Positions 1 to 64,000 of a stretch of DNA of 64,000 nucleotides are shown piece after piece. The first letter of the stretch is position 1. Each line of letters starts with the position of its first letter. A program made the translations under genes and the position numbers. The notes beneath the pieces are model-generated. The model saw only the letters and a program-made list of their open reading frames with translations, was not told the DNA's origin and did not search any database. The stretch is taken from the NCBI RefSeq assembly GCF_001443045.1, contig NZ_LKPJ01000024.1, positions 1-64,000 on the forward strand, in the 5' to 3' direction. The stretch is from Burkholderia ambifaria. Its GTDB lineage: Bacteria; Pseudomonadota; Gammaproteobacteria; Burkholderiales; Burkholderiaceae.

Positions 1-169
1 CGGCGCAGGCCTCCATGACCACCATACAACGCGGAAAATTGCCCAGCAGCGTGAACATCTGGCTACGCGTGAGCTTTTTACGGAACACCGTCCTGCCTGA
101 CGCATCCTGTCCATGCAGGTGGAAGCAGTGCTTGCCGAGATCGACTCCGATCAGCGATACCGTGTCCAT
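1..169 (-). CDS. IS110-family transposase, N-terminal part (cut by window edge)
   Basis: The reverse strand encodes an N-terminus beginning MDTVSLIGVDLGKH, continuing about 56 codons to the left edge. The I-G-V-D-L-G-K-H motif carries the first acidic residue of the DEDD (RuvC-like) catalytic set of IS110-type transposases, and the later VVMEACA segment also fits this family. Start ATG at 169 is preceded by a GGAGGG ribosome binding site. The rest of the gene and the other end of the element lie outside the window, so intactness cannot be judged. It lies downstream of lipA in the same orientation. The family call is from memory of its N-terminal motif. Confidence 0.8.
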   Translation of the reverse strand, partial: MDTVSLIGVDLGKHCFHLHGQDASGRTVFRKKLTRSQMFTLLGNFPRCMVVMEACA

Positions 170-192
170 GATGGCCCTCCAGAAGGACAAAA

Positions 193-223
193 TCCTCACT
201 CAGCGTAGTCCACTGAGTGAGGA
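193..223. repeat. Perfect 11-bp hairpin upstream of the IS110 transposase
   Basis: TCCTCACTCAG (193-203) and CTGAGTGAGGA (213-223) are perfect inverted repeats around a 9-nt loop. The hairpin lies in the short non-coding stretch between the transposase start and the lipA terminator. It may be part of the element end or a stem-loop target next to which the element inserted; the sequence does not decide. Confidence 0.6.
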
Positions 224-242
224 TCGGGCTGACCATCCTATT

Positions 243-264
243 AAGCCCGCATCGCTGCGGGCTT
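243..264 (-). terminator. Terminator downstream of lipA
   Basis: AAGCCCGC (243-250) pairs with GCGGGCTT (257-264) around a 6-nt loop, 42 bp after the lipA stop. The T-run is better on the plus strand, so it may act in both directions. Confidence 0.65.
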
Positions 265-305
265 TTCTTCGACTGCGTGACTGCTGCTCAGAGGCGAATG
301 GGCGC

Positions 306-1298
306 TCAGACCACCCCGGCCCCATGCGCCTGCAGATCGGCGTGATAGCTCGACCGCACCATCGCGCCGACCGCCGCGTGCGTGAAGCCCATCTTGTACG
401 CCTCTTCCTCGTACATCTTGAACGTATCCGGATGCACGTACGCACGCACCGGCAGGTGGTGCTCCGACGGCTGCAGGTATTGGCCGATCGTCAGCATGTC
501 GACGTCGTGCGCGCGCAGGTCGCGCATCACCTGCAGGATCTCCTCTTCCGTCTCGCCGAGGCCGACCATCAGGCCCGACTTCGTCGCGACGTCCGGATGC
601 TGCGCCTTGAAGTCCTTCAAGAGCTTCAGCGAGTGCGCGTAGTCCGAACCCGGGCGCGCTTCCTTGTACAGGCGCGGCACCGTTTCGAGGTTGTGGTTCA
701 TCACGTCCGGCGGTGCCGCGTTCAGGATCGAGATCGCGCGATCGAGACGGCCGCGGAAGTCCGGCGTCAGGATCTCGATGCGCGTTTCCGGCGACTGCTC
801 GCGCACTTCGCGAATGCACTCGACGAAGTGGGCCGCACCGCCGTCGCGCAGGTCGTCGCGGTCCACGCTCGTGATCACCACGTACTTGAGCTTGAGCGCG
901 GCGATCGTGCGCGCGAGGTTCTTCGGTTCGTCCGCGTCGAGCGGATCGGGACGGCCGTGGCCGACGTCGCAGAACGGGCAGCGGCGCGTGCACTTGTCGC
1001 CCATGATCATGAACGTCGCGGTGCCCTTGCCGAAGCATTCGCCGATGTTCGGGCAGCTCGCTTCCTCGCACACGGTGTGCAGATTGTGCTCGCGCAGGAT
1101 CGTCTTGATCTCGTTGAAGCGCGAGCTGCCGGTGGCCGCCTTCACGCGGATCCACTCCGGCTTCTTCAGCTTCTCGATCGGAATGACCTTGATCGGGATG
1201 CGCGCCGTCTTCGCCTGCGCCTTCTGCTTGGCGGTCGGATCGTAGGCAGGGGTTGCGGCCGAATCGGCCGGTGCGGGGGAAGCGGTAACGTCAGTCAT
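306..1298 (-). CDS. lipA: Lipoyl synthase
   Basis: Radical-SAM enzyme that inserts two sulfurs into protein-bound octanoyl groups to form lipoyl cofactor (pyruvate and 2-oxoglutarate dehydrogenases, glycine cleavage H protein). Seen: auxiliary-cluster cysteines in [13 protein letters not shown] (about residues 77, 82, 88), radical-SAM motif CTRRCPFC (103, 107, 110) and the conserved C-terminal RSSYHAD. The product is 330 residues, slightly long because of an Ala/Pro-rich N-terminus. I chose ATG 1298 (MTDVTASP); a 20-codon extension to 1358 lies inside lipB. The start overlaps the lipB stop by 8 bp, so the two are translationally linked. Confidence 0.97.
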
Positions 1299-2046
1299 TC
1301 GAATGTTCCAGTGCCTGCGGCTTGTCGGCGGCCGCGGATTCGCCATCGAGGTTGGCAATCAGACGACCCACCAGCGTGTGGGCGACGTCGTTCCAGTCGG
1401 CGGCAACCTCGAGGCTCGCCATGTCGACGGTTTCCAGTCCGGCATAGCCGCACGGGTTGATCGCAAGAAACGGGCGCAGATCCATCTTCACGTTCAGGCT
1501 CAGCCCGTGATAGCTGCAGCCGTTGCGGATCTTCAGGCCGAGGGCAGCGATCTTCGCGCCTTCGTGCACGCCGGATGCCACATAGATTCCCGGCGCACCC
1601 GCCTTGCGGACCGAAGCGAGATTATACGCCGCGAGGGTTTCGATCACGGCCTCCTCGATCTTCGTCACGAGCGTGCGCACCATCAGCTTGCGCCGGCGCA
1701 GGTCCAGCAGCAGGTAGACGACGATCTGGCCGGGGCCGTGGTAGGTAATTTGTCCGCCGCGGTCGACCTTCACGAGCGGCACGCCGCTGTCGGCCACCAG
1801 CAGGTGAGCCGGGTCGCCGGCCTGGCCGAGCGTGTAGACGGGCGGATGCTCGACGACCCAGATTTCGTCGCCGGTGTCGGCCGTGCGCGTGTCGGTGAAC
1901 GCGCGCATCGCGTCGAAGCTCGTCTCGTAGGCCTCGCTGCCCCGCCAGCGCACGGTGACCGGCGCGACAGGCTGAACCGGAGACCCGGCGGGCGATTCGG
2001 AAACAGCGACAGGCGTGGACACGATGGCAACCGGCGAGACGGACAT
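1291..2046 (-). CDS. lipB: Octanoyl-ACP:protein N-octanoyltransferase
   Basis: Transfers octanoate from acyl carrier protein to lipoyl domains, the step before LipA. Seen: [12 protein letters not shown] (residues 96-107), catalytic lysine in GAKIA (about 165) and catalytic cysteine in NPCGY (about 199), with the 34-residue spacing of the E. coli enzyme. At 251 residues it is longer than the usual 210-220 because of a V/P/S-rich N-terminal tail of about 30 residues. It forms an operon with lipA. Confidence 0.96.
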
Positions 2047-2130
2047 GGGCGGTAGTTTACCGAAAACCCATGGGTCTCGCCGGCCTTGGAAAGGGGACGG
2101 ATCACAGGTATCCGTCGGAGGAAAGGCCCG

Positions 2131-2457
2131 TCAAACGGTGCGCCAGCCGTCGTGGAGCAGCGCATTCACGCGGTTGCGCAGCCGCGCGAGCACGCCGCGT
2201 GCGACTTCCCCGGCCGGCCGCGACACCGAGAACGCGACGTGCGCGCCCTGCCCGCTTTCCGCGCTGAGCCACAACCGCTCGCCGCGACGCAGCCGGAGCG
2301 TCTCGCCGTCGACCAGGAAGTAGTCCTCGACGTCGTTGCTGCGCGTCGCCCAGACCGGCCCGCATTGCACCGTCAGACGCGTGCTGCGTTGCACCTTCAT
2401 CGGCACGGTCTCGCCCGCGGGGATTTCGAACGTGATGCTTGAAAAAATTTCTTGCAT
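2131..2457 (-). CDS. DUF2917 family protein
   Basis: Small protein of 108 residues. It contains a short beta-rich domain (LTVQCGPVWATRSNDVEDYFL, then GERLWLSAESG) that I recognise as DUF2917, common in Burkholderiales and without known function. Start ATG 2457 (MQEIFSS) is chosen over an in-frame ATG five codons upstream. It is divergent from the LysR gene at 2560 with only about 100 bp between, an arrangement that suggests control by that regulator. Confidence 0.75.
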   Translation of the reverse strand: MQEIFSSITFEIPAGETVPMKVQRSTRLTVQCGPVWATRSNDVEDYFLVDGETLRLRRGERLWLSAESGQGAHVAFSVSRPAGEVARGVLARLRNRVNALLHDGWRTV

Positions 2458-2527
2458 GATCGACTCCGCCAATAAATGCTTCGATGGCTACAATCGTAGT
2501 CACTTCAAGGCACCCGACCAAACGACC

Positions 2528-2554
2528 AATTTTCACGTCGATGTGAGGAAAATT
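2528..2554. promoter_or_regulatory. Imperfect palindrome in the DUF2917/lysR divergent promoter
   Basis: AATTTTCAC (2528-2536) and GTGAGGAAAATT (2543-2554) form an imperfect inverted repeat that ends 5 bp before the lysR ATG. The position would suit autoregulation by the LysR protein, but the site is only a sequence observation. Confidence 0.35.
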
Positions 2555-2559
2555 AGCAA

Positions 2560-3552
2560 ATGGACCTCCGCCAGCTGCCTGCGCTGAACGCGATTCGCGC
2601 GTTCGAAGCCGCCGCCCGTCACGAGAATTTCTCCCGCGCCGCCGACGAGCTGTACGTCACGCACGGCGCGGTCAGCCACCAGGTTCGCGCGCTCGAGGAG
2701 GAGCTCGGCGTGCAGCTGTTCACGCGCAACGGCAAGCGGCTGTGCCTGACCGACGCCGGCATGCGCTACGCGCAGCAGGTCCGCACCGCGCTGATGGTGA
2801 TCGCCGATGCGACGCGCGAGGTGCGCGCCAGCGACCGCGGACGGCGGCTGGTGGTGTCGATGCTGTCGTCGTTCGCCGCGCGTTTCATCACGCCGCGCAT
2901 CGGCACGTTCATCGAACGGCATCCGGAAATCGACGTCGAGCTGCAGTCGACCAACGCGCTCACCGATTTCGCGCGCGACGACGTCGATCTCGCGATCCGC
3001 TTCGGCTCCGGCAGCTATCCGGGGCTGCATGTCGAGCCATTGTTCGAAGAGGTGTTCTTTCCGGCATGCTCGCCGACGCTGAACGGCGGCAAGCTGCCGC
3101 AGACGCCCGCCGATCTCGTGCACTACAACCTGCTGCGCTCGGACGACGAGCTGTGGCGGCCGTGGTTCGACGCGGCCGGGCTCGATACGCTGACCGAGCC
3201 GAAACGGGGGATTCTGTACCAGGATTCGTCGAACCTGCTGCTGGCCGCGATCGACGGCCAGGGCATCGCGCTGGTGCGCCGCTCGCTCGCGGTGCACGAC
3301 CTGCTGGACGGGCGCCTCGTGCGCCTGTTCGACATCGACGGGCAGAGCCCGTGGCACTATTTTTTCGTGTGTCCGCCGCCGCTCCTGAACACGCCGCGCG
3401 TGCAGGCGTTCAGGACCTGGCTGCTTCAGGAAGTCGCCGAGTACCAGTTGCTGTGCGACGAGCTGGACGCGCGGCGCGCGGCGGGGAAAACCCCCGCCGA
3501 GTGCGCGCAGGAAGGAGGATGGAAGGCGGCGGCGCTCAGAGTACGACCTTGA
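2560..3552 (+). CDS. LysR-family transcriptional regulator (GcvA-like)
   Basis: 330 residues. N-terminal winged helix-turn-helix (MDLRQLPALNAIRAFEAAAR through FTRNGKRLCLT, about residues 1-65), then a periplasmic-binding-like effector domain (about 90-295). The opening LPALNAIRAFEAAARH and the VSHQVRALEEELG recognition helix are closest to the GcvA/AmpR-type branch. A polar C-terminal tail of about 30 residues is extra. It is divergent from the DUF2917 gene, its likely target by position. Its 3' end overlaps the 3' end of the convergent ybeD-like gene by 17 bp. Confidence 0.92.
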   Translation: MDLRQLPALNAIRAFEAAARHENFSRAADELYVTHGAVSHQVRALEEELGVQLFTRNGKRLCLTDAGMRYAQQVRTALMVIADATREVRASDRGRRLVVSMLSSFAARFITPRIGTFIERHPEIDVELQSTNALTDFARDDVDLAIRFGSGSYPGLHVEPLFEEVFFPACSPTLNGGKLPQTPADLVHYNLLRSDDELWRPWFDAAGLDTLTEPKRGILYQDSSNLLLAAIDGQGIALVRRSLAVHDLLDGRLVRLFDIDGQSPWHYFFVCPPPLLNTPRVQAFRTWLLQEVAEYQLLCDELDARRAAGKTPAECAQEGGWKAAALRVRP

Positions 3553-3847
3553 CCATCGGATGGCCGGTCAGCGCGCGGTAGATGTCGTCGAGCTGTTGCT
3601 GGCTCGTCGCGCGCACGGTAATCGTGAGGCCGGTGTAGTTACCGCCGCTCGATGCACGCTCCTCGATCTTCTCGACGTCGATCTCGTTGTCGTGGACGGC
3701 CACGACCTTGAAGATCGTGTCCTTGAATTCCGGGTGCGCCTTGCCCATGATCTTGATCGGGAAATCGCACGGAAACTCCAGCAGCGACTCCTTCCGGGTA
3801 TCGATCGCGCCGGTCACCTCGATGGTTTTGGTCGGTTCGCTCATCAT
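3536..3847 (-). CDS. ybeD: YbeD-like DUF493 family protein
   Basis: 103 residues with the DUF493/YbeD ACT-like fold (EFPCDFPIKIMGKAHPEF, then GGNYTGLTITVRATSQQQLDDIYRAL and the ending HPMVKVVL). The family is small, of unproven function, and frequently clustered with lipB/lipA as it is here. The first ATG (3847) overlaps the dat TGA as ATGA; a second ATG follows directly. It is translationally coupled to dat. Confidence 0.9.
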   Translation of the reverse strand: MMSEPTKTIEVTGAIDTRKESLLEFPCDFPIKIMGKAHPEFKDTIFKVVAVHDNEIDVEKIEERASSGGNYTGLTITVRATSQQQLDDIYRALTGHPMVKVVL

Positions 3848-4770
3848 TTTCTCCGGGTTAGGTCAAACTGTTCAAACTCGCGCGCTTTCGCACGCTGGTA
3901 CGCGTCGTACAACGCCGCGAACACGGGGCCCGGCTTGCCGCCCTGCACGGGCAGATCGTCGAGCGACGTGACGGGCAGGATTTCCTTCGTGGCGGACGTG
4001 ATCATGATCTCGTCCGCCGAACGCAGCTCGACCTCGCTGATCTCGCGCGCGATGAACCGAATTCCGCATTCGTCGGCCAGCTCCTCGACCAGCGCGTAGC
4101 GGATCCCTTCGAGGATCTTGTTGCTGCGCGGCGGCGCCATCAGCTCGCCGTTCTTCACGATCCACACGTTCGACGACGAGCCTTCGGTCACGTTGTCGTC
4201 GCGCAGCTGGATCGTCTCGAACGCATCGCGTTCGGCCGCATGCTGCGCCATCAGCACGTTGCCCAGTAGCGAAATCGACTTGATATCGCAATGCAACCAG
4301 CGGCGATCCTCGGCCGTCACGCAACGCACGCCCTGCGCGCGCTCCTCGGCCGACGGCAGGCGCAGCGGGCTCGTCATCGCGAACACCGTCGGCACCGCAT
4401 TCGCCGGGAACGCGTGGCCGCGCTTCGCGACGCCGCGCGTCACCTGCAGATAGACGAGCGCGTTGGCGTCAGCGAGGCCTTCCGCGTTCGCGGCGACCAC
4501 GCGCTCGATCAGCGCGCGCCAGCCGGCCGCGTCGTGCGGGTTGTCGATGCCGATCTTCTTCAGGCTGCGCGCGAGCCGGTCCAGATGCTGTTCGATCCGG
4601 AACGGCACGTGCGCGCCGTCGTGCGCATAAACGGGGACGACTTCATACACGCCATCGCCGAAGATGAACCCGCGGTCGAGCACCGGGACACGGGCTTGCG
4701 ACAGCGGCACCAGCTCCTCCTGCGATGACACGCTGAGGTAGACGATCGGTTCGAATTCGGCTTGGCTCAT
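3844..4770 (-). CDS. dat: D-amino-acid aminotransferase (PLP fold type IV)
   Basis: 308 residues of the branched-chain/D-amino-acid aminotransferase class IV. Seen: FGDGVYEVVPVY near the N-terminus, DIKSISLLGNVLMAQHA containing the Schiff-base lysine, VTEGSSSNVWIVKNG, and ITSATKEILPVTSLDD. The last motif favours D-alanine transaminase over branched-chain transaminase. It would make D-alanine or D-glutamate for peptidoglycan, which fits its place just after the carboxypeptidase gene dacC. Confidence 0.88.
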   Translation of the reverse strand: MSQAEFEPIVYLSVSSQEELVPLSQARVPVLDRGFIFGDGVYEVVPVYAHDGAHVPFRIEQHLDRLARSLKKIGIDNPHDAAGWRALIERVVAANAEGLADANALVYLQVTRGVAKRGHAFPANAVPTVFAMTSPLRLPSAEERAQGVRCVTAEDRRWLHCDIKSISLLGNVLMAQHAAERDAFETIQLRDDNVTEGSSSNVWIVKNGELMAPPRSNKILEGIRYALVEELADECGIRFIAREISEVELRSADEIMITSATKEILPVTSLDDLPVQGGKPGPVFAALYDAYQRAKAREFEQFDLTRRK

Positions 4771-4818
4771 GGCTATATCAGATGGGGATGAAGTCGTAAA
4801 AACAAAGGCCCGTCGCGC

Positions 4819-6129
4819 TTACTTCTTCTTGCTGAACATCAGCAGGATCGAGTCCCAGATACGTCCGAAGATACCCGCTTCCGGCACGGCCTGCAGCGCG
4901 ACGACCGGGAACTCCGACAGCGTCTTGCCGTCGGCGACGATCTTCACGGTGCCGACCTGCTGGCCATCCGCGAGCGGCGCGATCAGCGGCGCGTTGACGT
5001 CGACTTCCGTCTTGACCTTGTCGCCCAGGCCGCGCGGCACGGTCACCCACTGGTCGCCCTTCACGCCGACCTGCACGGTGTTCTCCTTGCCCTTGTAGAT
5101 ACGCGGCGTCGACATCGCCTGGCCGCCCTTGAACAGGCGCACCGCGTCGAACGCGCTATAGCCGTAGTTCAGCATCTTCATGCTGTCCTGCGTGCGCTCG
5201 CCTTCCTTCTGCTCGCCCATCATCACCGACACGAGACGGCGCTGGCCGTCGACACCCGGGATCGCGCGCTTGGCCGATGCGATCAGGCAGTAGCCGGCCG
5301 CCTGCGTATGGCCCGTCTTCAGGCCGTCGACCGTCGGATCCAGCCACAGCAGCCGGTTGCGGTTGCCCTGGCGGATGTTGTTGTACTTGAATTCCTTCTC
5401 CGAGAAGATGCTGTAGTACTGCGGAAAATCTCGGATCAGGTGCGCGGACAGCTTCGCGAGGTCGCCGGCCGTCGTGTAGTGGTTCGGGTCCGGCATGCCG
5501 TTCACGTCGGCGAAGTGCGTGCCCTTCATGCCGAGGCGCTGCGCCTCGTCGTTCATCAGCGTGACGAACTGCCCTTCGCTGCCGCCGACCAGTTCGGCCA
5601 GCGCGATCGCGGCATCGTTGCCCGACTGGATGATCATCCCGTACACGAGGTCGTGCACCGACACCGGCTTGTCCGCCTCGATGAACATGCGCGACTCGTC
5701 GGTGCCGACGCGGCGCACGGCGGCGCTCGGCGTGACGATCTGCTCCATCGAGATCTTCTTCTTGTCGAGCGCCTCGAACACCAGGTAGGCCGTCATCAGC
5801 TTCGTCAGCGACGCGGGCTCGACGCGTTCGTCCGCATTGCCCGATGCGAGCACCGTGTTGCTCGTCGCGTCGACGAGCACCCACGAGCGCGCGTTCACGC
5901 CCGGCGGCGGGACGGCGCCCGGCATGAACGTCGCGGGCGCGCCGGTGAACTGCTCGGCGGCCGGCGCCGCATGCGCGGCCTTGGCCTTGGCGGCCGGCTT
6001 CGCCTCGGCGACGACGATCGTCGACGCGAGCGCGACGGGCAGCATCACGCCCAGCGCGACGTTGCGCGCGGCGGTGCCGAAGGCGATGGAAGAAGCGAGG
6101 GACTTGAGGCCTTGGGGAGACAGACGCAT
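4819..6129 (-). CDS. dacC: D-alanyl-D-alanine carboxypeptidase (PBP5/6 type)
   Basis: Penicillin-binding protein that trims the terminal D-Ala from peptidoglycan pentapeptides in the periplasm. Seen: export signal in the first about 45 residues, SLTK (107-110) with the nucleophilic serine, SGN (169-171), KTG (271-273), a C-terminal beta-rich PBP5_C domain, and a terminal amphipathic helix (GIFGRIWDSILLMFSKKK) that would anchor it to the outer face of the inner membrane. I took ATG 6129 (MRLSPQG, 436 residues). A 26-codon upstream extension lacks signal-peptide character. Confidence 0.94.
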   Translation of the reverse strand: MRLSPQGLKSLASSIAFGTAARNVALGVMLPVALASTIVVAEAKPAAKAKAAHAAPAAEQFTGAPATFMPGAVPPPGVNARSWVLVDATSNTVLASGNADERVEPASLTKLMTAYLVFEALDKKKISMEQIVTPSAAVRRVGTDESRMFIEADKPVSVHDLVYGMIIQSGNDAAIALAELVGGSEGQFVTLMNDEAQRLGMKGTHFADVNGMPDPNHYTTAGDLAKLSAHLIRDFPQYYSIFSEKEFKYNNIRQGNRNRLLWLDPTVDGLKTGHTQAAGYCLIASAKRAIPGVDGQRRLVSVMMGEQKEGERTQDSMKMLNYGYSAFDAVRLFKGGQAMSTPRIYKGKENTVQVGVKGDQWVTVPRGLGDKVKTEVDVNAPLIAPLADGQQVGTVKIVADGKTLSEFPVVALQAVPEAGIFGRIWDSILLMFSKKK

Positions 6130-6635
6130 GATCGATTCAGGCTGGTGGCAGAAAGTGCGGCGCGAAACGCGCAGGGTTGAACGGCAAGGCGGCGGGCGCT
6201 CCGGCATTCGTCCGACTGCGTCGGACGGCGCGAAACGCGCCGGTTGGACTCGTGCGGACGCGCTCGGTTCGCGGCCGTCGCGAGCGGGCGGACAGGCGGC
6301 GAAACGAGCGCCGCATGGGCCCAGCCGGGCCGCGGGCGACGCGAAATGCGGCCATTATACGTGGCCGCGAACGGCGTTTTCGCGAACCGTGCCCGGGTGG
6401 CCGCACACCGGCTTCGAGAGAATAGCGCGGCTTCGCTGCGGAGAATCGCACTCGAAGCCGCGCGAAAGGCGCGCGCAGGCGCAGTGCAAGTCGGGTTGCG
6501 CCGCGCGGCGGCGAGCAGGTGCGACCGTGTTCGGCACGGTGCGGCGCGATGCCGCGCGAGCGGCGACATCGCGGTGGCGCGGCAGCGACGATGCGCGCCG
6601 CGCTCGACGCCTCGACGCCTCAACGCCTCAACGCC
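6130..6635. other. 506-bp intergenic region upstream of dacC
   Basis: No gene recognised. It is G/C- and R-codon-rich, with spurious open frames on both strands, and should carry the dacC promoter, though no clear -35/-10 pair stands out. Its right end runs into the 8-bp tandem repeat at 6603-6642. Confidence 0.5.
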
Positions 6636-6642
6636 TCAACGC
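6603..6642. repeat. Five tandem 8-bp repeats at a gene's 3' end
   Basis: Two copies of CTCGACGC are followed by three of CTCAACGC. The last copy overlaps the final codons and TGA stop (6636-6638) of the hydrolase gene, so copy-number change would occur at its 3' boundary. Confidence 0.85.
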
Positions 6643-7280
6643 CACGCGTCGACGATGATGCGCTTCAGCACGTGCAGCTTGCGATGGAAGAAATGCTCGG
6701 CGCCGGGGATCACGACGACCGGCAGTTCCTGCGGCCGCGCCCAGTCGTAGACCGAGCCGATCGGCACCGTGTCGTCGGTTTCGCCGTGGATCACGAGCGT
6801 GTTTTCGGGTACGTCGGCCACCTGCCAGCGGCTCGCCGCCGTGCCGACGAACACCATCCGCTCGATCGTCCCGCCCGCGTCGCGCAGCCGCTTCGCGACA
6901 TGCGACAGCACGAAGGTGCCAAACGAGAAGCCCGCGAGCACGAGCGGCAGGTCCGCATACGCGGGCTGCGCGCGCATGTGCGCGAGCACTGCGAGCAGGT
7001 CGTCGGCCTCGCCGATGCCGTTGTCGTGCACGCCCTCGGTCGCACCGACGCCGCGGAAGTTGGACCGGTACACCACGTAGTTGAGTTGGACGAGCGTGCG
7101 CGCGAGCGTTTGCGCGACCTTGTTGTCCATGGTGCCGCCGAACAGCGGATGCGGGTGGGCGACAAGCGCGATCCCGCGCGGTGCGGCGCTGCCTTCGCGC
7201 ACGGTATCCGGCAGGTCGACCGCGACTTCGATCTGCCCGACCGGGCCGGCGATCAGCGACTTCTGCGTATGAACGTTCAT
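6636..7280 (-). CDS. Alpha/beta-hydrolase family protein
   Basis: 214 residues. Seen: HPHPLFGGTMDNKV (about 42-55), typical of the dienelactone-hydrolase-like/KANL3-Tex30 group, nucleophile elbow GFSFG with Ser119, an acidic residue in HGETDDTVP and a histidine in GAEHFFHRKL. No signal peptide, so cytoplasmic. The substrate cannot be told. The stop is followed closely by the start of dacC's intergenic region, and the upstream neighbour in the same direction is the ferredoxin gene 13 bp away, suggesting co-transcription. Confidence 0.85.
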   Translation of the reverse strand: MNVHTQKSLIAGPVGQIEVAVDLPDTVREGSAAPRGIALVAHPHPLFGGTMDNKVAQTLARTLVQLNYVVYRSNFRGVGATEGVHDNGIGEADDLLAVLAHMRAQPAYADLPLVLAGFSFGTFVLSHVAKRLRDAGGTIERMVFVGTAASRWQVADVPENTLVIHGETDDTVPIGSVYDWARPQELPVVVIPGAEHFFHRKLHVLKRIIVDAWR

Positions 7281-7293
7281 TCGGCCTGCCCGC

Positions 7294-7611
7294 TCAGATC
7301 TTCAGGCGGTCGACGACCTTGCCGTCGCGCAGGTGCGATTCGACGATCTCGTCGATGTCGGCCTGGTCGACGTAGGTGTACCACGTGCCTTCCGGATACA
7401 CGACCATCACGGGCCCTTCCTCGCAGCGGTCGAGGCAGCCGGCCTTGTTGATGCGGACCTTGCCGGGCCCCGCGAGGCCGAGTTCCTTCACGCGCTTTTT
7501 CGCGTATTCCTGCATGGCCTGCGCATCGCATTGCGCGCAGCTCGGACGCTCGGCGCCCGGGTCGCGCTGGTTCAGGCAGAAGAAGACGTGGTGCTGGTAG
7601 TAGGAATCCAT
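7294..7611 (-). CDS. [2Fe-2S] ferredoxin, thioredoxin-fold type
   Basis: 105 residues from ATG 7611 (MDSYYQHH). Cysteines at about 12, 25, 59 and 63 match the C-x12-C ... C-x3-C ligand pattern of thioredoxin-like (Shethna-type) 2Fe-2S ferredoxins; the motif AGCLDRCEEGPVMVVYP is diagnostic. Cys28 is extra. Role: small electron carrier, partner unknown. A 22-codon upstream extension (to 7677) is rejected as arginine/alanine-rich leader. Confidence 0.9.
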   Translation of the reverse strand: MDSYYQHHVFFCLNQRDPGAERPSCAQCDAQAMQEYAKKRVKELGLAGPGKVRINKAGCLDRCEEGPVMVVYPEGTWYTYVDQADIDEIVESHLRDGKVVDRLKI

Positions 7612-7757
7612 GATGGTGACGAGCGGCCCGGCGCGGTGCCGAGCGGAAAGAGGGGCGATCGCCGTTGCGTGCGGCAACGGATGTGCGGACGATTATAACG
7701 ACCGGCGCGCGCGGCTGCCCGAGATCGACGGCCGGCCACCCTGCCCCGCGTGCCGCG

Positions 7758-8909
7758 TCAGCGCCGCAGCGCGGCCGGCAGCCACGCATGCTCGACCCGC
7801 TGGCCGAGCCAGATCAGCGCCGCGTAGGGCCAGATCCACGCGAGCCAGCGCGCGATGCTGTTGAAGTGCACGTAGCGGCCCTGCCGCCAGCCTGACAGCG
7901 TGAAGTCGAAGAACGGGTTGACGGGCAGCAGGTTGACGAGCGCCACGCCGGCCAGCAGCGCGACCGCCGCGAGCAGCGCGCGCCACGTGGCCGGCACGCG
8001 CAATGCGAGCAGTGCCGCCGCGAAGCCGAGCTCGATGCCGAGCCGCGCGCCGGGTGTCGCCCACACGACGACGAGGCCGGTGCTCGACTGCATGAAGGTC
8101 GCGGCCGCCTTCAGCGCGAGCGTCGCCGCGACGAATGCGATCAGGAGTCGCACGCGCGGCGCGCGCTCGCGCATCGCGAGCGACGCGATCGCCAGCGCGG
8201 CGAACAGCATCAGCCCGCCGAGCGCGGCTTCCCACGCGGAATCGGACAGCCAGCCGTCGACACGCTCGGGCCACTCGCTCACGCGCCACACGGCCGGCAG
8301 CCACGCGAGCAACGCGTCCTGCATCGAGCCGTCGGCGCGCTCCCACAGCGCGGCCGGCCAGTCGCCGATGCCGAACAGGAACGGCGACGGAAACAGGATC
8401 GCGAACGGCCACAGTCCGGCGAGCAGCAGCGGCGTTGCGCCGTCGGTCTCGAACCACGCGAAGCGCAGCCGGCGCAGCGCGCCGCGGTCGAGCAGTGCGC
8501 CGGTGGCCGGTGCAGCGAGCGCCGCGCCGAGCAGCGCGCCGAGCGCGTTGGCCGCGAGGTCGAGATTCGACGCGACGCGCATCGGCAGATAGGTCTGCAG
8601 CGCCTCCATCGATCCCGACAGCAGCACGCCGAGGCCGCCCATGACCAGCGTCGCGGCCACGCCGCGCCAGCGCGGGTGCAGCGCGAGCACGCCGAGTGTG
8701 CCGAACGGCAAGTAGCCGAGCACGTTGGTGACCACGTCGAACGCGGTCACATAGCGCTGCATCGGCGCGAACAGGAAGTCGAACGGCCCGATGCCGAGCG
8801 ACACCCAGCCATCGAACGGATACAGCGATGCATAGACGATGAGCGCCGCGTACGCGGCGAACGCCTGCCGCGCGAGCGCCGACGCGCGCGGCGTGCCCGG
8901 CGCGTTCAT
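7758..8909 (-). CDS. VanZ-family membrane protein
   Basis: 383 residues from ATG 8909 (MNAPGTPRA). Polytopic, with about nine to ten hydrophobic segments. The N-terminal YASLYPFDGW and NVLGYLPFGTLGVL, and the SMEALQTYLPMRVASNLDLAANALGALLGA segment (about residues 95-130), match the VanZ-like domain. VanZ relatives are linked to glycopeptide tolerance, but no activity can be inferred here. It is the last gene of the mla-type operon and starts 19 bp after the lipoprotein stop. Confidence 0.82.
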   Translation of the reverse strand: MNAPGTPRASALARQAFAAYAALIVYASLYPFDGWVSLGIGPFDFLFAPMQRYVTAFDVVTNVLGYLPFGTLGVLALHPRWRGVAATLVMGGLGVLLSGSMEALQTYLPMRVASNLDLAANALGALLGAALAAPATGALLDRGALRRLRFAWFETDGATPLLLAGLWPFAILFPSPFLFGIGDWPAALWERADGSMQDALLAWLPAVWRVSEWPERVDGWLSDSAWEAALGGLMLFAALAIASLAMRERAPRVRLLIAFVAATLALKAAATFMQSSTGLVVVWATPGARLGIELGFAAALLALRVPATWRALLAAVALLAGVALVNLLPVNPFFDFTLSGWRQGRYVHFNSIARWLAWIWPYAALIWLGQRVEHAWLPAALRR

Positions 8910-8928
8910 CGCGGCTGCGCGCTGCGCG

Positions 8929-9555
8929 TCACGGGTTGCCCGCGTACGCTTGCACGCCGCCGACCCACGCGGCGATCTGCGACACGAGCTCGTCGCTCGC
9001 GGCCGCGAGCGCACGCGCGCCGCCGGCCGCATCGGGCGTGCTCGACGGCGCGCGCGCGACGAACGTGCGCTGACCGAGCACCTTGCCGTCCTGCATCAGC
9101 GTCGCGCGCGCGGTGACCGCGCCGTAGCTCTGCGACTGCCCGTCGAACACCTGCTCGAATTCGTTCAGGTCGACCTTCAGCGTCGGTGCACGCACGCCGT
9201 CGGAGCCTTCGAGCACCGCGCCGCGCGACGACAGCGCGCCGCGCAGCCGCTGCGTGAGCAGTTGCGCGGGCGGCGCGCTCCAGCGGCTGTCGCGATAGAC
9301 GGCCATGCGCTGCACATCCGCATACGCGAGGCGGTAGACGAACTTGTCCGTGTCGAGCGCGTCGGGCACCGCGATGTCGAGCACCTTCAACACGGGGCCC
9401 GTGCCGGCCGTCACGACCGACGCGGCGGGCCCGAGATCGTAGCGGACGTTCGACAGTGCAGCGCTGTTGCCGGCGCAGCCGGCGGCGAGCACGAGCGTCA
9501 GCATCGCGAGCGCGGTCGCGGCCGGACGCAGCGCGCGATCAAGGATTCGTGGCAT
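8929..9555 (-). CDS. ABC-type transport auxiliary lipoprotein (PqiC-like)
   Basis: 208 residues from ATG 9555 (MPRILDRA); an ATG five codons upstream is the alternative. Signal peptide with lipobox LAAGC (Cys27), then an ABC_trans_aux domain (YDLGP..., LDIAVPDALDTDKFVYRLAYADVQRMAVYRDSRW). The family forms the outer-membrane lipoprotein partner of MCE/Pqi-type lipid transport. Its place directly after mlaD supports this. Confidence 0.85.
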   Translation of the reverse strand: MPRILDRALRPAATALAMLTLVLAAGCAGNSAALSNVRYDLGPAASVVTAGTGPVLKVLDIAVPDALDTDKFVYRLAYADVQRMAVYRDSRWSAPPAQLLTQRLRGALSSRGAVLEGSDGVRAPTLKVDLNEFEQVFDGQSQSYGAVTARATLMQDGKVLGQRTFVARAPSSTPDAAGGARALAAASDELVSQIAAWVGGVQAYAGNP

Positions 9556-9645
9556 GGCATGTTCCTGCATGATGTTTTTCGGTTGCGATGGCGTCATTGC
9601 CCGGTCTCGTTCCGGGCCGGACGATCGATGCGCTGGCGCTGTGCT

Positions 9646-10581
9646 TCATTTCCCGGCCGCCGCACCGCCCCCCGGCCAGACGAAGCCGGCTTCGCCGGGG
9701 CCGGGCGCGGAGCCGGGCGAACCGAACAACAGACTGCTCGGGTTGCGGCCGAGTTCACCGGCGACGTCCTTCAATTGCCGCGACGCATCGCCGACGCTGC
9801 CGGCCAGCGCGTTGAAACGCGGCAGCGTGTCGTACTGGACCCGCGCGTTCAGGTCGTTCAGCGCGACGCCGACCTGCTCGGCGGCCGAGCCGGCCTTGTC
9901 CAGGTTCGACACGAGCGGCCCGTTCGGCTGCAGCAGCGTGTTCGCCGACGCCATCGCGCGATCGACCTGGTGCATCGTCTCCGGCAGCGCGGCCACCGCC
10001 GGCGCGAGCTGCTTCGACAGCGTCGCCGCCCCGTCCGCCGCGTGCTGCAGGCTTTCGGCCGTCGCGCGCAACTGCTCGCGCATCTCCGGCGACATCAGCG
10101 CGTTCGCGCTTTTCGCCGCCAGCTCGAGCTGGCGCAGCAGCACGTCGCCGCGCTCCTGGATCTGGTCGAACAGGCTCGGTCGCATCGGGATCTGCGCGAT
10201 CGCCTTCGGCGACGACGGCAGCGGCGCCAGGTCGCGGCCCGTGTCCTCGAGCTGCACGAACGCGATACCCGTCACGCCCTGGAAGCCGAGGCTGCCGTAG
10301 GTCGACTGCGTGATCGGCGCGTCGTGGTCGACGAGAATCCGGATCCGGATCTGGCCCGGATGCGTGCGGTCGAAGCCGATCGACTGCACCTTGCCGACGT
10401 CGAGGCCGCGAAAGCGCACGGCCGCATCGGGGAACAGGCCCGTCACGTTGGTACGCGCGAGAAGGTCGTACGGCACGCGCACGGTACGGTCGACGTTGAA
10501 CCAGAACACGGTGCCCGCGATCGCCAGCGTCAGCGCGATCGTGAACAGGCCGGCCCAGAACGCATGTGATTTGTTTTCCAT
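9646..10581 (-). CDS. mlaD: MCE/MlaD-family lipid-binding protein
   Basis: 311 residues from ATG 10581 (MENKSHAFW). One N-terminal transmembrane helix (about 8-28), then an MCE domain (VPYDLLARTNVTGLFPDAAVRFRG, GKVQSIGF, YGSLGFQGVTGIAFVQL), then a long helical C-terminal half, typical of periplasmic lipid carriers anchored to the inner membrane. It works with MlaE/MlaF. The open frame continues 62 codons upstream into a palindromic mobile element, which is not coding. Translation likely starts from the AAGGAA site before 10581. Confidence 0.9.
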   Translation of the reverse strand: MENKSHAFWAGLFTIALTLAIAGTVFWFNVDRTVRVPYDLLARTNVTGLFPDAAVRFRGLDVGKVQSIGFDRTHPGQIRIRILVDHDAPITQSTYGSLGFQGVTGIAFVQLEDTGRDLAPLPSSPKAIAQIPMRPSLFDQIQERGDVLLRQLELAAKSANALMSPEMREQLRATAESLQHAADGAATLSKQLAPAVAALPETMHQVDRAMASANTLLQPNGPLVSNLDKAGSAAEQVGVALNDLNARVQYDTLPRFNALAGSVGDASRQLKDVAGELGRNPSSLLFGSPGSAPGPGEAGFVWPGGGAAAGK

Positions 10582-10609
10582 TCGCGGGTTCCTTGCTTCT
10601 TGCCTTGCC

Positions 10610-10833
10610 CTAGGGTCTGTTACATATGGAACGCACATGCGTTGCCACGAGAACGGCCGCTCGCGAGGCGCGCGACGACCAACGGAAGTCCCCGTGGGAC
10701 GCCGCGAATACTGACGTATTCGCAAGGAGCGCCACGCGGCGAGCGGCCGTTCTCGTGGCAACCCCAAATTAAAAAATTCATGTCACGGGAATGCCCGAAA
10801 TCGCATGTGCGTTCCATATGTAACAGACCCTAG
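10610..10833. mobile_element. Palindromic 216-bp MITE-like element with CTAG target duplication
   Basis: A perfect 32-bp inverted repeat (10610-10641 and 10802-10833) encloses a second perfect 24-bp inverted repeat (10641-10664 and 10739-10762) and a central 8-bp stem with TGAC loop (10704-10723). CTAG at 10610-10613 and 10830-10833 looks like a 4-bp target duplication, leaving a 216-bp element (10614-10829) with ends GGTCTGTTACA/TGTAACAGACC. No open frame of its own. The CTAG duplication is a target choice seen in IS5-type elements, so a non-autonomous relative is possible (inference). It separates mlaF from mlaD, and its right CTAG contains the mlaF stop. Confidence 0.85.
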
Positions 10834-11759
10834 AGCTCGACGCTGGAAAGCGCCGGTTCGAGGGCCGCCTTCGGCAGCTTCGCGCGCCGCTCGGGCGGCA
10901 GCGCCTGCAGTGCGCGGCGCCCGCGCAGCCCCAGGAAATATTCGTGGATGAACGGATGGTCGACGTTCGCGGCCTCCTCGACCGGTGCCGCGACCAGCAC
11001 CTTTCGGTCGGCCAGCACCGCGACGCGCGTCGACAGCGCGACCATCGTGTCGAGGTCGTGCGTCACCATCACGACCGTCAGCCCGAGCGTGCGGTGCAGC
11101 GTCGCGATCAGCTCGACGAATTCGTCGGACGCCTGCGGGTCGAGGCCGGCAGTCGGCTCGTCGAGGAACAGCAACTCGGGCTCGAGCGCGATCGCGCGCG
11201 CGATGCCGACCCGCTTCACCATCCCGCCCGACAGCGCGGCCGGCATCTTCGACGCATGCTTGCACGGCAGCCCGACCATCTCGAGCTTCAGCATCACGAT
11301 GTCGTGCAGCAGATCGGGCGGCACGCGGCCGAGCTCGCGCAACGGCTGCGCGACGTTGTCGAACACCGTCATCGACGAGAACAGCGCGCCCTGCTGGAAC
11401 AGCATCCCGGAGCGCGTGCGCATCATCCGCGCGCTCGCGTCGTCGATCTTCGAGGTATCTTCGCCGAACACCTTGATCGTGCCCGAGGTCGGCCGCTCGA
11501 GGCCGAGGATCTGCCGCACGAGCGTCGTCTTGCCCGAGCCGGAGCCGCCGACGATCGACACGATCTCGCCGCGCCGCACGTCGAAATCGAGCTTCTGGTG
11601 AACGATGTTGCGCCCGTAGCGCTTCGTCAGGTTGCGCACCTCGATCACGAGGTCGTCGCCGTGCGGTGCGGCAGCCGGCGGCATGCCGACCGAGCCCGCG
11701 CCGACTGCCGCGGCATGTGCGCTGGCGGCACCGGCCGCCGATTCGTTTGACGCGTTCAC
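10830..11759 (-). CDS. mlaF: MlaF-type ABC transporter ATP-binding protein
   Basis: 309 residues. Walker A GGSGSGKTT (about 71-79), Q-loop region MLFQQGALFSSMTVFDNVA, signature LSGGM, Walker B LLFLDEPT, and switch histidine in VMVTHDLD. The GALFSS segment is typical of MlaF/Ttg2A. It energises phospholipid transport at the inner membrane. Start is GTG 11759 (VNASNESA), overlapping the mlaE TGA as GTGA. The N-terminal about 35 residues are Ala-rich and extra. The TAG stop lies within the target duplication of the palindromic element. Confidence 0.93.
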   Translation of the reverse strand: MNASNESAAGAASAHAAAVGAGSVGMPPAAAPHGDDLVIEVRNLTKRYGRNIVHQKLDFDVRRGEIVSIVGGSGSGKTTLVRQILGLERPTSGTIKVFGEDTSKIDDASARMMRTRSGMLFQQGALFSSMTVFDNVAQPLRELGRVPPDLLHDIVMLKLEMVGLPCKHASKMPAALSGGMVKRVGIARAIALEPELLFLDEPTAGLDPQASDEFVELIATLHRTLGLTVVMVTHDLDTMVALSTRVAVLADRKVLVAAPVEEAANVDHPFIHEYFLGLRGRRALQALPPERRAKLPKAALEPALSSVEL

Positions 11760-12916
11760 CCGAGCCCCACGTTCTGGAACAGGATCGCAAACACCGCATC
11801 GGCGAGGATCACCACCGTGATCGACGAGACGACCGACGTCGTCGTGCCTTCGCCGAGGCTCTGCGAGTTCGCCTTGATCCGGAAACCGAAATGACATGCG
11901 ACCAGCGCGATCAGCATGCCGAACACGACGCCCTTGCCGATGCCGATGTACAGGTTCGCGATCGGCACGACGCCCGGCAGCGAGCGCACGAAATAGTTGA
12001 CGTCGATCCCGAGCACGAGCTTCGCGGCGAGCGCGCCGCCCGTCAGTGCGATGATGTTGGTCCACATCACGAGCAGCGGCATCGCGACGCCGAGCGCGAG
12101 CACGCGCGGCAGGATCAGCCGCAGCCCGTGCGGGATGCCCATCACGCGCATCGCGTCGAGCTCCTCGGTCACGCGCATCACGCCGATCTGCGCGGTGATC
12201 GCCGAGCCCGAGCGGCCCGCGACGAGGATCGCCGACAGCACGGGCCCGAGCTCGCGGATCACCGACAGCCCGAGGATGTTCACGATGTAGCGGTTCGCGC
12301 CGAACATCTGCAGCTGCTGCGCGGACAGGTAACTGAGCACGATGCCGATCAGGAACGCGACCAGCGCGGTGATCGGCAGCGCCTGCGCGCCGGCGCTGTA
12401 GATGTTCGCCGAGGTTTCCTTCCACGGCATCGTTTGCGGACGGCGCAGCACCGACAGCGCATCAAGGATCACGAGGCCGAACATCGCGATGCCGCCCTGC
12501 AGGTGTTCGCCGAACGAGAAGATCGCCTGGCCGAGGCGCGTCACGGGATCGAACCGCACGACGCGCTCGGGCGCCTCGCGCTGGCTGTCGAGGCGTTCGA
12601 TCCGCTCGAAGATCGTGCGCTGCGTGGCGCTCAGTGCGACGCCGGCCGGCAGCTTGCGGCCCCACACGCGCCACAGCGCCTGGCCGCCGACGTGGTCGAG
12701 CCGTTCGATGCCGGACAGATCCCATTCGCTCACGCGCCCGGACGCGATGCCCGCGACGCGGCGCGCGACCGCGCCACGATTGCGCGCGAGCGCGAGCGCG
12801 GTCCATTGGCCGTACAGGCGCACCGTCTGACCCTGGCCGCCGGCGTCGACCGACAGGCCGGGAGGAGTCTCGAAGTCCAAGGGCGGGGTTGTTTGCAAAA
12901 GGATGACAGCGGCCAT
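11756..12916 (-). CDS. mlaE: MlaE-type permease with N-terminal STAS-like domain
   Basis: 386 residues from ATG 12916 (MAAVILLQ). Residues about 15-115 resemble a STAS domain (LYGQWTALALARN, SEWDLSGIERLDHVGGQALWRVWG). Residues about 130-386 are the MlaE/YrbE permease (AFLIGIVLSYLSAQQLQMFGANRYIVN, ELGPVLSAILVAGRSGSAITAQIG, MRVTEELDAMRVMGI). In E. coli the STAS partner MlaB is a separate protein; here it appears fused. First gene of the operon mlaE-mlaF-mlaD-lipoprotein-vanZ. Confidence 0.92.
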   Translation of the reverse strand: MAAVILLQTTPPLDFETPPGLSVDAGGQGQTVRLYGQWTALALARNRGAVARRVAGIASGRVSEWDLSGIERLDHVGGQALWRVWGRKLPAGVALSATQRTIFERIERLDSQREAPERVVRFDPVTRLGQAIFSFGEHLQGGIAMFGLVILDALSVLRRPQTMPWKETSANIYSAGAQALPITALVAFLIGIVLSYLSAQQLQMFGANRYIVNILGLSVIRELGPVLSAILVAGRSGSAITAQIGVMRVTEELDAMRVMGIPHGLRLILPRVLALGVAMPLLVMWTNIIALTGGALAAKLVLGIDVNYFVRSLPGVVPIANLYIGIGKGVVFGMLIALVACHFGFRIKANSQSLGEGTTTSVVSSITVVILADAVFAILFQNVGLG

Positions 12917-13189
12917 TGTAGCGAACCGCCCGGCGCGGCGACGTGAGGATTTCCGTGGGGGCGCCGAGCTGGGGGCACCGAGCCAGGGCGGCTGGCGGGG
13001 GCGCCTGGCCGAGGCGCCAGCCTGCAGGTGCGTGGCCCGGACCGGCTTGCCGCGCGTGCGACCTTTCATTCCTCCGTCACGTTTCCTTTCGATACTCTCA
13101 CGCGCCGCACGTCAGGCCGTCGGCACCCGCGCCGCCATCTCGTTGCGCACCTCTCGATTCATAGAACAGAACACCGAACAGGACAATCG

Positions 13190-15256
13190 ATGCGTCTCCC
13201 CCCGCTTTCCCGCCGCCGCGTGACCGGCTCCGCCGCGCTTGCCGCCCTCGCCTTCGCTCTCGCCGGCTGCGGCGGCGACGACGTCACCGCTCCGCCGTCG
13301 CAGACGCAAGCCCAGGCGCCCGCCGGCACGACCGCCACGCTCGCGCTGCTCGAAACGACCGACCTGCACACCAACGTGCTGTCGTACGACTATTTCAAGC
13401 TCGCCGCCGACAACTCGCTCGGCTTCGAGCGCGTGTCGACGCTGATCGCGCAGGCGCGCGCGCAGTACCCGAACACGCTGCTGCTCGACAACGGCGACAC
13501 GATCCAGGGCACCGCGCTGGCCGACTACCAGGCGCTCGTGAAGCCGATCGGCTGCGACCAGACGCTCGCGATCTACAAGGCGATGAACGCCGCGAAGTTC
13601 GACGGCGGCGGGATCGGCAACCACGAGTTCAACTACGGGCTGCCGTACCTGTCGCAGGTGACCGGCAACACGTTCGACGTCGACGGGCTGCCGGCTCCCG
13701 CGCAGCAGAAGAAGTGCGCGGGCCCGAACTTCCCGCAGGTGCTCGCGAACGTGATCAGCGCGAAGACCAACGCGCCGCTGTTCACGCCGTACACGATCCT
13801 GACGCGCACGGTGACGGCGGTCACGCCCGACGGCAAGACGGTCAGCACGCCGGTGAAGATCGGCATCATCGGCTTCACGCCGCCCGCGATCATGAACTGG
13901 GACAAGCGCTGGCTCGACGGCAAGGTTTACACGACCGGCCTGATGGAAGCGGCCGAGAAGTACATTCCGGAGATGCGCGCGAAGGGCGCCGATCTCGTCG
14001 TCGCGATCTCGCACGGCGGCCTCGACAATTCCGCGTATTCGCCGACGATGGAGAACGGCAGCTGGTGGCTGTCCAGGGTGCCCGGCATCGACGCGATGCT
14101 GATCGGCCATTCGCACCAGGTGTTCCCGGACGCGAACAGCACCGTGCCGCAGTTCAACCTGCCGGGCGTCGACAAGGCGAAGGGCACCGTCAACGGCGTG
14201 CCGACCGTGATGGCCAACTACTGGGGCAAGCATCTCGGCGTGATCAAGCTCGGCCTGAAGTTCGACGGCAATGCATGGCGCGTCGACAAGTCGCTGACGA
14301 CCGTCGAGGCGCGGCCGATCCAGAACGCCGACAAGCGCTACGTCGCCGCCGACCCGTCGGTGTCCGCCGCGATCGCCGCCGAGCACCAGGCGACCATCGA
14401 CTACGTGAAGACGCCGATCGGCTCGACCGACTACCGGATGAACTCGTACTTCGCGGACGTCGGCGATCCGGGCGCGATCCAGATCGTCAACGAGGCGCAG
14501 GCCGACTACGTGCGGACCTACGTGCAGGCGAACCTGCCGCAATACGCGTCGCTGCCGGTGCTGTCGGTCAGCGCGCCGTTCAAGAGCGGCTTCGGCGGCG
14601 GCAGCGACTACACCGACGTCGCGCCGGGCGCGCTCGCGATCAACAACGCGGCCGACCTGTACCTGTATCCGAACACCGTGTACGCGGTGAAGGTGAGCGG
14701 CAGCGACGTGAAGAACTGGCTCGAGACGGCCGCAAAGCGCTTCAACACGATCGACCCGACCAAGGCGACCGTGCAGCCGCTCGTCAGCAGCTTCCCCGGC
14801 TACAACTTCGACATGTTCACGTCCGCCGATCTCGCGTACGAGATCGACGTCACGCAGCCGGTCGGCAGCCGGATCGGGAACCTGACGTACAAGGGCGCGC
14901 CGATCGACCCGAACGCGCAGTTCATCGTCGCGACCAACAACTACCGCGCAAGCGGCGGCGGCAACTTCCCGGGCCTCGACGGCAGCAAGACGATCTTCGC
15001 GTCGCCCGACGCGAACCGCGACGTGCTGATCTCGTTCATCAAGAAGCGCGGCGCGATCACGCGCGCGGCGGACGGCGCGCAGCGCAGCTGGCGCTTCACC
15101 AAGCTCGCGAGTTCGTTCGCGCACGTGCAGTTCACGTCCGCGCCGAATCGGCTCGGCGACGCGGCGGCAGCCGGCCTGAACGGCCTCACGCAGGTCGCGG
15201 CCGACGACGGCTCGGGCAAGAACCTCGCCGTCTACGAGATCGACCTCACGCAATGA
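13190..15256 (+). CDS. cpdB: 2',3'-cyclic-nucleotide 2'-phosphodiesterase / 3'-nucleotidase, lipoprotein
   Basis: 688 residues from ATG 13190 (MRLPPLSRRR). Signal with lipobox LAGC (Cys about 25), then a metallophosphatase domain (ETTDLHTNVLSYDY, LLLDNGDTIQGTALADY, GIGNHEFNYGLPYL, AISHGGLD, IGHSHQVFPD) binding two metals, and a C-terminal 5'-nucleotidase domain (SAPFKSGFGGGSDYTDV, ATNNYRASGGGNFPG). It scavenges nucleotides in the periplasm. The lipoprotein form is a variation on E. coli CpdB. The 54-codon upstream extension is not signal-like. The stop overlaps the next ATG as ATGA. Confidence 0.93.
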   Translation: MRLPPLSRRRVTGSAALAALAFALAGCGGDDVTAPPSQTQAQAPAGTTATLALLETTDLHTNVLSYDYFKLAADNSLGFERVSTLIAQARAQYPNTLLLDNGDTIQGTALADYQALVKPIGCDQTLAIYKAMNAAKFDGGGIGNHEFNYGLPYLSQVTGNTFDVDGLPAPAQQKKCAGPNFPQVLANVISAKTNAPLFTPYTILTRTVTAVTPDGKTVSTPVKIGIIGFTPPAIMNWDKRWLDGKVYTTGLMEAAEKYIPEMRAKGADLVVAISHGGLDNSAYSPTMENGSWWLSRVPGIDAMLIGHSHQVFPDANSTVPQFNLPGVDKAKGTVNGVPTVMANYWGKHLGVIKLGLKFDGNAWRVDKSLTTVEARPIQNADKRYVAADPSVSAAIAAEHQATIDYVKTPIGSTDYRMNSYFADVGDPGAIQIVNEAQADYVRTYVQANLPQYASLPVLSVSAPFKSGFGGGSDYTDVAPGALAINNAADLYLYPNTVYAVKVSGSDVKNWLETAAKRFNTIDPTKATVQPLVSSFPGYNFDMFTSADLAYEIDVTQPVGSRIGNLTYKGAPIDPNAQFIVATNNYRASGGGNFPGLDGSKTIFASPDANRDVLISFIKKRGAITRAADGAQRSWRFTKLASSFAHVQFTSAPNRLGDAAAAGLNGLTQVAADDGSGKNLAVYEIDLTQ

Positions 15257-16110
15257 CCATGAGACCCGCGATGCAACCGATCCGGACGATGCGGCCGGCC
15301 GAGGCCGGCGTCACCGCCGCCGTGCGGCGCCTGCTGCGCGCGAAACTCCCGCCGGCCGCCCTGCTCGCGGCGGCGGCCGTGACCGTCGCGGCCGCCGCCG
15401 CGGCGACCAGCTGGCGCGCGGCCGGCCCCGCGCCGAGCGCCGCGCAACTCGACGAGTGGCAGGCGATGGTCGCGCAGGCCGTCGAGCCGCACGCGCTCGC
15501 GCAGTTGCGCACCCTCGCGCGCCGCGGCTCGGGCGACGCGCAGGCGGCGCTCGGCATCGCGCTCCTCGATGCGCGCGAGCCGGGGCTGCGCGACGAGGGG
15601 CGCGGCTGGCTGGAAACCGCCGTGGACGGCAAGGCCGACGGGCCGGCCGCGCGGCGCGCACAGCTCGCGCTCGGCAAGGCCCTGCTGCTCGGCAGCGGCG
15701 ACATCCCGAAGGACTACGCTCGCGCCCGCGCGCTGCTCGGCGAAGCGGCCAGCCAGGGCGATCCGGCCGCGGCGTACTACCTCGGGCTGATCTATCGCAG
15801 CGGCTACGGCACCGCAGCCGACCCCGTGCAGGCCGCGCACTGGTTCGAGTTCGCATCGCACGCCGACATCCCGGCCGCGGACTTCATGCTCGCGAACGCG
15901 TACCGCGACGGCAGCGGCGTGCCACGCAACGAAGCACGCGCGCTCGCGCTGTACCGGCGTGCGGCGGAACACGAACTGCCGGAAGCCGTGCAGACGCTCG
16001 CGATGGCGTATCGCAACGGCGAGCTGGGGCTCAAGCCTGATGCGGACGCCTTCCACACGCAGTGGATCGAGACCGCGCATGCGTTGAAGCATCCGGTGGT
16101 CGCGCCGTAA
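15253..16110 (+). CDS. Sel1-repeat (TPR-like) protein
   Basis: 285 residues. One N-terminal hydrophobic segment (about 32-52, Ala/Val-rich), then repeated Sel1-type helix pairs: LALGKALLLGSGDIPKDYARARALLGEAASQG, AAYYLGLIYRSGYGTAADPVQAAHWFEFAS and ADFMLANAYRDGSGVPRNEARALALYRRAAE. Such repeats mediate protein-protein contact; no catalytic motif. The start ATG overlaps the cpdB stop by 4 nt, so it is translated with cpdB and is probably membrane-anchored facing the periplasm. Confidence 0.87.
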   Translation: MTMRPAMQPIRTMRPAEAGVTAAVRRLLRAKLPPAALLAAAAVTVAAAAAATSWRAAGPAPSAAQLDEWQAMVAQAVEPHALAQLRTLARRGSGDAQAALGIALLDAREPGLRDEGRGWLETAVDGKADGPAARRAQLALGKALLLGSGDIPKDYARARALLGEAASQGDPAAAYYLGLIYRSGYGTAADPVQAAHWFEFASHADIPAADFMLANAYRDGSGVPRNEARALALYRRAAEHELPEAVQTLAMAYRNGELGLKPDADAFHTQWIETAHALKHPVVAP

Positions 16111-16197
16111 CGGTGCGGTGGCGGGTGGCGGGTGACGCCGCGACAGGCGGCAGGCGGCGGGACGCAGGCGGCCAAACCGCGGCGGCCTGACGCGTAT

Positions 16198-16225
16198 GGC
16201 ATCCCGCGACCGCTCGCGGGATGCC
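16198..16225. terminator. Hairpin after the cpdB/Sel1 operon
   Basis: GGCATCCCGCGA (16198-16209) and TCGCGGGATGCC (16214-16225) form a perfect 12-bp stem with a 4-nt loop, 88 bp after the Sel1 gene. No T-run follows, so termination is uncertain. Confidence 0.5.
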
Positions 16226-16330
16226 GCACCCGGCACGCGATGACAGACCGATCCGCGCCGACGAGCGACGCGGCGCCGCCAGGCGCGGCGGCCGAAGCGC
16301 CGCTCGACACGCACCTGCGCCCCCTGTCGC

Positions 16331-16336
16331 TACAAT
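16331..16336 (+). promoter_or_regulatory. -10 element TACAAT just ahead of birA
   Basis: TACAAT ends 7 bp before the birA ATG at 16344, which would place transcription start at or next to the start codon. A TCGACA at 16304-16309 resembles -35, but the 21-bp spacer is long. Confidence 0.4.
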
Positions 16337-16343
16337 AGGCGCC

Positions 16344-17264
16344 ATGAACGCCCCCACCTCCTCCGACACGCCCGATTCCGGCGACGCGCACATCGCGCGC
16401 AACCGGCTCGAGGCGCACCTGGATGCCGCGCCGCGCGCGTGGCCGCTCGACATCGTCGCCGCCACCGGCTCGACCAACGCCGACGTTGCCGCCCGCCTGA
16501 AGGCGCTGCCGCGCACCGCGAACGCGTTGCCCGCGCCGCTCGTGCGCGTCGCGTTCGAGCAGACGGCCGGCCGCGGCCGGCAAGGCCGCCCGTGGTTCGC
16601 GCAGCCCGGCAACGCGCTGCTGTGCTCGGTCGGCTGCATCGTGCCGCGCCCCGTTGACGCACTCGGCGGCCTCAGCATCGCGATCGGCGTCGCGCTCGCG
16701 GAAGGGCTCGCCGCGCTGCCGCTCGATGCCCGCACGCGCGTCGCGCTGAAATGGCCGAACGACCTGCTACTGACGGCCACGGACAACGGCACGCCGCACA
16801 TCGTCGGCAAGCTTGCCGGGATCCTGATCGAAACCGTGTGGAGCACCGCCGACGCGACCGCCGTCGTGATCGGCTTCGGCATCAACGTGCGCGGCGCGGA
16901 AGCCGTCGCCGCGCAAGTCGACGCGCTGCGCGCGCGCGAAGCGACGCTCGCGAGCGGGCTGCCGCCCGCGGCACTGTCGGCCGCGTGCGCATCCGCCAAC
17001 CTCACCGATACGCTCGCCGCCGCACTGAACGCGCTCACCCCTGCACTCGCGCGGTTCGGCACCGACGGACTCGCGCCGTTCCTGCCGCGCTGGCATGCGC
17101 TGCACGCGTACGCGGGACGCGAAGTCGTACTGCTCGAACAGGGCGTCGAACGCGTGCGCGGCATCGCGACGGGCATCGACGCGACCGGCCAGCTGCTGCT
17201 CGATACGCCCGATGGCATGCAGGCGATCGCGGCTGGCGACGTGTCGCTGCGCGAAGCGCAATGA
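16344..17264 (+). CDS. birA: Biotin-[acetyl-CoA-carboxylase] ligase, monofunctional
   Basis: Attaches biotin to the carboxyl-carrier protein of acetyl-CoA carboxylase. 306 residues. Seen: TGSTN (about 41-45), GRGRQGRPW (76-84) that binds biotinyl-AMP, LKWPND, and GFGINV. There is no N-terminal helix-turn-helix of the E. coli type, so this BirA should be an enzyme only, not the bio-operon repressor. The ATG at 16344 has no obvious ribosome binding site. The TGA overlaps the coaX ATG. Confidence 0.93.
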
Positions 17265-18049
17265 GCGAACCGCATCTGCTGATCGACGCCGGCAACAGCC
17301 GGATCAAGTGGGCGCTCGCCGACGTGCGGCGAACGCTCGTCGAGACCGGCGCGTTCGGCCATACGCGCGACGGCGGCGCCGATCCCGACTGGTCGGCCCT
17401 GCCGCGCCCTCATGGCGCATGGATCTCGAACGTCGCGGGTGTCGACGTGGCCGCACGGCTCGACGCGCTGCTCGACGCCCGTTGGCCGGGCCTGCCGCGC
17501 ACGACGATCCGCTCGCGGCCCGCGCAATGCGGCGTGACGAACGGCTACACGACGCCCGAGCAGCTCGGCAGCGATCGCTGGGCCGGCCTGATCGGCGCAC
17601 GGGCGGCGTTTCCGGGCGAGCATCTGCTGATCGCGACATTCGGCACGGCGACGACGCTCGAAGCGCTGCGCGCGGACGGCCGTTTCACCGGCGGGCTGAT
17701 CGCGCCGGGCTGGGCGCTGATGATGCGCGCACTCGGCACGCACACCGCGCAGCTGCCGACGCTGACCACCGACATCGCGAGCGGGCTGCTCGCGCTCGCG
17801 CAGGCCGAGCCGTTCCAGGTCGATACGCCGCGCTCGCTGTCGGCGGGCTGCCTGTATGCGCAGGCGGGGCTGATCGAGCGCGCATGGCGCGATCTCGGCG
17901 ATGCGTGGCAGGCGCCCGTGCGGCTCGTGCTGGCGGGCGGGGCGGCGGACGACGTCGCGCGCGCGCTGACGCTGCCGCATACGCGGCACGACGCACTGAT
18001 CCTGTCCGGGCTGGCGTTGATTGCCGCCGACGCGGCGGCGCAGGATTGA
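17261..18049 (+). CDS. coaX: Type III pantothenate kinase
   Basis: First step of coenzyme A synthesis from pantothenate. 262 residues with the ASKHA-fold motifs [14 protein letters not shown] (5-18), [30 protein letters not shown] (about 101-130) and [23 protein letters not shown]. Start ATG 17261 overlaps the birA stop as ATGA; birA-coaX is a common beta-proteobacterial pair. Confidence 0.93.
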
Positions 18050-18275
18050 CGGAAACCGGCCGGCATCGCGCCGGCCGCGTCGACGGATGCCCGGCTGCGG
18101 GCTTCGTCACGGGAAGGATGGAAAACGGGCGCCACGGCTTGCGCCCACGTAGACAGCCGTCCGCACACGCGGCCCGGCCGTCCGCGAACGGTCGCCGGCT
18201 GCCACGACAACGTCCGCCATGCGGCCGGCCCGACTGAACGGCGGAACGACTGAACCACGACGAGGAGTGTCGACG

Positions 18276-18518
18276 ATGCTGCGCTGGCTGATCGCTGTTC
18301 TCTTTCTCGCGAACCTGCTCGCGTTCGTGGCAGTGCGCGGCGTGTTCGGGCCGCTGCCGGCCGCCGGCCCGCGCGAGCCGGGCGTGCTGTCGCGGCAGGT
18401 GCGGCCCGATGCGCTGCATGCGATGCCGCTCGCGCAGGCGGCCGATCAGCCCGTGATCGGCGCTCCGATCGCCGCGCCGGCCGTCACGGCCGAGCCGCTC
18501 GCGGCATCCGCGCCCTGA
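18276..18518 (+). CDS. Small hypothetical membrane protein
   Basis: 80 residues starting MLRWLIAVLFLANLLAFVAV, a single N-terminal transmembrane helix or uncleaved signal, then an Ala/Pro-rich tail. A good GAGGAG site 9 bp before ATG 18276 decides the start over the longer frame from 18219. It lies 226 bp after coaX and ends 16 bp before the convergent hldC. In related genomes this position carries SPOR-like or hypothetical genes; no domain is visible here. Confidence 0.6.
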   Translation: MLRWLIAVLFLANLLAFVAVRGVFGPLPAAGPREPGVLSRQVRPDALHAMPLAQAADQPVIGAPIAAPAVTAEPLAASAP

Positions 18519-18534
18519 CGGCGCGGCACGCGCA

Positions 18535-19020
18535 TCACGACTGCTGCGCGCGCACCTTCTTCAGCAGCGCGGTGGTCGAGCGGTCGTGCTCGAACGGGAT
18601 CGCGAGCGCACGACCGCCCCAGCCGCGCACGATGGCCGATTCCGGCAGCACGTCCATGTCGTAGTCGCCACCCTTCACGAGAATGTCCGGACGGACGGCC
18701 TCGATCAGCGATACCGGCGTCTGTTCCTCGAACTTCACGACCCAGTCGACGCTCTCCAGCGCCGCGAGCAGCGCCATCCGGTCGTCCTCGCGGTTGATCG
18801 GACGGTCGTCGCCCTTGCCGAGCATGCGCACCGACGCGTCGCTGTTCACGCCAACGATCAGGCACGCGCCGAGCGCCTTCGCATCGGCAAGATACGTGAC
18901 GTGGCCACGGTGCAGGATGTCAAACACGCCGTTCGTGAACACGACGGGCGAAGGCAGCGAAGCGCGCAGGGCAACCAGGGCGTCGCGGGTGATCAGCTTG
19001 CGTTCGAAGGTAGCGGACAT
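18535..19020 (-). CDS. hldC: D-glycero-beta-D-manno-heptose 1-phosphate adenylyltransferase
   Basis: Makes ADP-heptose for the lipopolysaccharide inner core. 161 residues from ATG 19020 (MSATFERK). Nucleotidyltransferase motif VFTNGVFDILHRGHVTYL with HRGH (about 39-42), GVNSDASVRMLGKG, RPINREDDRMALLAAL and GWGGRALAIPFEHDRSTTALL. It is the stand-alone adenylyltransferase (RfaE domain II) without the kinase domain, as in species where HldA and HldC are separate. Confidence 0.93.
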   Translation of the reverse strand: MSATFERKLITRDALVALRASLPSPVVFTNGVFDILHRGHVTYLADAKALGACLIVGVNSDASVRMLGKGDDRPINREDDRMALLAALESVDWVVKFEEQTPVSLIEAVRPDILVKGGDYDMDVLPESAIVRGWGGRALAIPFEHDRSTTALLKKVRAQQS

Positions 19021-19071
19021 GATGGGGATCGGATGACGTGAGCGGCGCGACGGAACACGGCGGCGCCAGAT

Positions 19072-19101
19072 AAAAAGCCCACCGGGTCGCCGGGCGGGCT
19101 T
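19072..19101 (-). terminator. Terminator of the di-iron protein gene
   Basis: On the minus strand AAGCCCGCCCGGCGACC pairs with the GGTGGGCTT part and is followed by TTTTTA. It lies 66 bp after the 19167 stop. Confidence 0.75.
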
Positions 19102-19166
19102 CATGCAGGTTCACTGCGACGATCGCAACCGGCGGAGCGTCACGCCGGCTGCGCTGCCGCGCGGCC

Positions 19167-20045
19167 TCAGGCCGGTTGCGCGGCCGACGACGGTCCGCTT
19201 TCGGACTGCAGGCGGCCGGTGACTTCCTTGCGATAGCGATTCAGCTCCTGTGCGGTCGCGAACGTGCGTTCGAACAGGATCGACAGGTTGTGCAGGATCC
19301 GCTCGACGACCTTCTTTTCCCACTCGCCGTCAAAGCGGATCTGCTCGTCGAGCCAGCGCTCGAGCCATTCCGGATCGGGCAGGCGCGACTGCACGGTGTC
19401 GCGCGGGAACAGCGCCTGGTTCACGTGCAGGTTGGTCGGGTGCAGCGGCTTCTCGGTGCGGCGCGCCGACGCCATCAGTACGCCGATCTTCGCGAACGCC
19501 GCACGCGCGACGTCGCCGCAGTTGTTCAGCGCTTTCTTCATGTAGCGCAGGTAAGCACCGCCATGACGCGCTTCGTCGCGCGAGATCGTTTCGTAGATCT
19601 GCTTGATGACCGGCTCCGTGTGCCAGTCGGCCGCGCAGCGATACCAGTGGTTCAGGCGGATCTCGCCGCAGAAGTGCAGCATCAGCGTCTCGAGCGGCGG
19701 CGCGGGATCGAACTGGAAGCGCACCGCGTGCAGCTCTTCCTCGGTCGGCACCATTTCCGGCCGGAAGCGGCGCAGGTATTCCATCAGCACGAGCGAATGC
19801 TTCTGCTCTTCGAAGAACCACACGCTCATGAACGCGGAAAAGTCGCTGTCGTGCTGGTTGTCGCGCAGGAACATTTCCGTCGCGGGCAGCGCCGACCATT
19901 CTGTGATCGCGTTCATCTTGATCGTCTTCGCCTGCTCGTCGGTGAGCAGCGAAGCGTCGAACTTGTCCCACGGAATGTCCTTCTCCATGTCCCAGCGGAC
20001 AGCTTCGAGCGACCTGTAAAGTTCCGGATAAAGCATGGTGTTCAT
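19167..20045 (-). CDS. Ferritin-like di-iron protein (acyl-ACP desaturase type)
   Basis: 292 residues, nearly all helical. Iron-ligand pattern of the ferritin/fatty-acid desaturase type 2 superfamily: a glutamate in AITEW (about 49), EEQKH (79-83), EIRLNHW (about 128) and RDEARH (156-161), that is two E-x2-H boxes. Length and spacing resemble soluble acyl-ACP desaturases or N-oxygenase-like proteins rather than storage ferritin. The substrate is not known. It has its own terminator downstream. Confidence 0.75.
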   Translation of the reverse strand: MNTMLYPELYRSLEAVRWDMEKDIPWDKFDASLLTDEQAKTIKMNAITEWSALPATEMFLRDNQHDSDFSAFMSVWFFEEQKHSLVLMEYLRRFRPEMVPTEEELHAVRFQFDPAPPLETLMLHFCGEIRLNHWYRCAADWHTEPVIKQIYETISRDEARHGGAYLRYMKKALNNCGDVARAAFAKIGVLMASARRTEKPLHPTNLHVNQALFPRDTVQSRLPDPEWLERWLDEQIRFDGEWEKKVVERILHNLSILFERTFATAQELNRYRKEVTGRLQSESGPSSAAQPA

Positions 20046-20538
20046 GATGGTCCCACCCCTGTTCTGCGCAATGCGACTTCTCTAAACGTGACTGTTGCCG
20101 CGTAGGCGCGCGAGCGCGCTTTTTGCAGCCAAGACTCTAATTTTACGCGTGAATCCAGCCCCCGGACGCAGATTCCGCGTCCGGCAGCCGGGCGGCCGCG
20201 CCGCCGCCTTGAAGCACGCCGCGGCCCCGCTCCGCTCGAACGGAACCGGCCGCGCGTGCCTGATGTGGGGGCCGGTGCAGGCCGGCTCGGTGGCGAGCCC
20301 GCCCGGCGCCGCGCGGTTCCCGGATGGGTCCCGTGCGGCAGCCGGACCGGCGGGCTGCTCGATATGGTGTATACGGCGGCGGCCATGATATCACGCGCGC
20401 ATGACGGTTCCGAGACGCGGAGCCGGTCGCGCGCCGCCCACGACGGTGCGGCGATCGGTCGCGGGCGGCCGTCGCGAAAACGCAACCAATCTGTAAGCCG
20501 CCGCCGTCTCAGGGCTGCTTCGGGCGCGGCGGCCAGCG
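20046..20538. other. 493-bp intergenic region
   Basis: Between the 5' end of the di-iron gene and the 3' end of the patatin gene. It should contain the di-iron gene promoter (AT-richer stretch 20085-20150). No gene, repeat or clear terminator seen. Confidence 0.5.
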
Positions 20539-21765
20539 TCAGACCCGTATTTCGCCGGCCGCGCGGCCGCCATCCGGCGGCGTGCCGGCCGCCGTCGCGC
20601 TGCCGCCGTCGGCCCGCGCGATCCAGTCCGCCAGCGTGTCGCGCTGCGCGCGCCCGTCGCGATAGCCGAGTTCGATCAGTTCGCGCGTGAACGCTTCCTC
20701 GAACAGCAGGTAGCTCGCGAACGACGCGCCGGCCGGCTGGCTGCCGCCGATCGCGCCGAGCAGCCCGCGCATCGTCGCCGGCATCTGCTTCAGGTGTTTC
20801 GCGGCGATCAGCTCGATGCGCTCGGACGGCGCGATCGCGAGCACGTCGACGTGCCGCCAGCCGCTGTCCACTTCGACCTGGTGCGGCAAGTGCTCGATCA
20901 TCCGGTTGATGTGCTCGATCCGCTCGATGTCCGCGCCGATCGAGTCGAGAAACACGCTCGCGAGCACCTGCTGGCCGATCTGCGCGAGCGTCGGATAACC
21001 GCGCGCGCGCCCCGACCCGTTCGCGGCGGGAATCTCGGGGCGCGGATCGGCCGCGCCGATCACGACGATCCGGTCCGCGCCGAAGTGGATCGCCGGCGAC
21101 AGCGGCGCGACCTGCCGGATCGACCCGTCGCCGAAGTACTCGATCTGCCCGTCGAGCACGAGCGGCACGGCCGGGAACACGAACGGAATGGCCGACGATG
21201 CGAGCAGGTGCGACGCCGACAGGTCGACGAGCCGCGCGGTGCGCTGCGCGCGCCGCCAGGCCTGGATCGGTTCGGCGGCCTGGTAGAAGGTCAGGTGCCG
21301 GCCGCTCGAATAGCTGAGCGCCGTGATCGAGAGCGCGTGCAGCAGGCGGCTCTCGAGCATCTGCTCGATCCGGTGGAAGCTCAGCTCGCGCTGCAGCAGG
21401 TGCGCGAGCGGCGCGTTGTCGAGCAGCCCACGCGGCGAACGGCGCGCCGCCCAGCCGAAGCTCATCGTCGCGAGCCAGCGTGCGCCCGCCGCCGCGATGC
21501 CGAGCCAGTCGGTGCGATACACGTAGTCCGCGCGCAGCGGCTCCCAGAATTCGAGCAGACGCCGCACGCCGTGCGAAAAATCGTCCGCGTGGCTCGCGAT
21601 CGACGTCGCATTGATCGCGCCGGCCGACGAGCCGCATACGACCGAAAACGGCACCGTATGCCGGTACGGATCGGCCTCGCGCGAGATCTCGGCCAGCGCC
21701 TTCAGCACGCCGACCTGGTAGGCGGCGCGTGCGCCGCCCCCCATCAGAACGAGCGCGAGCCGCAT
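20539..21765 (-). CDS. Patatin-like phospholipase
   Basis: 408 residues. Oxyanion motif MGGGARAAYQ (8-17), nucleophile GSSAG with Ser47, and the Asp of the catalytic dyad in FGDGS (about 213). The canonical GGGxRG reads GGGARA. No signal peptide is evident, so it is either cytosolic or peripheral on the inner membrane. It lies 24 bp after the phaM-like gene in the same direction, so it is probably co-transcribed. Confidence 0.88.
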   Translation of the reverse strand: MRLALVLMGGGARAAYQVGVLKALAEISREADPYRHTVPFSVVCGSSAGAINATSIASHADDFSHGVRRLLEFWEPLRADYVYRTDWLGIAAAGARWLATMSFGWAARRSPRGLLDNAPLAHLLQRELSFHRIEQMLESRLLHALSITALSYSSGRHLTFYQAAEPIQAWRRAQRTARLVDLSASHLLASSAIPFVFPAVPLVLDGQIEYFGDGSIRQVAPLSPAIHFGADRIVVIGAADPRPEIPAANGSGRARGYPTLAQIGQQVLASVFLDSIGADIERIEHINRMIEHLPHQVEVDSGWRHVDVLAIAPSERIELIAAKHLKQMPATMRGLLGAIGGSQPAGASFASYLLFEEAFTRELIELGYRDGRAQRDTLADWIARADGGSATAAGTPPDGGRAAGEIRV

Positions 21766-21789
21766 GATCGACCTGCTATCCGGTTCGCG

Positions 21790-22563
21790 TCACGTCGAGC
21801 GCTTCGGCGGACGCGTTTCGGGCGACGAAGCGGCTGCCGCACGCGCCGCGGCCGAACCGGCCGGCTTCGCACGCTTCGCGGCCGCCTTGCGCGGCGCGGC
21901 GGCCGCGGCCGCGGCCGCGGCCGGTGCGGGCTGTTCCGCTCGCGCCGGCGCGGCGGCCTGAGCGGGCGGCGCATCGCCCGGCGCCGCGGACTGCGCGCCC
22001 GGCTGCGTCATCGCAAGGCTCGCGAGCTGGTTGAACTGCGCCTGCAGCAGGCCCCACCAGCCGGCCGGGTCGAACGCCTGTTGCGCGGCGTCGCCTGCCG
22101 GCGGCGCGTCCGCTGCGGCAGCGGCTGCCGCGGCGTCCGGCGCTTGCCGCACGTCGGCGCGCGGCGCGGCAGCCGCTTGCGCGGCCGCGACCGCGGCTTC
22201 CTCGGCGGCCGACATCGAGCTCTGCGCGAACGCGCCGAACGCGCGCAGCGTCGCGAGCGTCGCGCGCTGCACCTCGAGCGCCTGGATCGCGGACTGCAGC
22301 ATCCCGAGATTGAGCTTGAGCCACTGCTCGACCGCGCGCAGATCGGTGATCCGCTTGTCGAGCTCCTCGACGCTCGTGAGTGGCGCCATCATGTCGGACA
22401 TGCTCGACAGCGACGGCGGCAGCCCCGACGCAGCGCCGGGAAACGACGCCATCCCGCCGAACGGCGACATCCGCATCATGTCCCACATCCGGTCGAGCAT
22501 GTCGGCAGGTTTGAAACCGGCAAAGCCGGCGAAAGGATTGGAGCCGGAGGCATCGGTCGTCAT
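21790..22563 (-). CDS. phaM: PhaM-like polyhydroxyalkanoate granule protein
   Basis: 257 residues from ATG 22563 (MTTDASGSNPFAGF). N-terminal half with helical phasin-like region (PADMLDRMWDMMRMSPFGG, VEELDKRITDLRAVEQWLKLNLGMLQ). The Ala-rich middle is followed by a basic AAAPRKAAAKRAKPAG tail resembling histone H1-like DNA binding. This arrangement matches PhaM, which links PHB granules and synthase to the nucleoid in Ralstonia. The call rests on architecture and the LDKRITDLRAVEQWL stretch. Confidence 0.78.
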   Translation of the reverse strand: MTTDASGSNPFAGFAGFKPADMLDRMWDMMRMSPFGGMASFPGAASGLPPSLSSMSDMMAPLTSVEELDKRITDLRAVEQWLKLNLGMLQSAIQALEVQRATLATLRAFGAFAQSSMSAAEEAAVAAAQAAAAPRADVRQAPDAAAAAAAADAPPAGDAAQQAFDPAGWWGLLQAQFNQLASLAMTQPGAQSAAPGDAPPAQAAAPARAEQPAPAAAAAAAAAPRKAAAKRAKPAGSAAARAAAASSPETRPPKRST

Positions 22564-22642
22564 ACGGGCATCCTGGTTGACTGGGTGAGCGAAGCGGCCG
22601 GCGCGGGTCGCGCGGCCGCCTCTGGTTCGATCATAGCGCGCG

Positions 22643-23470
22643 TCAGAACGGTGCGTCGCCGGGGAAGTCGGGCGGGCGCCGCTCGCGCAGCGAGCGGATG
22701 CCTTCCTGCACATCGGGCCCCGAGAAGCCCATGAATTCGAGCGCGAGCGACGTATCGAACGTCGGCCCGGCGCTGCGCAGCCAGTTGTTCAGCGCGTACT
22801 TGGTCCAGCGGATCGCCGACTGCGATCCGTGCGCGAGCCGCTCGGCCACTTCGTACGCCTTCGGCAGCAGGTCGGCCGGCTCGACCGCGAGCGACACGAG
22901 GCCGATCCGCTCGGCCTCCTCGCCGCTCACCGGTTCGCACAACAGCAGGTAGTACTTCGCCTTCGCCATCCCGCACAACAGCGGCCATACGATCGCCGCA
23001 TGATCGCCGGCCGCGACGCCGAGCCGCGTATGGCCGTCGATGATGCGCGCATCCTTCGCGGCGATCGAGATGTCGGCGAGCAGCCCGGCGACGAGCCCCG
23101 CGCCGACGGCCGGGCCGTGCATCGCGGACACGATCGGCTTGCTGCAGTTGATCACGTTGTAGACGAGATCGCGCGCCTCGCGCCACACGCGGGCGCGCAC
23201 GTCGAAATCGTTGGCCATCGCCTCGACGAGCGCGAGATCGCCGCCCGCCGAAAAGCCCTTGCCCTCGCCGCGGATCACCGCGACGCGCGTGTCGGGATCG
23301 CGATCGACGTCGCGCCAGATGTCGGCGAGCTCGCGATGCATGCGCTCGTTCGCGGTTGCGAGGCCGCTGCGGTTCGCGCCCTCGCCGCTCATCACGATGT
23401 CGAGCACGCCATGATCGCGGCGCGTCACCTTCAGTGCTTCGTAACCGCCGTATGCGGCGAGATCGGACAT
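22643..23470 (-). CDS. Enoyl-CoA hydratase/isomerase family protein
   Basis: 275 residues of the crotonase fold. Oxyanion-hole motifs [18 protein letters not shown] (about 66-83) and [28 protein letters not shown]. The second catalytic position reads [14 protein letters not shown], so the usual glutamate of true hydratases is not evident and a different CoA chemistry is possible. ATG 23470 (MSDLAAYG) is preceded by GGGAGCTGC. A 15-bp perfect hairpin separates it from the upstream FAH gene. Confidence 0.87.
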
Positions 23471-23536
23471 GCGCAGCTCCCGGGTTCCTGAAATGTTTGA
23501 ATCGAGTGTAGCCAAGCCCGCGCGGGCAAACATCAG

Positions 23537-23584
23537 GCGAAACCCGGCGCGCGGGCCGGGACCGGGCTTCGCGCCGGGTTTCGC
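23537..23584 (-). terminator. Perfect 15-bp stem-loop between FAH and enoyl-CoA hydratase genes
   Basis: GCGAAACCCGGCGCG (23537-23551) pairs exactly with 23570-23584. It starts 8 bp after the FAH stop. With no T-run it may attenuate rather than stop transcription into the hydratase gene. Confidence 0.6.
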
Positions 23585-23591
23585 GGATGCG

Positions 23592-24584
23592 TCAGGCCGT
23601 GCCCTCCGGCGGCGCGACCGACTGCTCGATCGCACCGAAGATCGACTTGCCGGCCGCGTCGAACATCTCGATGCGCACGGTGTCGCCGTAGCGCATGAAC
23701 TCGGTCTGCGGCGCGCCGTGCTCGATCGTCTCGAGGCAGCGCTTCTCGGCGATGCAGCAGTAGCCGCGCTTCGCATCCTTGTTCGACACGGTGCCCGAGC
23801 CGACGATCGCGCCGGCACGCAGGTTGCGCGTCTTCGCCGCATGCGCGACCAGCTGGCCGAAGTGGAACACCATGTCGGTGCCCGCGTCGGGCTGGCCGAC
23901 CTTCCTGCCGTTCCAGTGGACGATCATCGGCCGGTGCACGCGACCTTCGCGCCATTCGTCGCCGAGCTCGTCGAGCGTCACCGCGACCGGTGCGAACGCG
24001 GTGGCCGGCTTGCTCTGGAAGAAGCCGAAACCCTTCGCGAGCTCGGCCGGAATCAGGTTGCGCAACGACACGTCGTTCACGAGCGTGACGAGCCGCACGG
24101 CCTTCAGCGCGTCGTCGGGCGTTGCGCTCATCGGCACGTCGCCGGTGATCACCGCGACCTCGGCCTCGAAGTCGATGCCCCATTCCTCGGACGGGCACAC
24201 GATGTCGTCGCGCGCGCCGAGGAAGTCGTCGCTGCCGCCCTGGTACATCAGCGGATCGGTCCAGAACTCCGGCGGCATCTCGGCGCCGCGCGCGCGGCGC
24301 ACGAGCTCGACGTGATTCACGTACGCGGAGCCGTCGGCCCACTGGAACGCGCGCGGCAGCGGCGCCATGCAGTTCGCCGGATCGAACGCGAACGCGTTGC
24401 GCGCGCGGCCGTGGTTCAGCGCGTCGTACAGGTCGCGCAGTTGCGGCGCGTAGAACGCCCAGTCGTCGAGGACGCGCTGCAGCGTCGGCGCGATCGCATC
24501 GGCGATCGCCGCGGTGTGCAGGTCGCGCGACACGACGATCAGCTGGCCGTCGCGCGTGCCGTCCTTCAGCGATGCAAGTTTCAT
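23592..24584 (-). CDS. Fumarylacetoacetate hydrolase family protein
   Basis: 330 residues. Metal-binding and catalytic landmarks: [37 protein letters not shown] (acidic metal ligands), [43 protein letters not shown]. The family hydrolyses C-C bonds of aromatic catabolites; homologous genes in Burkholderia are often annotated as fumarylacetoacetase-like. ATG 24584 (MKLASLKDG). Divergent from the IclR regulator (127 bp), its probable controller. Confidence 0.88.
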
Positions 24585-24710
24585 GGGGTATCTGCCGTTG
24601 TAGTGACGATGGAGGGAATCTATTTTACGATGGTGAATCCGTGCGGCGCGCCACGATCGTGCGTACCGTTTTCGTCCCGACCCTTGCCGCCTTGTCGCGC
24701 CCCGTTGCCC

Positions 24711-25586
24711 ATGCCCGCCAGCCCGCTTCCCGACGACGATCTCGCTGATTCCGACACCGACGACACCGGCTCCGGCGAGCACGGCGAAGGCGGCGAGAAG
24801 CTGCGCTCCGGCATCCAGTCGATCGAGGTCGGCTTCCGCCTGCTCGACGTGCTGACGAGCGAGCCGCGCGCGATGATGCTGCGCGACCTCGCGCAGCGTG
24901 CGGGCATGAGCCCTGCGAAGGCGCACCGCTACCTGGTCAGCTTCTCGCGGCTCGGCGTCGTGTCGCAGGATCCCGTGTCGGGCCGCTACGAACTCGGCGG
25001 TTTCGCGCTGCAGATGGGGCTCGCGCGGCTCGCGCGCGTCGACGGCGTGAAGCTCGCGCGGATCGCGCTGACCGAGTTGCGCGACCGCCTCGACCAGACG
25101 GTCGGCATCGCGGTGTGGGGCAACCAGGGCCCGACGCTCGTGCACTGGATGGAATCGAGCCATCCGGCGAAGGCGTCGCTGAAGCTCGGCGACGTGATGC
25201 CGCTGCTCGGCTCCGCGACGGGCCTGCTGTTCGCCGCGTACCTGCCGCGCAGCAAGACCGCGGCGATGCTCGAACGCGAGCTCGCCGATACGCGCCGCTC
25301 GCCGCATCACGGCGGCCCGCGCACGCTCGACGAGGTCGATGCGGTGCTCGCCGACGTGCGCGCGCATCAGGCCGCGCGCGTCGAGGGGATGCTGCTGCCG
25401 ACGATTCACGCGTTCTGCATGCCGGTGTTCGATGCGGTCGGCGAACTCGCGCTCGCGATCGTCGCGCTCGGCCAGGAAGGCATGTTCGACATCGCGTGGG
25501 GCGGCGAGATGGACACCGCGCTGCGTGCCTGCGCGCAGAAACTGTCTTACGAACTCGGCTATAGTCCGGACGCGCGCGACGCCTGA
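24711..25586 (+). CDS. IclR-family transcriptional regulator
   Basis: 291 residues. An acidic N-terminal stretch (DDDLADSDTDD), then a winged helix-turn-helix (IQSIEVGFRLLDVLTSEPRAMMLRDLAQRAGMSPAKAHRYLVSF, about 36-80) and an IclR effector domain (GNQGPTLVHWMESSHPAKASLKLGDVMPLLGSATGLLFAAYLP, MLLPTIHAFCMPVFD). It probably controls the divergent FAH/enoyl-CoA hydratase genes in response to an aromatic acid or its metabolite (inference from family and position). Confidence 0.9.
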   Translation: MPASPLPDDDLADSDTDDTGSGEHGEGGEKLRSGIQSIEVGFRLLDVLTSEPRAMMLRDLAQRAGMSPAKAHRYLVSFSRLGVVSQDPVSGRYELGGFALQMGLARLARVDGVKLARIALTELRDRLDQTVGIAVWGNQGPTLVHWMESSHPAKASLKLGDVMPLLGSATGLLFAAYLPRSKTAAMLERELADTRRSPHHGGPRTLDEVDAVLADVRAHQAARVEGMLLPTIHAFCMPVFDAVGELALAIVALGQEGMFDIAWGGEMDTALRACAQKLSYELGYSPDARDA

Positions 25587-25734
25587 CACGCAAGGCCCGC
25601 GATACCCCGTGCGACACCCGTGCAGAACCCGCGCGATGCACCGCGAACGCGCGGCGCAGCCGGTGGTCCGATGGTTGTGACGTGCGTTGCGCACGACCCG
25701 CCACGACCGCCTCCAACCCTGTTCCGTTTCGCCG

Positions 25735-27015
25735 ATGCCGCCTGCCGACACCCGTTCTCGTCACGCCCTGCCCCGCCATTGGCTGCGCGCGGGCGTCGCG
25801 CTCGTCGTCGTGCTGGTACTGCACGCGCTCGCGGCGTTGTGGCTGACGCGCAACCGCGAATCGTTCACGCCGCCCCCGCCCGCCGAGATACCGGTGCAGA
25901 TCGAGCTGCTGAAGCCGCAGCCGATCGAGCGCCAGCCCGCGCCGAAACCGGCCGAGCATCCGGCCGAGCCCGCGCCGGCGAAGCCGGCCCCAGCCGCACC
26001 GAAGCCAGCCCCAAAGCCCGCACCGAAGCCCGCGCCGTCGCCCGAGCCCGTCCTCACGTCGACGCAGACGGCCGAGCACGGCGAGCCGCCGCCGGCCGCG
26101 GCCTCGGCCGCGAGCGGCACGGCAGACGCATCGGGCGCGCACGCGGCATCGGCCGGCGGCGCCAGCGGTGCCGCGACGCCGGGCCCCGCGACGAGCGGCG
26201 TGAAGTTCGCGGCGCCGCCGTCCGGCGACCTGCAGTACGACACGTTCTACAACGGGATGCAGAACATGATCGGCACGATCCACTGGCGCACCGACGGACG
26301 CACCTACGACCTGTCGGTGTCGATGCCCGTGCCGTTCGTCGGCCCGTTCACGTACCGCAGCGAAGGCCGCATCGATGCATTCGGCGTCGCGCCCGACCGG
26401 TATGTGGAAAAGCGCGGCAAGCGCCCCGAGGACATCGCGATCTTCAACCGCGAGATCCGCCAGATCGTCTTCACGCGCACGCCGAACAATGCGCTGCTGC
26501 CCGACGGCGTACAGGATCGCTTCAGCATGCTGATGCAGTTGTCGGGGCTCTTGCGCGGCAATCCGTCCGCATACAAGCCGGGCGTCACGCAACAGTTCTT
26601 CGTGATCGACAACAACAGCGGCGAGACCTGGCCGATCACGGTGATCGGCGACGAGGACGTGCAAACGCAGGCCGGCATCGTCCGCGCACGCCATTTCATG
26701 CGGCTGCCGCGTCGCGACGGCGACACGCGCCGCATCGACATGTGGCTCGCGCCGTCGCTCGGCTGGCTGCCCGCGCGGCTCGTGCAGACGGAACCGAGCG
26801 GCGCGCAGATCGAGCTGCTGTGGCACGGCCGGCTCGCTCCGCCGAACGCACCGGCCGACGGCGCGACCGAAGGCGAAGGCGCAACCAACACGCCCGCCAG
26901 CGCGCCGGCTGCCGTCGCACCGGCCGCCGAGTCGGCACAACCGGCACAACCTGCCGACGTGCAACCGTCCGTGCCCGCGGCTACACCGCCGGCATCGTCG
27001 CCGTCCGCGCCGTGA
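25735..27015 (+). CDS. DUF3108 protein with TonB-like N-terminus
   Basis: 426 residues from ATG 25735 (MPPADTRSR). Membrane helix about 17-37 (AGVALVVVLVLHALAALWL), then a TonB-like Pro/Ala/Lys-rich linker (KPAPAAPKPAPKPAPKPAP, about 60-105), then a DUF3108 domain (SGDLQYDTFYNGMQNMIGTIHWRTDGRTYDLSVSMPVPFVGPF) and an Ala/Pro-rich tail. Probably a periplasm-spanning protein; function unknown. A longer frame from 25687 lacks support. No terminator was recognised after it. Confidence 0.85.
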   Translation: MPPADTRSRHALPRHWLRAGVALVVVLVLHALAALWLTRNRESFTPPPPAEIPVQIELLKPQPIERQPAPKPAEHPAEPAPAKPAPAAPKPAPKPAPKPAPSPEPVLTSTQTAEHGEPPPAAASAASGTADASGAHAASAGGASGAATPGPATSGVKFAAPPSGDLQYDTFYNGMQNMIGTIHWRTDGRTYDLSVSMPVPFVGPFTYRSEGRIDAFGVAPDRYVEKRGKRPEDIAIFNREIRQIVFTRTPNNALLPDGVQDRFSMLMQLSGLLRGNPSAYKPGVTQQFFVIDNNSGETWPITVIGDEDVQTQAGIVRARHFMRLPRRDGDTRRIDMWLAPSLGWLPARLVQTEPSGAQIELLWHGRLAPPNAPADGATEGEGATNTPASAPAAVAPAAESAQPAQPADVQPSVPAATPPASSPSAP

Positions 27016-27273
27016 CGATCGGCAAATCGGCAATTTCGACCGATTAAAGCTTCTGCCAAAATGGCCGATGACACTCTTTAACAACTATTTTTAACAACTA
27101 TTTCGGTACACCGGATCACAATAAGAAACGTTTGATAGACATCGGCTTCTAACCCGATACACCCCACGCAAACGGGAGAACGGGGTGTGCAGCGCAAGCC
27201 CCTTGAAACCGGCAAGGCCTGCCCCACCTACGGGACAACAAGGCCAGATGCCACTGCGAAGAGGAGTGCCGCC
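27016..27273 (+). promoter_or_regulatory. Structured, AT-rich leader of the DUF3567 gene
   Basis: It holds a perfect 13-bp tandem repeat TTAACAACTATTT (27078-27103), a stem ACACCCC/GGGGTGT (27159-27165 with 27182-27188), and two mutually exclusive short stems, CCTTG/CAAGG (27201-27205 with 27213-27217) and GGCCT/AGGCC (27216-27220 with 27241-27245). A CACT/AGTG pair (27252-27255 with 27265-27268) covers part of the GAGGAG ribosome binding site. This suggests translational control but is unproven. Confidence 0.45.
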
Positions 27274-27531
27274 ATGCAAATGATCTACAACAGCCCCAAC
27301 TACTGCGTCGTCGAATTTGCGCCGCAGGCCGGCCACCATCTGATGAATGCCGGCGGATACGAAATCGTCGACAAGAACGCGCAGCGCGAGATCTTCATCG
27401 ATGGCGAGCTCGCCGAGCGATTCCGTGCGCACGTGAAACAGCTGATCGAGGATGAACCGTCGCTCGACGAGGTGGATGAATTCCTCGGACAGTTCGACAG
27501 CCTGATGATGATGCCCGTCGTCCTGCACTGA
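27274..27531 (+). CDS. DUF3567 family protein
   Basis: 85 residues ([15 protein letters not shown] ... [23 protein letters not shown]), a short conserved beta-proteobacterial protein recognised as DUF3567; function unknown. Start ATG 27274 follows GAGGAG at 27261. A longer frame from 27187 overlaps the structured leader and is rejected. It has its own leader and terminator, so it is a single-gene unit. Confidence 0.85.
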
Positions 27532-27600
27532 CGACGCCCGGCCCGGCGCATCGCCGGGCCATTCGCCGCGCGCTGGCGCGGCCCCGCGAGCACTCCGATC

Positions 27601-27638
27601 CAAGCCCCCGTCCGGTTCGCCGGGCGGGGGTTTTCGTT
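27601..27638 (+). terminator. Terminator of the DUF3567 gene
   Basis: CCCCCGTCCGG and CCGGGCGGGGG flank a TTCG loop and are followed by TTTTCG, a strong factor-independent terminator. Confidence 0.85.
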
Positions 27639-27758
27639 TGGTGCGGCCCGTGCACGGCCGGGCGCGCCTTCGTGGTGCGGACAACGCTCGCCCGCCCGCC
27701 TCGCGCCGGCACCGCTGCCCGCCCCGCGCGAGGCCGGGCGGCGCACCGGCGCACCGGC

Positions 27759-27764
27759 TACAAT
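27759..27764 (+). promoter_or_regulatory. -10 element TACAAT ahead of metH part 1
   Basis: TACAAT lies 33 bp before the ATG at 27797. No convincing -35 was seen in this GC-rich stretch. Confidence 0.4.
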
Positions 27765-27796
27765 GGCGGTTTTCCCGTCTTCGCCGGTCTTCCGCC

Positions 27797-28864
27797 ATGT
27801 CTGCGACTCCTCTCGCCGCTCCCGCCCCGCTCGACGCGTCCTACACGCGCGGCGCCGAACTGCCCGCGCTGCTGAAATCGCGCATCCTGATCCTCGATGG
27901 CGCGATGGGCACGATGATCCAGCGCTACAAGCTCGACGAGGCCGCGTATCGCGGCGAGCGCTTCAAGGACTTCCCGCGCGACATCAAGGGCAACAACGAG
28001 CTGCTGTCGCTCACGCAGCCGCAGATCATCAGCGAAATCCACGACCAGTACTTCGCGGCCGGCGCGGACATCGTCGAAACCAACACGTTCGGCGCGACGA
28101 CGGTCGCGCAGGCCGACTACGGGATGGAAGACCTCGTCGTCGAGATGAACGTCGAATCGGCGCGGCTCGCGCGCGAATCGGCCGCCCGCTACGCGACGCC
28201 TGACAAACCGCGCTTCGTCGCGGGCGCGATCGGGCCGACGCCGAAGACGGCGAGCATCTCGCCGGACGTCAACGACCCGGGCGCGCGCAACGTCACGTTC
28301 GACGAGCTGCGCGACGCGTATTACCAGCAGGCGAAGGCGTTGCTCGACGGCGGCGTCGACCTGTTCCTCGTCGAGACGATCTTCGACACGCTGAACGCGA
28401 AGGCCGCGCTCTTCGCGCTCGACGAGCTGTTCGAGGACACCGGCGAGCGCCTGCCGATCATGATCTCGGGCACCGTGACCGACGCCTCGGGCCGCATCCT
28501 GTCGGGCCAGACGGTCGAGGCGTTCTGGAATTCGCTGCGCCACGCGAAGCCGCTCACGTTCGGCCTGAACTGCGCGCTCGGCGCGGCGCTGATGCGCCCG
28601 TACATCGCCGAGCTCGCGAAGCTGTGCGACACCTACGTGTCGTGCTACCCGAACGCGGGCCTGCCGAACCCGATGAGCGACACCGGTTTCGACGAGACGC
28701 CGGACGTCACGTCGGGCCTCTTGAAGGAATTCGCGCAAGCCGGGCTCGTGAACCTCGCGGGCGGCTGCTGCGGCACGACGCCCGAGCACATCGCCGAGAT
28801 CGCGAAGGCGCTCGCCGACGTGAAACCGCGCCGCTGGCCGAGCCAGTACAGCGACGCCGCCTGA
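27797..28864 (+). CDS. metH: Methionine synthase, homocysteine-binding subunit (split MetH, part 1)
   Basis: 355 residues corresponding to the N-terminal homocysteine S-methyltransferase module of cobalamin-dependent MetH. Seen: [50 protein letters not shown], and the zinc-thiolate cysteines in GLNCALG and [10 protein letters not shown]. It ends cleanly with TGA, followed 46 bp later by the gene for the remaining modules. The reaction needs both proteins: methyl from methyltetrahydrofolate to cobalamin to homocysteine. Confidence 0.94.
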
Positions 28865-28910
28865 CCGACCGCCCCAACGCCCGCCCTACCTCACACGAAT
28901 TCGCACCGCC

Positions 28911-31628
<2,718 letters not shown>

Positions 31629-31670
31629 TCCCGGAGCTGCGGCCTGCCGCCTTTTTGATCAGACAAAATA

Positions 31671-31697
31671 AAAAAGCCCGCATCGAGCGGGCTTTTT
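31671..31697. terminator. Bidirectional terminator between metH and the DUF1840 gene
   Basis: AAAAAGCCCGC and GCGGGCTTTTT form a perfect 11-bp stem with a 5-nt loop. A and T runs on both sides serve the two convergent genes. Confidence 0.88.
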
Positions 31698-31744
31698 CGT
31701 TTGCCTTTGCAAACTTGCGATCTGCGTCGGCCGGGCAACGAAGC

Positions 31745-32068
31745 TCAGAACCCCCAGTGCACGTCGGCCTCGCCGGCCTTCGCTTCGCGCAGCATCGTGA
31801 GGAAGGGTGCGACGCGCTGCGCCAGACTCGGCGGCACTTCGTGGTGCGCGTGTTCGGCGTCATCCTCGTGGAAATGGCCGGCGTGCTCGGCACGCTCCTG
31901 CTTCGCCTGCGCGACGGCGCCTTCCAGCTTCGCGATCGCGTGGTCCAGTTCGTCGTGCGTAATGACACCGCGCTCGCCCAGCTGCTTGCCGACGAGGCCC
32001 AGCACGTATACGGCGAAATCCTTCAGCACGTCGAGATCCTGTGCCGCCTTGCTCTTGAACGTAATCAT
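31745..32068 (-). CDS. DUF1840 family protein
   Basis: 107 residues from ATG 32068 (MITFKSKAAQDLDVL). The pattern of a short beta/alpha start, ITHDELDHAIAKLEGAV, and VAPFLTMLREAKAGEADVHWGF at the end matches DUF1840 of beta-proteobacteria. A His/Glu/Asp-rich stretch (HAGHFHEDDAEHAHHE, about 63-78) could bind metal. Function unknown. The upstream extension of 61 codons lacks family similarity. Confidence 0.82.
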   Translation of the reverse strand: MITFKSKAAQDLDVLKDFAVYVLGLVGKQLGERGVITHDELDHAIAKLEGAVAQAKQERAEHAGHFHEDDAEHAHHEVPPSLAQRVAPFLTMLREAKAGEADVHWGF

Positions 32069-32268
32069 GACAATTCCCTTTTCATCTTGTTGTGCCTGCG
32101 CGGCGCGGTTGGGGGACGCCGGCAGACCGGCGTCCGGCCTCGCGGACGCGGGGCGCCTGAGCGGCATATTAGCACCTGTTAAAATTCTGCGATCCCTGAA
32201 ACGCGCGCTTAAAAAGCGCGCCGGCCGGCCGGCGTTTCCGGCCGCCACCAACGAAGCCTTCTACCAGC

Positions 32269-34050
32269 ATGCTGCCAGCACACAAACAGACCCTCGAAGC
32301 CCTGCTCGCGGATAGCGTCACGCAGGTCGCACACGCGCTGAAAGGCGCCGACGCAGCGTTCGTCGCCCCGGCCATCACGCTGGAGCGCCCGAAGGTCGCC
32401 GCGCACGGCGACGTCGCGTGCAACGTCGCGATGCAGCTCGCCAAGCCGCTCGGCGCGAACCCGCGCCAGCTCGCCGAGAAGATCGTCGCCGCCCTCACGG
32501 CCCAGCCGGCCGCGCAAGGCCTCGTTGACGCGGCCGAAATCGCCGGCCCCGGCTTCATCAACCTGCGCCTGACGGCCGCCGCGAAGCAGGCGGTGATCGC
32601 CGCCGTGTTCGACCAGGGCCGCGCGTTCGGCACGTCGGATCGCGAGAAGGGCAAGCAGGTGCTGCTCGAATTCGTGTCGGCCAACCCGACCGGCCCGCTG
32701 CACGTCGGCCACGGCCGCCAGGCGGCGCTCGGCGACGTGCTCGCGAACGTGATCGCGAGCCAGGGCTACGCGGTGCATCGCGAGTTCTACTACAACGACG
32801 CGGGCGTACAGATCGGCAACCTCGCGATCTCGACGCAGGCGCGCGCGCGCGGCCTGAAGCCGGGCGACGCGGGCTGGCCGGAAGCCGCATACAACGGCGA
32901 ATACATCGCCGACATCGCACGCGACTACCTGAACCGCGAAACGGTGGCGGCCAAGGACGGCGAGCCGGTCACCGGCGCGGGCGACATCGAGGATCTCGAT
33001 GCGATCCGCAAGTTCGCGGTCGCGTACCTGCGTCACGAGCAGGACATGGACCTGCAGGCGTTCGGCGTGAAATTCGACCAGTACTACCTCGAGTCGTCGC
33101 TGTACAGCGAAGGCCGGGTCGAGAAGACGGTCGACGCGCTGATCAAGGCCGGCATGACCTACGAGCAGGACGGCGCGCTGTGGCTGCGCACGACCGACGA
33201 AGGCGACGACAAAGATCGCGTGATGCGCAAGTCGGACGGCACGTACACGTACTTCGTGCCGGACGTCGCGTATCACGTGACGAAATGGGAGCGCGGCTTC
33301 ACGCAGGTGATCAACATCCAGGGCTCGGACCACCACGGCACGATCGCGCGCGTGCGCGCGGGCCTGCAGGGCCTGCACATCGGCATCCCGAAGGGCTATC
33401 CCGACTACGTGCTGCACAAGATGGTCACCGTGATGCGCGACGGCCAGGAAGTGAAGCTGTCGAAGCGCGCAGGCAGCTACGTGACGGTGCGCGACCTGAT
33501 CGAATGGTCGGGCGGCGCGGTGCCGGGCCAGGAAGCGGCCCCCGACCTGATCGACGAGGCGACCATCACGCGCGGCCGCGACGCGGTCCGGTTCTTCCTG
33601 ATCTCCCGCAAGGCCGACACCGAATTCGTGTTCGACATCGACCTCGCGCTGAAACAGAACGACGAGAACCCGGTCTATTACGTACAGTACGCGCATGCAC
33701 GGATCTGCTCGGTGCTCAACGAACTGAAGTCGCGCTACAACGTCGAGGCCGCGCAGCTGCCGGGCGCCGACCTGTCGCAGCTCACGAGCCCGCAGGCCGT
33801 GTCGCTGATGCAGAAGCTCGCCGAGTATCCGGACATGCTCACGCACGCGGCGAACGAACTCGCGCCGCACGCGGTTGCGTTCTACCTGCGCGATCTCGCT
33901 GGTGAATTCCACTCGTTCTACAATGCGGAGCGCGTGCTGGTCGACGACGAAGCGCCGCGCAATGCGCGCGCCGCGCTCCTCGCCGCGACCCGGCAGGTGC
34001 TCGAGAATGGTCTGGCGGTGCTCGGGGTGTCCGCGCCCGCCAAGATGTAA
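32269..34050 (+). CDS. argS: Arginyl-tRNA synthetase
   Basis: Charges tRNA-Arg. 593 residues with the N-terminal additional domain (about 1-120), class I signature HVGH in [10 protein letters not shown] (about 142-151), KMSKS equivalent VKLSKRAG, and a C-terminal anticodon-binding helical domain ([16 protein letters not shown] onward). ATG 32269 (MLPAHKQT). A hairpin with T-run follows the stop. Confidence 0.97.
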
Positions 34051-34073
34051 GCGGCCCGGACCGGGCAGCGAAT

Positions 34074-34129
34074 GGCCGCGGCAGGCGCGCCTGCCTTCGG
34101 GTGCCCGCCGCCGGATGCCGCGGCCTTTT
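34074..34129 (+). terminator. Terminator-like hairpin after argS
   Basis: GGCCGCGGCA (34074-34083) pairs with TGCCGCGGCC (34116-34125), followed by TTTT. Read-through to the SPOR gene 30 bp on remains possible. Confidence 0.6.
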
Positions 34130-34158
34130 CACGATTCTTTTTGCAGGTGACTCAAGCA

Positions 34159-35049
34159 ATGGCACAACCACGCCGAACTTCGAAGCAATCGAAACAAGCC
34201 GGAGGGACATTTCTTGGAATCGTGCTGGGCCTGATCGTCGGCCTCGCGATCGCGGTGGTGGTGGCGCTCTACATCACGCGTTCGCCGTCGCCGTTCGTGT
34301 CGAAGGTCGCGCCGCCGCCGGCCGACAACGGCGCGAGCCAGCCGCAGCAGTTCGACCCGAACCGTGCGCTGCAGGGCAAGACGCCCGGCCAGCCGGTGCC
34401 GCAGGCCGCGCAGCCCGCGCCGCCCAATACCGCGCCCGGCCAGGCCGCGAACCAGACCCAGGGCGGCCTGCTGCCCGAACCGCAGATCGTCGAAGTGCCG
34501 CCGTCGGGCAACGCGAACGGCTCCAGCGGCTCGAGCAACACCACCGCATCGAACAATGCGTCGTCGGGCAACGGCATCGCCGTCGCGCCGAAGCCGGCCG
34601 ACAACACGCCGCCGCCGAAGAAGACGCAACAGGCGCAGCAACAGCAGCAAGGCGGCGAGGACGACCTCGCGCGCTTCGCCGCGCAGAAGCAGGCGCAGCA
34701 GGCTGCCGCGCAGAAACAGCAGCAACAGCAACTGGCCATGAACACGCCGAAGCAGTCGCCGTCCGCGACGTCCGCCGCGGCAGCGAAGCCGCCGACCGCG
34801 AACGATGCGAACACCGGCTACTTCCTGCAGGTCGGCGCGTACAAAACGGAAGGCGACGCCGAGCAGCAGCGCGCGCGCCTCGGCTTCCAGGGCTTCGAGT
34901 CGAAGGTGTCGAAGCGCGATGTCAGCGGTGTGACCTATTTCCGCGTGCGCGTCGGCCCGTTCTCGAAATTCGAGGATATGAACTCGGCCCGTCAGCGCCT
35001 GTCCGATGCAGGTGTCGACACGGCGGTGATCCGTTTCACGAAGCAGTAA
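34159..35049 (+). CDS. SPOR-domain membrane protein (FtsN-like architecture)
   Basis: 296 residues from ATG 34159 (MAQPRRTSKQ). Short basic cytoplasmic part, one transmembrane helix (about 19-40, FLGIVLGLIVGLAIAVVVAL), long low-complexity Pro/Gln/Asn/Ser linker with glutamine runs (about 155-195), and a C-terminal SPOR domain (GYFLQVGAYKTEGDAEQQRARLGFQG, about 222-295) that binds denuded peptidoglycan at division sites. Same plan as FtsN, but FtsN identity is not shown by the sequence. Placement after argS is a common proteobacterial arrangement. Confidence 0.85.
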   Translation: MAQPRRTSKQSKQAGGTFLGIVLGLIVGLAIAVVVALYITRSPSPFVSKVAPPPADNGASQPQQFDPNRALQGKTPGQPVPQAAQPAPPNTAPGQAANQTQGGLLPEPQIVEVPPSGNANGSSGSSNTTASNNASSGNGIAVAPKPADNTPPPKKTQQAQQQQQGGEDDLARFAAQKQAQQAAAQKQQQQQLAMNTPKQSPSATSAAAAKPPTANDANTGYFLQVGAYKTEGDAEQQRARLGFQGFESKVSKRDVSGVTYFRVRVGPFSKFEDMNSARQRLSDAGVDTAVIRFTKQ

Positions 35050-35118
35050 GCAACCGGCCGCGCCCACGCAGAACCCGTTACGTTTCGTAACCCGAGCAAC
35101 TGATTCGACGTCTACAAC

Positions 35119-35760
35119 ATGAAAAAACTGCTTAGCACGCTCCTTCTGTCCCTGGGCCTGGCCGCTGCCGGCTTCGCCCAGGCGTCGCCTGCCGCACCGG
35201 TGTCCGGCAAGGACTTCGAGGTGATGAAGTCGCCGCAGCCGGTGTCCGCGCCGGCCGGCAAGGTCGAGGTCATCGAATTCTTCTGGTACGGCTGCCCGCA
35301 CTGCTACGAATTCGAGCCGACGATCGAGGCCTGGGTGAAGAAGCAGGGCAACAACATCGACTTCAAGCGCGTGCCGGTCGCCTTCCGCGATGATTTCATC
35401 CCGCACACGAAGCTGTACTACGCAGTGTCCGCGCTCGGCATCTCGGAGAAGGTCACGCCGGCGATCTTCAACGCGATCCACAAGCAGAAGAACTACCTGC
35501 TGACGCCGCAGGCGCAGGCCGACTTCCTGGCGACGCAGGGCGTCGACAAGAAGCAGTTCATGGACGCGTACAACTCGTTCAGCGTTCAGGGCCAGGTGAA
35601 GCAATCGGCCGAGCTGCTGAAGAACTACGCGATCGACGGCGTGCCGACGGTCATCGTCCAGGGCAAGTACAAGACGGGCCCGGCTTACACGAACAGCATC
35701 GCGGGCACCGCTCAGGTGCTCGACTACCTCGTGAAGCAGGTTCAGGACAAGAAGCTCTGA
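35119..35760 (+). CDS. dsbA: Thiol:disulfide interchange protein DsbA
   Basis: Periplasmic oxidase that introduces disulfides into exported proteins. 213 residues: signal peptide (MKKLLSTLLLSLGLAAAGFA), thioredoxin fold with active site CPHC (59-62) in FFWYGCPHCYEF, and the cis-proline region IDGVPTVIVQGKY. It lies 69 bp after the SPOR gene in the same direction. Confidence 0.95.
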   Translation: MKKLLSTLLLSLGLAAAGFAQASPAAPVSGKDFEVMKSPQPVSAPAGKVEVIEFFWYGCPHCYEFEPTIEAWVKKQGNNIDFKRVPVAFRDDFIPHTKLYYAVSALGISEKVTPAIFNAIHKQKNYLLTPQAQADFLATQGVDKKQFMDAYNSFSVQGQVKQSAELLKNYAIDGVPTVIVQGKYKTGPAYTNSIAGTAQVLDYLVKQVQDKKL

Positions 35761-35779
35761 CCCCCGCCCGCGCGCCGGC

Positions 35780-36553
35780 ATGACTACTCCGCTGAAGGTC
35801 TTCATCACCGGCGCGTCGAGCGGCCTCGGCCTCGCGATGGCCGAGGAATACGCCCGCCAGGGCGCCACGCTCGCCCTCGTCGCGCGCCGCACCGATGCGC
35901 TCGATGCGTTCGCGCGGCGCTTCCCCAAGCTGTCCATCTCCATCTATTCCGCCGACGTGCGCGACGCCGATGCGCTGGCCACAGCCGCCGCGTCGTTCAT
36001 CGCCGCGCACGGCTGCCCCGACGTCGTGATCGCGAACGCGGGCATCAGCCAGGGCGCCGTCACGGGCCAGGGTGATCTCGCCACGTTCCGTGACGTGATG
36101 GACATCAACTACTACGGGATGGTCGCGACATTCGAGCCGTTCGTCGGCCCGATGACGGCCGCGCGCCACGGCACGCTGGTCGGCGTCGCGAGCGTCGCCG
36201 GCGTGCGCGGGCTGCCCGGTTCCGGCGCGTACAGCGCGTCGAAATCGGCCGCGATCAAGTATCTCGAGGCGCTGCGCGTCGAACTGCGCCCGGCCGGCGT
36301 CGGCGTCGTGACGATCGCGCCCGGCTACATCCGCACGCCGATGACCGCGCACAACCCGTACCGGATGCCGTTCCTGATGGACGCCGACCGCTTCGCGGCC
36401 CGCGCCGCGCGTGCGATTGCGCGGCAGCACGCGTTCCGCGTGATTCCGTGGCAGATGGGCGTCGTCGCGAAGGTGCTGCACGTGCTGCCGCGCTGGCTCT
36501 ACGACCGCCTGTTCGAGAAGGCGCCGCGCAAGCCGAAGGCCGGCGCGCACTGA
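35780..36553 (+). CDS. Short-chain dehydrogenase/reductase
   Basis: 257 residues. Cofactor motif TGASSGLG (10-17), NAG in IANAGIS, catalytic YSASK (about 154-158), and PGYIRTPMT. The C-terminal PWQMGVVAKVLHVLPRWLYDRLFEKAPRK could be membrane-associated. The classical SDR fold is clear; the substrate is not. It lies 19 bp after dsbA, so it may be co-transcribed. Confidence 0.9.
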   Translation: MTTPLKVFITGASSGLGLAMAEEYARQGATLALVARRTDALDAFARRFPKLSISIYSADVRDADALATAAASFIAAHGCPDVVIANAGISQGAVTGQGDLATFRDVMDINYYGMVATFEPFVGPMTAARHGTLVGVASVAGVRGLPGSGAYSASKSAAIKYLEALRVELRPAGVGVVTIAPGYIRTPMTAHNPYRMPFLMDADRFAARAARAIARQHAFRVIPWQMGVVAKVLHVLPRWLYDRLFEKAPRKPKAGAH

Positions 36554-36993
36554 GTTCGCCGGGCGTCCGGCGCGCTTCTCGCGCCGGGCCCGTGCTTCAT
36601 CCGCGTCGCAGCCGCACGGTTTTCTTCGTTTCAGCCGCCCCCTCGCCACTCGCCACTCGCCACTCGCCACTCGCCACTCGCCACTCGCCGCGCGTCGCTG
36701 TTGCGGCTGCCCTGCCAAGCCATCGCGCCCGCCGATGCGCGTTGCCCCCGCTGCCTTCACAACCGCCCGCCGTCCGACCTCCGTCGCCGCCGTCCCTCGC
36801 GCCACTGCCGCCCCAGCACGCATTCCGTCGCGAACGCAGCCGTTTATCGCTCAATTCACTGTGTTCCGGCGCCTTTTTCCACGTGCCGCTCGCTTTGACG
36901 GTATCCTATTCGCCAGCCGCGCCTGCCCCGTCCCCTACCGGGCCGCGCCCGCACCCGACACCCGGCAAAAATCACAAGTCAGTGGGAGAACCC
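36554..36993. other. 440-bp intergenic region with a 7-bp tandem repeat
   Basis: No gene. It holds the CTCGCCA array at 36642-36690 and, in its right part, the promoter region of the peptide-binding protein gene. GTGGGAGAA at 36982-36990 is that gene's ribosome binding site. Confidence 0.55.
36642..36690. repeat. Seven tandem 7-bp repeats (CTCGCCA)
   Basis: Six perfect CTCGCCA units and a seventh ending in G, uninterrupted. Typical of a strain-variable short tandem repeat. Confidence 0.95.
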
Positions 36994-38589
36994 ATGCACG
37001 TCAAGCTGTTCGCCGCGGCTGCGCTCGCCGCCGCCCTCGCCGTTCCCGGCCTCGTCGTCGCCAAGCCGCTCACCGTCTGCACGGAATCGAGCCCGGACGG
37101 CTTCGACGTCGTGCAGTACAACTCGCTGGTCACCACCAACGCATCGGCCGACTTGATCTTCAACACGCTCGTGTCGTACGACGAAGCCGCGAAGAAGGTC
37201 GTGCCCGCGCTCGCCGACAAATGGGAGGCAAGCGCCGACGGCCTCACGTACACGTTCCACCTGCGCCCGAACGTCGCGTTCCAGACCACCGACTACTTCA
37301 AGCCGGGCCGCCCGCTGAACGCGGACGACGTCGTGTTCACGTTCTCGCGGATGCTCGACGATGCGAACCCGTGGCACAAGGTGGCCGGCGCGAGCGGCTT
37401 TCCGCACGCGCAGTCGATGGGCCTCGTGAAGCTGGTGAAGTCGGTCACGAAGGTCGACGACAACACGGTGAAGTTCGTGCTGAACGAGCCGAACGCGACG
37501 TTCGTGCCGATCCTGACGATGGGCTTCGCGTCGATCTACTCGGCCGAATACGCGGACCAGCTGCTGAAGGCCGGCAAGCAGGTCGACCTGAACGCGAAGC
37601 CGATCGGCACCGGCCCGTTCGTGCTGAAGAGCTACACGAAGGACGCGCTGATCCGCTACGACGTGAACCCGACCTACTGGGGCACGAAGCCGAAGGTCGA
37701 CCGGCTGATCTACGCGATCACGCCCGACCCGTCGGTGCGCATGCAGAAGGTAAAGGCCGGCGAATGCCAGATCGCGCTGTCGCCGAAGCCGCAGGACGTG
37801 CTCGCCGCGAAGGGCGAAAGCGCGCTGAAGGTCGTGCAGACGCCCGCGTTCATGACCGCATTCGTCGCGCTGAACACGCAGAAGAAACCGCTCGACAACG
37901 AGAAGGTGCGCGAGGCGCTGAACTTCGCGTTCGATCGCGCGACCTACCTGAAGGTCGTGTTCGACAACACGGCGACGGCCGCGAACAACCCGTATCCGCC
38001 GAACACGTGGAGCTACGCGAAGGATATCGCGCCGTATGCGTACGATCCCGCGAAGGCGAAGCAACTGCTCGCGCAGGCCGGTTTCCCGAACGGCTTCTCG
38101 ACGACGATCTGGACGCGCCCGACGGGCAGCGTGCTGAACCCGAACCCGAAGGCCGGCGCGGAACTGCTGCAGGCCGACCTCGCGAAGATCGGCGTGAAGG
38201 CCGAGGTGAAGGTGATCGAATGGGGCGAGCTGATCAAGCAGGCGAAGCTCGGCCAGCATGACATGCTGTTCATGGGCTGGGCCGGCGACAACGGTGATCC
38301 GGATAACTACCTGTCGCCGCTGTTCAGCTGCAACGCGGTGAAGTCGGGCATCAACTTCGCGCGCTTTTGCGACGCGCAGCTCGACAAGCTGATCGCCGAC
38401 GGCAAGTCGACCGCCGACCAGGGCAAGCGCGCGAAGCTGTATGAATCGGCGCAGAAGATCATCCATGATCAGGCGCTGTGGATTCCGCTCGGCTACCCGA
38501 CCGCGGCGGCGCTCACGCGAGCGAACGTGAGCGGCTATCGCGTCAGCCCGTTCGGCCGCCAGAACTTCACGGCCGTCTCCGTGCAGTAA
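36994..38589 (+). CDS. dppA: Dipeptide/oligopeptide ABC transporter substrate-binding protein
   Basis: 531 residues: signal peptide (MHVKLFAAAALAAALAVPGLVVA), then a family-5 extracellular solute-binding domain (CTESSPDGFDVVQYNSLVTTNASADLIFNTLV, WEASADGLTYTFHLRPNVAFQTTDYFKPGRPLNADDVVFTFSRM, GTGPFVLKSY, DMLFMGWAGDNGDPDNYLSPLFSC). Best fit is DppA, the periplasmic dipeptide (and possibly haem) receptor. The transporter's permease and ATPase genes are not next to it. Confidence 0.88.
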   Translation: MHVKLFAAAALAAALAVPGLVVAKPLTVCTESSPDGFDVVQYNSLVTTNASADLIFNTLVSYDEAAKKVVPALADKWEASADGLTYTFHLRPNVAFQTTDYFKPGRPLNADDVVFTFSRMLDDANPWHKVAGASGFPHAQSMGLVKLVKSVTKVDDNTVKFVLNEPNATFVPILTMGFASIYSAEYADQLLKAGKQVDLNAKPIGTGPFVLKSYTKDALIRYDVNPTYWGTKPKVDRLIYAITPDPSVRMQKVKAGECQIALSPKPQDVLAAKGESALKVVQTPAFMTAFVALNTQKKPLDNEKVREALNFAFDRATYLKVVFDNTATAANNPYPPNTWSYAKDIAPYAYDPAKAKQLLAQAGFPNGFSTTIWTRPTGSVLNPNPKAGAELLQADLAKIGVKAEVKVIEWGELIKQAKLGQHDMLFMGWAGDNGDPDNYLSPLFSCNAVKSGINFARFCDAQLDKLIADGKSTADQGKRAKLYESAQKIIHDQALWIPLGYPTAAALTRANVSGYRVSPFGRQNFTAVSVQ

Positions 38590-38712
38590 CCGCGCATGGC
38601 GCGCAAGCGACGGCACGCTCGCCCGTCGCTTGCGGCCCGCGCGTCGCGCTGCATCACGTTTCCCAAAGGCAGCGCGACGGGTGGCGTGACGAACCCGTCG
38701 CGTGATTGGCGC

Positions 38713-38967
38713 TTACGATCGCTCCTCCGTTCGCGCGCCGCCCGAATCGACGAATTGCTGCCTGAAGAGCCGCGCCGCTTCCCGCAAGCCTTCATCCGTC
38801 AGGATGATGGATTTCGTCTTGTTGATCGGGTCGCCGATCAGACCGCGCTGGTGCAACCGATTCAGCACGTCCCAATCAAAGCTTTTCCATGCGCGATTGC
38901 CGTCATGCAGCGTCAAATGCAAGAGCGCGAGCACGGCATCGTCGACTGCCTGCAGATCGATATGCAT
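38713..38967 (-). CDS. DUF6429-like small protein
   Basis: 84 residues from ATG 38967 (MHIDLQAVDDAVLALLHL); an ATG two codons upstream (38973) is possible, but GAGAGGGGG is better spaced for 38967. Body LTLHDGNRAWKSFDWDVLNRLHQRGLIGDPINKTKSIILTDEGLREAARLF looks like a compact winged-helix-type fold and resembles DUF6429. It lies 29 bp downstream of the SWIM/DUF6880 gene, probably co-transcribed. Confidence 0.75.
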   Translation of the reverse strand: MHIDLQAVDDAVLALLHLTLHDGNRAWKSFDWDVLNRLHQRGLIGDPINKTKSIILTDEGLREAARLFRQQFVDSGGARTEERS

Positions 38968-38996
38968 TTCCATGCCCCCTCTCCTTGTCAGCCGGA

Positions 38997-40781
38997 TCAC
39001 GCGCGGAGCTTCTCGAGCAGCTTGATGAAATTGCGCTTCGCACGGTAGGTCTTGCGAATCTCTTCGAGTTCGACGTCGAATACCGCCTGCTGGCGATGCG
39101 CAGCCCGCAGCGCGCAAATTTCGCGCACGACGCCGAACGCCTCGTCGTATCGCGCACTACCCGCGCCATGGCCGAGCGCGAACGGCAGATATCGGTGATA
39201 CAGCGCGATCGCGTCCTCAGGATGCGTCCTCGCCCGCGTAGCGGCCACCGTCGGCCACACGAGGGTTTCGACCGGGCCGCCCTGAAACGCGTCCCACGCT
39301 GCGTCGTCGTCCCGCTCCGCGAGCAAGAGCTTCACCAACTCGGTGCGCGGCGACGGCTCCCAGCGCCGCGCACCGGTGCCGGCCTCCCCCGGCGCTTCGC
39401 GCTTGCGGGCAAGAGACTGCAGATGGGAAATCGCGCATGCCTTCACGGTAGCGTCTCGTTTCGTCCGCTTTGCAACCTTCATCAATACATGGAATGCGTC
39501 GGCCGTCGGATGAACCGCGAAGCGCTCCCATGCGAGTGCGTCCGCCCGATCGAACGCGCGCCGCCGCAAATGCTCGTCGATGCAGAAGCCCATCAGCCGA
39601 TCGTCGTGCCGGTCCTTCATCTCGCGCATTCCGCGTTCGGCCCACGCCAGCCCTTCGTCGAAACGTCCGTGCTCCGCGCACAGTTCCGCGATCTGCGCAT
39701 ACCGGTACGACGCCGATAAGTCCCGTGACCAGATGTGTATCAGCGCGTCGACGTCGCCGTCGTGTTTCGCGAGCGCCTCCATCGCATGCTCGAGATTGTG
39801 GCGCACCATGTTATGCGCGTACTCGTCGCGCTTGTTCAGCGGCCGCGCGGGCAGCACGGCCCAACTTTCCTCGACGCGCTCCCGATAGCGGCCCAATCCC
39901 GCGTCGCCCAGCACCTCCGTGTAGGCCGGCAGTACATCGCTGAACGTATCCCACTGGCCGGCGGTCTGCAGGCGAAACAGTCGGTCCGCCAGCTTCACCG
40001 GATCCGGCCGTGTCTGAAGGCATGCATCGAGATGCAGCGCAGCCAATTCGCCGATTCCAGGTGCAACGCTGCCGTCCGAGTCATCGATCTGTTCGAGGCT
40101 CGCTTCCGCGTCGGCAATCGCGAGTTCGGCCAGTTCGACGACCCGCACGGCATGGGGACCGGCCAGTTGCCGCCGCAGCATGTCCGCGAGCTCGAACAGC
40201 TGTTCTCCAAACACGTGCGCCTCGCTCCAGCCGAGCGGCCGCGACACGCGGGCCATTTGCCGGACGGCGGCGCGCAGACTCGTGATGTCACCGGCCTGCG
40301 CCGCACGCGCGTCGAACAGCAGCCTGTCGCGCAACGATCGGTCGCGCGCGGCCACGTCGAGCAGCCAGCGGCGCAGCGCCTGCTCGTCGAGCGTCTCCAG
40401 GTGGTCGCGAATCAACTCCGCGTGCGTCTTGCGCTTGCGCCGCGGCCGCGCGGGCTCGCGTTCCTCGTCGTGGAAAACCTCGTCGCCGCTGTTCTCCAGC
40501 CATGACAACGCAACCGCCACCGCATGCTTGCAAAACGCTCCGTCGTCACCGACCGGGCAATTGCATGCATAGTGCAGCATATCGTCGTTGCCGACCGCGA
40601 ATTCGACGTGATAGCGATACGTGCCGCGCACGGCCGCCGACAGCTCGCCGTCGCGCTCGATCAGCCGCGAAACCGCGCCATCGCGATAGTAGGCTCGACC
40701 GCGCTCGAAGGATTTCGCGTCGGTCAGCGCCCGGATCGCCGAGAGCGTGATGAGGTCGGAGAGACTGACATTGCGTGGCAT
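38997..40781 (-). CDS. SWIM zinc-finger protein with DUF6880-like helical repeat domain
   Basis: 594 residues from ATG 40781 (MPRNVSLSDL). The N-terminal SWIM zinc finger has ligands C73, C75, C84 and H86 (YACNCPVGDDGAFCKHAVAV). A basic linker RPRRKRK follows, then a long all-helical part (about 115-594) with TPR-like features (HIWSRDLSASYRYAQIAELCAEHGRFDEGLAWAERG). SWIM fingers bind DNA or proteins. Function unknown; a regulatory or nucleic-acid-associated role is inference. It ends 29 bp before the DUF6429 gene. Confidence 0.85.
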   Translation of the reverse strand: MPRNVSLSDLITLSAIRALTDAKSFERGRAYYRDGAVSRLIERDGELSAAVRGTYRYHVEFAVGNDDMLHYACNCPVGDDGAFCKHAVAVALSWLENSGDEVFHDEEREPARPRRKRKTHAELIRDHLETLDEQALRRWLLDVAARDRSLRDRLLFDARAAQAGDITSLRAAVRQMARVSRPLGWSEAHVFGEQLFELADMLRRQLAGPHAVRVVELAELAIADAEASLEQIDDSDGSVAPGIGELAALHLDACLQTRPDPVKLADRLFRLQTAGQWDTFSDVLPAYTEVLGDAGLGRYRERVEESWAVLPARPLNKRDEYAHNMVRHNLEHAMEALAKHDGDVDALIHIWSRDLSASYRYAQIAELCAEHGRFDEGLAWAERGMREMKDRHDDRLMGFCIDEHLRRRAFDRADALAWERFAVHPTADAFHVLMKVAKRTKRDATVKACAISHLQSLARKREAPGEAGTGARRWEPSPRTELVKLLLAERDDDAAWDAFQGGPVETLVWPTVAATRARTHPEDAIALYHRYLPFALGHGAGSARYDEAFGVVREICALRAAHRQQAVFDVELEEIRKTYRAKRNFIKLLEKLRA

Positions 40782-40854
40782 GAATCGTGGCGTACGGGGT
40801 GATTGAAACGGAAACGACGGCGATGCTCCGTCGCGCACTCGGCGACTGGAGCGG

Positions 40855-41931
40855 TCAGGCCCGCGCGTAGCGAATCACGCCGTCGTCGCCCTGCTCGCGC
40901 ACGAGCTCGCCCGCCAGCCACAGCAGGTTCAGGTGGGCGAGCGCCTCGCCGAGCGCGAACGTCATCTGATGGATGTCGAGCTCGCGGCGGCGGAACATGA
41001 TCGGCACGATGTCGGCCGCGCTGGCCGGCTTTTCCGCGCACGCGGTACGCACTTCGTCGAGCCGCGCGTCGTGGTGCGCGCGCAGTTGCGCGATGCGCGT
41101 GCGCACGCCGCGGAACGGCTTGCCGTGCGACGGCAGCACGAGCGTGTCGGGCGCCATCGTCTCGTAGCGGCCGAGCGATTCCAGGTACAGCGCGAGCGGG
41201 TTCGCCTCCGGTTCGAGATCGAATACGGATACGTTGGTCGAGATGCGCGGCAGCACCATGTCGCCGGAGATCAGCACGCCGTCCGCTTCGCTGTAGAGCG
41301 CGCAATGCTCAGGCGAATGGCCGTAGCCGGTGACGACGCGCCACGTGCGCGCGCCGATCGTCACCGCGTCGCCTTCGCGCAGGCGCCGGTAGCGCGGCGG
41401 CACGGCCGGCACGAGATCCGAGTAGTAGCTGCGGCGGCTGCGCAGCTTGTCGAGCGCGACCGGGTCGGTCAGGCCGTGGCGCGCGAAGTGATCGGCCGCG
41501 GCCGCGCCGCCGGCGTTCGAGCCGTTGCCGGCCGCCATCAGGCAGCCGAACATGTATTCGCCGAGCGTCATCCACAGCCGCACGTTCCAGCGGCCCTGGT
41601 CGCCGCCTTCGCACAGCCAGTTCGCCAAGCCGAAGTGATCGGGGTGGCAGTGCGTGACGAGCACGCGCAGCACCGGCAGCCCGTCGAGATGCCGGTCGAA
41701 GATCTGTTCCCAGTGCGTACGGATTGCGTCCGACGAGATCCCGCAGTCGACGATCGTCCAGCCGGCCTGCCCGTCGATCTCGTCGCGCAGCAGCCAGAGG
41801 TTGATGTGATCGAGCGAAAACGGCAGCGGCATGCGCAGCCAGCGCACGCCGGGCGCGACCTCGAACGTGTCGCCCGCGGCGGGCAGCGTGTCGGCGAAGG
41901 GATAGTCGAGTTGGTGTTCCAGTGCGTTCAT
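40855..41931 (-). CDS. Metallo-beta-lactamase-fold hydrolase
   Basis: 358 residues. Zinc motif THCHPDH (93-99: H94, H96, D98, H99), GHSPEHCAL with a further His, SGDMVLPRIS with Asp, and PSHGKPFRG with His complete a two-metal site. A C-terminal winged-helix-like extension (about 290-358, ADIVPIMFRRRELDIHQMTFALGEALAHLNLLWLAG) is typical of the LACTB2/RNase-like or thioesterase-type MBL group. The substrate is unknown. Confidence 0.9.
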   Translation of the reverse strand: MNALEHQLDYPFADTLPAAGDTFEVAPGVRWLRMPLPFSLDHINLWLLRDEIDGQAGWTIVDCGISSDAIRTHWEQIFDRHLDGLPVLRVLVTHCHPDHFGLANWLCEGGDQGRWNVRLWMTLGEYMFGCLMAAGNGSNAGGAAAADHFARHGLTDPVALDKLRSRRSYYSDLVPAVPPRYRRLREGDAVTIGARTWRVVTGYGHSPEHCALYSEADGVLISGDMVLPRISTNVSVFDLEPEANPLALYLESLGRYETMAPDTLVLPSHGKPFRGVRTRIAQLRAHHDARLDEVRTACAEKPASAADIVPIMFRRRELDIHQMTFALGEALAHLNLLWLAGELVREQGDDGVIRYARA

Positions 41932-41954
41932 CGGTGGGGTGTCTCGTCGTTATC

Positions 41955-41990
41955 GGTGCAAATGCCGGTGCAAATGCCGGAGCAAATGCG
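41955..41990. repeat. Three 12-bp tandem repeats
   Basis: GGTGCAAATGCC occurs twice, followed by the variant GGAGCAAATGCG, just upstream of the MBL gene start. Confidence 0.85.
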
Positions 41991-42217
41991 GGCGCGCGTG
42001 CGGATGCGCAAGCGCGCGGGCGGCAGGCCGCGGCGGGCATCGCGTCGATTCTATCGCCGTCGCGCGAAGCGCGTGCCCGGCAGGCATCGGTTGGTCAAAA
42101 AAAGTTCGTGTCGGAATCGGTTCCGTACCCATATCTTTACGCGAAGATGCACCGAACGGCATGCAACGGTGAACAACCCGCGCATTGACGGCACTCGGTG
42201 CCAAACCCCGAAAGTCA

Positions 42218-42244
42218 TTGAAACGCCGACTTGGGCGCTAGAAT
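42218..42244 (+). promoter_or_regulatory. Candidate sigma-70 promoter of aceK
   Basis: TTGAAA at 42218-42223 and TAGAAT at 42239-42244, spacer 15 bp, leaving about 35 nt of leader before ATG 42285. Confidence 0.5.
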
Positions 42245-42284
42245 GGCGAGTGCTTACAGTCCCTCTCGAACGAGCCTGCACGCG

Positions 42285-44105
42285 ATGAATCACTTCCCCA
42301 AACTGCTGTCGTCACAGATCGGTTTCGACGTCGCGCAGACGATGCTCGAATACTTCGACCGCCACTACCGGATCTTCCGGGAAGCCGCGGTCGAGGCGAA
42401 GACGCTATACGAGCGCACCGACTGGCACGGGTTGCAGCGGCTGGCGCGCGAGCGGATCACGTCGTACGACGATCGCGTGCAGGAATGCGTCGAAGTGCTG
42501 GAGGACGAATACGACGCGGAGAACATCGACGACGAGGTGTGGCAGCAGATCAAGCTGCATTACATCGGCCTGCTCACGTCGCACCGCCAGCCCGAGTGCG
42601 CGGAAACGTTCTTCAATTCGGTGTGCTGCAAGATCCTGCACCGCTCGTATTTCAGCAACGATTTCATCTTCGTGCGGCCCGCGATCTCGACCGAATACCT
42701 CGAGAACGACGAGCCGGCGGCGAAGCCGACCTATCGCGCGTACTATCCGGGCACCGACGGGCTCGCGGCCACGCTCGAGCGCATCGTCACGAACTTCCAG
42801 CTCGAGCCGCCGTTCGAGGACCTCACGCGCGACACCGGCTGCGTGATGCAGGCGATCACGGACGAATTCGGCCAGTTCGAAGAAGCACCGAATTTCCAGA
42901 TCCATGTGCTCTCGTCGCTGTTCTTCCGCAACAAGAGCGCGTACATCGTCGGCCGCATCATCAACGCCGATCGCGTGCTGCCGTTCGCGGTGCCGATCCG
43001 GCACGTGCGCCCCGGCCTGCTCGCGCTCGACACGGTGCTGCTGCGCCGCGACCTGCTGCAGATCATCTTCAGCTTCTCGCACTCGTACTTCCTCGTCGAC
43101 ATGGGCGTGCCGTCCGCGTATGTGGACTTCCTCTGCACGATCATGCCGGGCAAGCCGAAAGCCGAGATCTACACGTCGGTCGGCCTGCAGAAGCAGGGCA
43201 AGAACCTGTTCTACCGCGACCTGCTGCATCACCTGTCGCATTCGAGCGACCGCTTCATCATCGCGCCCGGGATCAAGGGTCTCGTGATGCTCGTGTTCAC
43301 GCTGCCGTCGTTCCCGTACGTGTTCAAGATCATCAAGGATCACTTCCCGCCGCCGAAGGAAACGACGCGCGCGCAGATCATGGAGAAGTACCAGCTCGTG
43401 AAGCGCCACGATCGTCTCGGGCGGATGGCCGACACGCTCGAGTATTCGAGCGTCGCGCTGCCGATCTCGCGGCTCGACCATGCGCTCGTGCGCGAGCTGG
43501 AGAAGGAGGTGCCGTCGCTGCTCGAATACGAGGACGGCAACCTCGTGATCAAGCACCTGTACATCGAGCGCCGGATGACGCCGCTCAACCTGTACCTGCA
43601 GAACGGCAGCGACGCGGACGTCGAGCATGGCGTGAAGGAATACGGCAACGCGGTGAAGGAGCTGATGAAGGCGAACATCTTCCCCGGCGACATGCTGTAC
43701 AAGAACTTCGGCGTCACGCGCCACGGCCGCGTCGTGTTCTACGACTATGACGAGATCGAGTACCTGACCGACTGCAACGTGCGGCGCGTGCCGCCGCCGC
43801 GCAACGAGGAAGACGAACTGTCCGGCGAACCGTGGTATACCGTCGGCCCGCACGACATCTTTCCGGAAACCTACGGACCGTTCCTGCTCGGCGACCCGCG
43901 CGTGCGGACGGTCTTCATGAAGCATCACGCGGACTTTTTCGAGCCTGCGCTGTGGCAGGCCAGCAAGGACAAGCTGCTGCAGGGCGAGTTGCCCGATTTT
44001 TACCCGTACGACGTGTCGCTTCGTTTCAGCGTGCGCTACCCCGCGCGCTTCGACGCGACACCGGACGCCGACGACGGCGCAGGCGACGCGCAGCGCGCCG
44101 CCTGA
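42285..44105 (+). CDS. aceK: Isocitrate dehydrogenase kinase/phosphatase
   Basis: Bifunctional enzyme that phosphorylates and reactivates isocitrate dehydrogenase, switching carbon between TCA and glyoxylate routes. 606 residues from ATG 42285 (MNHFPKLL). Family landmarks: [47 protein letters not shown] (ATP-binding loop and lysine), [27 protein letters not shown] (catalytic loop). Unlike in E. coli it is not next to aceB/aceA. Confidence 0.96.
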
Positions 44106-44172
44106 CGCACGACCGGATCCGATCGAATCGAACCCGTTATCGACCCGCTTTCCGCCAACGGAATCCACACCG

Positions 44173-44940
44173 ATGAATACCCAAGACAATCCGCTTTCGC
44201 ACCTGTTCGACAACAACGACGCCTGGGTCAAGCGCCAGCTCGCCGACGATCCCGATTTCTTCGCGCGTCTCGCCGACCAGCAGGCGCCGGAATATCTGTG
44301 GATCGGCTGCTCGGATTCGCGCGTGCCTGCGAACCAGATCATCGGCCTGCCGCCGGGCGAAGTGTTCGTGCACCGTAACATCGCGAACGTCGTCGTGCAC
44401 AGCGACCTGAATTGCCTGTCGGTGATCCAGTTCGCGGTCGACATCCTGCGCGTGAAGCACATCATGGTCGTCGGCCATTACGGCTGCTCGGGCGTGAACG
44501 CCGCGCTGCACAACCGCCGCGTCGGCCTCGCCGACAACTGGCTGCACCACGTGCAGGACGTGCGCGAACGCCACGCGGCGCTGCTCGACGAATGGCCGGT
44601 CGGCGAAGCCCGCTATCGCCGCCTGATCGAGCTGAACTCGATCGAGCAGGTCGTCAACGTGTGCCGCACGACGATCGTCAACGACGCGTGGGCGCGCGGC
44701 CAGTCGCTCACCGTGCACGGGCTCGTGTACGGCGTGCACGACGGGCGGATGCGCAACCTCGGGATGTCCGTGTCGAGCTTCGACGCGCTCGGCGAAACCT
44801 ACAAGCGCTGCGTCGCGGCACTGACCGCGCGCGGCCAGCATGCGCCCGACAACGACATGGTCGCGGCGGATGCCGCGCGGCTCGAAGGCGTCGCGCAGGC
44901 GGTCGCCGACACGCTGAAGCCGTGCGGCGACGCGAAGTAA
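44173..44940 (+). CDS. can: Beta-class carbonic anhydrase
   Basis: Interconverts CO2 and bicarbonate. 255 residues with zinc ligands C46 (in GCSDSRV, with D48 and R50), H102 and C105 (GHYGCSG), typical of the beta class; VPANQIIGLPPGEVFVHRNIANVV is also characteristic. It lies 67 bp after aceK, likely the same operon. Confidence 0.95.
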   Translation: MNTQDNPLSHLFDNNDAWVKRQLADDPDFFARLADQQAPEYLWIGCSDSRVPANQIIGLPPGEVFVHRNIANVVVHSDLNCLSVIQFAVDILRVKHIMVVGHYGCSGVNAALHNRRVGLADNWLHHVQDVRERHAALLDEWPVGEARYRRLIELNSIEQVVNVCRTTIVNDAWARGQSLTVHGLVYGVHDGRMRNLGMSVSSFDALGETYKRCVAALTARGQHAPDNDMVAADAARLEGVAQAVADTLKPCGDAK

Positions 44941-45140
44941 CCGGCACCCACGCCGACGCGGCGCGCCGCACGCGCGCCGCGCGCCACCGGCCGAACACGC
45001 ATCATGACGCCGGGCCGCGCCGCCAGCGTCGCATCGCCCGACCGATACGCTGCACGCATGCGGTAGCGCGACGACGGGCATCGAACTGATCTGACACCGG
45101 CACTGCCGCGACGGCAGTGCAACGCAAAGGAGCGGCGAAC

Positions 45141-45818
45141 ATGAAAACCGTACTGATCGTCGGCGCATCGCGCGGCTTGGGGCGCGAATTCGTCCGGCAA
45201 TACCGGCGCGACGGCTGGAACGTGATCGCGACCGCGCGCGACGACGCGTCGCTCGCCGCGCTGCGCGAACTCGGCGCCCACGCGCATGCGCTCGACATCG
45301 CGCAGCCCGAACAGATCGCGGCGCTCGGCTGGAAGCTCGACGGCGAACGGCTCGACGCGGCCGTGCTCGTGTCGGGCGTGTACGGGCCGCGCACCGAAGG
45401 GGTCGAAACGATCAGCGCGGAGGATTTCGACGCGGTGATGCATACGAACGTGCGCGGGCCGATGCAGCTACTGCCGATCCTGCTGCCGCTCGTCGAGGAC
45501 GCGCGCGGCGTGCTGGCCGTCGTCTCGAGCCGGATGGGCAGCATCGCGGAGGCGACCGGCACGACCGGCTGGCTGTACCGCGCGAGCAAGGCTGCGCTGA
45601 ACGACGTGCTGCGCATCGCGTCGCTGCAGACGCGCCACGCCGCATGCATCTCGCTGCATCCCGGCTGGGTGCGCACCGACATGGGTGGCGCGCAGGCCGC
45701 GATCGATCCGGAAACCAGCGTGGCCGGCATGCGCCGCGTGATCGCCGAAGCCGGCGCGGACATGTCGCAGGCCAACGGCCGTTTCTTCCAGTACGACGGT
45801 GTCGAGTTGAGCTGGTAA
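45141..45818 (+). CDS. Short-chain dehydrogenase/reductase (C-factor-like)
   Basis: 225 residues from ATG 45141 (MKTVLIVGASRGLGREF), chosen for the AAAGGAGC ribosome binding site. Cofactor motif GASRGLG (8-14), catalytic serine in VSSRMGSI, YRASK (catalytic Tyr/Lys) and HPGWVRTDMGG. The HPGWVRTDMGG ending resembles the CsgA/C-factor-type SDR group. Substrate unknown. Confidence 0.9.
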   Translation: MKTVLIVGASRGLGREFVRQYRRDGWNVIATARDDASLAALRELGAHAHALDIAQPEQIAALGWKLDGERLDAAVLVSGVYGPRTEGVETISAEDFDAVMHTNVRGPMQLLPILLPLVEDARGVLAVVSSRMGSIAEATGTTGWLYRASKAALNDVLRIASLQTRHAACISLHPGWVRTDMGGAQAAIDPETSVAGMRRVIAEAGADMSQANGRFFQYDGVELSW

Positions 45819-45857
45819 GCCGGCATGACAATTCGGCGTCGTTAATTCACGATTCGC

Positions 45858-46295
45858 ATGATTTTGAACCGACCTGACGCGTGCCCGTGCGGCGGCGCGT
45901 CCCCCGTTCCTGCCGGCAAGGCCCCGCCACCGCGCTATGCGGCGTGCTGCGGCCGCTTCATCGACGGCGGCGAAGCCGCACCGACCGCGCTCGAGTTGAT
46001 GCGCTCCCGGTATAGCGCATACGTGCTCGGCGCGACCGACTACCTGCGCGCGACCTGGGACGCGCGCACCTGCCCGGCCGATCTCGATGCCGACCCGAAT
46101 GCGCCCGACGCGCCGCGCTGGCTCGGCCTCGCGGTCAAACGCCACGCGCCGCTCGACGAACGGCACGCGGAGGTCGAATTCGTGGCCCGCTACAAGGTCG
46201 GCGGGCGCGCGTACCGGCTCCACGAGACGAGTCGCTTCACTCGCGACGAGCACGGTTTCTGGCGCTATGTCGACGGCGATGTAAGTGAGCGCTGA
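45858..46295 (+). CDS. ychJ: YchJ-family protein (UPF0225, SEC-C-like metal motif)
   Basis: 145 residues. N-terminal CPCGGASP with a second CCGRFIDGG forms the SEC-C-type zinc motif, followed by an NTF2-like domain (TALELMRSRYSAYVLGATDYLRATWDARTCP, then EFVARYKVGGRAYRLHETSRFTRDEHGFWRYVDGD). Function unknown. Confidence 0.9.
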   Translation: MILNRPDACPCGGASPVPAGKAPPPRYAACCGRFIDGGEAAPTALELMRSRYSAYVLGATDYLRATWDARTCPADLDADPNAPDAPRWLGLAVKRHAPLDERHAEVEFVARYKVGGRAYRLHETSRFTRDEHGFWRYVDGDVSER

Positions 46296-46402
46296 CAAAT
46301 AGTTGCTGTGTCAGACGCCGGGTAATTCCCGCATTGCACAACCTGAATTTGTCGGGCTAGGATGGCCGTCAGATTAGTCATGTTGCATGGCAGGGCTTAC
46401 GA

Positions 46403-47674
46403 ATGGCGTTCACGTTCAGCAAGGTATTGGTGGGATGGATGGCGGCGTGCGCGCTGTCGGCCGCTCAGGCCGGTACGCCGCCGAACGCAAATGTCGGCGC
46501 AGCCGCGGCCGGCGGCTCGCTCGCGCATGCCGAGCGCTTCGATTACGGCAATTCGGGCCTCCCGCAGGTCGCCGCGAACCTCAACGAGCAAATCATCAGC
46601 ATTCCGGCCGATGCTTCGGGCTCCGTGATGCTCGAGGCCACGCTGTTCAAGCCGAACGGCCCCGGCCCGTTTCCGCTCGTCGTCTTCAACCACGGCAAGA
46701 ACACCGGCGATCTCCATCTGCAGCCGCGCAGCCGGCCGCTCGCGTTCGCGCGTGAATTCGTGCGCCGCGGCTACGCGGTGATCGCGCCGAACCGCCAGGG
46801 CTTCGCCGGGTCGGGCGGCACGTACCAGCAGGAAGGCTGCAACGTCGGCAAGAACGGCCTCGCGCAGGCCGCCGACGTCGCCGCGACGGTTCGCTACATG
46901 TCGCGTCAGTCGTACGTCGATGCGTCGCACATCGTCGTCGCCGGCACGTCGCACGGCGGCCTCGTGTCGGTCGCGTACGGCACCGAAGCGGCGCCCGGCG
47001 TGCGCGGCATCATCAACTTCTCCGGCGGGCTGCGCCAGGACCTCTGCGACGGCTGGCAGCGCAATCTCGTCGACGCGTTCGACCAGTACGGCGCGCATAC
47101 GGCCGTGCGCTCGCTGTGGCTGTACGGCGACAACGATTCGGTGTGGACGCCCGCGCTCGTCGCGCAGATGCACGACGCGTACGTGTCGCACGGCACGCAG
47201 GCGCAGTTCATCGACTTCGGCCGCTACAAGGACGACGCGCACCGGCTGATCGTCGATCGGGACGGCGTGCCCGTGTGGTGGCCGGCCGTGCATGCGTTCC
47301 TCGCGGAACTGAACCTGCCGACCTCGGTGCGCTATGCGGTCGCGAACCCGCACGAACCGAATGCGACCGGCTACGCGTCGATCGATGCGGTCGACGCGGT
47401 GCCGTTCCTCGACGAGGCCGGCCGCGAAGGCTATCGCCGCTTCCTGAGCCAGCATCCGAGCCGCGCGTTCGCGGTGTCCGCCGAAGGCGCGTGGTCGTGG
47501 GCCGAAGGCGGCGACGATCCGATGGCGCTCGCGCTCGATAACTGCACGAAGCAGGCCGCGGGCGCATGCCGGCTGTACGCGGTCAACGACCGCGTCGTGT
47601 GGAACGCGAACGCGAACGCGACGCAGACGGCCGACAACGGCGACGCCGATACGCGCGCGCTGGCTTCACGCTGA
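46403..47674 (+). CDS. Secreted alpha/beta-hydrolase (dienelactone-hydrolase-like)
   Basis: 423 residues: signal peptide (MAFTFSKVLVGWMAACALSAAQA), then an alpha/beta hydrolase fold with NHGKNTGD, NRQGFAGSGGTY, nucleophile GTSHGG (serine about 182), an Asp in YGDNDSVWTP and a His in KDDAHRL. A C-terminal extension (about 290-400, DEAGREGYRRFLSQHPSRAFAVSAEGAWSWAEGGDDPMALALDNC) repeats a motif seen in other secreted Burkholderiales hydrolases. Substrate unknown. Confidence 0.86.
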   Translation: MAFTFSKVLVGWMAACALSAAQAGTPPNANVGAAAAGGSLAHAERFDYGNSGLPQVAANLNEQIISIPADASGSVMLEATLFKPNGPGPFPLVVFNHGKNTGDLHLQPRSRPLAFAREFVRRGYAVIAPNRQGFAGSGGTYQQEGCNVGKNGLAQAADVAATVRYMSRQSYVDASHIVVAGTSHGGLVSVAYGTEAAPGVRGIINFSGGLRQDLCDGWQRNLVDAFDQYGAHTAVRSLWLYGDNDSVWTPALVAQMHDAYVSHGTQAQFIDFGRYKDDAHRLIVDRDGVPVWWPAVHAFLAELNLPTSVRYAVANPHEPNATGYASIDAVDAVPFLDEAGREGYRRFLSQHPSRAFAVSAEGAWSWAEGGDDPMALALDNCTKQAAGACRLYAVNDRVVWNANANATQTADNGDADTRALASR

Positions 47675-48210
47675 CGCGCGGGTCGCGACGCCCGGAGCGG
47701 GCGCTTCCCGCCCCCCTTCTCCTCTCCCTTTCCTGAACGCTCGCGCGGCCCGCAGCGGCGTTCGCATGCGCGTTCACCGGGTCATGCGAGCTGTCGAAGC
47801 GCGCCCCGCTCACGATGCCCCTGAAGCCTTTTCCCGGCGCCCTTCCTGATCCTCGGCCGCGCCCGATTCCGCACACCATTCGCCGCTCGCCGCATGCATT
47901 GCGTCGCGCCTCGCGCCCCCTTTTCCTTTCCGCCCCGATTTTTGACCCGCGCACGCCCCACGGCCCGACAATTTTTTTCTGTCGGGGGGTGTCACTCGAA
48001 CGTCGTCATCTGCGGTCATTTCGATGCATCTGGCGCGTACCGTTCCGAGCACCCCGGATCTGCGCCGAACTCCCGTCCGACAAGGCTTTGCGGCGTTTGT
48101 AACCGGTAGTGCAACGTGCTGCGGAACACGCTAATCTCACCGCGTTTCCCGTCTGTCGCCGCGCGGCATCCCGTCCGATGCCCGCCGCCGTTTTACCCCC
48201 CGGAGTTGCC
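47675..48210. other. 536-bp intergenic region upstream of the biotin operon
   Basis: Carries a CCCGACA/TGTCGGG hairpin around a T7 loop (47964-47986) and, near 48099, a TTTGTAACC stretch that resembles one half of a biotin-repressor operator. No gene seen. The open frame of bioA continues upstream to 48109, but that part has no BioA similarity. Confidence 0.5.
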
Positions 48211-49553
48211 TTGAGTACGCCAGCCACCGACGACTGGGTCGCGCGCAGCCTGCGCGCGGTCTGGCATCCCTGCACCCAGATGAAGCACCACGAGCGCTTG
48301 CCGCTCATCCCCGTCGCGCGCGGCGCGGGCGTATGGCTGTACGACCGCGACGGCCGCCGCTACTTCGATGCGATCAGCTCGTGGTGGGTGAACCTGTTCG
48401 GCCATGCGAACCCGGACATCAACGCGGCACTGAAGGACCAGCTCGACACGCTCGAGCACGCGATGCTCGCCGGCTGCACGCACGAGCCGGCGATCGAACT
48501 CGCCGAGCGGCTGCATGCGCTCACCGCGCGCACGCTCGGCCATGCGTTCTTCGCGTCGGACGGCGCGTCGGCGGTCGAGATCGCGCTGAAGATGAGCTTC
48601 CACGCGTGGCGCAACCGCAGCCGCTCGGACAAGCGCGAATTCGTATGCGTCGCGAACAGCTACCACGGCGAGACCATCGGCGCGCTCGGCGTGACCGACG
48701 TCGCGCTGTTCAAGGATGCGTACGACCCGCTGATCCGCAACGCGCACGTGGTCGCGTCGCCCGATGCGCGCGGCGCGCTGCCGGGCGAGACGGCCGCCGA
48801 TGTCGCGGGCCGCGCGCTCGACGATGTGCGGCGCCTGTTCGCCGAACGCGCGGACCGGATCGCCGCGCTGATCGTCGAGCCGCTCGTGCAATGCGCGGCC
48901 GGCATGGCGATGCACGATCCGTCGTACGTGCGCGGGCTGCGCGCGCTGTGCGACGAGTTCGGCGTGCACCTGATCGCCGACGAGATCGCGGTCGGCTGCG
49001 GCCGCACCGGCACCTTCTTCGCGTGCGAGCAGGCCGGCGTCTGGCCCGATTTCCTGTGCCTGTCGAAGGGCATCAGCGGCGGCTACCTGCCGCTGTCGCT
49101 CGTGCTCACGCGCGACGACGTGTTCGCGGCGTTCTACGACGACGACACGACGCGCGGCTTCCTGCATTCGCACTCGTACACCGGCAACCCGCTCGCGTGC
49201 CGCGCGGCGGTCGCGACGCTCGACCTGTTCGCGCGCGACGACGTGCTCGCCGGCAACGCGCGCAAATCGGCCGCGATGCGCGCCGCGCTCGCGCCGCTCG
49301 ACGCGCACCCGCAGGTGCGCCACCTGCGCGAGCGCGGCACGCTGTTCGCCTTCGACGTCGCGCTCGACGGCGACGCGGCGCGCGGCTTCTCGCGGCGCTT
49401 CTTCGAGCGCGCGCTCGAACGCGAACTGCTGCTGCGCCCGATCGGCACGACCGTGTACCTGATGCCGCCGTACGTGATGAGCGATGACGACATCGCATGG
49501 CTCGCGCAACGCACGCGCGACACGCTGGATGCGACGCTCGCCGAGGGGGTGCG

Positions 49554-49557
<4 letters not shown>
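48211..49557 (+). CDS. bioA: Adenosylmethionine-8-amino-7-oxononanoate aminotransferase
   Basis: PLP enzyme making 7,8-diaminopelargonate in biotin synthesis. 448 residues from the TTG at 48211 ([12 protein letters not shown]), which follows a CGGAG site and gives the usual length. ATG 48178 is the alternative. Seen: [74 protein letters not shown] (Schiff-base lysine). The last codon overlaps the bioF start as ATGA. Confidence 0.95.
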
Positions 49558-50761
<1,204 letters not shown>

Positions 50762-50765
<4 letters not shown>

Positions 50766-51481
50766 CCGCCCCGCTTTCCCTGTTCGTCACCGGCACCGAC
50801 ACCGAGATCGGCAAGACCTTCGTGTCGGCCGCGATGCTGCACGGCTTCGCGCGGCACGGCCTGCGTGCGGCCGCGCTGAAACCCGTCGCCGCCGGCGCGT
50901 ATGAACGCGACGGCGTCTGGCGCAACGAGGACGCCGACCAGCTCGACGCGGCCGCGAACGTCGTGCTGCCGCCCGAGCTGCGCACGCCGTTCCTGCTGAA
51001 GGCGCCCGCCGCCCCGCACATCGTCGCCGCGCAGGAAGGCGTGACGCTCGACATCGACACGATCGTCGCAAGCCACCGCGAAGCGCTGACGCGCGCGGAC
51101 GTCGTCGTCGTCGAAGGCGTCGGCGGCTTTCGCGTACCGCTCACCGACACGCAGGACACGGCCGATCTCGCGGTCGCGCTCGGCCTGCCTGTCGTGCTCG
51201 TCGTCGGCGTGCGGCTCGGCTGCATCAGCCACGCGCTGCTGACGGCCGACGCGATTCGCCAGCGCGGCCTCACGCTCGCCGGATGGGTCGCGAACCATGT
51301 CGACCCGGCCATGTCGTACGCCGACGAGAATGTCGTGACGATCCGCGACTGGCTCGCGCGCGAGCATCGCGCCCCGCTCCTCGGCCGCATCGCGCACCTG
51401 CGCCCGGCCGCCCCCGAATCCGCCGCGGCGATGCTCGACATCGCCGCGCTCGTCGATACGCTGCGCCGCGCGCAGCATTGA
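50762..51481 (+). CDS. bioD: Dethiobiotin synthetase
   Basis: ATP-dependent closure of the ureido ring. 239 residues. P-loop variant [21 protein letters not shown] (about 9-28), [24 protein letters not shown] and GWVANHVDP. The start overlaps the bioF stop. Confidence 0.95.
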
Positions 51482-51517
51482 CGCCCCGATCCCCGCATTC
51501 ACGACAGGAAAACCACC

Positions 51518-52537
51518 ATGACCCAAGCCCAGACCGCCGCCGTGCAACCCGACGCGATCCCCGTGGCCGCTCCGGCGCCGCAGCGCTGGCGCGTTGCCGA
51601 CGTCGTCGCGCTGTTCGAGCTGCCGTTCAACGACCTGATGTTCCGCGCGCAGCAGGTGCATCGCGAGCATTTCGACGCGAACGCGGTGCAGCTGTCGACG
51701 CTGCTGTCGATCAAGACGGGCGGCTGCGAGGAGGATTGCGGCTACTGCTCGCAGTCGTCGCACCATGAAACGGGCCTGAAGGCCGAGAAGCTGATGGACG
51801 TCGACGCGGTGCTCGACGCGGCGCGCGCGGCGAAGGCGAACGGCGCGAGCCGCTTCTGCATGGGCGCCGCATGGCGCAACCCGAAGGAGCGCCACATGCC
51901 GGCGCTGACCGAGATGGTGCGCGGCGTGAAGGAGCTGGGCCTCGAGACCTGCATGACGCTCGGCATGCTCGAGGACGAGCAGGCGCAGCAGCTCGCCACT
52001 GCGGGCCTCGACTACTACAACCACAACCTCGACACGTCGCCGGAGTTCTACGGCCAGGTGATCTCGACGCGCACGTACCAGGATCGTCTCGACACGCTCG
52101 ACCGCGTGCGCAATGCGGGCATCAACGTGTGCTGCGGCGGCATCATCGGGATGGGCGAATCGCGCCGCGAACGCGCGGGCCTGATCTCGCAGCTCGCGAA
52201 CCTGAACCCGTATCCGGAATCGGTGCCGATCAACAACCTCGTCGCGATCGAAAGCACGCCGCTCGAAGGCACCGCGCCGCTCGACCCGTTCGAGTTCGTG
52301 CGCACGATCGCGGTCGCGCGCATCACGATGCCGAAGGCCGTCGTGCGCCTGTCGGCCGGCCGCGAGCAGCTCGACGACGCAATGCAGGCAATGTGCTTCC
52401 TCGCGGGCGCGAACTCGATGTTCTACGGCGACCAGCTGCTGACGACGAGCAACCCGCAAACGCAGCGCGACCGCGCACTGTTCGAGCGCCTCGGCATCCG
52501 CGCGAGCCAGGCCGACGCACTGGCGGAGAACGCGTAA
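51518..52537 (+). CDS. bioB: Biotin synthase
   Basis: Radical-SAM sulfur insertion giving biotin. 339 residues. C-x3-C-x2-C motif C70/C74/C77 ([16 protein letters not shown]), [14 protein letters not shown], and [13 protein letters not shown]; further cysteines in ETCMTLGML and GGIIGMGE-adjacent CCGG ligate the 2Fe-2S cluster. Last gene of bioAFDB, followed by a strong terminator. The operon has no bioC/bioH within this window. Confidence 0.97.
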
Positions 52538-52566
52538 GCGGCGCTATCGCACTCAGCGTGCAAACG

Positions 52567-52596
52567 AAAAAGCCGGGGCGTGCCCCGGCTTTTTTT
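52567..52596. terminator. Terminator of the biotin operon
   Basis: AAAAAGCCGGGGC (52567-52579) and GCCCCGGCTTTTTTT (52582-52596) form a near-perfect stem with a 2-nt loop gap and long T-run. It probably acts in both directions, also serving the convergent cutC. Confidence 0.92.
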
Positions 52597-52720
52597 CGCC
52601 CGATCGTCTGCGCCGGGTTGCGCTGCGCGTTGCGAATCGCGATCTTCCCGGCGCGCCAGCACACGCCGCCGAGCCCATCGATCGCGTCCGCGCCGGCGCG
52701 CGGCTGCTTCAGCGTGCGCG

Positions 52721-53446
52721 TCACACGTGCGCCGCCGCGCCGTCGAGCGCCGCGCGCACGCGCTCGACGCGCGGTCCGTCGACGGGTGCCAGCACCTCGC
52801 CGCGCGGCCGCACACCCGAGCCGAAATGCACCGCGCGCACGCCGGTCGCGCGAACGAAATCGCCGACCGCATCGATCGTGAGCCCCGAGCCGGCCAGCAC
52901 CGTGCAGGTCGAGCCGGCCGCCTGCCGCACCAGCCGCGTGATCGTCGCGACGGCGTCGAGCACCGACGGATGGCCGCCCGACGTCAGCACCGACGTGACG
53001 GCCGGCACGCGCAGCAGCGCGTCGAACGCGGCGTTGAGGTCGCGCGACACGTCGAACGCGCGATGGAACGTCAGGTCGCGCCCGCCCGCGGCGGCGGCGA
53101 TGCGCTCGAGCGCGGCGAGATCGACGTCGCCGCGCGCATCGAGTGCCCCGAACACGACACCGTTCGCGCCGGCCGCGACGGCCGCGCGCACGTCGCGCTC
53201 GATCACGCGCAGGTCGTCGGCGTCGTAGACGAACGAGCGGCTGTGTGGGCGCACGATCACGTTGACCGGAATCGGCACGGCGGCCACGACGGCCTCGATC
53301 AGGCCGGCGCTCGGCGTGAGCCCGCCTTCGGTGATCGCGGTCACGAGCTCGAGGCGGTCGGCGCCCGCGCGGGCGGCGGCCTTCGCGTCGCCGACGGTCG
53401 TGGCGATCACCTCGAGGAGGACGGAGGATGCGGCGGTTCGGTTCAT
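52721..53446 (-). CDS. cutC: CutC family protein
   Basis: 241-residue TIM-barrel protein. Motifs LLEVIATTVGDAKAAARAGADRLELVTAITEGGLTPSAG, VIVRPHSRSFVYD, GANGVVFGALDARGDVD, LTFHRAFDVSRD and LTSGG match CutC, linked to copper homeostasis though its true activity is debated. It stands between the biotin terminator and an IS110 relic. Confidence 0.93.
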   Translation of the reverse strand: MNRTAASSVLLEVIATTVGDAKAAARAGADRLELVTAITEGGLTPSAGLIEAVVAAVPIPVNVIVRPHSRSFVYDADDLRVIERDVRAAVAAGANGVVFGALDARGDVDLAALERIAAAAGGRDLTFHRAFDVSRDLNAAFDALLRVPAVTSVLTSGGHPSVLDAVATITRLVRQAAGSTCTVLAGSGLTIDAVGDFVRATGVRAVHFGSGVRPRGEVLAPVDGPRVERVRAALDGAAAHV

Positions 53447-53559
53447 CGGCGGCTCGCGAATCGTCAGGACAATTCGCGCATCCTAGTCAGTATGACTCCC
53501 GTTGGGCAAGGGCTGGCCTGCCGTGAGGAATCAAACGCGGGTTAGCATGGCTGCCAGAG

Positions 53560-53572
53560 CCGCACGGTGCGG
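53560..53572. repeat. Short hairpin in the IS110 relic leader
   Basis: CCGCACGGTGCGG is a 5-bp stem with a 3-nt loop, directly followed by a second CCGCAC. It is in the leader of the relic transposase. Confidence 0.5.
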
Positions 53573-53611
53573 ACAGGGCCGCACCCGGCGATTTCCGGCA
53601 CGGAGGCCAGC

Positions 53612-53680
53612 ATGGAACACGATAGCACGCTGTACGTCGGGCTCGATGTCCATAAGGAGTCGATCACGGCCGCCTATGCG
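53612..53680 (+). pseudogene. IS110-family transposase remnant (first 23 codons)
   Basis: ATG 53612 encodes MEHDSTLYVGLDVHKESITA and then AYA before similarity stops. VGLDVHKESI is the conserved N-terminus of IS110-type transposases with the first catalytic Asp. An upstream GGAGG site and a hairpin-bearing leader (53540-53611) remain, so this looks like the left end of a decayed element. The remnant overlaps the 3' end of the EAL gene on the other strand, whose TAG stop lies within transposase-derived sequence. Confidence 0.8.
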
Positions 53681-54960
53681 CCGTCGGCCTCCTCGTCCGT
53701 CCAGTCGATATCGCCGCACAGCACGTGCTGCGCATCGCCGATGCGCACGGCCACCGACAGCGTCACGCACGGCTGCGCCTCGTTGATCGACAGGTACGGG
53801 CGCGTCACCTGCACGCGCCCGGGCTCGGCGATCGCCGTGCGGAAATACGGCCGGCGCAGCCAGTTCGCGCCCTGCGCATCCGACAGCGGCGAGAAGCGCG
53901 CCTCGGCGAGCGCGCGGTCCGCCCGCAGCACGACGTTGCGGCCCGCCTGGCGGCCCCGCGCGTCGAGCAGGAAGCAGCGCGCGGCGGCGTCGAGCGCGAG
54001 GAAATTCCAGCACACCTCGTCGAGCGGCTCGCCGGCCGCCAGCCGCTCGGCCGCGCGCTCGAACGCACGCAGGTACGGGGCGAGCCGCTGCGTGTCGCGC
54101 CGCTCGCGCGCTTCGGTCTGCTCACGAAAGCGTTCGGTCAGCTCGCCGATGCAGCCGGTCGCCGTCGCGCTGTCGGGCAGCCCGGGCGCCGGCCGGCCGA
54201 AGAAATAGCCCTGCACGAAATCGGCCTCGCACGACAGCGCGATCTGCGCGTCGTGCTCGGTCTCGATCCCTTCGACGAGCACGAGCTTGCCGGCCTCGTG
54301 CAGCAGCGTGACGAGCCCGTGAAGGATCGCGGTGAGCCCCGTGCGGTGCGCCGCGTGGGACAGCATGATCCGGTCGAGCTTCACGATGTCCGGGTTCAGC
54401 TGCCAGATCCGCTCGAGATTCGAGTGGCCGGCACCGAAATCGTCGAGCGCGATCAGGAAGCCCTGCGCGCGGAATTCCCGCACGGCGTCGGCGAGCCGCT
54501 CGACGTCGTCGGCGCGCTGTTCGAGCACTTCGAGCACGATGCGGCGCGGCGGCATGCCGATCCGCTTCAGGTTCGCGAGCAGCGCGGCGGCCTGGAACGG
54601 ATCGGTGAGCACGCCCGGATGCACGTTGAGGAACAGCCACTCGCGCTCGGCGCCGAGCAACGCGAAGTTCTCGAGATGCAGCGCCTGCGCGAGCCGGTCG
54701 AGCTGCAGCAGCTCGCCCCGGCGCGCGGCCTCGCCGAACACGTCGAGCGGCGACACCGCGCGGTCGAGCGCGTCATGCGCGCGCAACAGCGCCTCGTAGC
54801 CCACCGCACGCTGGTGCGACAGGCTGAAGATCGGCTGGAATACGGTCGTGAGCGTCAGGTCGCGGTGCCGCGTCACCAGGCGTTCGAGGCCGGAGCTCAT
54901 CTCCCGCTCGAAACGATACGGCGACGCGGTGGCCGGGCGCTCCTGCTGCACGATCGTCAT
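53674..54960 (-). CDS. EAL-domain cyclic-di-GMP phosphodiesterase with C-terminal sensor-like domain
   Basis: 428 residues from ATG 54960 (MTIVQQER), with a strong AGGAGGGAG site. EAL domain about 30-270 with all expected catalytic residues: E56 (EALLR), N112, E144, D173/D174 (ALDDFGAGHSN), K194, E230 (EGIE) and Q250 (QGYFFG). It should hydrolyse c-di-GMP. The C-terminal part (about 290-425) with RRPYFRTAI and VTRPYLSINEAQPCVTLSVAV looks like a YkuI/Cache-like sensor fold. No transmembrane helix, so cytosolic. The C-terminus ends DWTDEEADGA inside the IS110 relic. Confidence 0.9.
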   Translation of the reverse strand: MTIVQQERPATASPYRFEREMSSGLERLVTRHRDLTLTTVFQPIFSLSHQRAVGYEALLRAHDALDRAVSPLDVFGEAARRGELLQLDRLAQALHLENFALLGAEREWLFLNVHPGVLTDPFQAAALLANLKRIGMPPRRIVLEVLEQRADDVERLADAVREFRAQGFLIALDDFGAGHSNLERIWQLNPDIVKLDRIMLSHAAHRTGLTAILHGLVTLLHEAGKLVLVEGIETEHDAQIALSCEADFVQGYFFGRPAPGLPDSATATGCIGELTERFREQTEARERRDTQRLAPYLRAFERAAERLAAGEPLDEVCWNFLALDAAARCFLLDARGRQAGRNVVLRADRALAEARFSPLSDAQGANWLRRPYFRTAIAEPGRVQVTRPYLSINEAQPCVTLSVAVRIGDAQHVLCGDIDWTDEEADGA

Positions 54961-55251
54961 GGCTCCCTCCTGGTGGTGCGGCCGAACGCGGCGGGTGTTC
55001 GGGATGGCGCGCGCAATGTCATGTTCGAATCCTCGGATGTCCGGCCGGTGCCGGACGGTACGCAAGCATCAAGCAAGCTCCGTGCAAGGGCTGAACACCT
55101 GCGCCGCGCCAACGTGCAGCACCGCCGCACCAGCGTGGCGCAGACACCACGCACCGTTTGCGTGCATACGCACCGGCGCACTCGAGCGCAGCCGTCGCGC
55201 CGTCACGCTAAACTCCGGACGATCGTTTCATTCTCCACAATTGACGTATCG

Positions 55252-56919
55252 ATGGAAATCGTCTTCACAGTCCTGATCCTGCTGCTCGCCGTCGCGCTGT
55301 CCGGCGCGGTCACGCGCCTGCTGCCGTTGCGGCTTCCGCTGCCGCTCATGCAGATCGCGTTCGGCGCGATGCTCGCGTGGCCGAAGCTGAACCTGCACGT
55401 CACGTTCGATCCCGAAATCTTCATGCTGCTGTTCATTCCGCCGCTGCTGTTCGCGGACGGCTGGCGGATTCCGAAACGCGAGCTGTACCTGCAGCGCCGC
55501 GCGATCCTGATGCTCGCGTTCGGACTCGTGTTCATGACGGTACTCGCGGTCGGTTACTTCGCGCACTGGCTGATACCCGAGTTGCCGCTGCCCATCGCGT
55601 TCGCGCTCGCGGCCGTGCTGTCGCCCACCGACGCGGTCGCGCTGTCGGGCATCGCCGGCCGTGGCAGGATTCCGCCGCAGCTGATGCACATCCTCGAAGG
55701 CGAGGCGCTGATGAACGACGCGTCGGGCCTCGTCGCGCTGAAATTCGCGGTCGCGGCTGCGCTCACGGGCATGTTCTCGCTGCGCGACGCGTCGATCACG
55801 TTCGTGATCGTCGCCGCCGGCGGGCTGGCGACGGGCGCGATCGTGGCGTGGCTGTTCAGCGCGCTGTCGACGCGCTTCCTGAATGCCGAGCAGGAAGGCG
55901 ATCCGGCTCCCGGCATCGTGATGACGCTGCTCGTGCCGTTCGCCGCCTATCTGTTCGCCGAGCACCTCGACCTGTCGGGCGTGCTCGCGGCCGTGTCGGC
56001 CGGGATGATGATGAACTACACGAGCTTCTCCCGCAAAAGCACCGTCGCATCGCGCGTGCGTGCCGAAAGCACGTGGGCGCTGATCGAGTTCGTGTTCAAC
56101 GGCATGGTGTTCATCATGCTCGGGCTGCAGCTGCCGCACATCATCGGCCGCGCGCTGGTCGACGCACACCGCACGAGCGACGCGCTCGTCGGCCGGATGA
56201 TCTTCAACGTATGCGCGATGATGCTCGCGCTGTATGCGATCCGCTTCCTGTGGGTCTGGCTGCTGCGCCGGATCGCGAGCCGCCGCGCCGCGCGCCACGG
56301 CCTCGCGGGCACGATGGCCGGCGTGCGCACGATCGCGGTGATGACGGTGGGCGGCGTGCGCGGCGCGGTCACGCTCGCGGGCGTGCTGTCGATCCCCGTC
56401 GCGCTGTCCGACGGCGCGCCGCTGCCCGGGCGCGACACCGCGATCTTCGTCGCATCGGCGGTGATTCTCGGTTCGCTGGTCGTCGCGGTGATCGGCCTGC
56501 CGCTGCTGCTGCGCGGCGTGCGCTCGACGCGCAACCCGCTCGCCGACGAGGAGCGCACCGCGCGCGCGGCCGCCGCGCAGGCCGCGATCCGCGCGATCGA
56601 CTCGTCGCACGACGCGATCTCGGCCGATCTCGACGAATCGGGCGCCGCACGCTGCGCGGACATCTCCGCGCGCGTGATGGACCATTATCGCCGCCGCCTC
56701 GCCGCGCTCGCCGAGGACGGCCCGACGCCGCGCGCGCAAGCGAAGCAGACCGAAACGATGGAACTGCAGATGCGGATCGCGGCGGTGCGCGCGGAACGTT
56801 CGGTGCTCTATCGGCTGCGCAGCGAAAGCAGGATTTCCGACGAGACGCTGACGAAGCTGATCCGCGAGATCGACCTGTCGGAAACGGCGCTGTCGACGCG
56901 CAAGAGAGGGATCATCTGA
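55252..56919 (+). CDS. Na+/H+ antiporter (CPA1/NhaP type)
   Basis: 555 residues from ATG 55252 (MEIVFTVLILLLAVAL). Eleven to twelve hydrophobic segments fill about residues 1-420, with FIPPLLFADGW, FALAAVLSPTDAVALSG and the ion-binding ND motif in ILEGEALMNDASGLVALKFA, plus AVMTVGGVRGAVTLA. A cytoplasmic helical tail follows (about 425-555, HDAISADLDES...TKLIREIDLSETAL). Exchanges Na+ or K+ for H+ across the inner membrane. Promoter is expected in 55160-55250. Confidence 0.93.
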   Translation: MEIVFTVLILLLAVALSGAVTRLLPLRLPLPLMQIAFGAMLAWPKLNLHVTFDPEIFMLLFIPPLLFADGWRIPKRELYLQRRAILMLAFGLVFMTVLAVGYFAHWLIPELPLPIAFALAAVLSPTDAVALSGIAGRGRIPPQLMHILEGEALMNDASGLVALKFAVAAALTGMFSLRDASITFVIVAAGGLATGAIVAWLFSALSTRFLNAEQEGDPAPGIVMTLLVPFAAYLFAEHLDLSGVLAAVSAGMMMNYTSFSRKSTVASRVRAESTWALIEFVFNGMVFIMLGLQLPHIIGRALVDAHRTSDALVGRMIFNVCAMMLALYAIRFLWVWLLRRIASRRAARHGLAGTMAGVRTIAVMTVGGVRGAVTLAGVLSIPVALSDGAPLPGRDTAIFVASAVILGSLVVAVIGLPLLLRGVRSTRNPLADEERTARAAAAQAAIRAIDSSHDAISADLDESGAARCADISARVMDHYRRRLAALAEDGPTPRAQAKQTETMELQMRIAAVRAERSVLYRLRSESRISDETLTKLIREIDLSETALSTRKRGII

Positions 56920-56959
56920 GCGGCTGCGCCGCGCTGCGATGGCACGGCTTCCCGATGAA

Positions 56960-56989
56960 AAAACGGCGACGCGCGGGCGTCGCCGTTTT
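56960..56989. terminator. Bidirectional terminator between antiporter and IOR genes
   Basis: AAAACGGCGACGC (56960-56972) and GCGTCGCCGTTTT (56977-56989) form a perfect 13-bp stem with a 4-nt loop serving two convergent genes. Confidence 0.85.
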
Positions 56990-57009
56990 CACATCCGCGC
57001 GTGTTCGCG

Positions 57010-60000
57010 TTACTTCGCGACGACGACCGGAATGCCCTTCAGCATCCCCGCGCCCTTCATCTCGTCGAGCGCGTGCTGCACGGCCGCGCTCGTCGCCGCG
57101 TCGATGCCGAGTTGCAGCGCGAGCTCGCGTTCCGCACGCTTCACGCCCGCGAGGTTGCGCACCTTCACGTGACCGAAGCCGCGAACGCGGGCGTGCAGGT
57201 CGGCCAGCTGCGTGACCTGCGCGGCATTGCCGGCGGTCGTCGCCGCGAGCGCGCGCGTGAGCGTCGTCTCGTAGTCGTCCGCGAGCGCGCGCTCCATCCT
57301 GCGCTCGGCCGTGCGGCCGAACGGATCGAGCCACGTGCCGCGCAGGCTGCGCACGCGCGCGAGCGTGCCGAGCACCGGCCACATCCACTGGCCGAACACG
57401 CGCTTCTTCGGCGCGCTGCCATCGCTGCCAGCCTTCGCGACCGTCGGCGGCGCAAGGTTGAACTTCACGCGATAGTCCTGCCCCGGCACGCCTTCGAACT
57501 GCGCTTCGAGCGCCGTGCGGAACGCGCCGTCCGCATACAGCCGCGCCACCTCGTATTCGTCCTTCACCGCGAGCAGCCGGTAGAACGTCGTCGCGACCGC
57601 GCGTGTCAGCGCATCGTCGCCCTTCGCGCGCGCCGCGTTCACCAGCGCCCGGTAGCGCTCGACGTAGCGCGTGCCGCCGTATGCGTCGAGCCGCGTTTCG
57701 CGATCGGCGACGAGTTCGGCGAGCGTCTGCGGCGCGACCGGAGCGGCCGCCGTATGGCGTGCGTTCCACAATGCATCGAGGCCCGCCGCGTCGCCGGCCG
57801 CCATCCGGCCGATCGCGAACGCGAGCTTGTTCATCGGCACCGCGACGTTGTTCAGCTCGATCGCGCGCATCATCGCGGCGTGCGACACCGGCACGAGGCC
57901 AAGCTGCCACGCGTAGCCGAGCATCAGGATGTTCGCGCCGATCGAGTCGCCGAGGAATTTCGCGGCGAGCGCCTGCGCGTCGCAGCTCGACAGGTAGCCG
58001 TCGCCGGCCGCGTGATGCATCTTCTCGAGCAGCGCATCCGCGTGCAGGTCCGCGTCGGGGTTCTGCACGAACGACGCGTTCGGGATCCGGTGCGTATTGA
58101 CGACGATGCGCGTACGCTCGTGACGCACCGTCTGCAGTGCCTCGGCGCTGGCGCCGACGACCATGTCGCACGCGAGCAGCACGTCGGCCTGCTGCGTGTC
58201 GATGCGCACCTGGTTCAGCCACCGGTCGCTCGACGCGATCCGCACGAACGACAGCACCGAGCCGCCCTTCTGCGCAAAGCCCATGAAGTCGAGCACCGAC
58301 GCACTCTTGCCTTCGAGGTGCGCGGCCATGCTGATCAGCGCGCCAACCGTTACGACGCCCGTGCCACCGACACCCGTCACGAGCATGTCGTACGGCGCCG
58401 CGTCGAGATGCGTCGCCGGCACCGGCAGCGCGTCGACGCGCACGGCGAGCGCCGCCTCGTCGAATGCCGCGCCCGCGGCCTTCTTCAGCGCCGCGCCTTC
58501 GACCGTCACGAAGCTCGGGCAGAAGCCGTTCACGCACGAGTAGTCCTTGTTGCACGACGACTGGTCGATGCGGCGCTTGCGGCCGAGCGGCGTTTCGAGC
58601 GGCTCGACCGACAGGCAGTTCGACTGCACGCCGCAGTCGCCACAGCCTTCGCACACCGCGTCGTTGATGAACAGGCGCTTGTCCGGGTCGGGGAACTCGC
58701 CCTTCTTGCGGCGGCGGCGCTTCTCGGCCGCACAGGTCTGGTCGTAGATCAGCACGGTGACACCCGGCGTCTCGCGCAGCTCGCGCTGCACCGTGTCGAG
58801 TTCGCTGCGGTGATGGAACGTCGTGCCGGGCGGGAACTGCCCGTGATGGCCTTCGTACTTCTCCGGTTCGTCGGACACCACGACGAAGCGCGACACGCCT
58901 TCCGCCTCGACCTGCCGCGCGATCTGCGGCACCGAGATGCTGCCGTCGACCGGCTGGCCGCCCGTCATCGCGACCGCATCGTTGTAGAGGATCTTGTACG
59001 TGATGTTCGTCTTCGCGGCGACCGCCTGGCGGATCGCGAGGATGCCCGAGTGGAAGTAGGTGCCGTCGCCGAGGTTCTGGAACACGTGCTTCGTGTTGGT
59101 GAACATCGCGTGCGCGGCCCAATCGACGCCCTCGCCGCCCATCTGGATCAGGCCCGTCGTATCGCGCTCCATCCACGACGCCATGAAGTGGCAGCCGATG
59201 CCGGCCTGCGCGATCGAGCCTTCCGGCACCTTCGTCGACGTGTTGTGCGGGCAGCCCGAGCAGAAGTACGGCGTGCGCTTCACCGCGTCGGCTTCGTTCG
59301 ACAGGATTTGCGGCGCGACGAGATCGACGACGCGTTCGCGGCGATCGAGTGCCGGCTTGTGCCGCGCAAGCCATTCGGCGAACACCGGCAGGATCCGCGA
59401 CGGGCGCAGTTCGCCGAGCTCGGACAGCAGGCACGCGCCCGCCGCATCGTGCTTGCCGAGCACGCGCGGGCGCGCGCCGTCCGCGCGGTTGTACAGGTAG
59501 TCCTTGATCTGCTGCTCGATGACGGGGCCCTTCTCCTCGATCACGAGCACTTCCACCAGCCCGTCGACGAAGGTCTCGATGCGTGTCATCTCGAGCGGGT
59601 ACGACAGGCCGACCTTGTAGATCCGTATGCCGGCCGCATCGAGATCGGCGACCGTCAGGTCGAGACGGCGCAGCGCTTCCATCAGGTCCAGGTGCGCCTT
59701 GCCGCAGGTGACGATCCCGACGTTCGCCTGCGCGCTCGGCGCGATCCACTTGTCGATGCTGTTGGTGCGCGCGAAATGGCGCACCGCGTCGAGCTTCGCG
59801 GCGAGGCGCGCCTCGATCGTGAGGCTCGGCAGGTCGGGCCAGCGATTGTGCAGGCCGCCCGCCGGCGGCGTGAAACCTGCCGGCGCCGGCCATTGCGTCT
59901 GCAGCGCGTCGAGGTCGACGGTCGAGCCCGACTCGACGGTCTCCGAGATCGCCTTGAAGCCGACCCATGCGCCCGAGTAGCGCGACAGCGCCCAGCCGTA

Positions 60001-60582
60001 CAGGCCGAACTCGAGCATGTCCGCGATGTTCGACGGGTTCACGACCGGCATGTGCCACGCGATCATCGCGAAGTCGCTCTGATGCGGCATCGAAGACGAC
60101 ACGCAGCCATGGTCGTCGCCCGCTACCACCAGCACGCCGCCGTGCGGCGACGAACCGTACGCGTTGCCGTGCTTCAGCGCGTCGCCGGCGCGGTCGACGC
60201 CGGGACCCTTGCCGTACCACATCGCGTACACGCCATCGACGGTGCGTTCGGGGTCGGCTTCCACGCGCTGCGTGCCGAGCACCGCGGTGCCGCCGAGTTC
60301 CTCGTTGATCGCGGGCAGGAAGCGCACGCTGCTGCCGTCGAGCAGTTTCTTCGCCTTCCACAGCTGCTGGTCGACCATGCCGAGCGGCGAGCCGCGGTAG
60401 CCGCTGACGAAGCCGGCGGTGTTGAGCCCCTGCGCGGTGTCGGACGCGCGCTGCATCAGCAGCAGGCGGACCAGCGCCTGCGTGCCGGTCAGGAAGATCC
60501 GGCCGCGCGTGGCGGTCAGGTTGTCGGTCAGGCGGTAGTCGGATAGAGCGGGCGTGCCGTCGACGGGCAGGCGGGCGGTCAT
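57010..60582 (-). CDS. Indolepyruvate ferredoxin oxidoreductase (fused alpha-beta-gamma type)
   Basis: 1190 residues. TPP-dependent oxidoreductase that decarboxylates aryl or branched 2-oxo acids to acyl-CoA with ferredoxin reduction. N-terminal pyrimidine-binding part (SGYRGSPLGMVDQQLW, about 60-75), C-terminal-type TPP domain (FCSGCPHNTSTKVPEGS, GIGCHFMASWMERDTTGLIQMGGEG), cysteine cluster (CEGCGDCGVQSNC and SCNKDYSCVNGFCPS), then a gamma-like domain (GVGGTGVVTVGALISMAA) and a C-terminal helical part. The fused enzyme is usual in beta-proteobacteria. Confidence 0.93.
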   Translation of the reverse strand: MTARLPVDGTPALSDYRLTDNLTATRGRIFLTGTQALVRLLLMQRASDTAQGLNTAGFVSGYRGSPLGMVDQQLWKAKKLLDGSSVRFLPAINEELGGTAVLGTQRVEADPERTVDGVYAMWYGKGPGVDRAGDALKHGNAYGSSPHGGVLVVAGDDHGCVSSSMPHQSDFAMIAWHMPVVNPSNIADMLEFGLYGWALSRYSGAWVGFKAISETVESGSTVDLDALQTQWPAPAGFTPPAGGLHNRWPDLPSLTIEARLAAKLDAVRHFARTNSIDKWIAPSAQANVGIVTCGKAHLDLMEALRRLDLTVADLDAAGIRIYKVGLSYPLEMTRIETFVDGLVEVLVIEEKGPVIEQQIKDYLYNRADGARPRVLGKHDAAGACLLSELGELRPSRILPVFAEWLARHKPALDRRERVVDLVAPQILSNEADAVKRTPYFCSGCPHNTSTKVPEGSIAQAGIGCHFMASWMERDTTGLIQMGGEGVDWAAHAMFTNTKHVFQNLGDGTYFHSGILAIRQAVAAKTNITYKILYNDAVAMTGGQPVDGSISVPQIARQVEAEGVSRFVVVSDEPEKYEGHHGQFPPGTTFHHRSELDTVQRELRETPGVTVLIYDQTCAAEKRRRRKKGEFPDPDKRLFINDAVCEGCGDCGVQSNCLSVEPLETPLGRKRRIDQSSCNKDYSCVNGFCPSFVTVEGAALKKAAGAAFDEAALAVRVDALPVPATHLDAAPYDMLVTGVGGTGVVTVGALISMAAHLEGKSASVLDFMGFAQKGGSVLSFVRIASSDRWLNQVRIDTQQADVLLACDMVVGASAEALQTVRHERTRIVVNTHRIPNASFVQNPDADLHADALLEKMHHAAGDGYLSSCDAQALAAKFLGDSIGANILMLGYAWQLGLVPVSHAAMMRAIELNNVAVPMNKLAFAIGRMAAGDAAGLDALWNARHTAAAPVAPQTLAELVADRETRLDAYGGTRYVERYRALVNAARAKGDDALTRAVATTFYRLLAVKDEYEVARLYADGAFRTALEAQFEGVPGQDYRVKFNLAPPTVAKAGSDGSAPKKRVFGQWMWPVLGTLARVRSLRGTWLDPFGRTAERRMERALADDYETTLTRALAATTAGNAAQVTQLADLHARVRGFGHVKVRNLAGVKRAERELALQLGIDAATSAAVQHALDEMKGAGMLKGIPVVVAK

Positions 60583-60920
60583 GGGGATGTCTCCTGATTG
60601 TGCTGTTCTGGGCCGCGCACCGAGGCGTCGGGCGACGCCGGCCGGGCGTTCGGCTGGATGGCTCTATTTTTTCGCGGGGAGACGAGAAAGTTTTTTCTCA
60701 TCTTGCTCGGGCGGCCTCGGAGCGAGAAAAACTGCGCAGGTTTCGGGCGGGAATTGAGAGAGTTTTCGCGCGAGGTGTTGCGCGGCGGTTGGACGTGTGT
60801 CGGGATGGGTCGGTGAGGTGCCTCGAAATGGCGGGGATGGGCAGGAGGCGAGCCGCGGGCGCGGCCGCAGGCGCTCGCCGCCCGTGCGACAAGGGTTTGG
60901 GCCGGGGAACGGGCGCGTAC
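60583..60920. other. Promoter-side intergenic region of the IOR gene
   Basis: About 340 bp between the IOR start and the repeat array. T-rich and A-rich patches around 60665-60770 suit the IOR promoter. No gene seen. Confidence 0.45.
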
Positions 60921-61817
60921 TCACCTTTCGGATGCACAGCGTTGGGATTGGTCGCGAGCGCGGGATGTCCACAATGCCGGGGGCTGCGGGCCGAGCCTGC
61001 AGGTGCGCTCACCGTTCGATTGCACAGGGTTTCGAGTTGCGTCGGGCGCCGGATGTCCACACTGCAATCGGTCCGCAGTTCCAGCGGATTCCGACATTCA
61101 CCATCGAAATCCACAGCGCGAAGAGTCGGTGTCGGCAGAAGATGTCCACACCGTCGGATCCCTGCCTCGTCGATGCGACGTGCGCACTCACCTTTCCGAT
61201 GCACAGGATTGCAAGTCGATCGGGCGGCACGATATCCACATCTCGGTCGCCCCGCCTCGCAACGTTCCGGCGCGCTGGCACGGGTGTGGATATCGCCACC
61301 CGCGGACACGCGAAACCCTGTGAGTTTCGACGGTGAGCATCGGCACGCGGCCAAACAAGGACACCGATTCGGGTGTGGACAGATCGATCAGCGACGACTC
61401 GAAACGCTGTGAATTTCGATGGTGAGCGACGGCACGACGATCAAGCGAGGGCGTCGATTCGGGGGCAAATCCCCCGACCGACGACGACGCAAAACACTGT
61501 GAATGCCAACGGTGAGCAACGGCAAGACGATCGAGCGAGGGCATCGATTCGGATGTGGACAGCTCGATCCATGGCCACTCGAAACGCTGTGAAATTCGAC
61601 GGTGAGCGTGGGCGTGATATTGCCCGAAGGCGCCGATTCGGCGTGAACAGCGGCGCCCGCAACCCCTCGGCGACCCGCGCATCCTGATTCGCGCAGACGC
61701 GGCCGATCCTCATGCACGCGCCCTCACCGCTGGAATACACAGCACGTCGATTGGTTTCGTTGACCGGATATCCACATCGGAGCGTGGGCTCGAATGGTAC
61801 GCGCAATCGCGAGTGCG

Positions 61818-61830
61818 GTTAGAATGCGCG
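61818..61830 (+). promoter_or_regulatory. Promoter-like GTTAGAATGCGCG, copy 1
   Basis: TAGAAT at 61820-61825 resembles the -10 boxes of neighbouring genes. It lies 72 bp before a block. An identical string occurs exactly 178 bp further on. Confidence 0.4.
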
Positions 61831-61995
61831 ACCCTCGAAACCGTGTCGACGATCGGAAACGGGCGCGCGAGCCGACACACGGGCCGAGCGGCCGCCGACG
61901 CTCACCATTGAAATACACAGCGATTCGAGTGAATTCGGCGACAAGATATCCACACCGCGATACGCTTGCGGCTCTATCGCCGATTCGCGCATGCC

Positions 61996-62008
61996 GTTAG
62001 AATGCGCG
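61996..62008 (+). promoter_or_regulatory. Promoter-like GTTAGAATGCGCG, copy 2
   Basis: Second copy, 178 bp from the first, again 72 bp before a block (62080). No clear -35 at proper spacing. Confidence 0.4.
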
Positions 62009-62421
62009 GCGCCGCGAATCGTGCACGATGCCCGGAAGTCCGCACCAGGCAAGCCTCACGGGCAATCGGCCGCCGACGCTCACCCTTCGAAAGCACAGCA
62101 TTTTTCGTCGTTGGGAGTGGCGGTTGTCCACACGCTGCATCGCGCATGCGGCCGCATGTGGTCGCTCTCACCGGTGAAAGGCACAGCGTGTCGAGTGATT
62201 TGGGGCCGGGATATCCACAACCGGCGCCGCGCGGAAGTTCGCCGCCGGCGCATCGGCAACGCCGGCTCAAGCACCTGCCCGCGACCGGTGTCGAATGCCG
62301 GGAAACCCCGTGGATTCAGCCTCCGGCCGCACACTCACCGTTCGCATACACAGTGTTTCGAGTGGGCGGACGGGCCGGTTGTCCACATTCACTCCGCCAC
62401 GGGAGACACCCGCAAGCACCG

Positions 62422-62979
62422 TCACTCGGCAATCGACCGGATGATCCGCGCCGGGTTTCCGCCAACCAGCGTATCCGGCGGAACGTCGTGTATCACGACG
62501 GAACCCGCGCCGATGACCGCGTTCTCGCCGACCGTCACGCCACCGATGATCGTCGCGCCCGCGCCGATCCACACATTGCTCCCGATCGCAATCGGCCGGC
62601 CGACGACGAAGTCGCGTCGGCGGGACGGCTCGACCGGATGGCCCGACGTGATGAGGCTGACGTTCGGCCCGATCATGACGTCATCGCCAATGTCGAGGCC
62701 GCCGAGGTCATGGAACGTGCAGTTCTGGTTGACGAACACGTTGCGGCCGATCCGCGTATCGGCGCCGCCCGTCGCATAGAACGGCGGGATCAGCAGGAAG
62801 CCGTCGTCCATCGGCCTGCCGACCAGTTCTCCGAACAATGCCCGGACTTCGTCCGCGTCGTCGAACGTCAGACGGTTGAGCCGGGCGATGATTGCCATCG
62901 CCCGCTTGAGCTCGGCGCGCATCGCGGCCGATTCCGGCGTGCGCCGGGGAATGATCGTGGTGCGATCGTCGTGCGCCAT
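62422..62979 (-). CDS. Hexapeptide-repeat O-acetyltransferase (maltose/nodulation acetyltransferase type)
   Basis: 185 residues from ATG 62979 (MAHDDRTT). Left-handed beta-helix hexapeptide repeats in the C-terminal two thirds (IGRNVFVNQNCTFHDLGGLDIGDDVMIGPNVSLITSGHP, then VWIGAGATIIGGVTVGENAVIGAGSVV). ITSGHP carries the catalytic His of acetyl-CoA-dependent sugar acetyltransferases. The N-terminal helical MAA/LacA-type region is present (AELKRAMAIIARLNRLTFDDADEVRALFGEL). Acceptor unknown. A long frame upstream to 63135 is not used. Confidence 0.9.
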   Translation of the reverse strand: MAHDDRTTIIPRRTPESAAMRAELKRAMAIIARLNRLTFDDADEVRALFGELVGRPMDDGFLLIPPFYATGGADTRIGRNVFVNQNCTFHDLGGLDIGDDVMIGPNVSLITSGHPVEPSRRRDFVVGRPIAIGSNVWIGAGATIIGGVTVGENAVIGAGSVVIHDVPPDTLVGGNPARIIRSIAE

Positions 62980-63457
62980 TCGTTGCTGTTCTCCGTGTGC
63001 GATCGAACCGGCATGCAACGCATGACGGCACCGCCCGATTCGCCGCATGCGAATCGCATGGCCTTGAATTCGATCATTCGGGCGACCCGCGCGGGCGATC
63101 CGATTTTTCGCGTTTCGCGGGCTGCCGACGATCATCGTCCGGGCTCGTGCGGCTGGCCGCCGACACTGCTGCTGCGAAGCCGACAGGACAGTGTAGCCGC
63201 GCTCACTTCAGCCGAGCATAGGCACTTCAATTAATAACTAGTTAATCTATAACTAGTTTAATCATGAATTACCGTCGCATCTGGCTTTGCGGGAAATTCT
63301 CCGACCATTTCCATCCTGCCGAACGCACGCGTCCCGCCGCGCCGCCATCAAGCCAACTATCCACCGCTTTCGCCGCGCGCCCCTGTCCGAACCGCTTGCG
63401 CTCGGGTACGCTTGAGCATCCACCGAACCGACACGCACACCCATACGCGGAGGCGCG
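62980..63457. other. 478-bp divergent intergenic region, acetyltransferase / GST
   Basis: Holds a very AT-rich patch (63228-63270) with two AACTAGTT palindromes and otherwise high-GC sequence. The GST ribosome binding site GGAGG is at 63449. No gene seen. Confidence 0.5.
63236..63258. promoter_or_regulatory. Double AACTAGTT palindrome (candidate operator)
   Basis: AACTAGTT at 63236-63243 and 63251-63258, 15 bp centre to centre, each within a TAACTAGTT(T/A)A context. CTAG-centred dyads of this type are bound by several small repressors, MarR- and TrpR-like sites among them. The regulator here is unknown. Confidence 0.5.
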
Positions 63458-64000
63458 ATGAAGCTCTACTACTGGCCGAAAACCCGGGCATTCCGGGCAC
63501 TGTGGATGCTGGAGGAAATCGGCGCCGTCTACGAGCTCGTGCCGATCGACCTGCGTTCGCACGAACAGGGCAGCGACGCGTTCGTCCAGGTCAATCCGAT
63601 GGCCAAGCTGCCCGCACTCGACGACGGCAGCGAACCGTTCGCCGAATCCGGCGCCGTGCTGCTCTATCTCGCCGATCGCTGCCCGGGTGCCCGCCTCGGT
63701 ATCGCACCCGACGATCCGCTTCGCGGCCGCTTCCTGCAATGGATGTTCTTCACGCCCACCTGCCTCGAGCCAGCGATGGCCGAGAAATTCACCGGCGCGT
63801 CGGGCAATCCGGTCGCCTTCGGCTGGGGCAACATCACGCGCGTGCAGCGAGCGCTCGCGCAAACGCTCGCCCACAGCCGCTGGCTCGTCGGCGACCGCTT
63901 CACCGCGGCCGACCTGCTGCTCGCCAGCACGCTGAAGATCGCGTTCGACGCGCACCTGCTGCCGCACGAAGGCGTGCTCGGCGACTATGTCGCGCGCGCC
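63458..64000 (+). CDS. Glutathione S-transferase, 5' part (cut by window edge)
   Basis: 181 codons are in the window, from ATG 63458 (MKLYYWPKTRAFRALWML) after GGAGG. Thioredoxin-like N-domain with the GSH-binding stretch NPMAKLPALDDGSEPFAESGAVLLYLAD, then helical C-domain (RWLVGDRFTAADLLLASTLKIAF). No stop before the right edge. An AACTAGTT dyad lies 200 bp upstream. Confidence 0.9.
   Translation, partial: MKLYYWPKTRAFRALWMLEEIGAVYELVPIDLRSHEQGSDAFVQVNPMAKLPALDDGSEPFAESGAVLLYLADRCPGARLGIAPDDPLRGRFLQWMFFTPTCLEPAMAEKFTGASGNPVAFGWGNITRVQRALAQTLAHSRWLVGDRFTAADLLLASTLKIAFDAHLLPHEGVLGDYVARA

Follow-up and report, generated by a model that had tools for sequence, protein, structure and literature searches.

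In Escherichia coli, the datA locus gathers DnaA into oligomers soon after initiation, as described in the available parts of two publications (PMC5742627, PMC4585315), and in Bacillus subtilis and Streptomyces coelicolor, clusters of DnaA boxes, cited in the same texts, repress untimely initiation. Initiation timing in multi-chromosome bacteria is known in detail for few lineages, and the accessible portion of PMC13342612 treats the discovery of timers other than crtS as a task still open. Du et al. (PMC4948915), in the sections available, left the chromosome-1 origin uncertain and named a second DnaA-box cluster; those sections do not mention the array that we describe here. Searches of the literature on Burkholderia and on datA-like clusters, to the extent that its text was accessible, likewise turned up no description of it.

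The DNA analyzed here, referred to as the window, is a 64-kb stretch from Burkholderia ambifaria located on contig C19 of an 8.1-Mb genome (C, G, and L numbers are our labels for contigs, genomes, and loci). It contains 13 noncoding units of 52–53 bp each, nine facing right and four facing left, which together span positions 60921–62387; a coding reading of the array found no support. A preliminary description of the window had reported thirteen blocks in these orientations, and they were confirmed using a pattern search and a position weight matrix (PWM). The exact pattern from that description has six matches in the 64-kb window, all within the array, against an expectation of zero from 100 dinucleotide-preserving shuffles. 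Using PWM columns 1–30 at ≥8 bits, we identified 15 matches in the window, compared with 0, 1, and 1 matches in three shuffled windows. The array accounts for 13 of the 15, at ≥33 bits, and the two outside it score 10.7 and 8.6 bits; as the PWM was derived from the array units themselves, the weight lies on the shuffle controls and not on the scores. The motifs were indeed found at fixed positions. The last of them, given earlier as GATRTCCACA, is better written as WTRTCCACA, with the variants ATATCCACA, ATGTCCACA, TTGTCCACA, and CTGTCCACA in the window, and four units (5, 6, 8, and 12) are 52 bp long.

Units 1 to 4 face right. Unit 1 (60921–60973) reads TCACC-N9-CACAG-...-ATGTCCACA and was identified as an exact pattern match and by the PWM. 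Units 2 (61009–61061) and 3 (61098–61150) also carry ATGTCCACA, and unit 4 (61188–61240) carries ATATCCACA at 61232–61240; all three were recovered by the pattern, the PWM, and a box scan. Units 5 to 8 face left and were recovered by the PWM and the box scan. Unit 5 (61285–61336) has ATATCCACA at 61285–61293, units 6 (61374–61425) and 8 (61554–61605) have CTGTCCACA, and unit 7 (61463–61515) is without the last motif, its second DnaA-like box having been lost. The remaining units face right and were all recovered by the PWM and the box scan: units 9 (61724–61776; ATATCCACA at 61768) and 10 (61902–61954; ATATCCACA at 61946) also match the pattern, units 11 (62080–62132; TTGTCCACA at 62124) and 13 (62335–62387; TTGTCCACA at 62379) match it with ≤3 mismatches, and unit 12 (62168–62219) has ATATCCACA at 62211. 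Same-strand start-to-start steps measure 88, 89, 90, 89, 90, 90, 178, 178, 88, and 167 bp, in agreement with the earlier report of 88–90 bp or about double that, plus one step of 167 bp; the steps at orientation changes are 148 and 119 bp. The 178-bp higher-order repeat reported at the same time is real (repeat families D1 and D7). Family D7 includes a 46-nt direct repeat at 61800–61845 and 61978–62023, with this 178-bp spacing and with a promoter-like GTTAGAATGCG string in inter-unit gaps.

Aligning 237 units, taken from the window and from 21 further loci, gives the consensus ACRCTCACCGTTGAAATNCACAGCGTTTCGAGTGG...GGATATCCACACCG. One base occurs in ≥93% of these units at columns 1–5, 15–19, 26, and 29, and the inter-unit stretch carries little information in the same alignment. 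Each unit has two elements resembling DnaA boxes, AAWTNCACAG and WTRTCCACA, approximately 35 bp apart, and also keeps TCACC and TTTCGAGT parts. The first element is free at its fifth position (column 14, 0.13 bits), as in TTATNCACA. The most invariant parts of the unit, TCACC and CGAGT, are not DnaA boxes. Seven of the window's 10 near-DnaA boxes (≤1 mismatch to TTATCCACA) fall within the array, where 7 of 13 units have a one-mismatch box and none has an exact TTATCCACA. The CCACA box is absent from 54 of the 237 units; among the 183 units bearing one, 97 have ATATCCACA and 10 have TTATCCACA. Over 393 kb of genome G017, the counterpart of this array (the main array) is the densest cluster of near-DnaA boxes, with six in 1.5 kb, followed by origin-region block A (four) and then by block B and a smaller second array (three each).

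The spacing between units falls into classes. Among 22 main arrays with 290 units, same-strand steps cluster at 86–91, 155–157, 165–169, 177–181, 189–191, 200, and 212 bp, with peaks at 89, 156, 167, 178, and 190 bp, that is, in increments of approximately 11 bp. A scan of periods from 9 to 13 bp, leaving out the 85–92 bp class, gave a best period of 11.05 bp in the 22 main arrays (Rayleigh 51.6, R 0.76, n = 90, orthologous spacings not being independent). Spacings of 56, 71, 72, 75, 81, 82, 93, 98, and 101 bp fit these steps poorly, and second arrays prefer a period of 11.85 bp over 11.05 bp (R 0.62, n = 37). Judged by eye, distances between inverted neighbors also gather around 110, 120, and 132 bp on the one hand and 148, 160, and 171 bp on the other, with others, such as 142 and 259 bp, deviating. 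The helical repeat of DNA in vivo is near 11 bp. Because steps of ~11 bp amount to one helical turn, they point to protein bound on the DNA, and we conclude with high confidence that this is a protein-binding array operating at the DNA level. Helical phasing in a nucleoprotein complex is seldom recorded in natural sequence as clearly as in these 11-bp steps.

Rates of change point the same way. In alignments of seven arrays, mismatch was lower in motif columns than in spacers in 21 of 21 pairs (ratio 0.39–0.55). Between the window and locus L199, mismatches occur at 24 of 325 positions in motif columns and 6 of 117 in the second box, compared with 54 of 247 in unconserved columns inside the units and 159 of 960 in spacers; unconserved columns inside the unit behave as spacer. 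This test is partly circular, the motif columns having been chosen from the same sequences, and the inner columns serve as its control. Together, the 11-bp steps and the slower change of motifs support selection on the layout at the DNA level, as the preliminary description had proposed. Among the three functions that it offered, an array of binding sites survives, and small-RNA cassettes and a mobile repeat do not, for reasons given below. The resemblance to DnaA boxes, the link to the origin region, and the taxonomic restriction are new here.

The array is clade-specific and is kept at one location on chromosome 1. Its DNA was matched in 17 of 19 genomes of the genus, the window's own genome included; G006 and G014 gave no match, and direct inspection of the locus in these two genomes found no array. 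A sequence-only model built from 15 units matched 43 of 65 genomes of the genus at E ≤ 1e-12. Seven more genomes (G005, G007, G008, G010, G061, G092, and G142) miss this threshold, yet the array is present in them by PWM, giving at least 50 of 65; G006 and G014 are among the other 15. In a draw of 150 genomes from the family, the model matched 12 at E ≤ 1e-8, all belonging to the genus of the window, one of the 25 represented, under strict filters that could miss weak relatives. A single match at 1.4e-4 was identified in G028, which belongs to a different family. We also used a protein search with named records; among the best 80 of 474 loci, an array of at least two units lies upstream of the adjacent oxidoreductase gene in 25, all titled Burkholderia and including B. 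cenocepacia, B. anthina, B. ubonensis, B. stagnalis, B. dolosa, B. lata, B. territorii, and B. metallica. By these names, we take the array-positive species to be the Burkholderia cepacia complex and its near kin. Within the same 80 records, the array is absent from B. guangdongensis (L225), from Burkholderia sp. lig30 (L224), and from all 52 loci L226–L277, which comprise Paraburkholderia, Trinickia, and some records titled Burkholderia sp.; locus L220 is too short to judge. No similar DNA was found in plasmid and phage records.

The genes around the array are largely conserved. To its left, an open reading frame on the reverse strand (57010–60582), presumably encoding an indolepyruvate ferredoxin oxidoreductase-like protein, starts 338 bp from unit 1; of 16 main-array loci, 14 have this gene next to the array, and the other two (L060 and L061) end at a contig edge. 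To its right, a reverse-strand open reading frame at 62422–62979, which we take to encode a maltose O-acetyltransferase-like protein, is found in 13 of the 16 loci (not in L057, L058, and L059). A forward-strand gene at 63460–64000, cut by the window end and presumed to be glutathione S-transferase-like, is present in all 16. Upstream of this last gene, at 63229–63258, lies a tandem pair of A+T-rich 15-mers, AATTAATAACTAGTT and a close variant of it, possibly a regulator site. The main array is on the dnaA-bearing contig in G001, G008, G011, G016, and G017, 234–255 kb upstream of dnaA in these five genomes if the contigs are assumed to be complete circles. Nine to 20 modules were counted in 21 of the 22 main arrays, and one to seven units in second arrays (16 loci). 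In the window's own genome, the pattern with ≤3 mismatches has 10 matches on two contigs, in the main array and in a small array on contig C12, compared with two matches for a reversed-pattern control. A 36-nt blastn match was also found on the genome's contig C25 (L015).

The second arrays place these units near an origin-like region. Block A, a conserved, A+T-richer, origin-like stretch rich in DnaA boxes, lies ~0.8–3 kb from the small array and was identified in all second-array loci except L196 and L198 (14 of 16). Block B of G017 has exact DnaA boxes at 84.8, 84.95, and 87.8 kb, and the GC-skew minimum in the 393 kb examined is at +87.6 kb from dnaA. The two blocks are collinear, running from GTTATCCAC to TGGATAAC, another GTTATCCAC, and TTGTTAACT..ACTACGTATNTATAC, and they lie ~48–58 kb apart in G008, G016, and G017; examples of these blocks are L079:7463–7990, L014:8166–8693 (the own genome's contig C12, ~133.2–133.7 kb), and L110:4601–5300. 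Together they look like a duplicated or multipartite origin. In G006, an A-like stretch was seen by eye at 21.6 kb (L155), where blastn had found none, and a reverse copy of TTGTTAACT..ACTACGTATNTATAC lies at 87.8 kb; the idea that block A is clade-specific was dropped on account of the A-like stretch. Block A is ~268–275 kb from the main array in G011, G016, and G017; in G001 the distance is ~545 kb, and in G008 it is 888 kb.

Modules like those of the array recur in this region. A matrix for CACAG..CGAGT combined with a canonical TTATCCACA has five matches at ≥24 bits outside the main array of G017: three in the second array, one in origin block B, and one in what we take, from its open reading frames, to be the gidA-parAB-atp region. 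At this threshold, none of eight first-order random sequences of G017 length had a match, against 21 real matches, most of which are in the main array, the matrix's own training set. In G017 the block B module scores 20.6 bits, and in both G008 and G016 it has 11.5 bits, compared with a median CACAG..CGAGT score of 20.8 bits (5th percentile, 8.8) for the 237 array units. In the block B alignment of G006 there is no such module, and another CACAG-box pair scores 18.2 bits. At the edge of block A, 10 of 13 loci have a CACAG and box module, the box being TTATCCACA in nine of them and TTGTCCACA in the tenth; G016, G158, and G003 have an exact TCACC-N9-CACAG there. The CACAG..CGAGT part of the block A module scores 3.4–6.5 bits in eight loci and 15.5–16.4 bits in two. 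Separately, CACAG..CTTATC(C/A) modules occur at L111:11459, 11551, and 17481 (111–117 kb in G017), near parS-like sequences and among genes that are presumably gidA-parAB-like.

Our best reading, to which we give slightly less than an even chance, is a clade-specific candidate DnaA-binding or titration array, putatively datA-like in its action. That DnaA is the main binder is suggested by the motifs with moderate confidence, and from there we infer a titration or timing effect and a role in replication control. The composite modules, set at near-whole helical turns, would mostly present on the same face of the DNA, where DnaA would bind them and assemble cooperatively; the TCACC and TTTCGAGT parts probably serve a partner or the assembly of DnaA itself. 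Duplication of the locus after initiation would then provide a sink or an ATP-hydrolysis platform, lowering free ATP-DnaA and limiting or timing re-initiation, as at E. coli datA and at the Bacillus and Streptomyces clusters. The unit itself may be a DnaA-binding module akin to that of the chromosome-1 origin region, multiplied by the clade into a distant phased array. Several observations speak against the DnaA reading: the boxes are imperfect, no IHF site was found, TCACC and CGAGT are left unexplained, the block A modules are weak, and the distance to the origin region varies; because the block A modules were rescored as weak, we lowered our estimate slightly, from even to just short of it. 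A phased, clade-specific array that resembles chromosome-1 origin modules is a concrete, deletable timing candidate, and it may be a previously undescribed control site for replication timing in multi-chromosome bacteria.

The evidence for DnaA would read differently if another DNA-binding protein, such as a nucleoid- or chromosome-organizing protein or an origin accessory factor, bound the units and the DnaA-box resemblance were secondary. This is rather unlikely in our judgment; it draws on the fact that neither CTCACC nor CGAGT, the best-conserved parts, is a DnaA box, that the box variants lean to ATATCCACA, and that the phasing would fit any cooperative complex, but related composites recur at canonical or one-off DnaA boxes of the origin region. 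The parS pattern is also missing from the main array of G017: GTTTCACGTGAAAC, the chromosomal parS sequence, was identified at 111 and 113 kb only in the 393 kb examined. Transcriptional control of the adjacent oxidoreductase gene would account for the array lying directly upstream in all 14 main-array loci with the gene inside the stretch. This seems very improbable, however, given that further arrays of these units occur elsewhere, near the origin-like block, and that the gene is present but the array absent in Paraburkholderia, Trinickia, and some Burkholderia.

An RNA function, whether as small-RNA cassettes or otherwise, might be suspected from the regularity of the units and from promoter-like TAGAAT strings seen by eye at 178-bp spacing. 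We hold it to be extremely unlikely: covariation across the 237 units (~85 effective sequences) was confined to columns 44–53, likely a result of the 52/53-bp length shift and not of pairing, fold z-scores of eight units against shuffles range from –1.6 to 1.9, and no Rfam family reached its gathering score, a lax threshold giving two sub-threshold matches to unrelated families. A neutral or mobile repeat amplified locally is just as hard to credit. Local duplications do occur, as near-identical neighboring units at 190 bp (L048) and 156 bp (L055), but matches at E ≤ 0.1 in six array-bearing genomes form two clusters plus one weak intragenic match per genome, motifs change more slowly than spacers, and the array is kept at one place. 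A dispersed REP- or MITE-like repeat was rejected on this distribution, the window's own genome having its 10 pattern matches on two contigs and the five other genomes two clusters plus the one intragenic match. That third site, ~0.9–1.1 Mb from dnaA in six genomes (L086–L091), resembles the unit over 43 nt where a gene that we presume to be aminotransferase-like begins, and it was taken as a chance match in coding DNA. As the preliminary description had stated, the array is not CRISPR, judging from the repeat layout of degenerate copies, inverted blocks, and varied spacing.

A link to chromosome 2 is possible because CTCACC-N-TT corresponds to the right half of the chromosome-2 iteron. Units would in that case bind chromosome-2 RepA, with DnaA, and duplication of the chromosome-1 array would license chromosome-2 replication in the manner of crtS; we consider this improbable. 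The unit's invariant CTCACC(G)TT agrees with CCCGAAAANNCTCACCTTT (consensus from the available text of PMC4948915; 73 iterons, six loci) over the right half, with a score reached by none of 500 column shuffles, and the whole-iteron score, although poor, lies above all 300 shuffles. Section 14 of PMC4948915, within the text available, regards such a link as worth exploring, and the accessible part of PMC13342612 reports contacts of ori2 in B. cepacia with a large part of chromosome 1. On the other side, the other iteron half is unmatched (135 of 500 shuffles reach its score), the half-site boundary was picked after the fact, and the unit scores –15 bits against 32 bits for a true iteron, on which grounds a full-iteron reading of the unit (CCCGAAAANNCTCACC) was rejected. 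Chromosome-2 iterons were identified in all nine genomes searched, array-bearing or not. A cross-chromosome timer, in which DnaA at the two boxes and RepA at the half-iteron CTCACC would meet on the phased chromosome-1 array, whose duplication by the fork would then license or tune initiation on chromosome 2, is a comparably doubtful proposal; if true, the crtS principle would have been independently invented in the cepacia complex. A second small iteron cluster, ~133–157 kb from the main one, was also observed (G011:C3:1847669–1851201, G001:C2:2772081–2775586, G016:C3:143497–147054, and G000:C56:168923–172448) and is perhaps a RepA titration locus.

Compared with the chromosome-2 iterons of Burkholderia, which are RepA sites, the unit shares CTCACC followed by N-TT and lacks the CCCGAAAA half. 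Like the crtS of Vibrio cholerae, as described in the available part of PMC6090056, the array is noncoding, lies on chromosome 1 of a bacterium with several chromosomes, and has a putative DnaA box. The chromosome-1 location, on the dnaA contig in five genomes, and the DnaA-box-like element are common to both; crtS is one short site read by RctB, whereas the array is long, and presence with every related chromosome-2 replicon does not hold for the array, as G006 has 28 iteron matches but no array.

The array differs from datA in mostly having 9–20 modules, set at ~89 bp and in 11-bp steps, in its additional invariant motifs, and in its mostly imperfect boxes. An IHF site, with the consensus WATCAANNNNTTR, was found with ≤1 mismatch at no position in the 22 main arrays (40,128 bases), compared with 2, 3, and 4 in random controls. 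The conserved distance to oriC that characterizes datA was not seen with respect to origin-like block A in five genomes; the distance to dnaA is 234–255 kb throughout. Like datA, based on the available portions of PMC4585315 and PMC5742627, the array is noncoding and clusters DnaA-box-like sites on the main chromosome, with sites kept and spacers free, and by analogy an array of up to 20 modules could act as datA does. It is a regular array of composite modules, a layout that the same portions of these papers (PMC4585315, PMC5742627) do not describe for the B. subtilis and S. coelicolor clusters.
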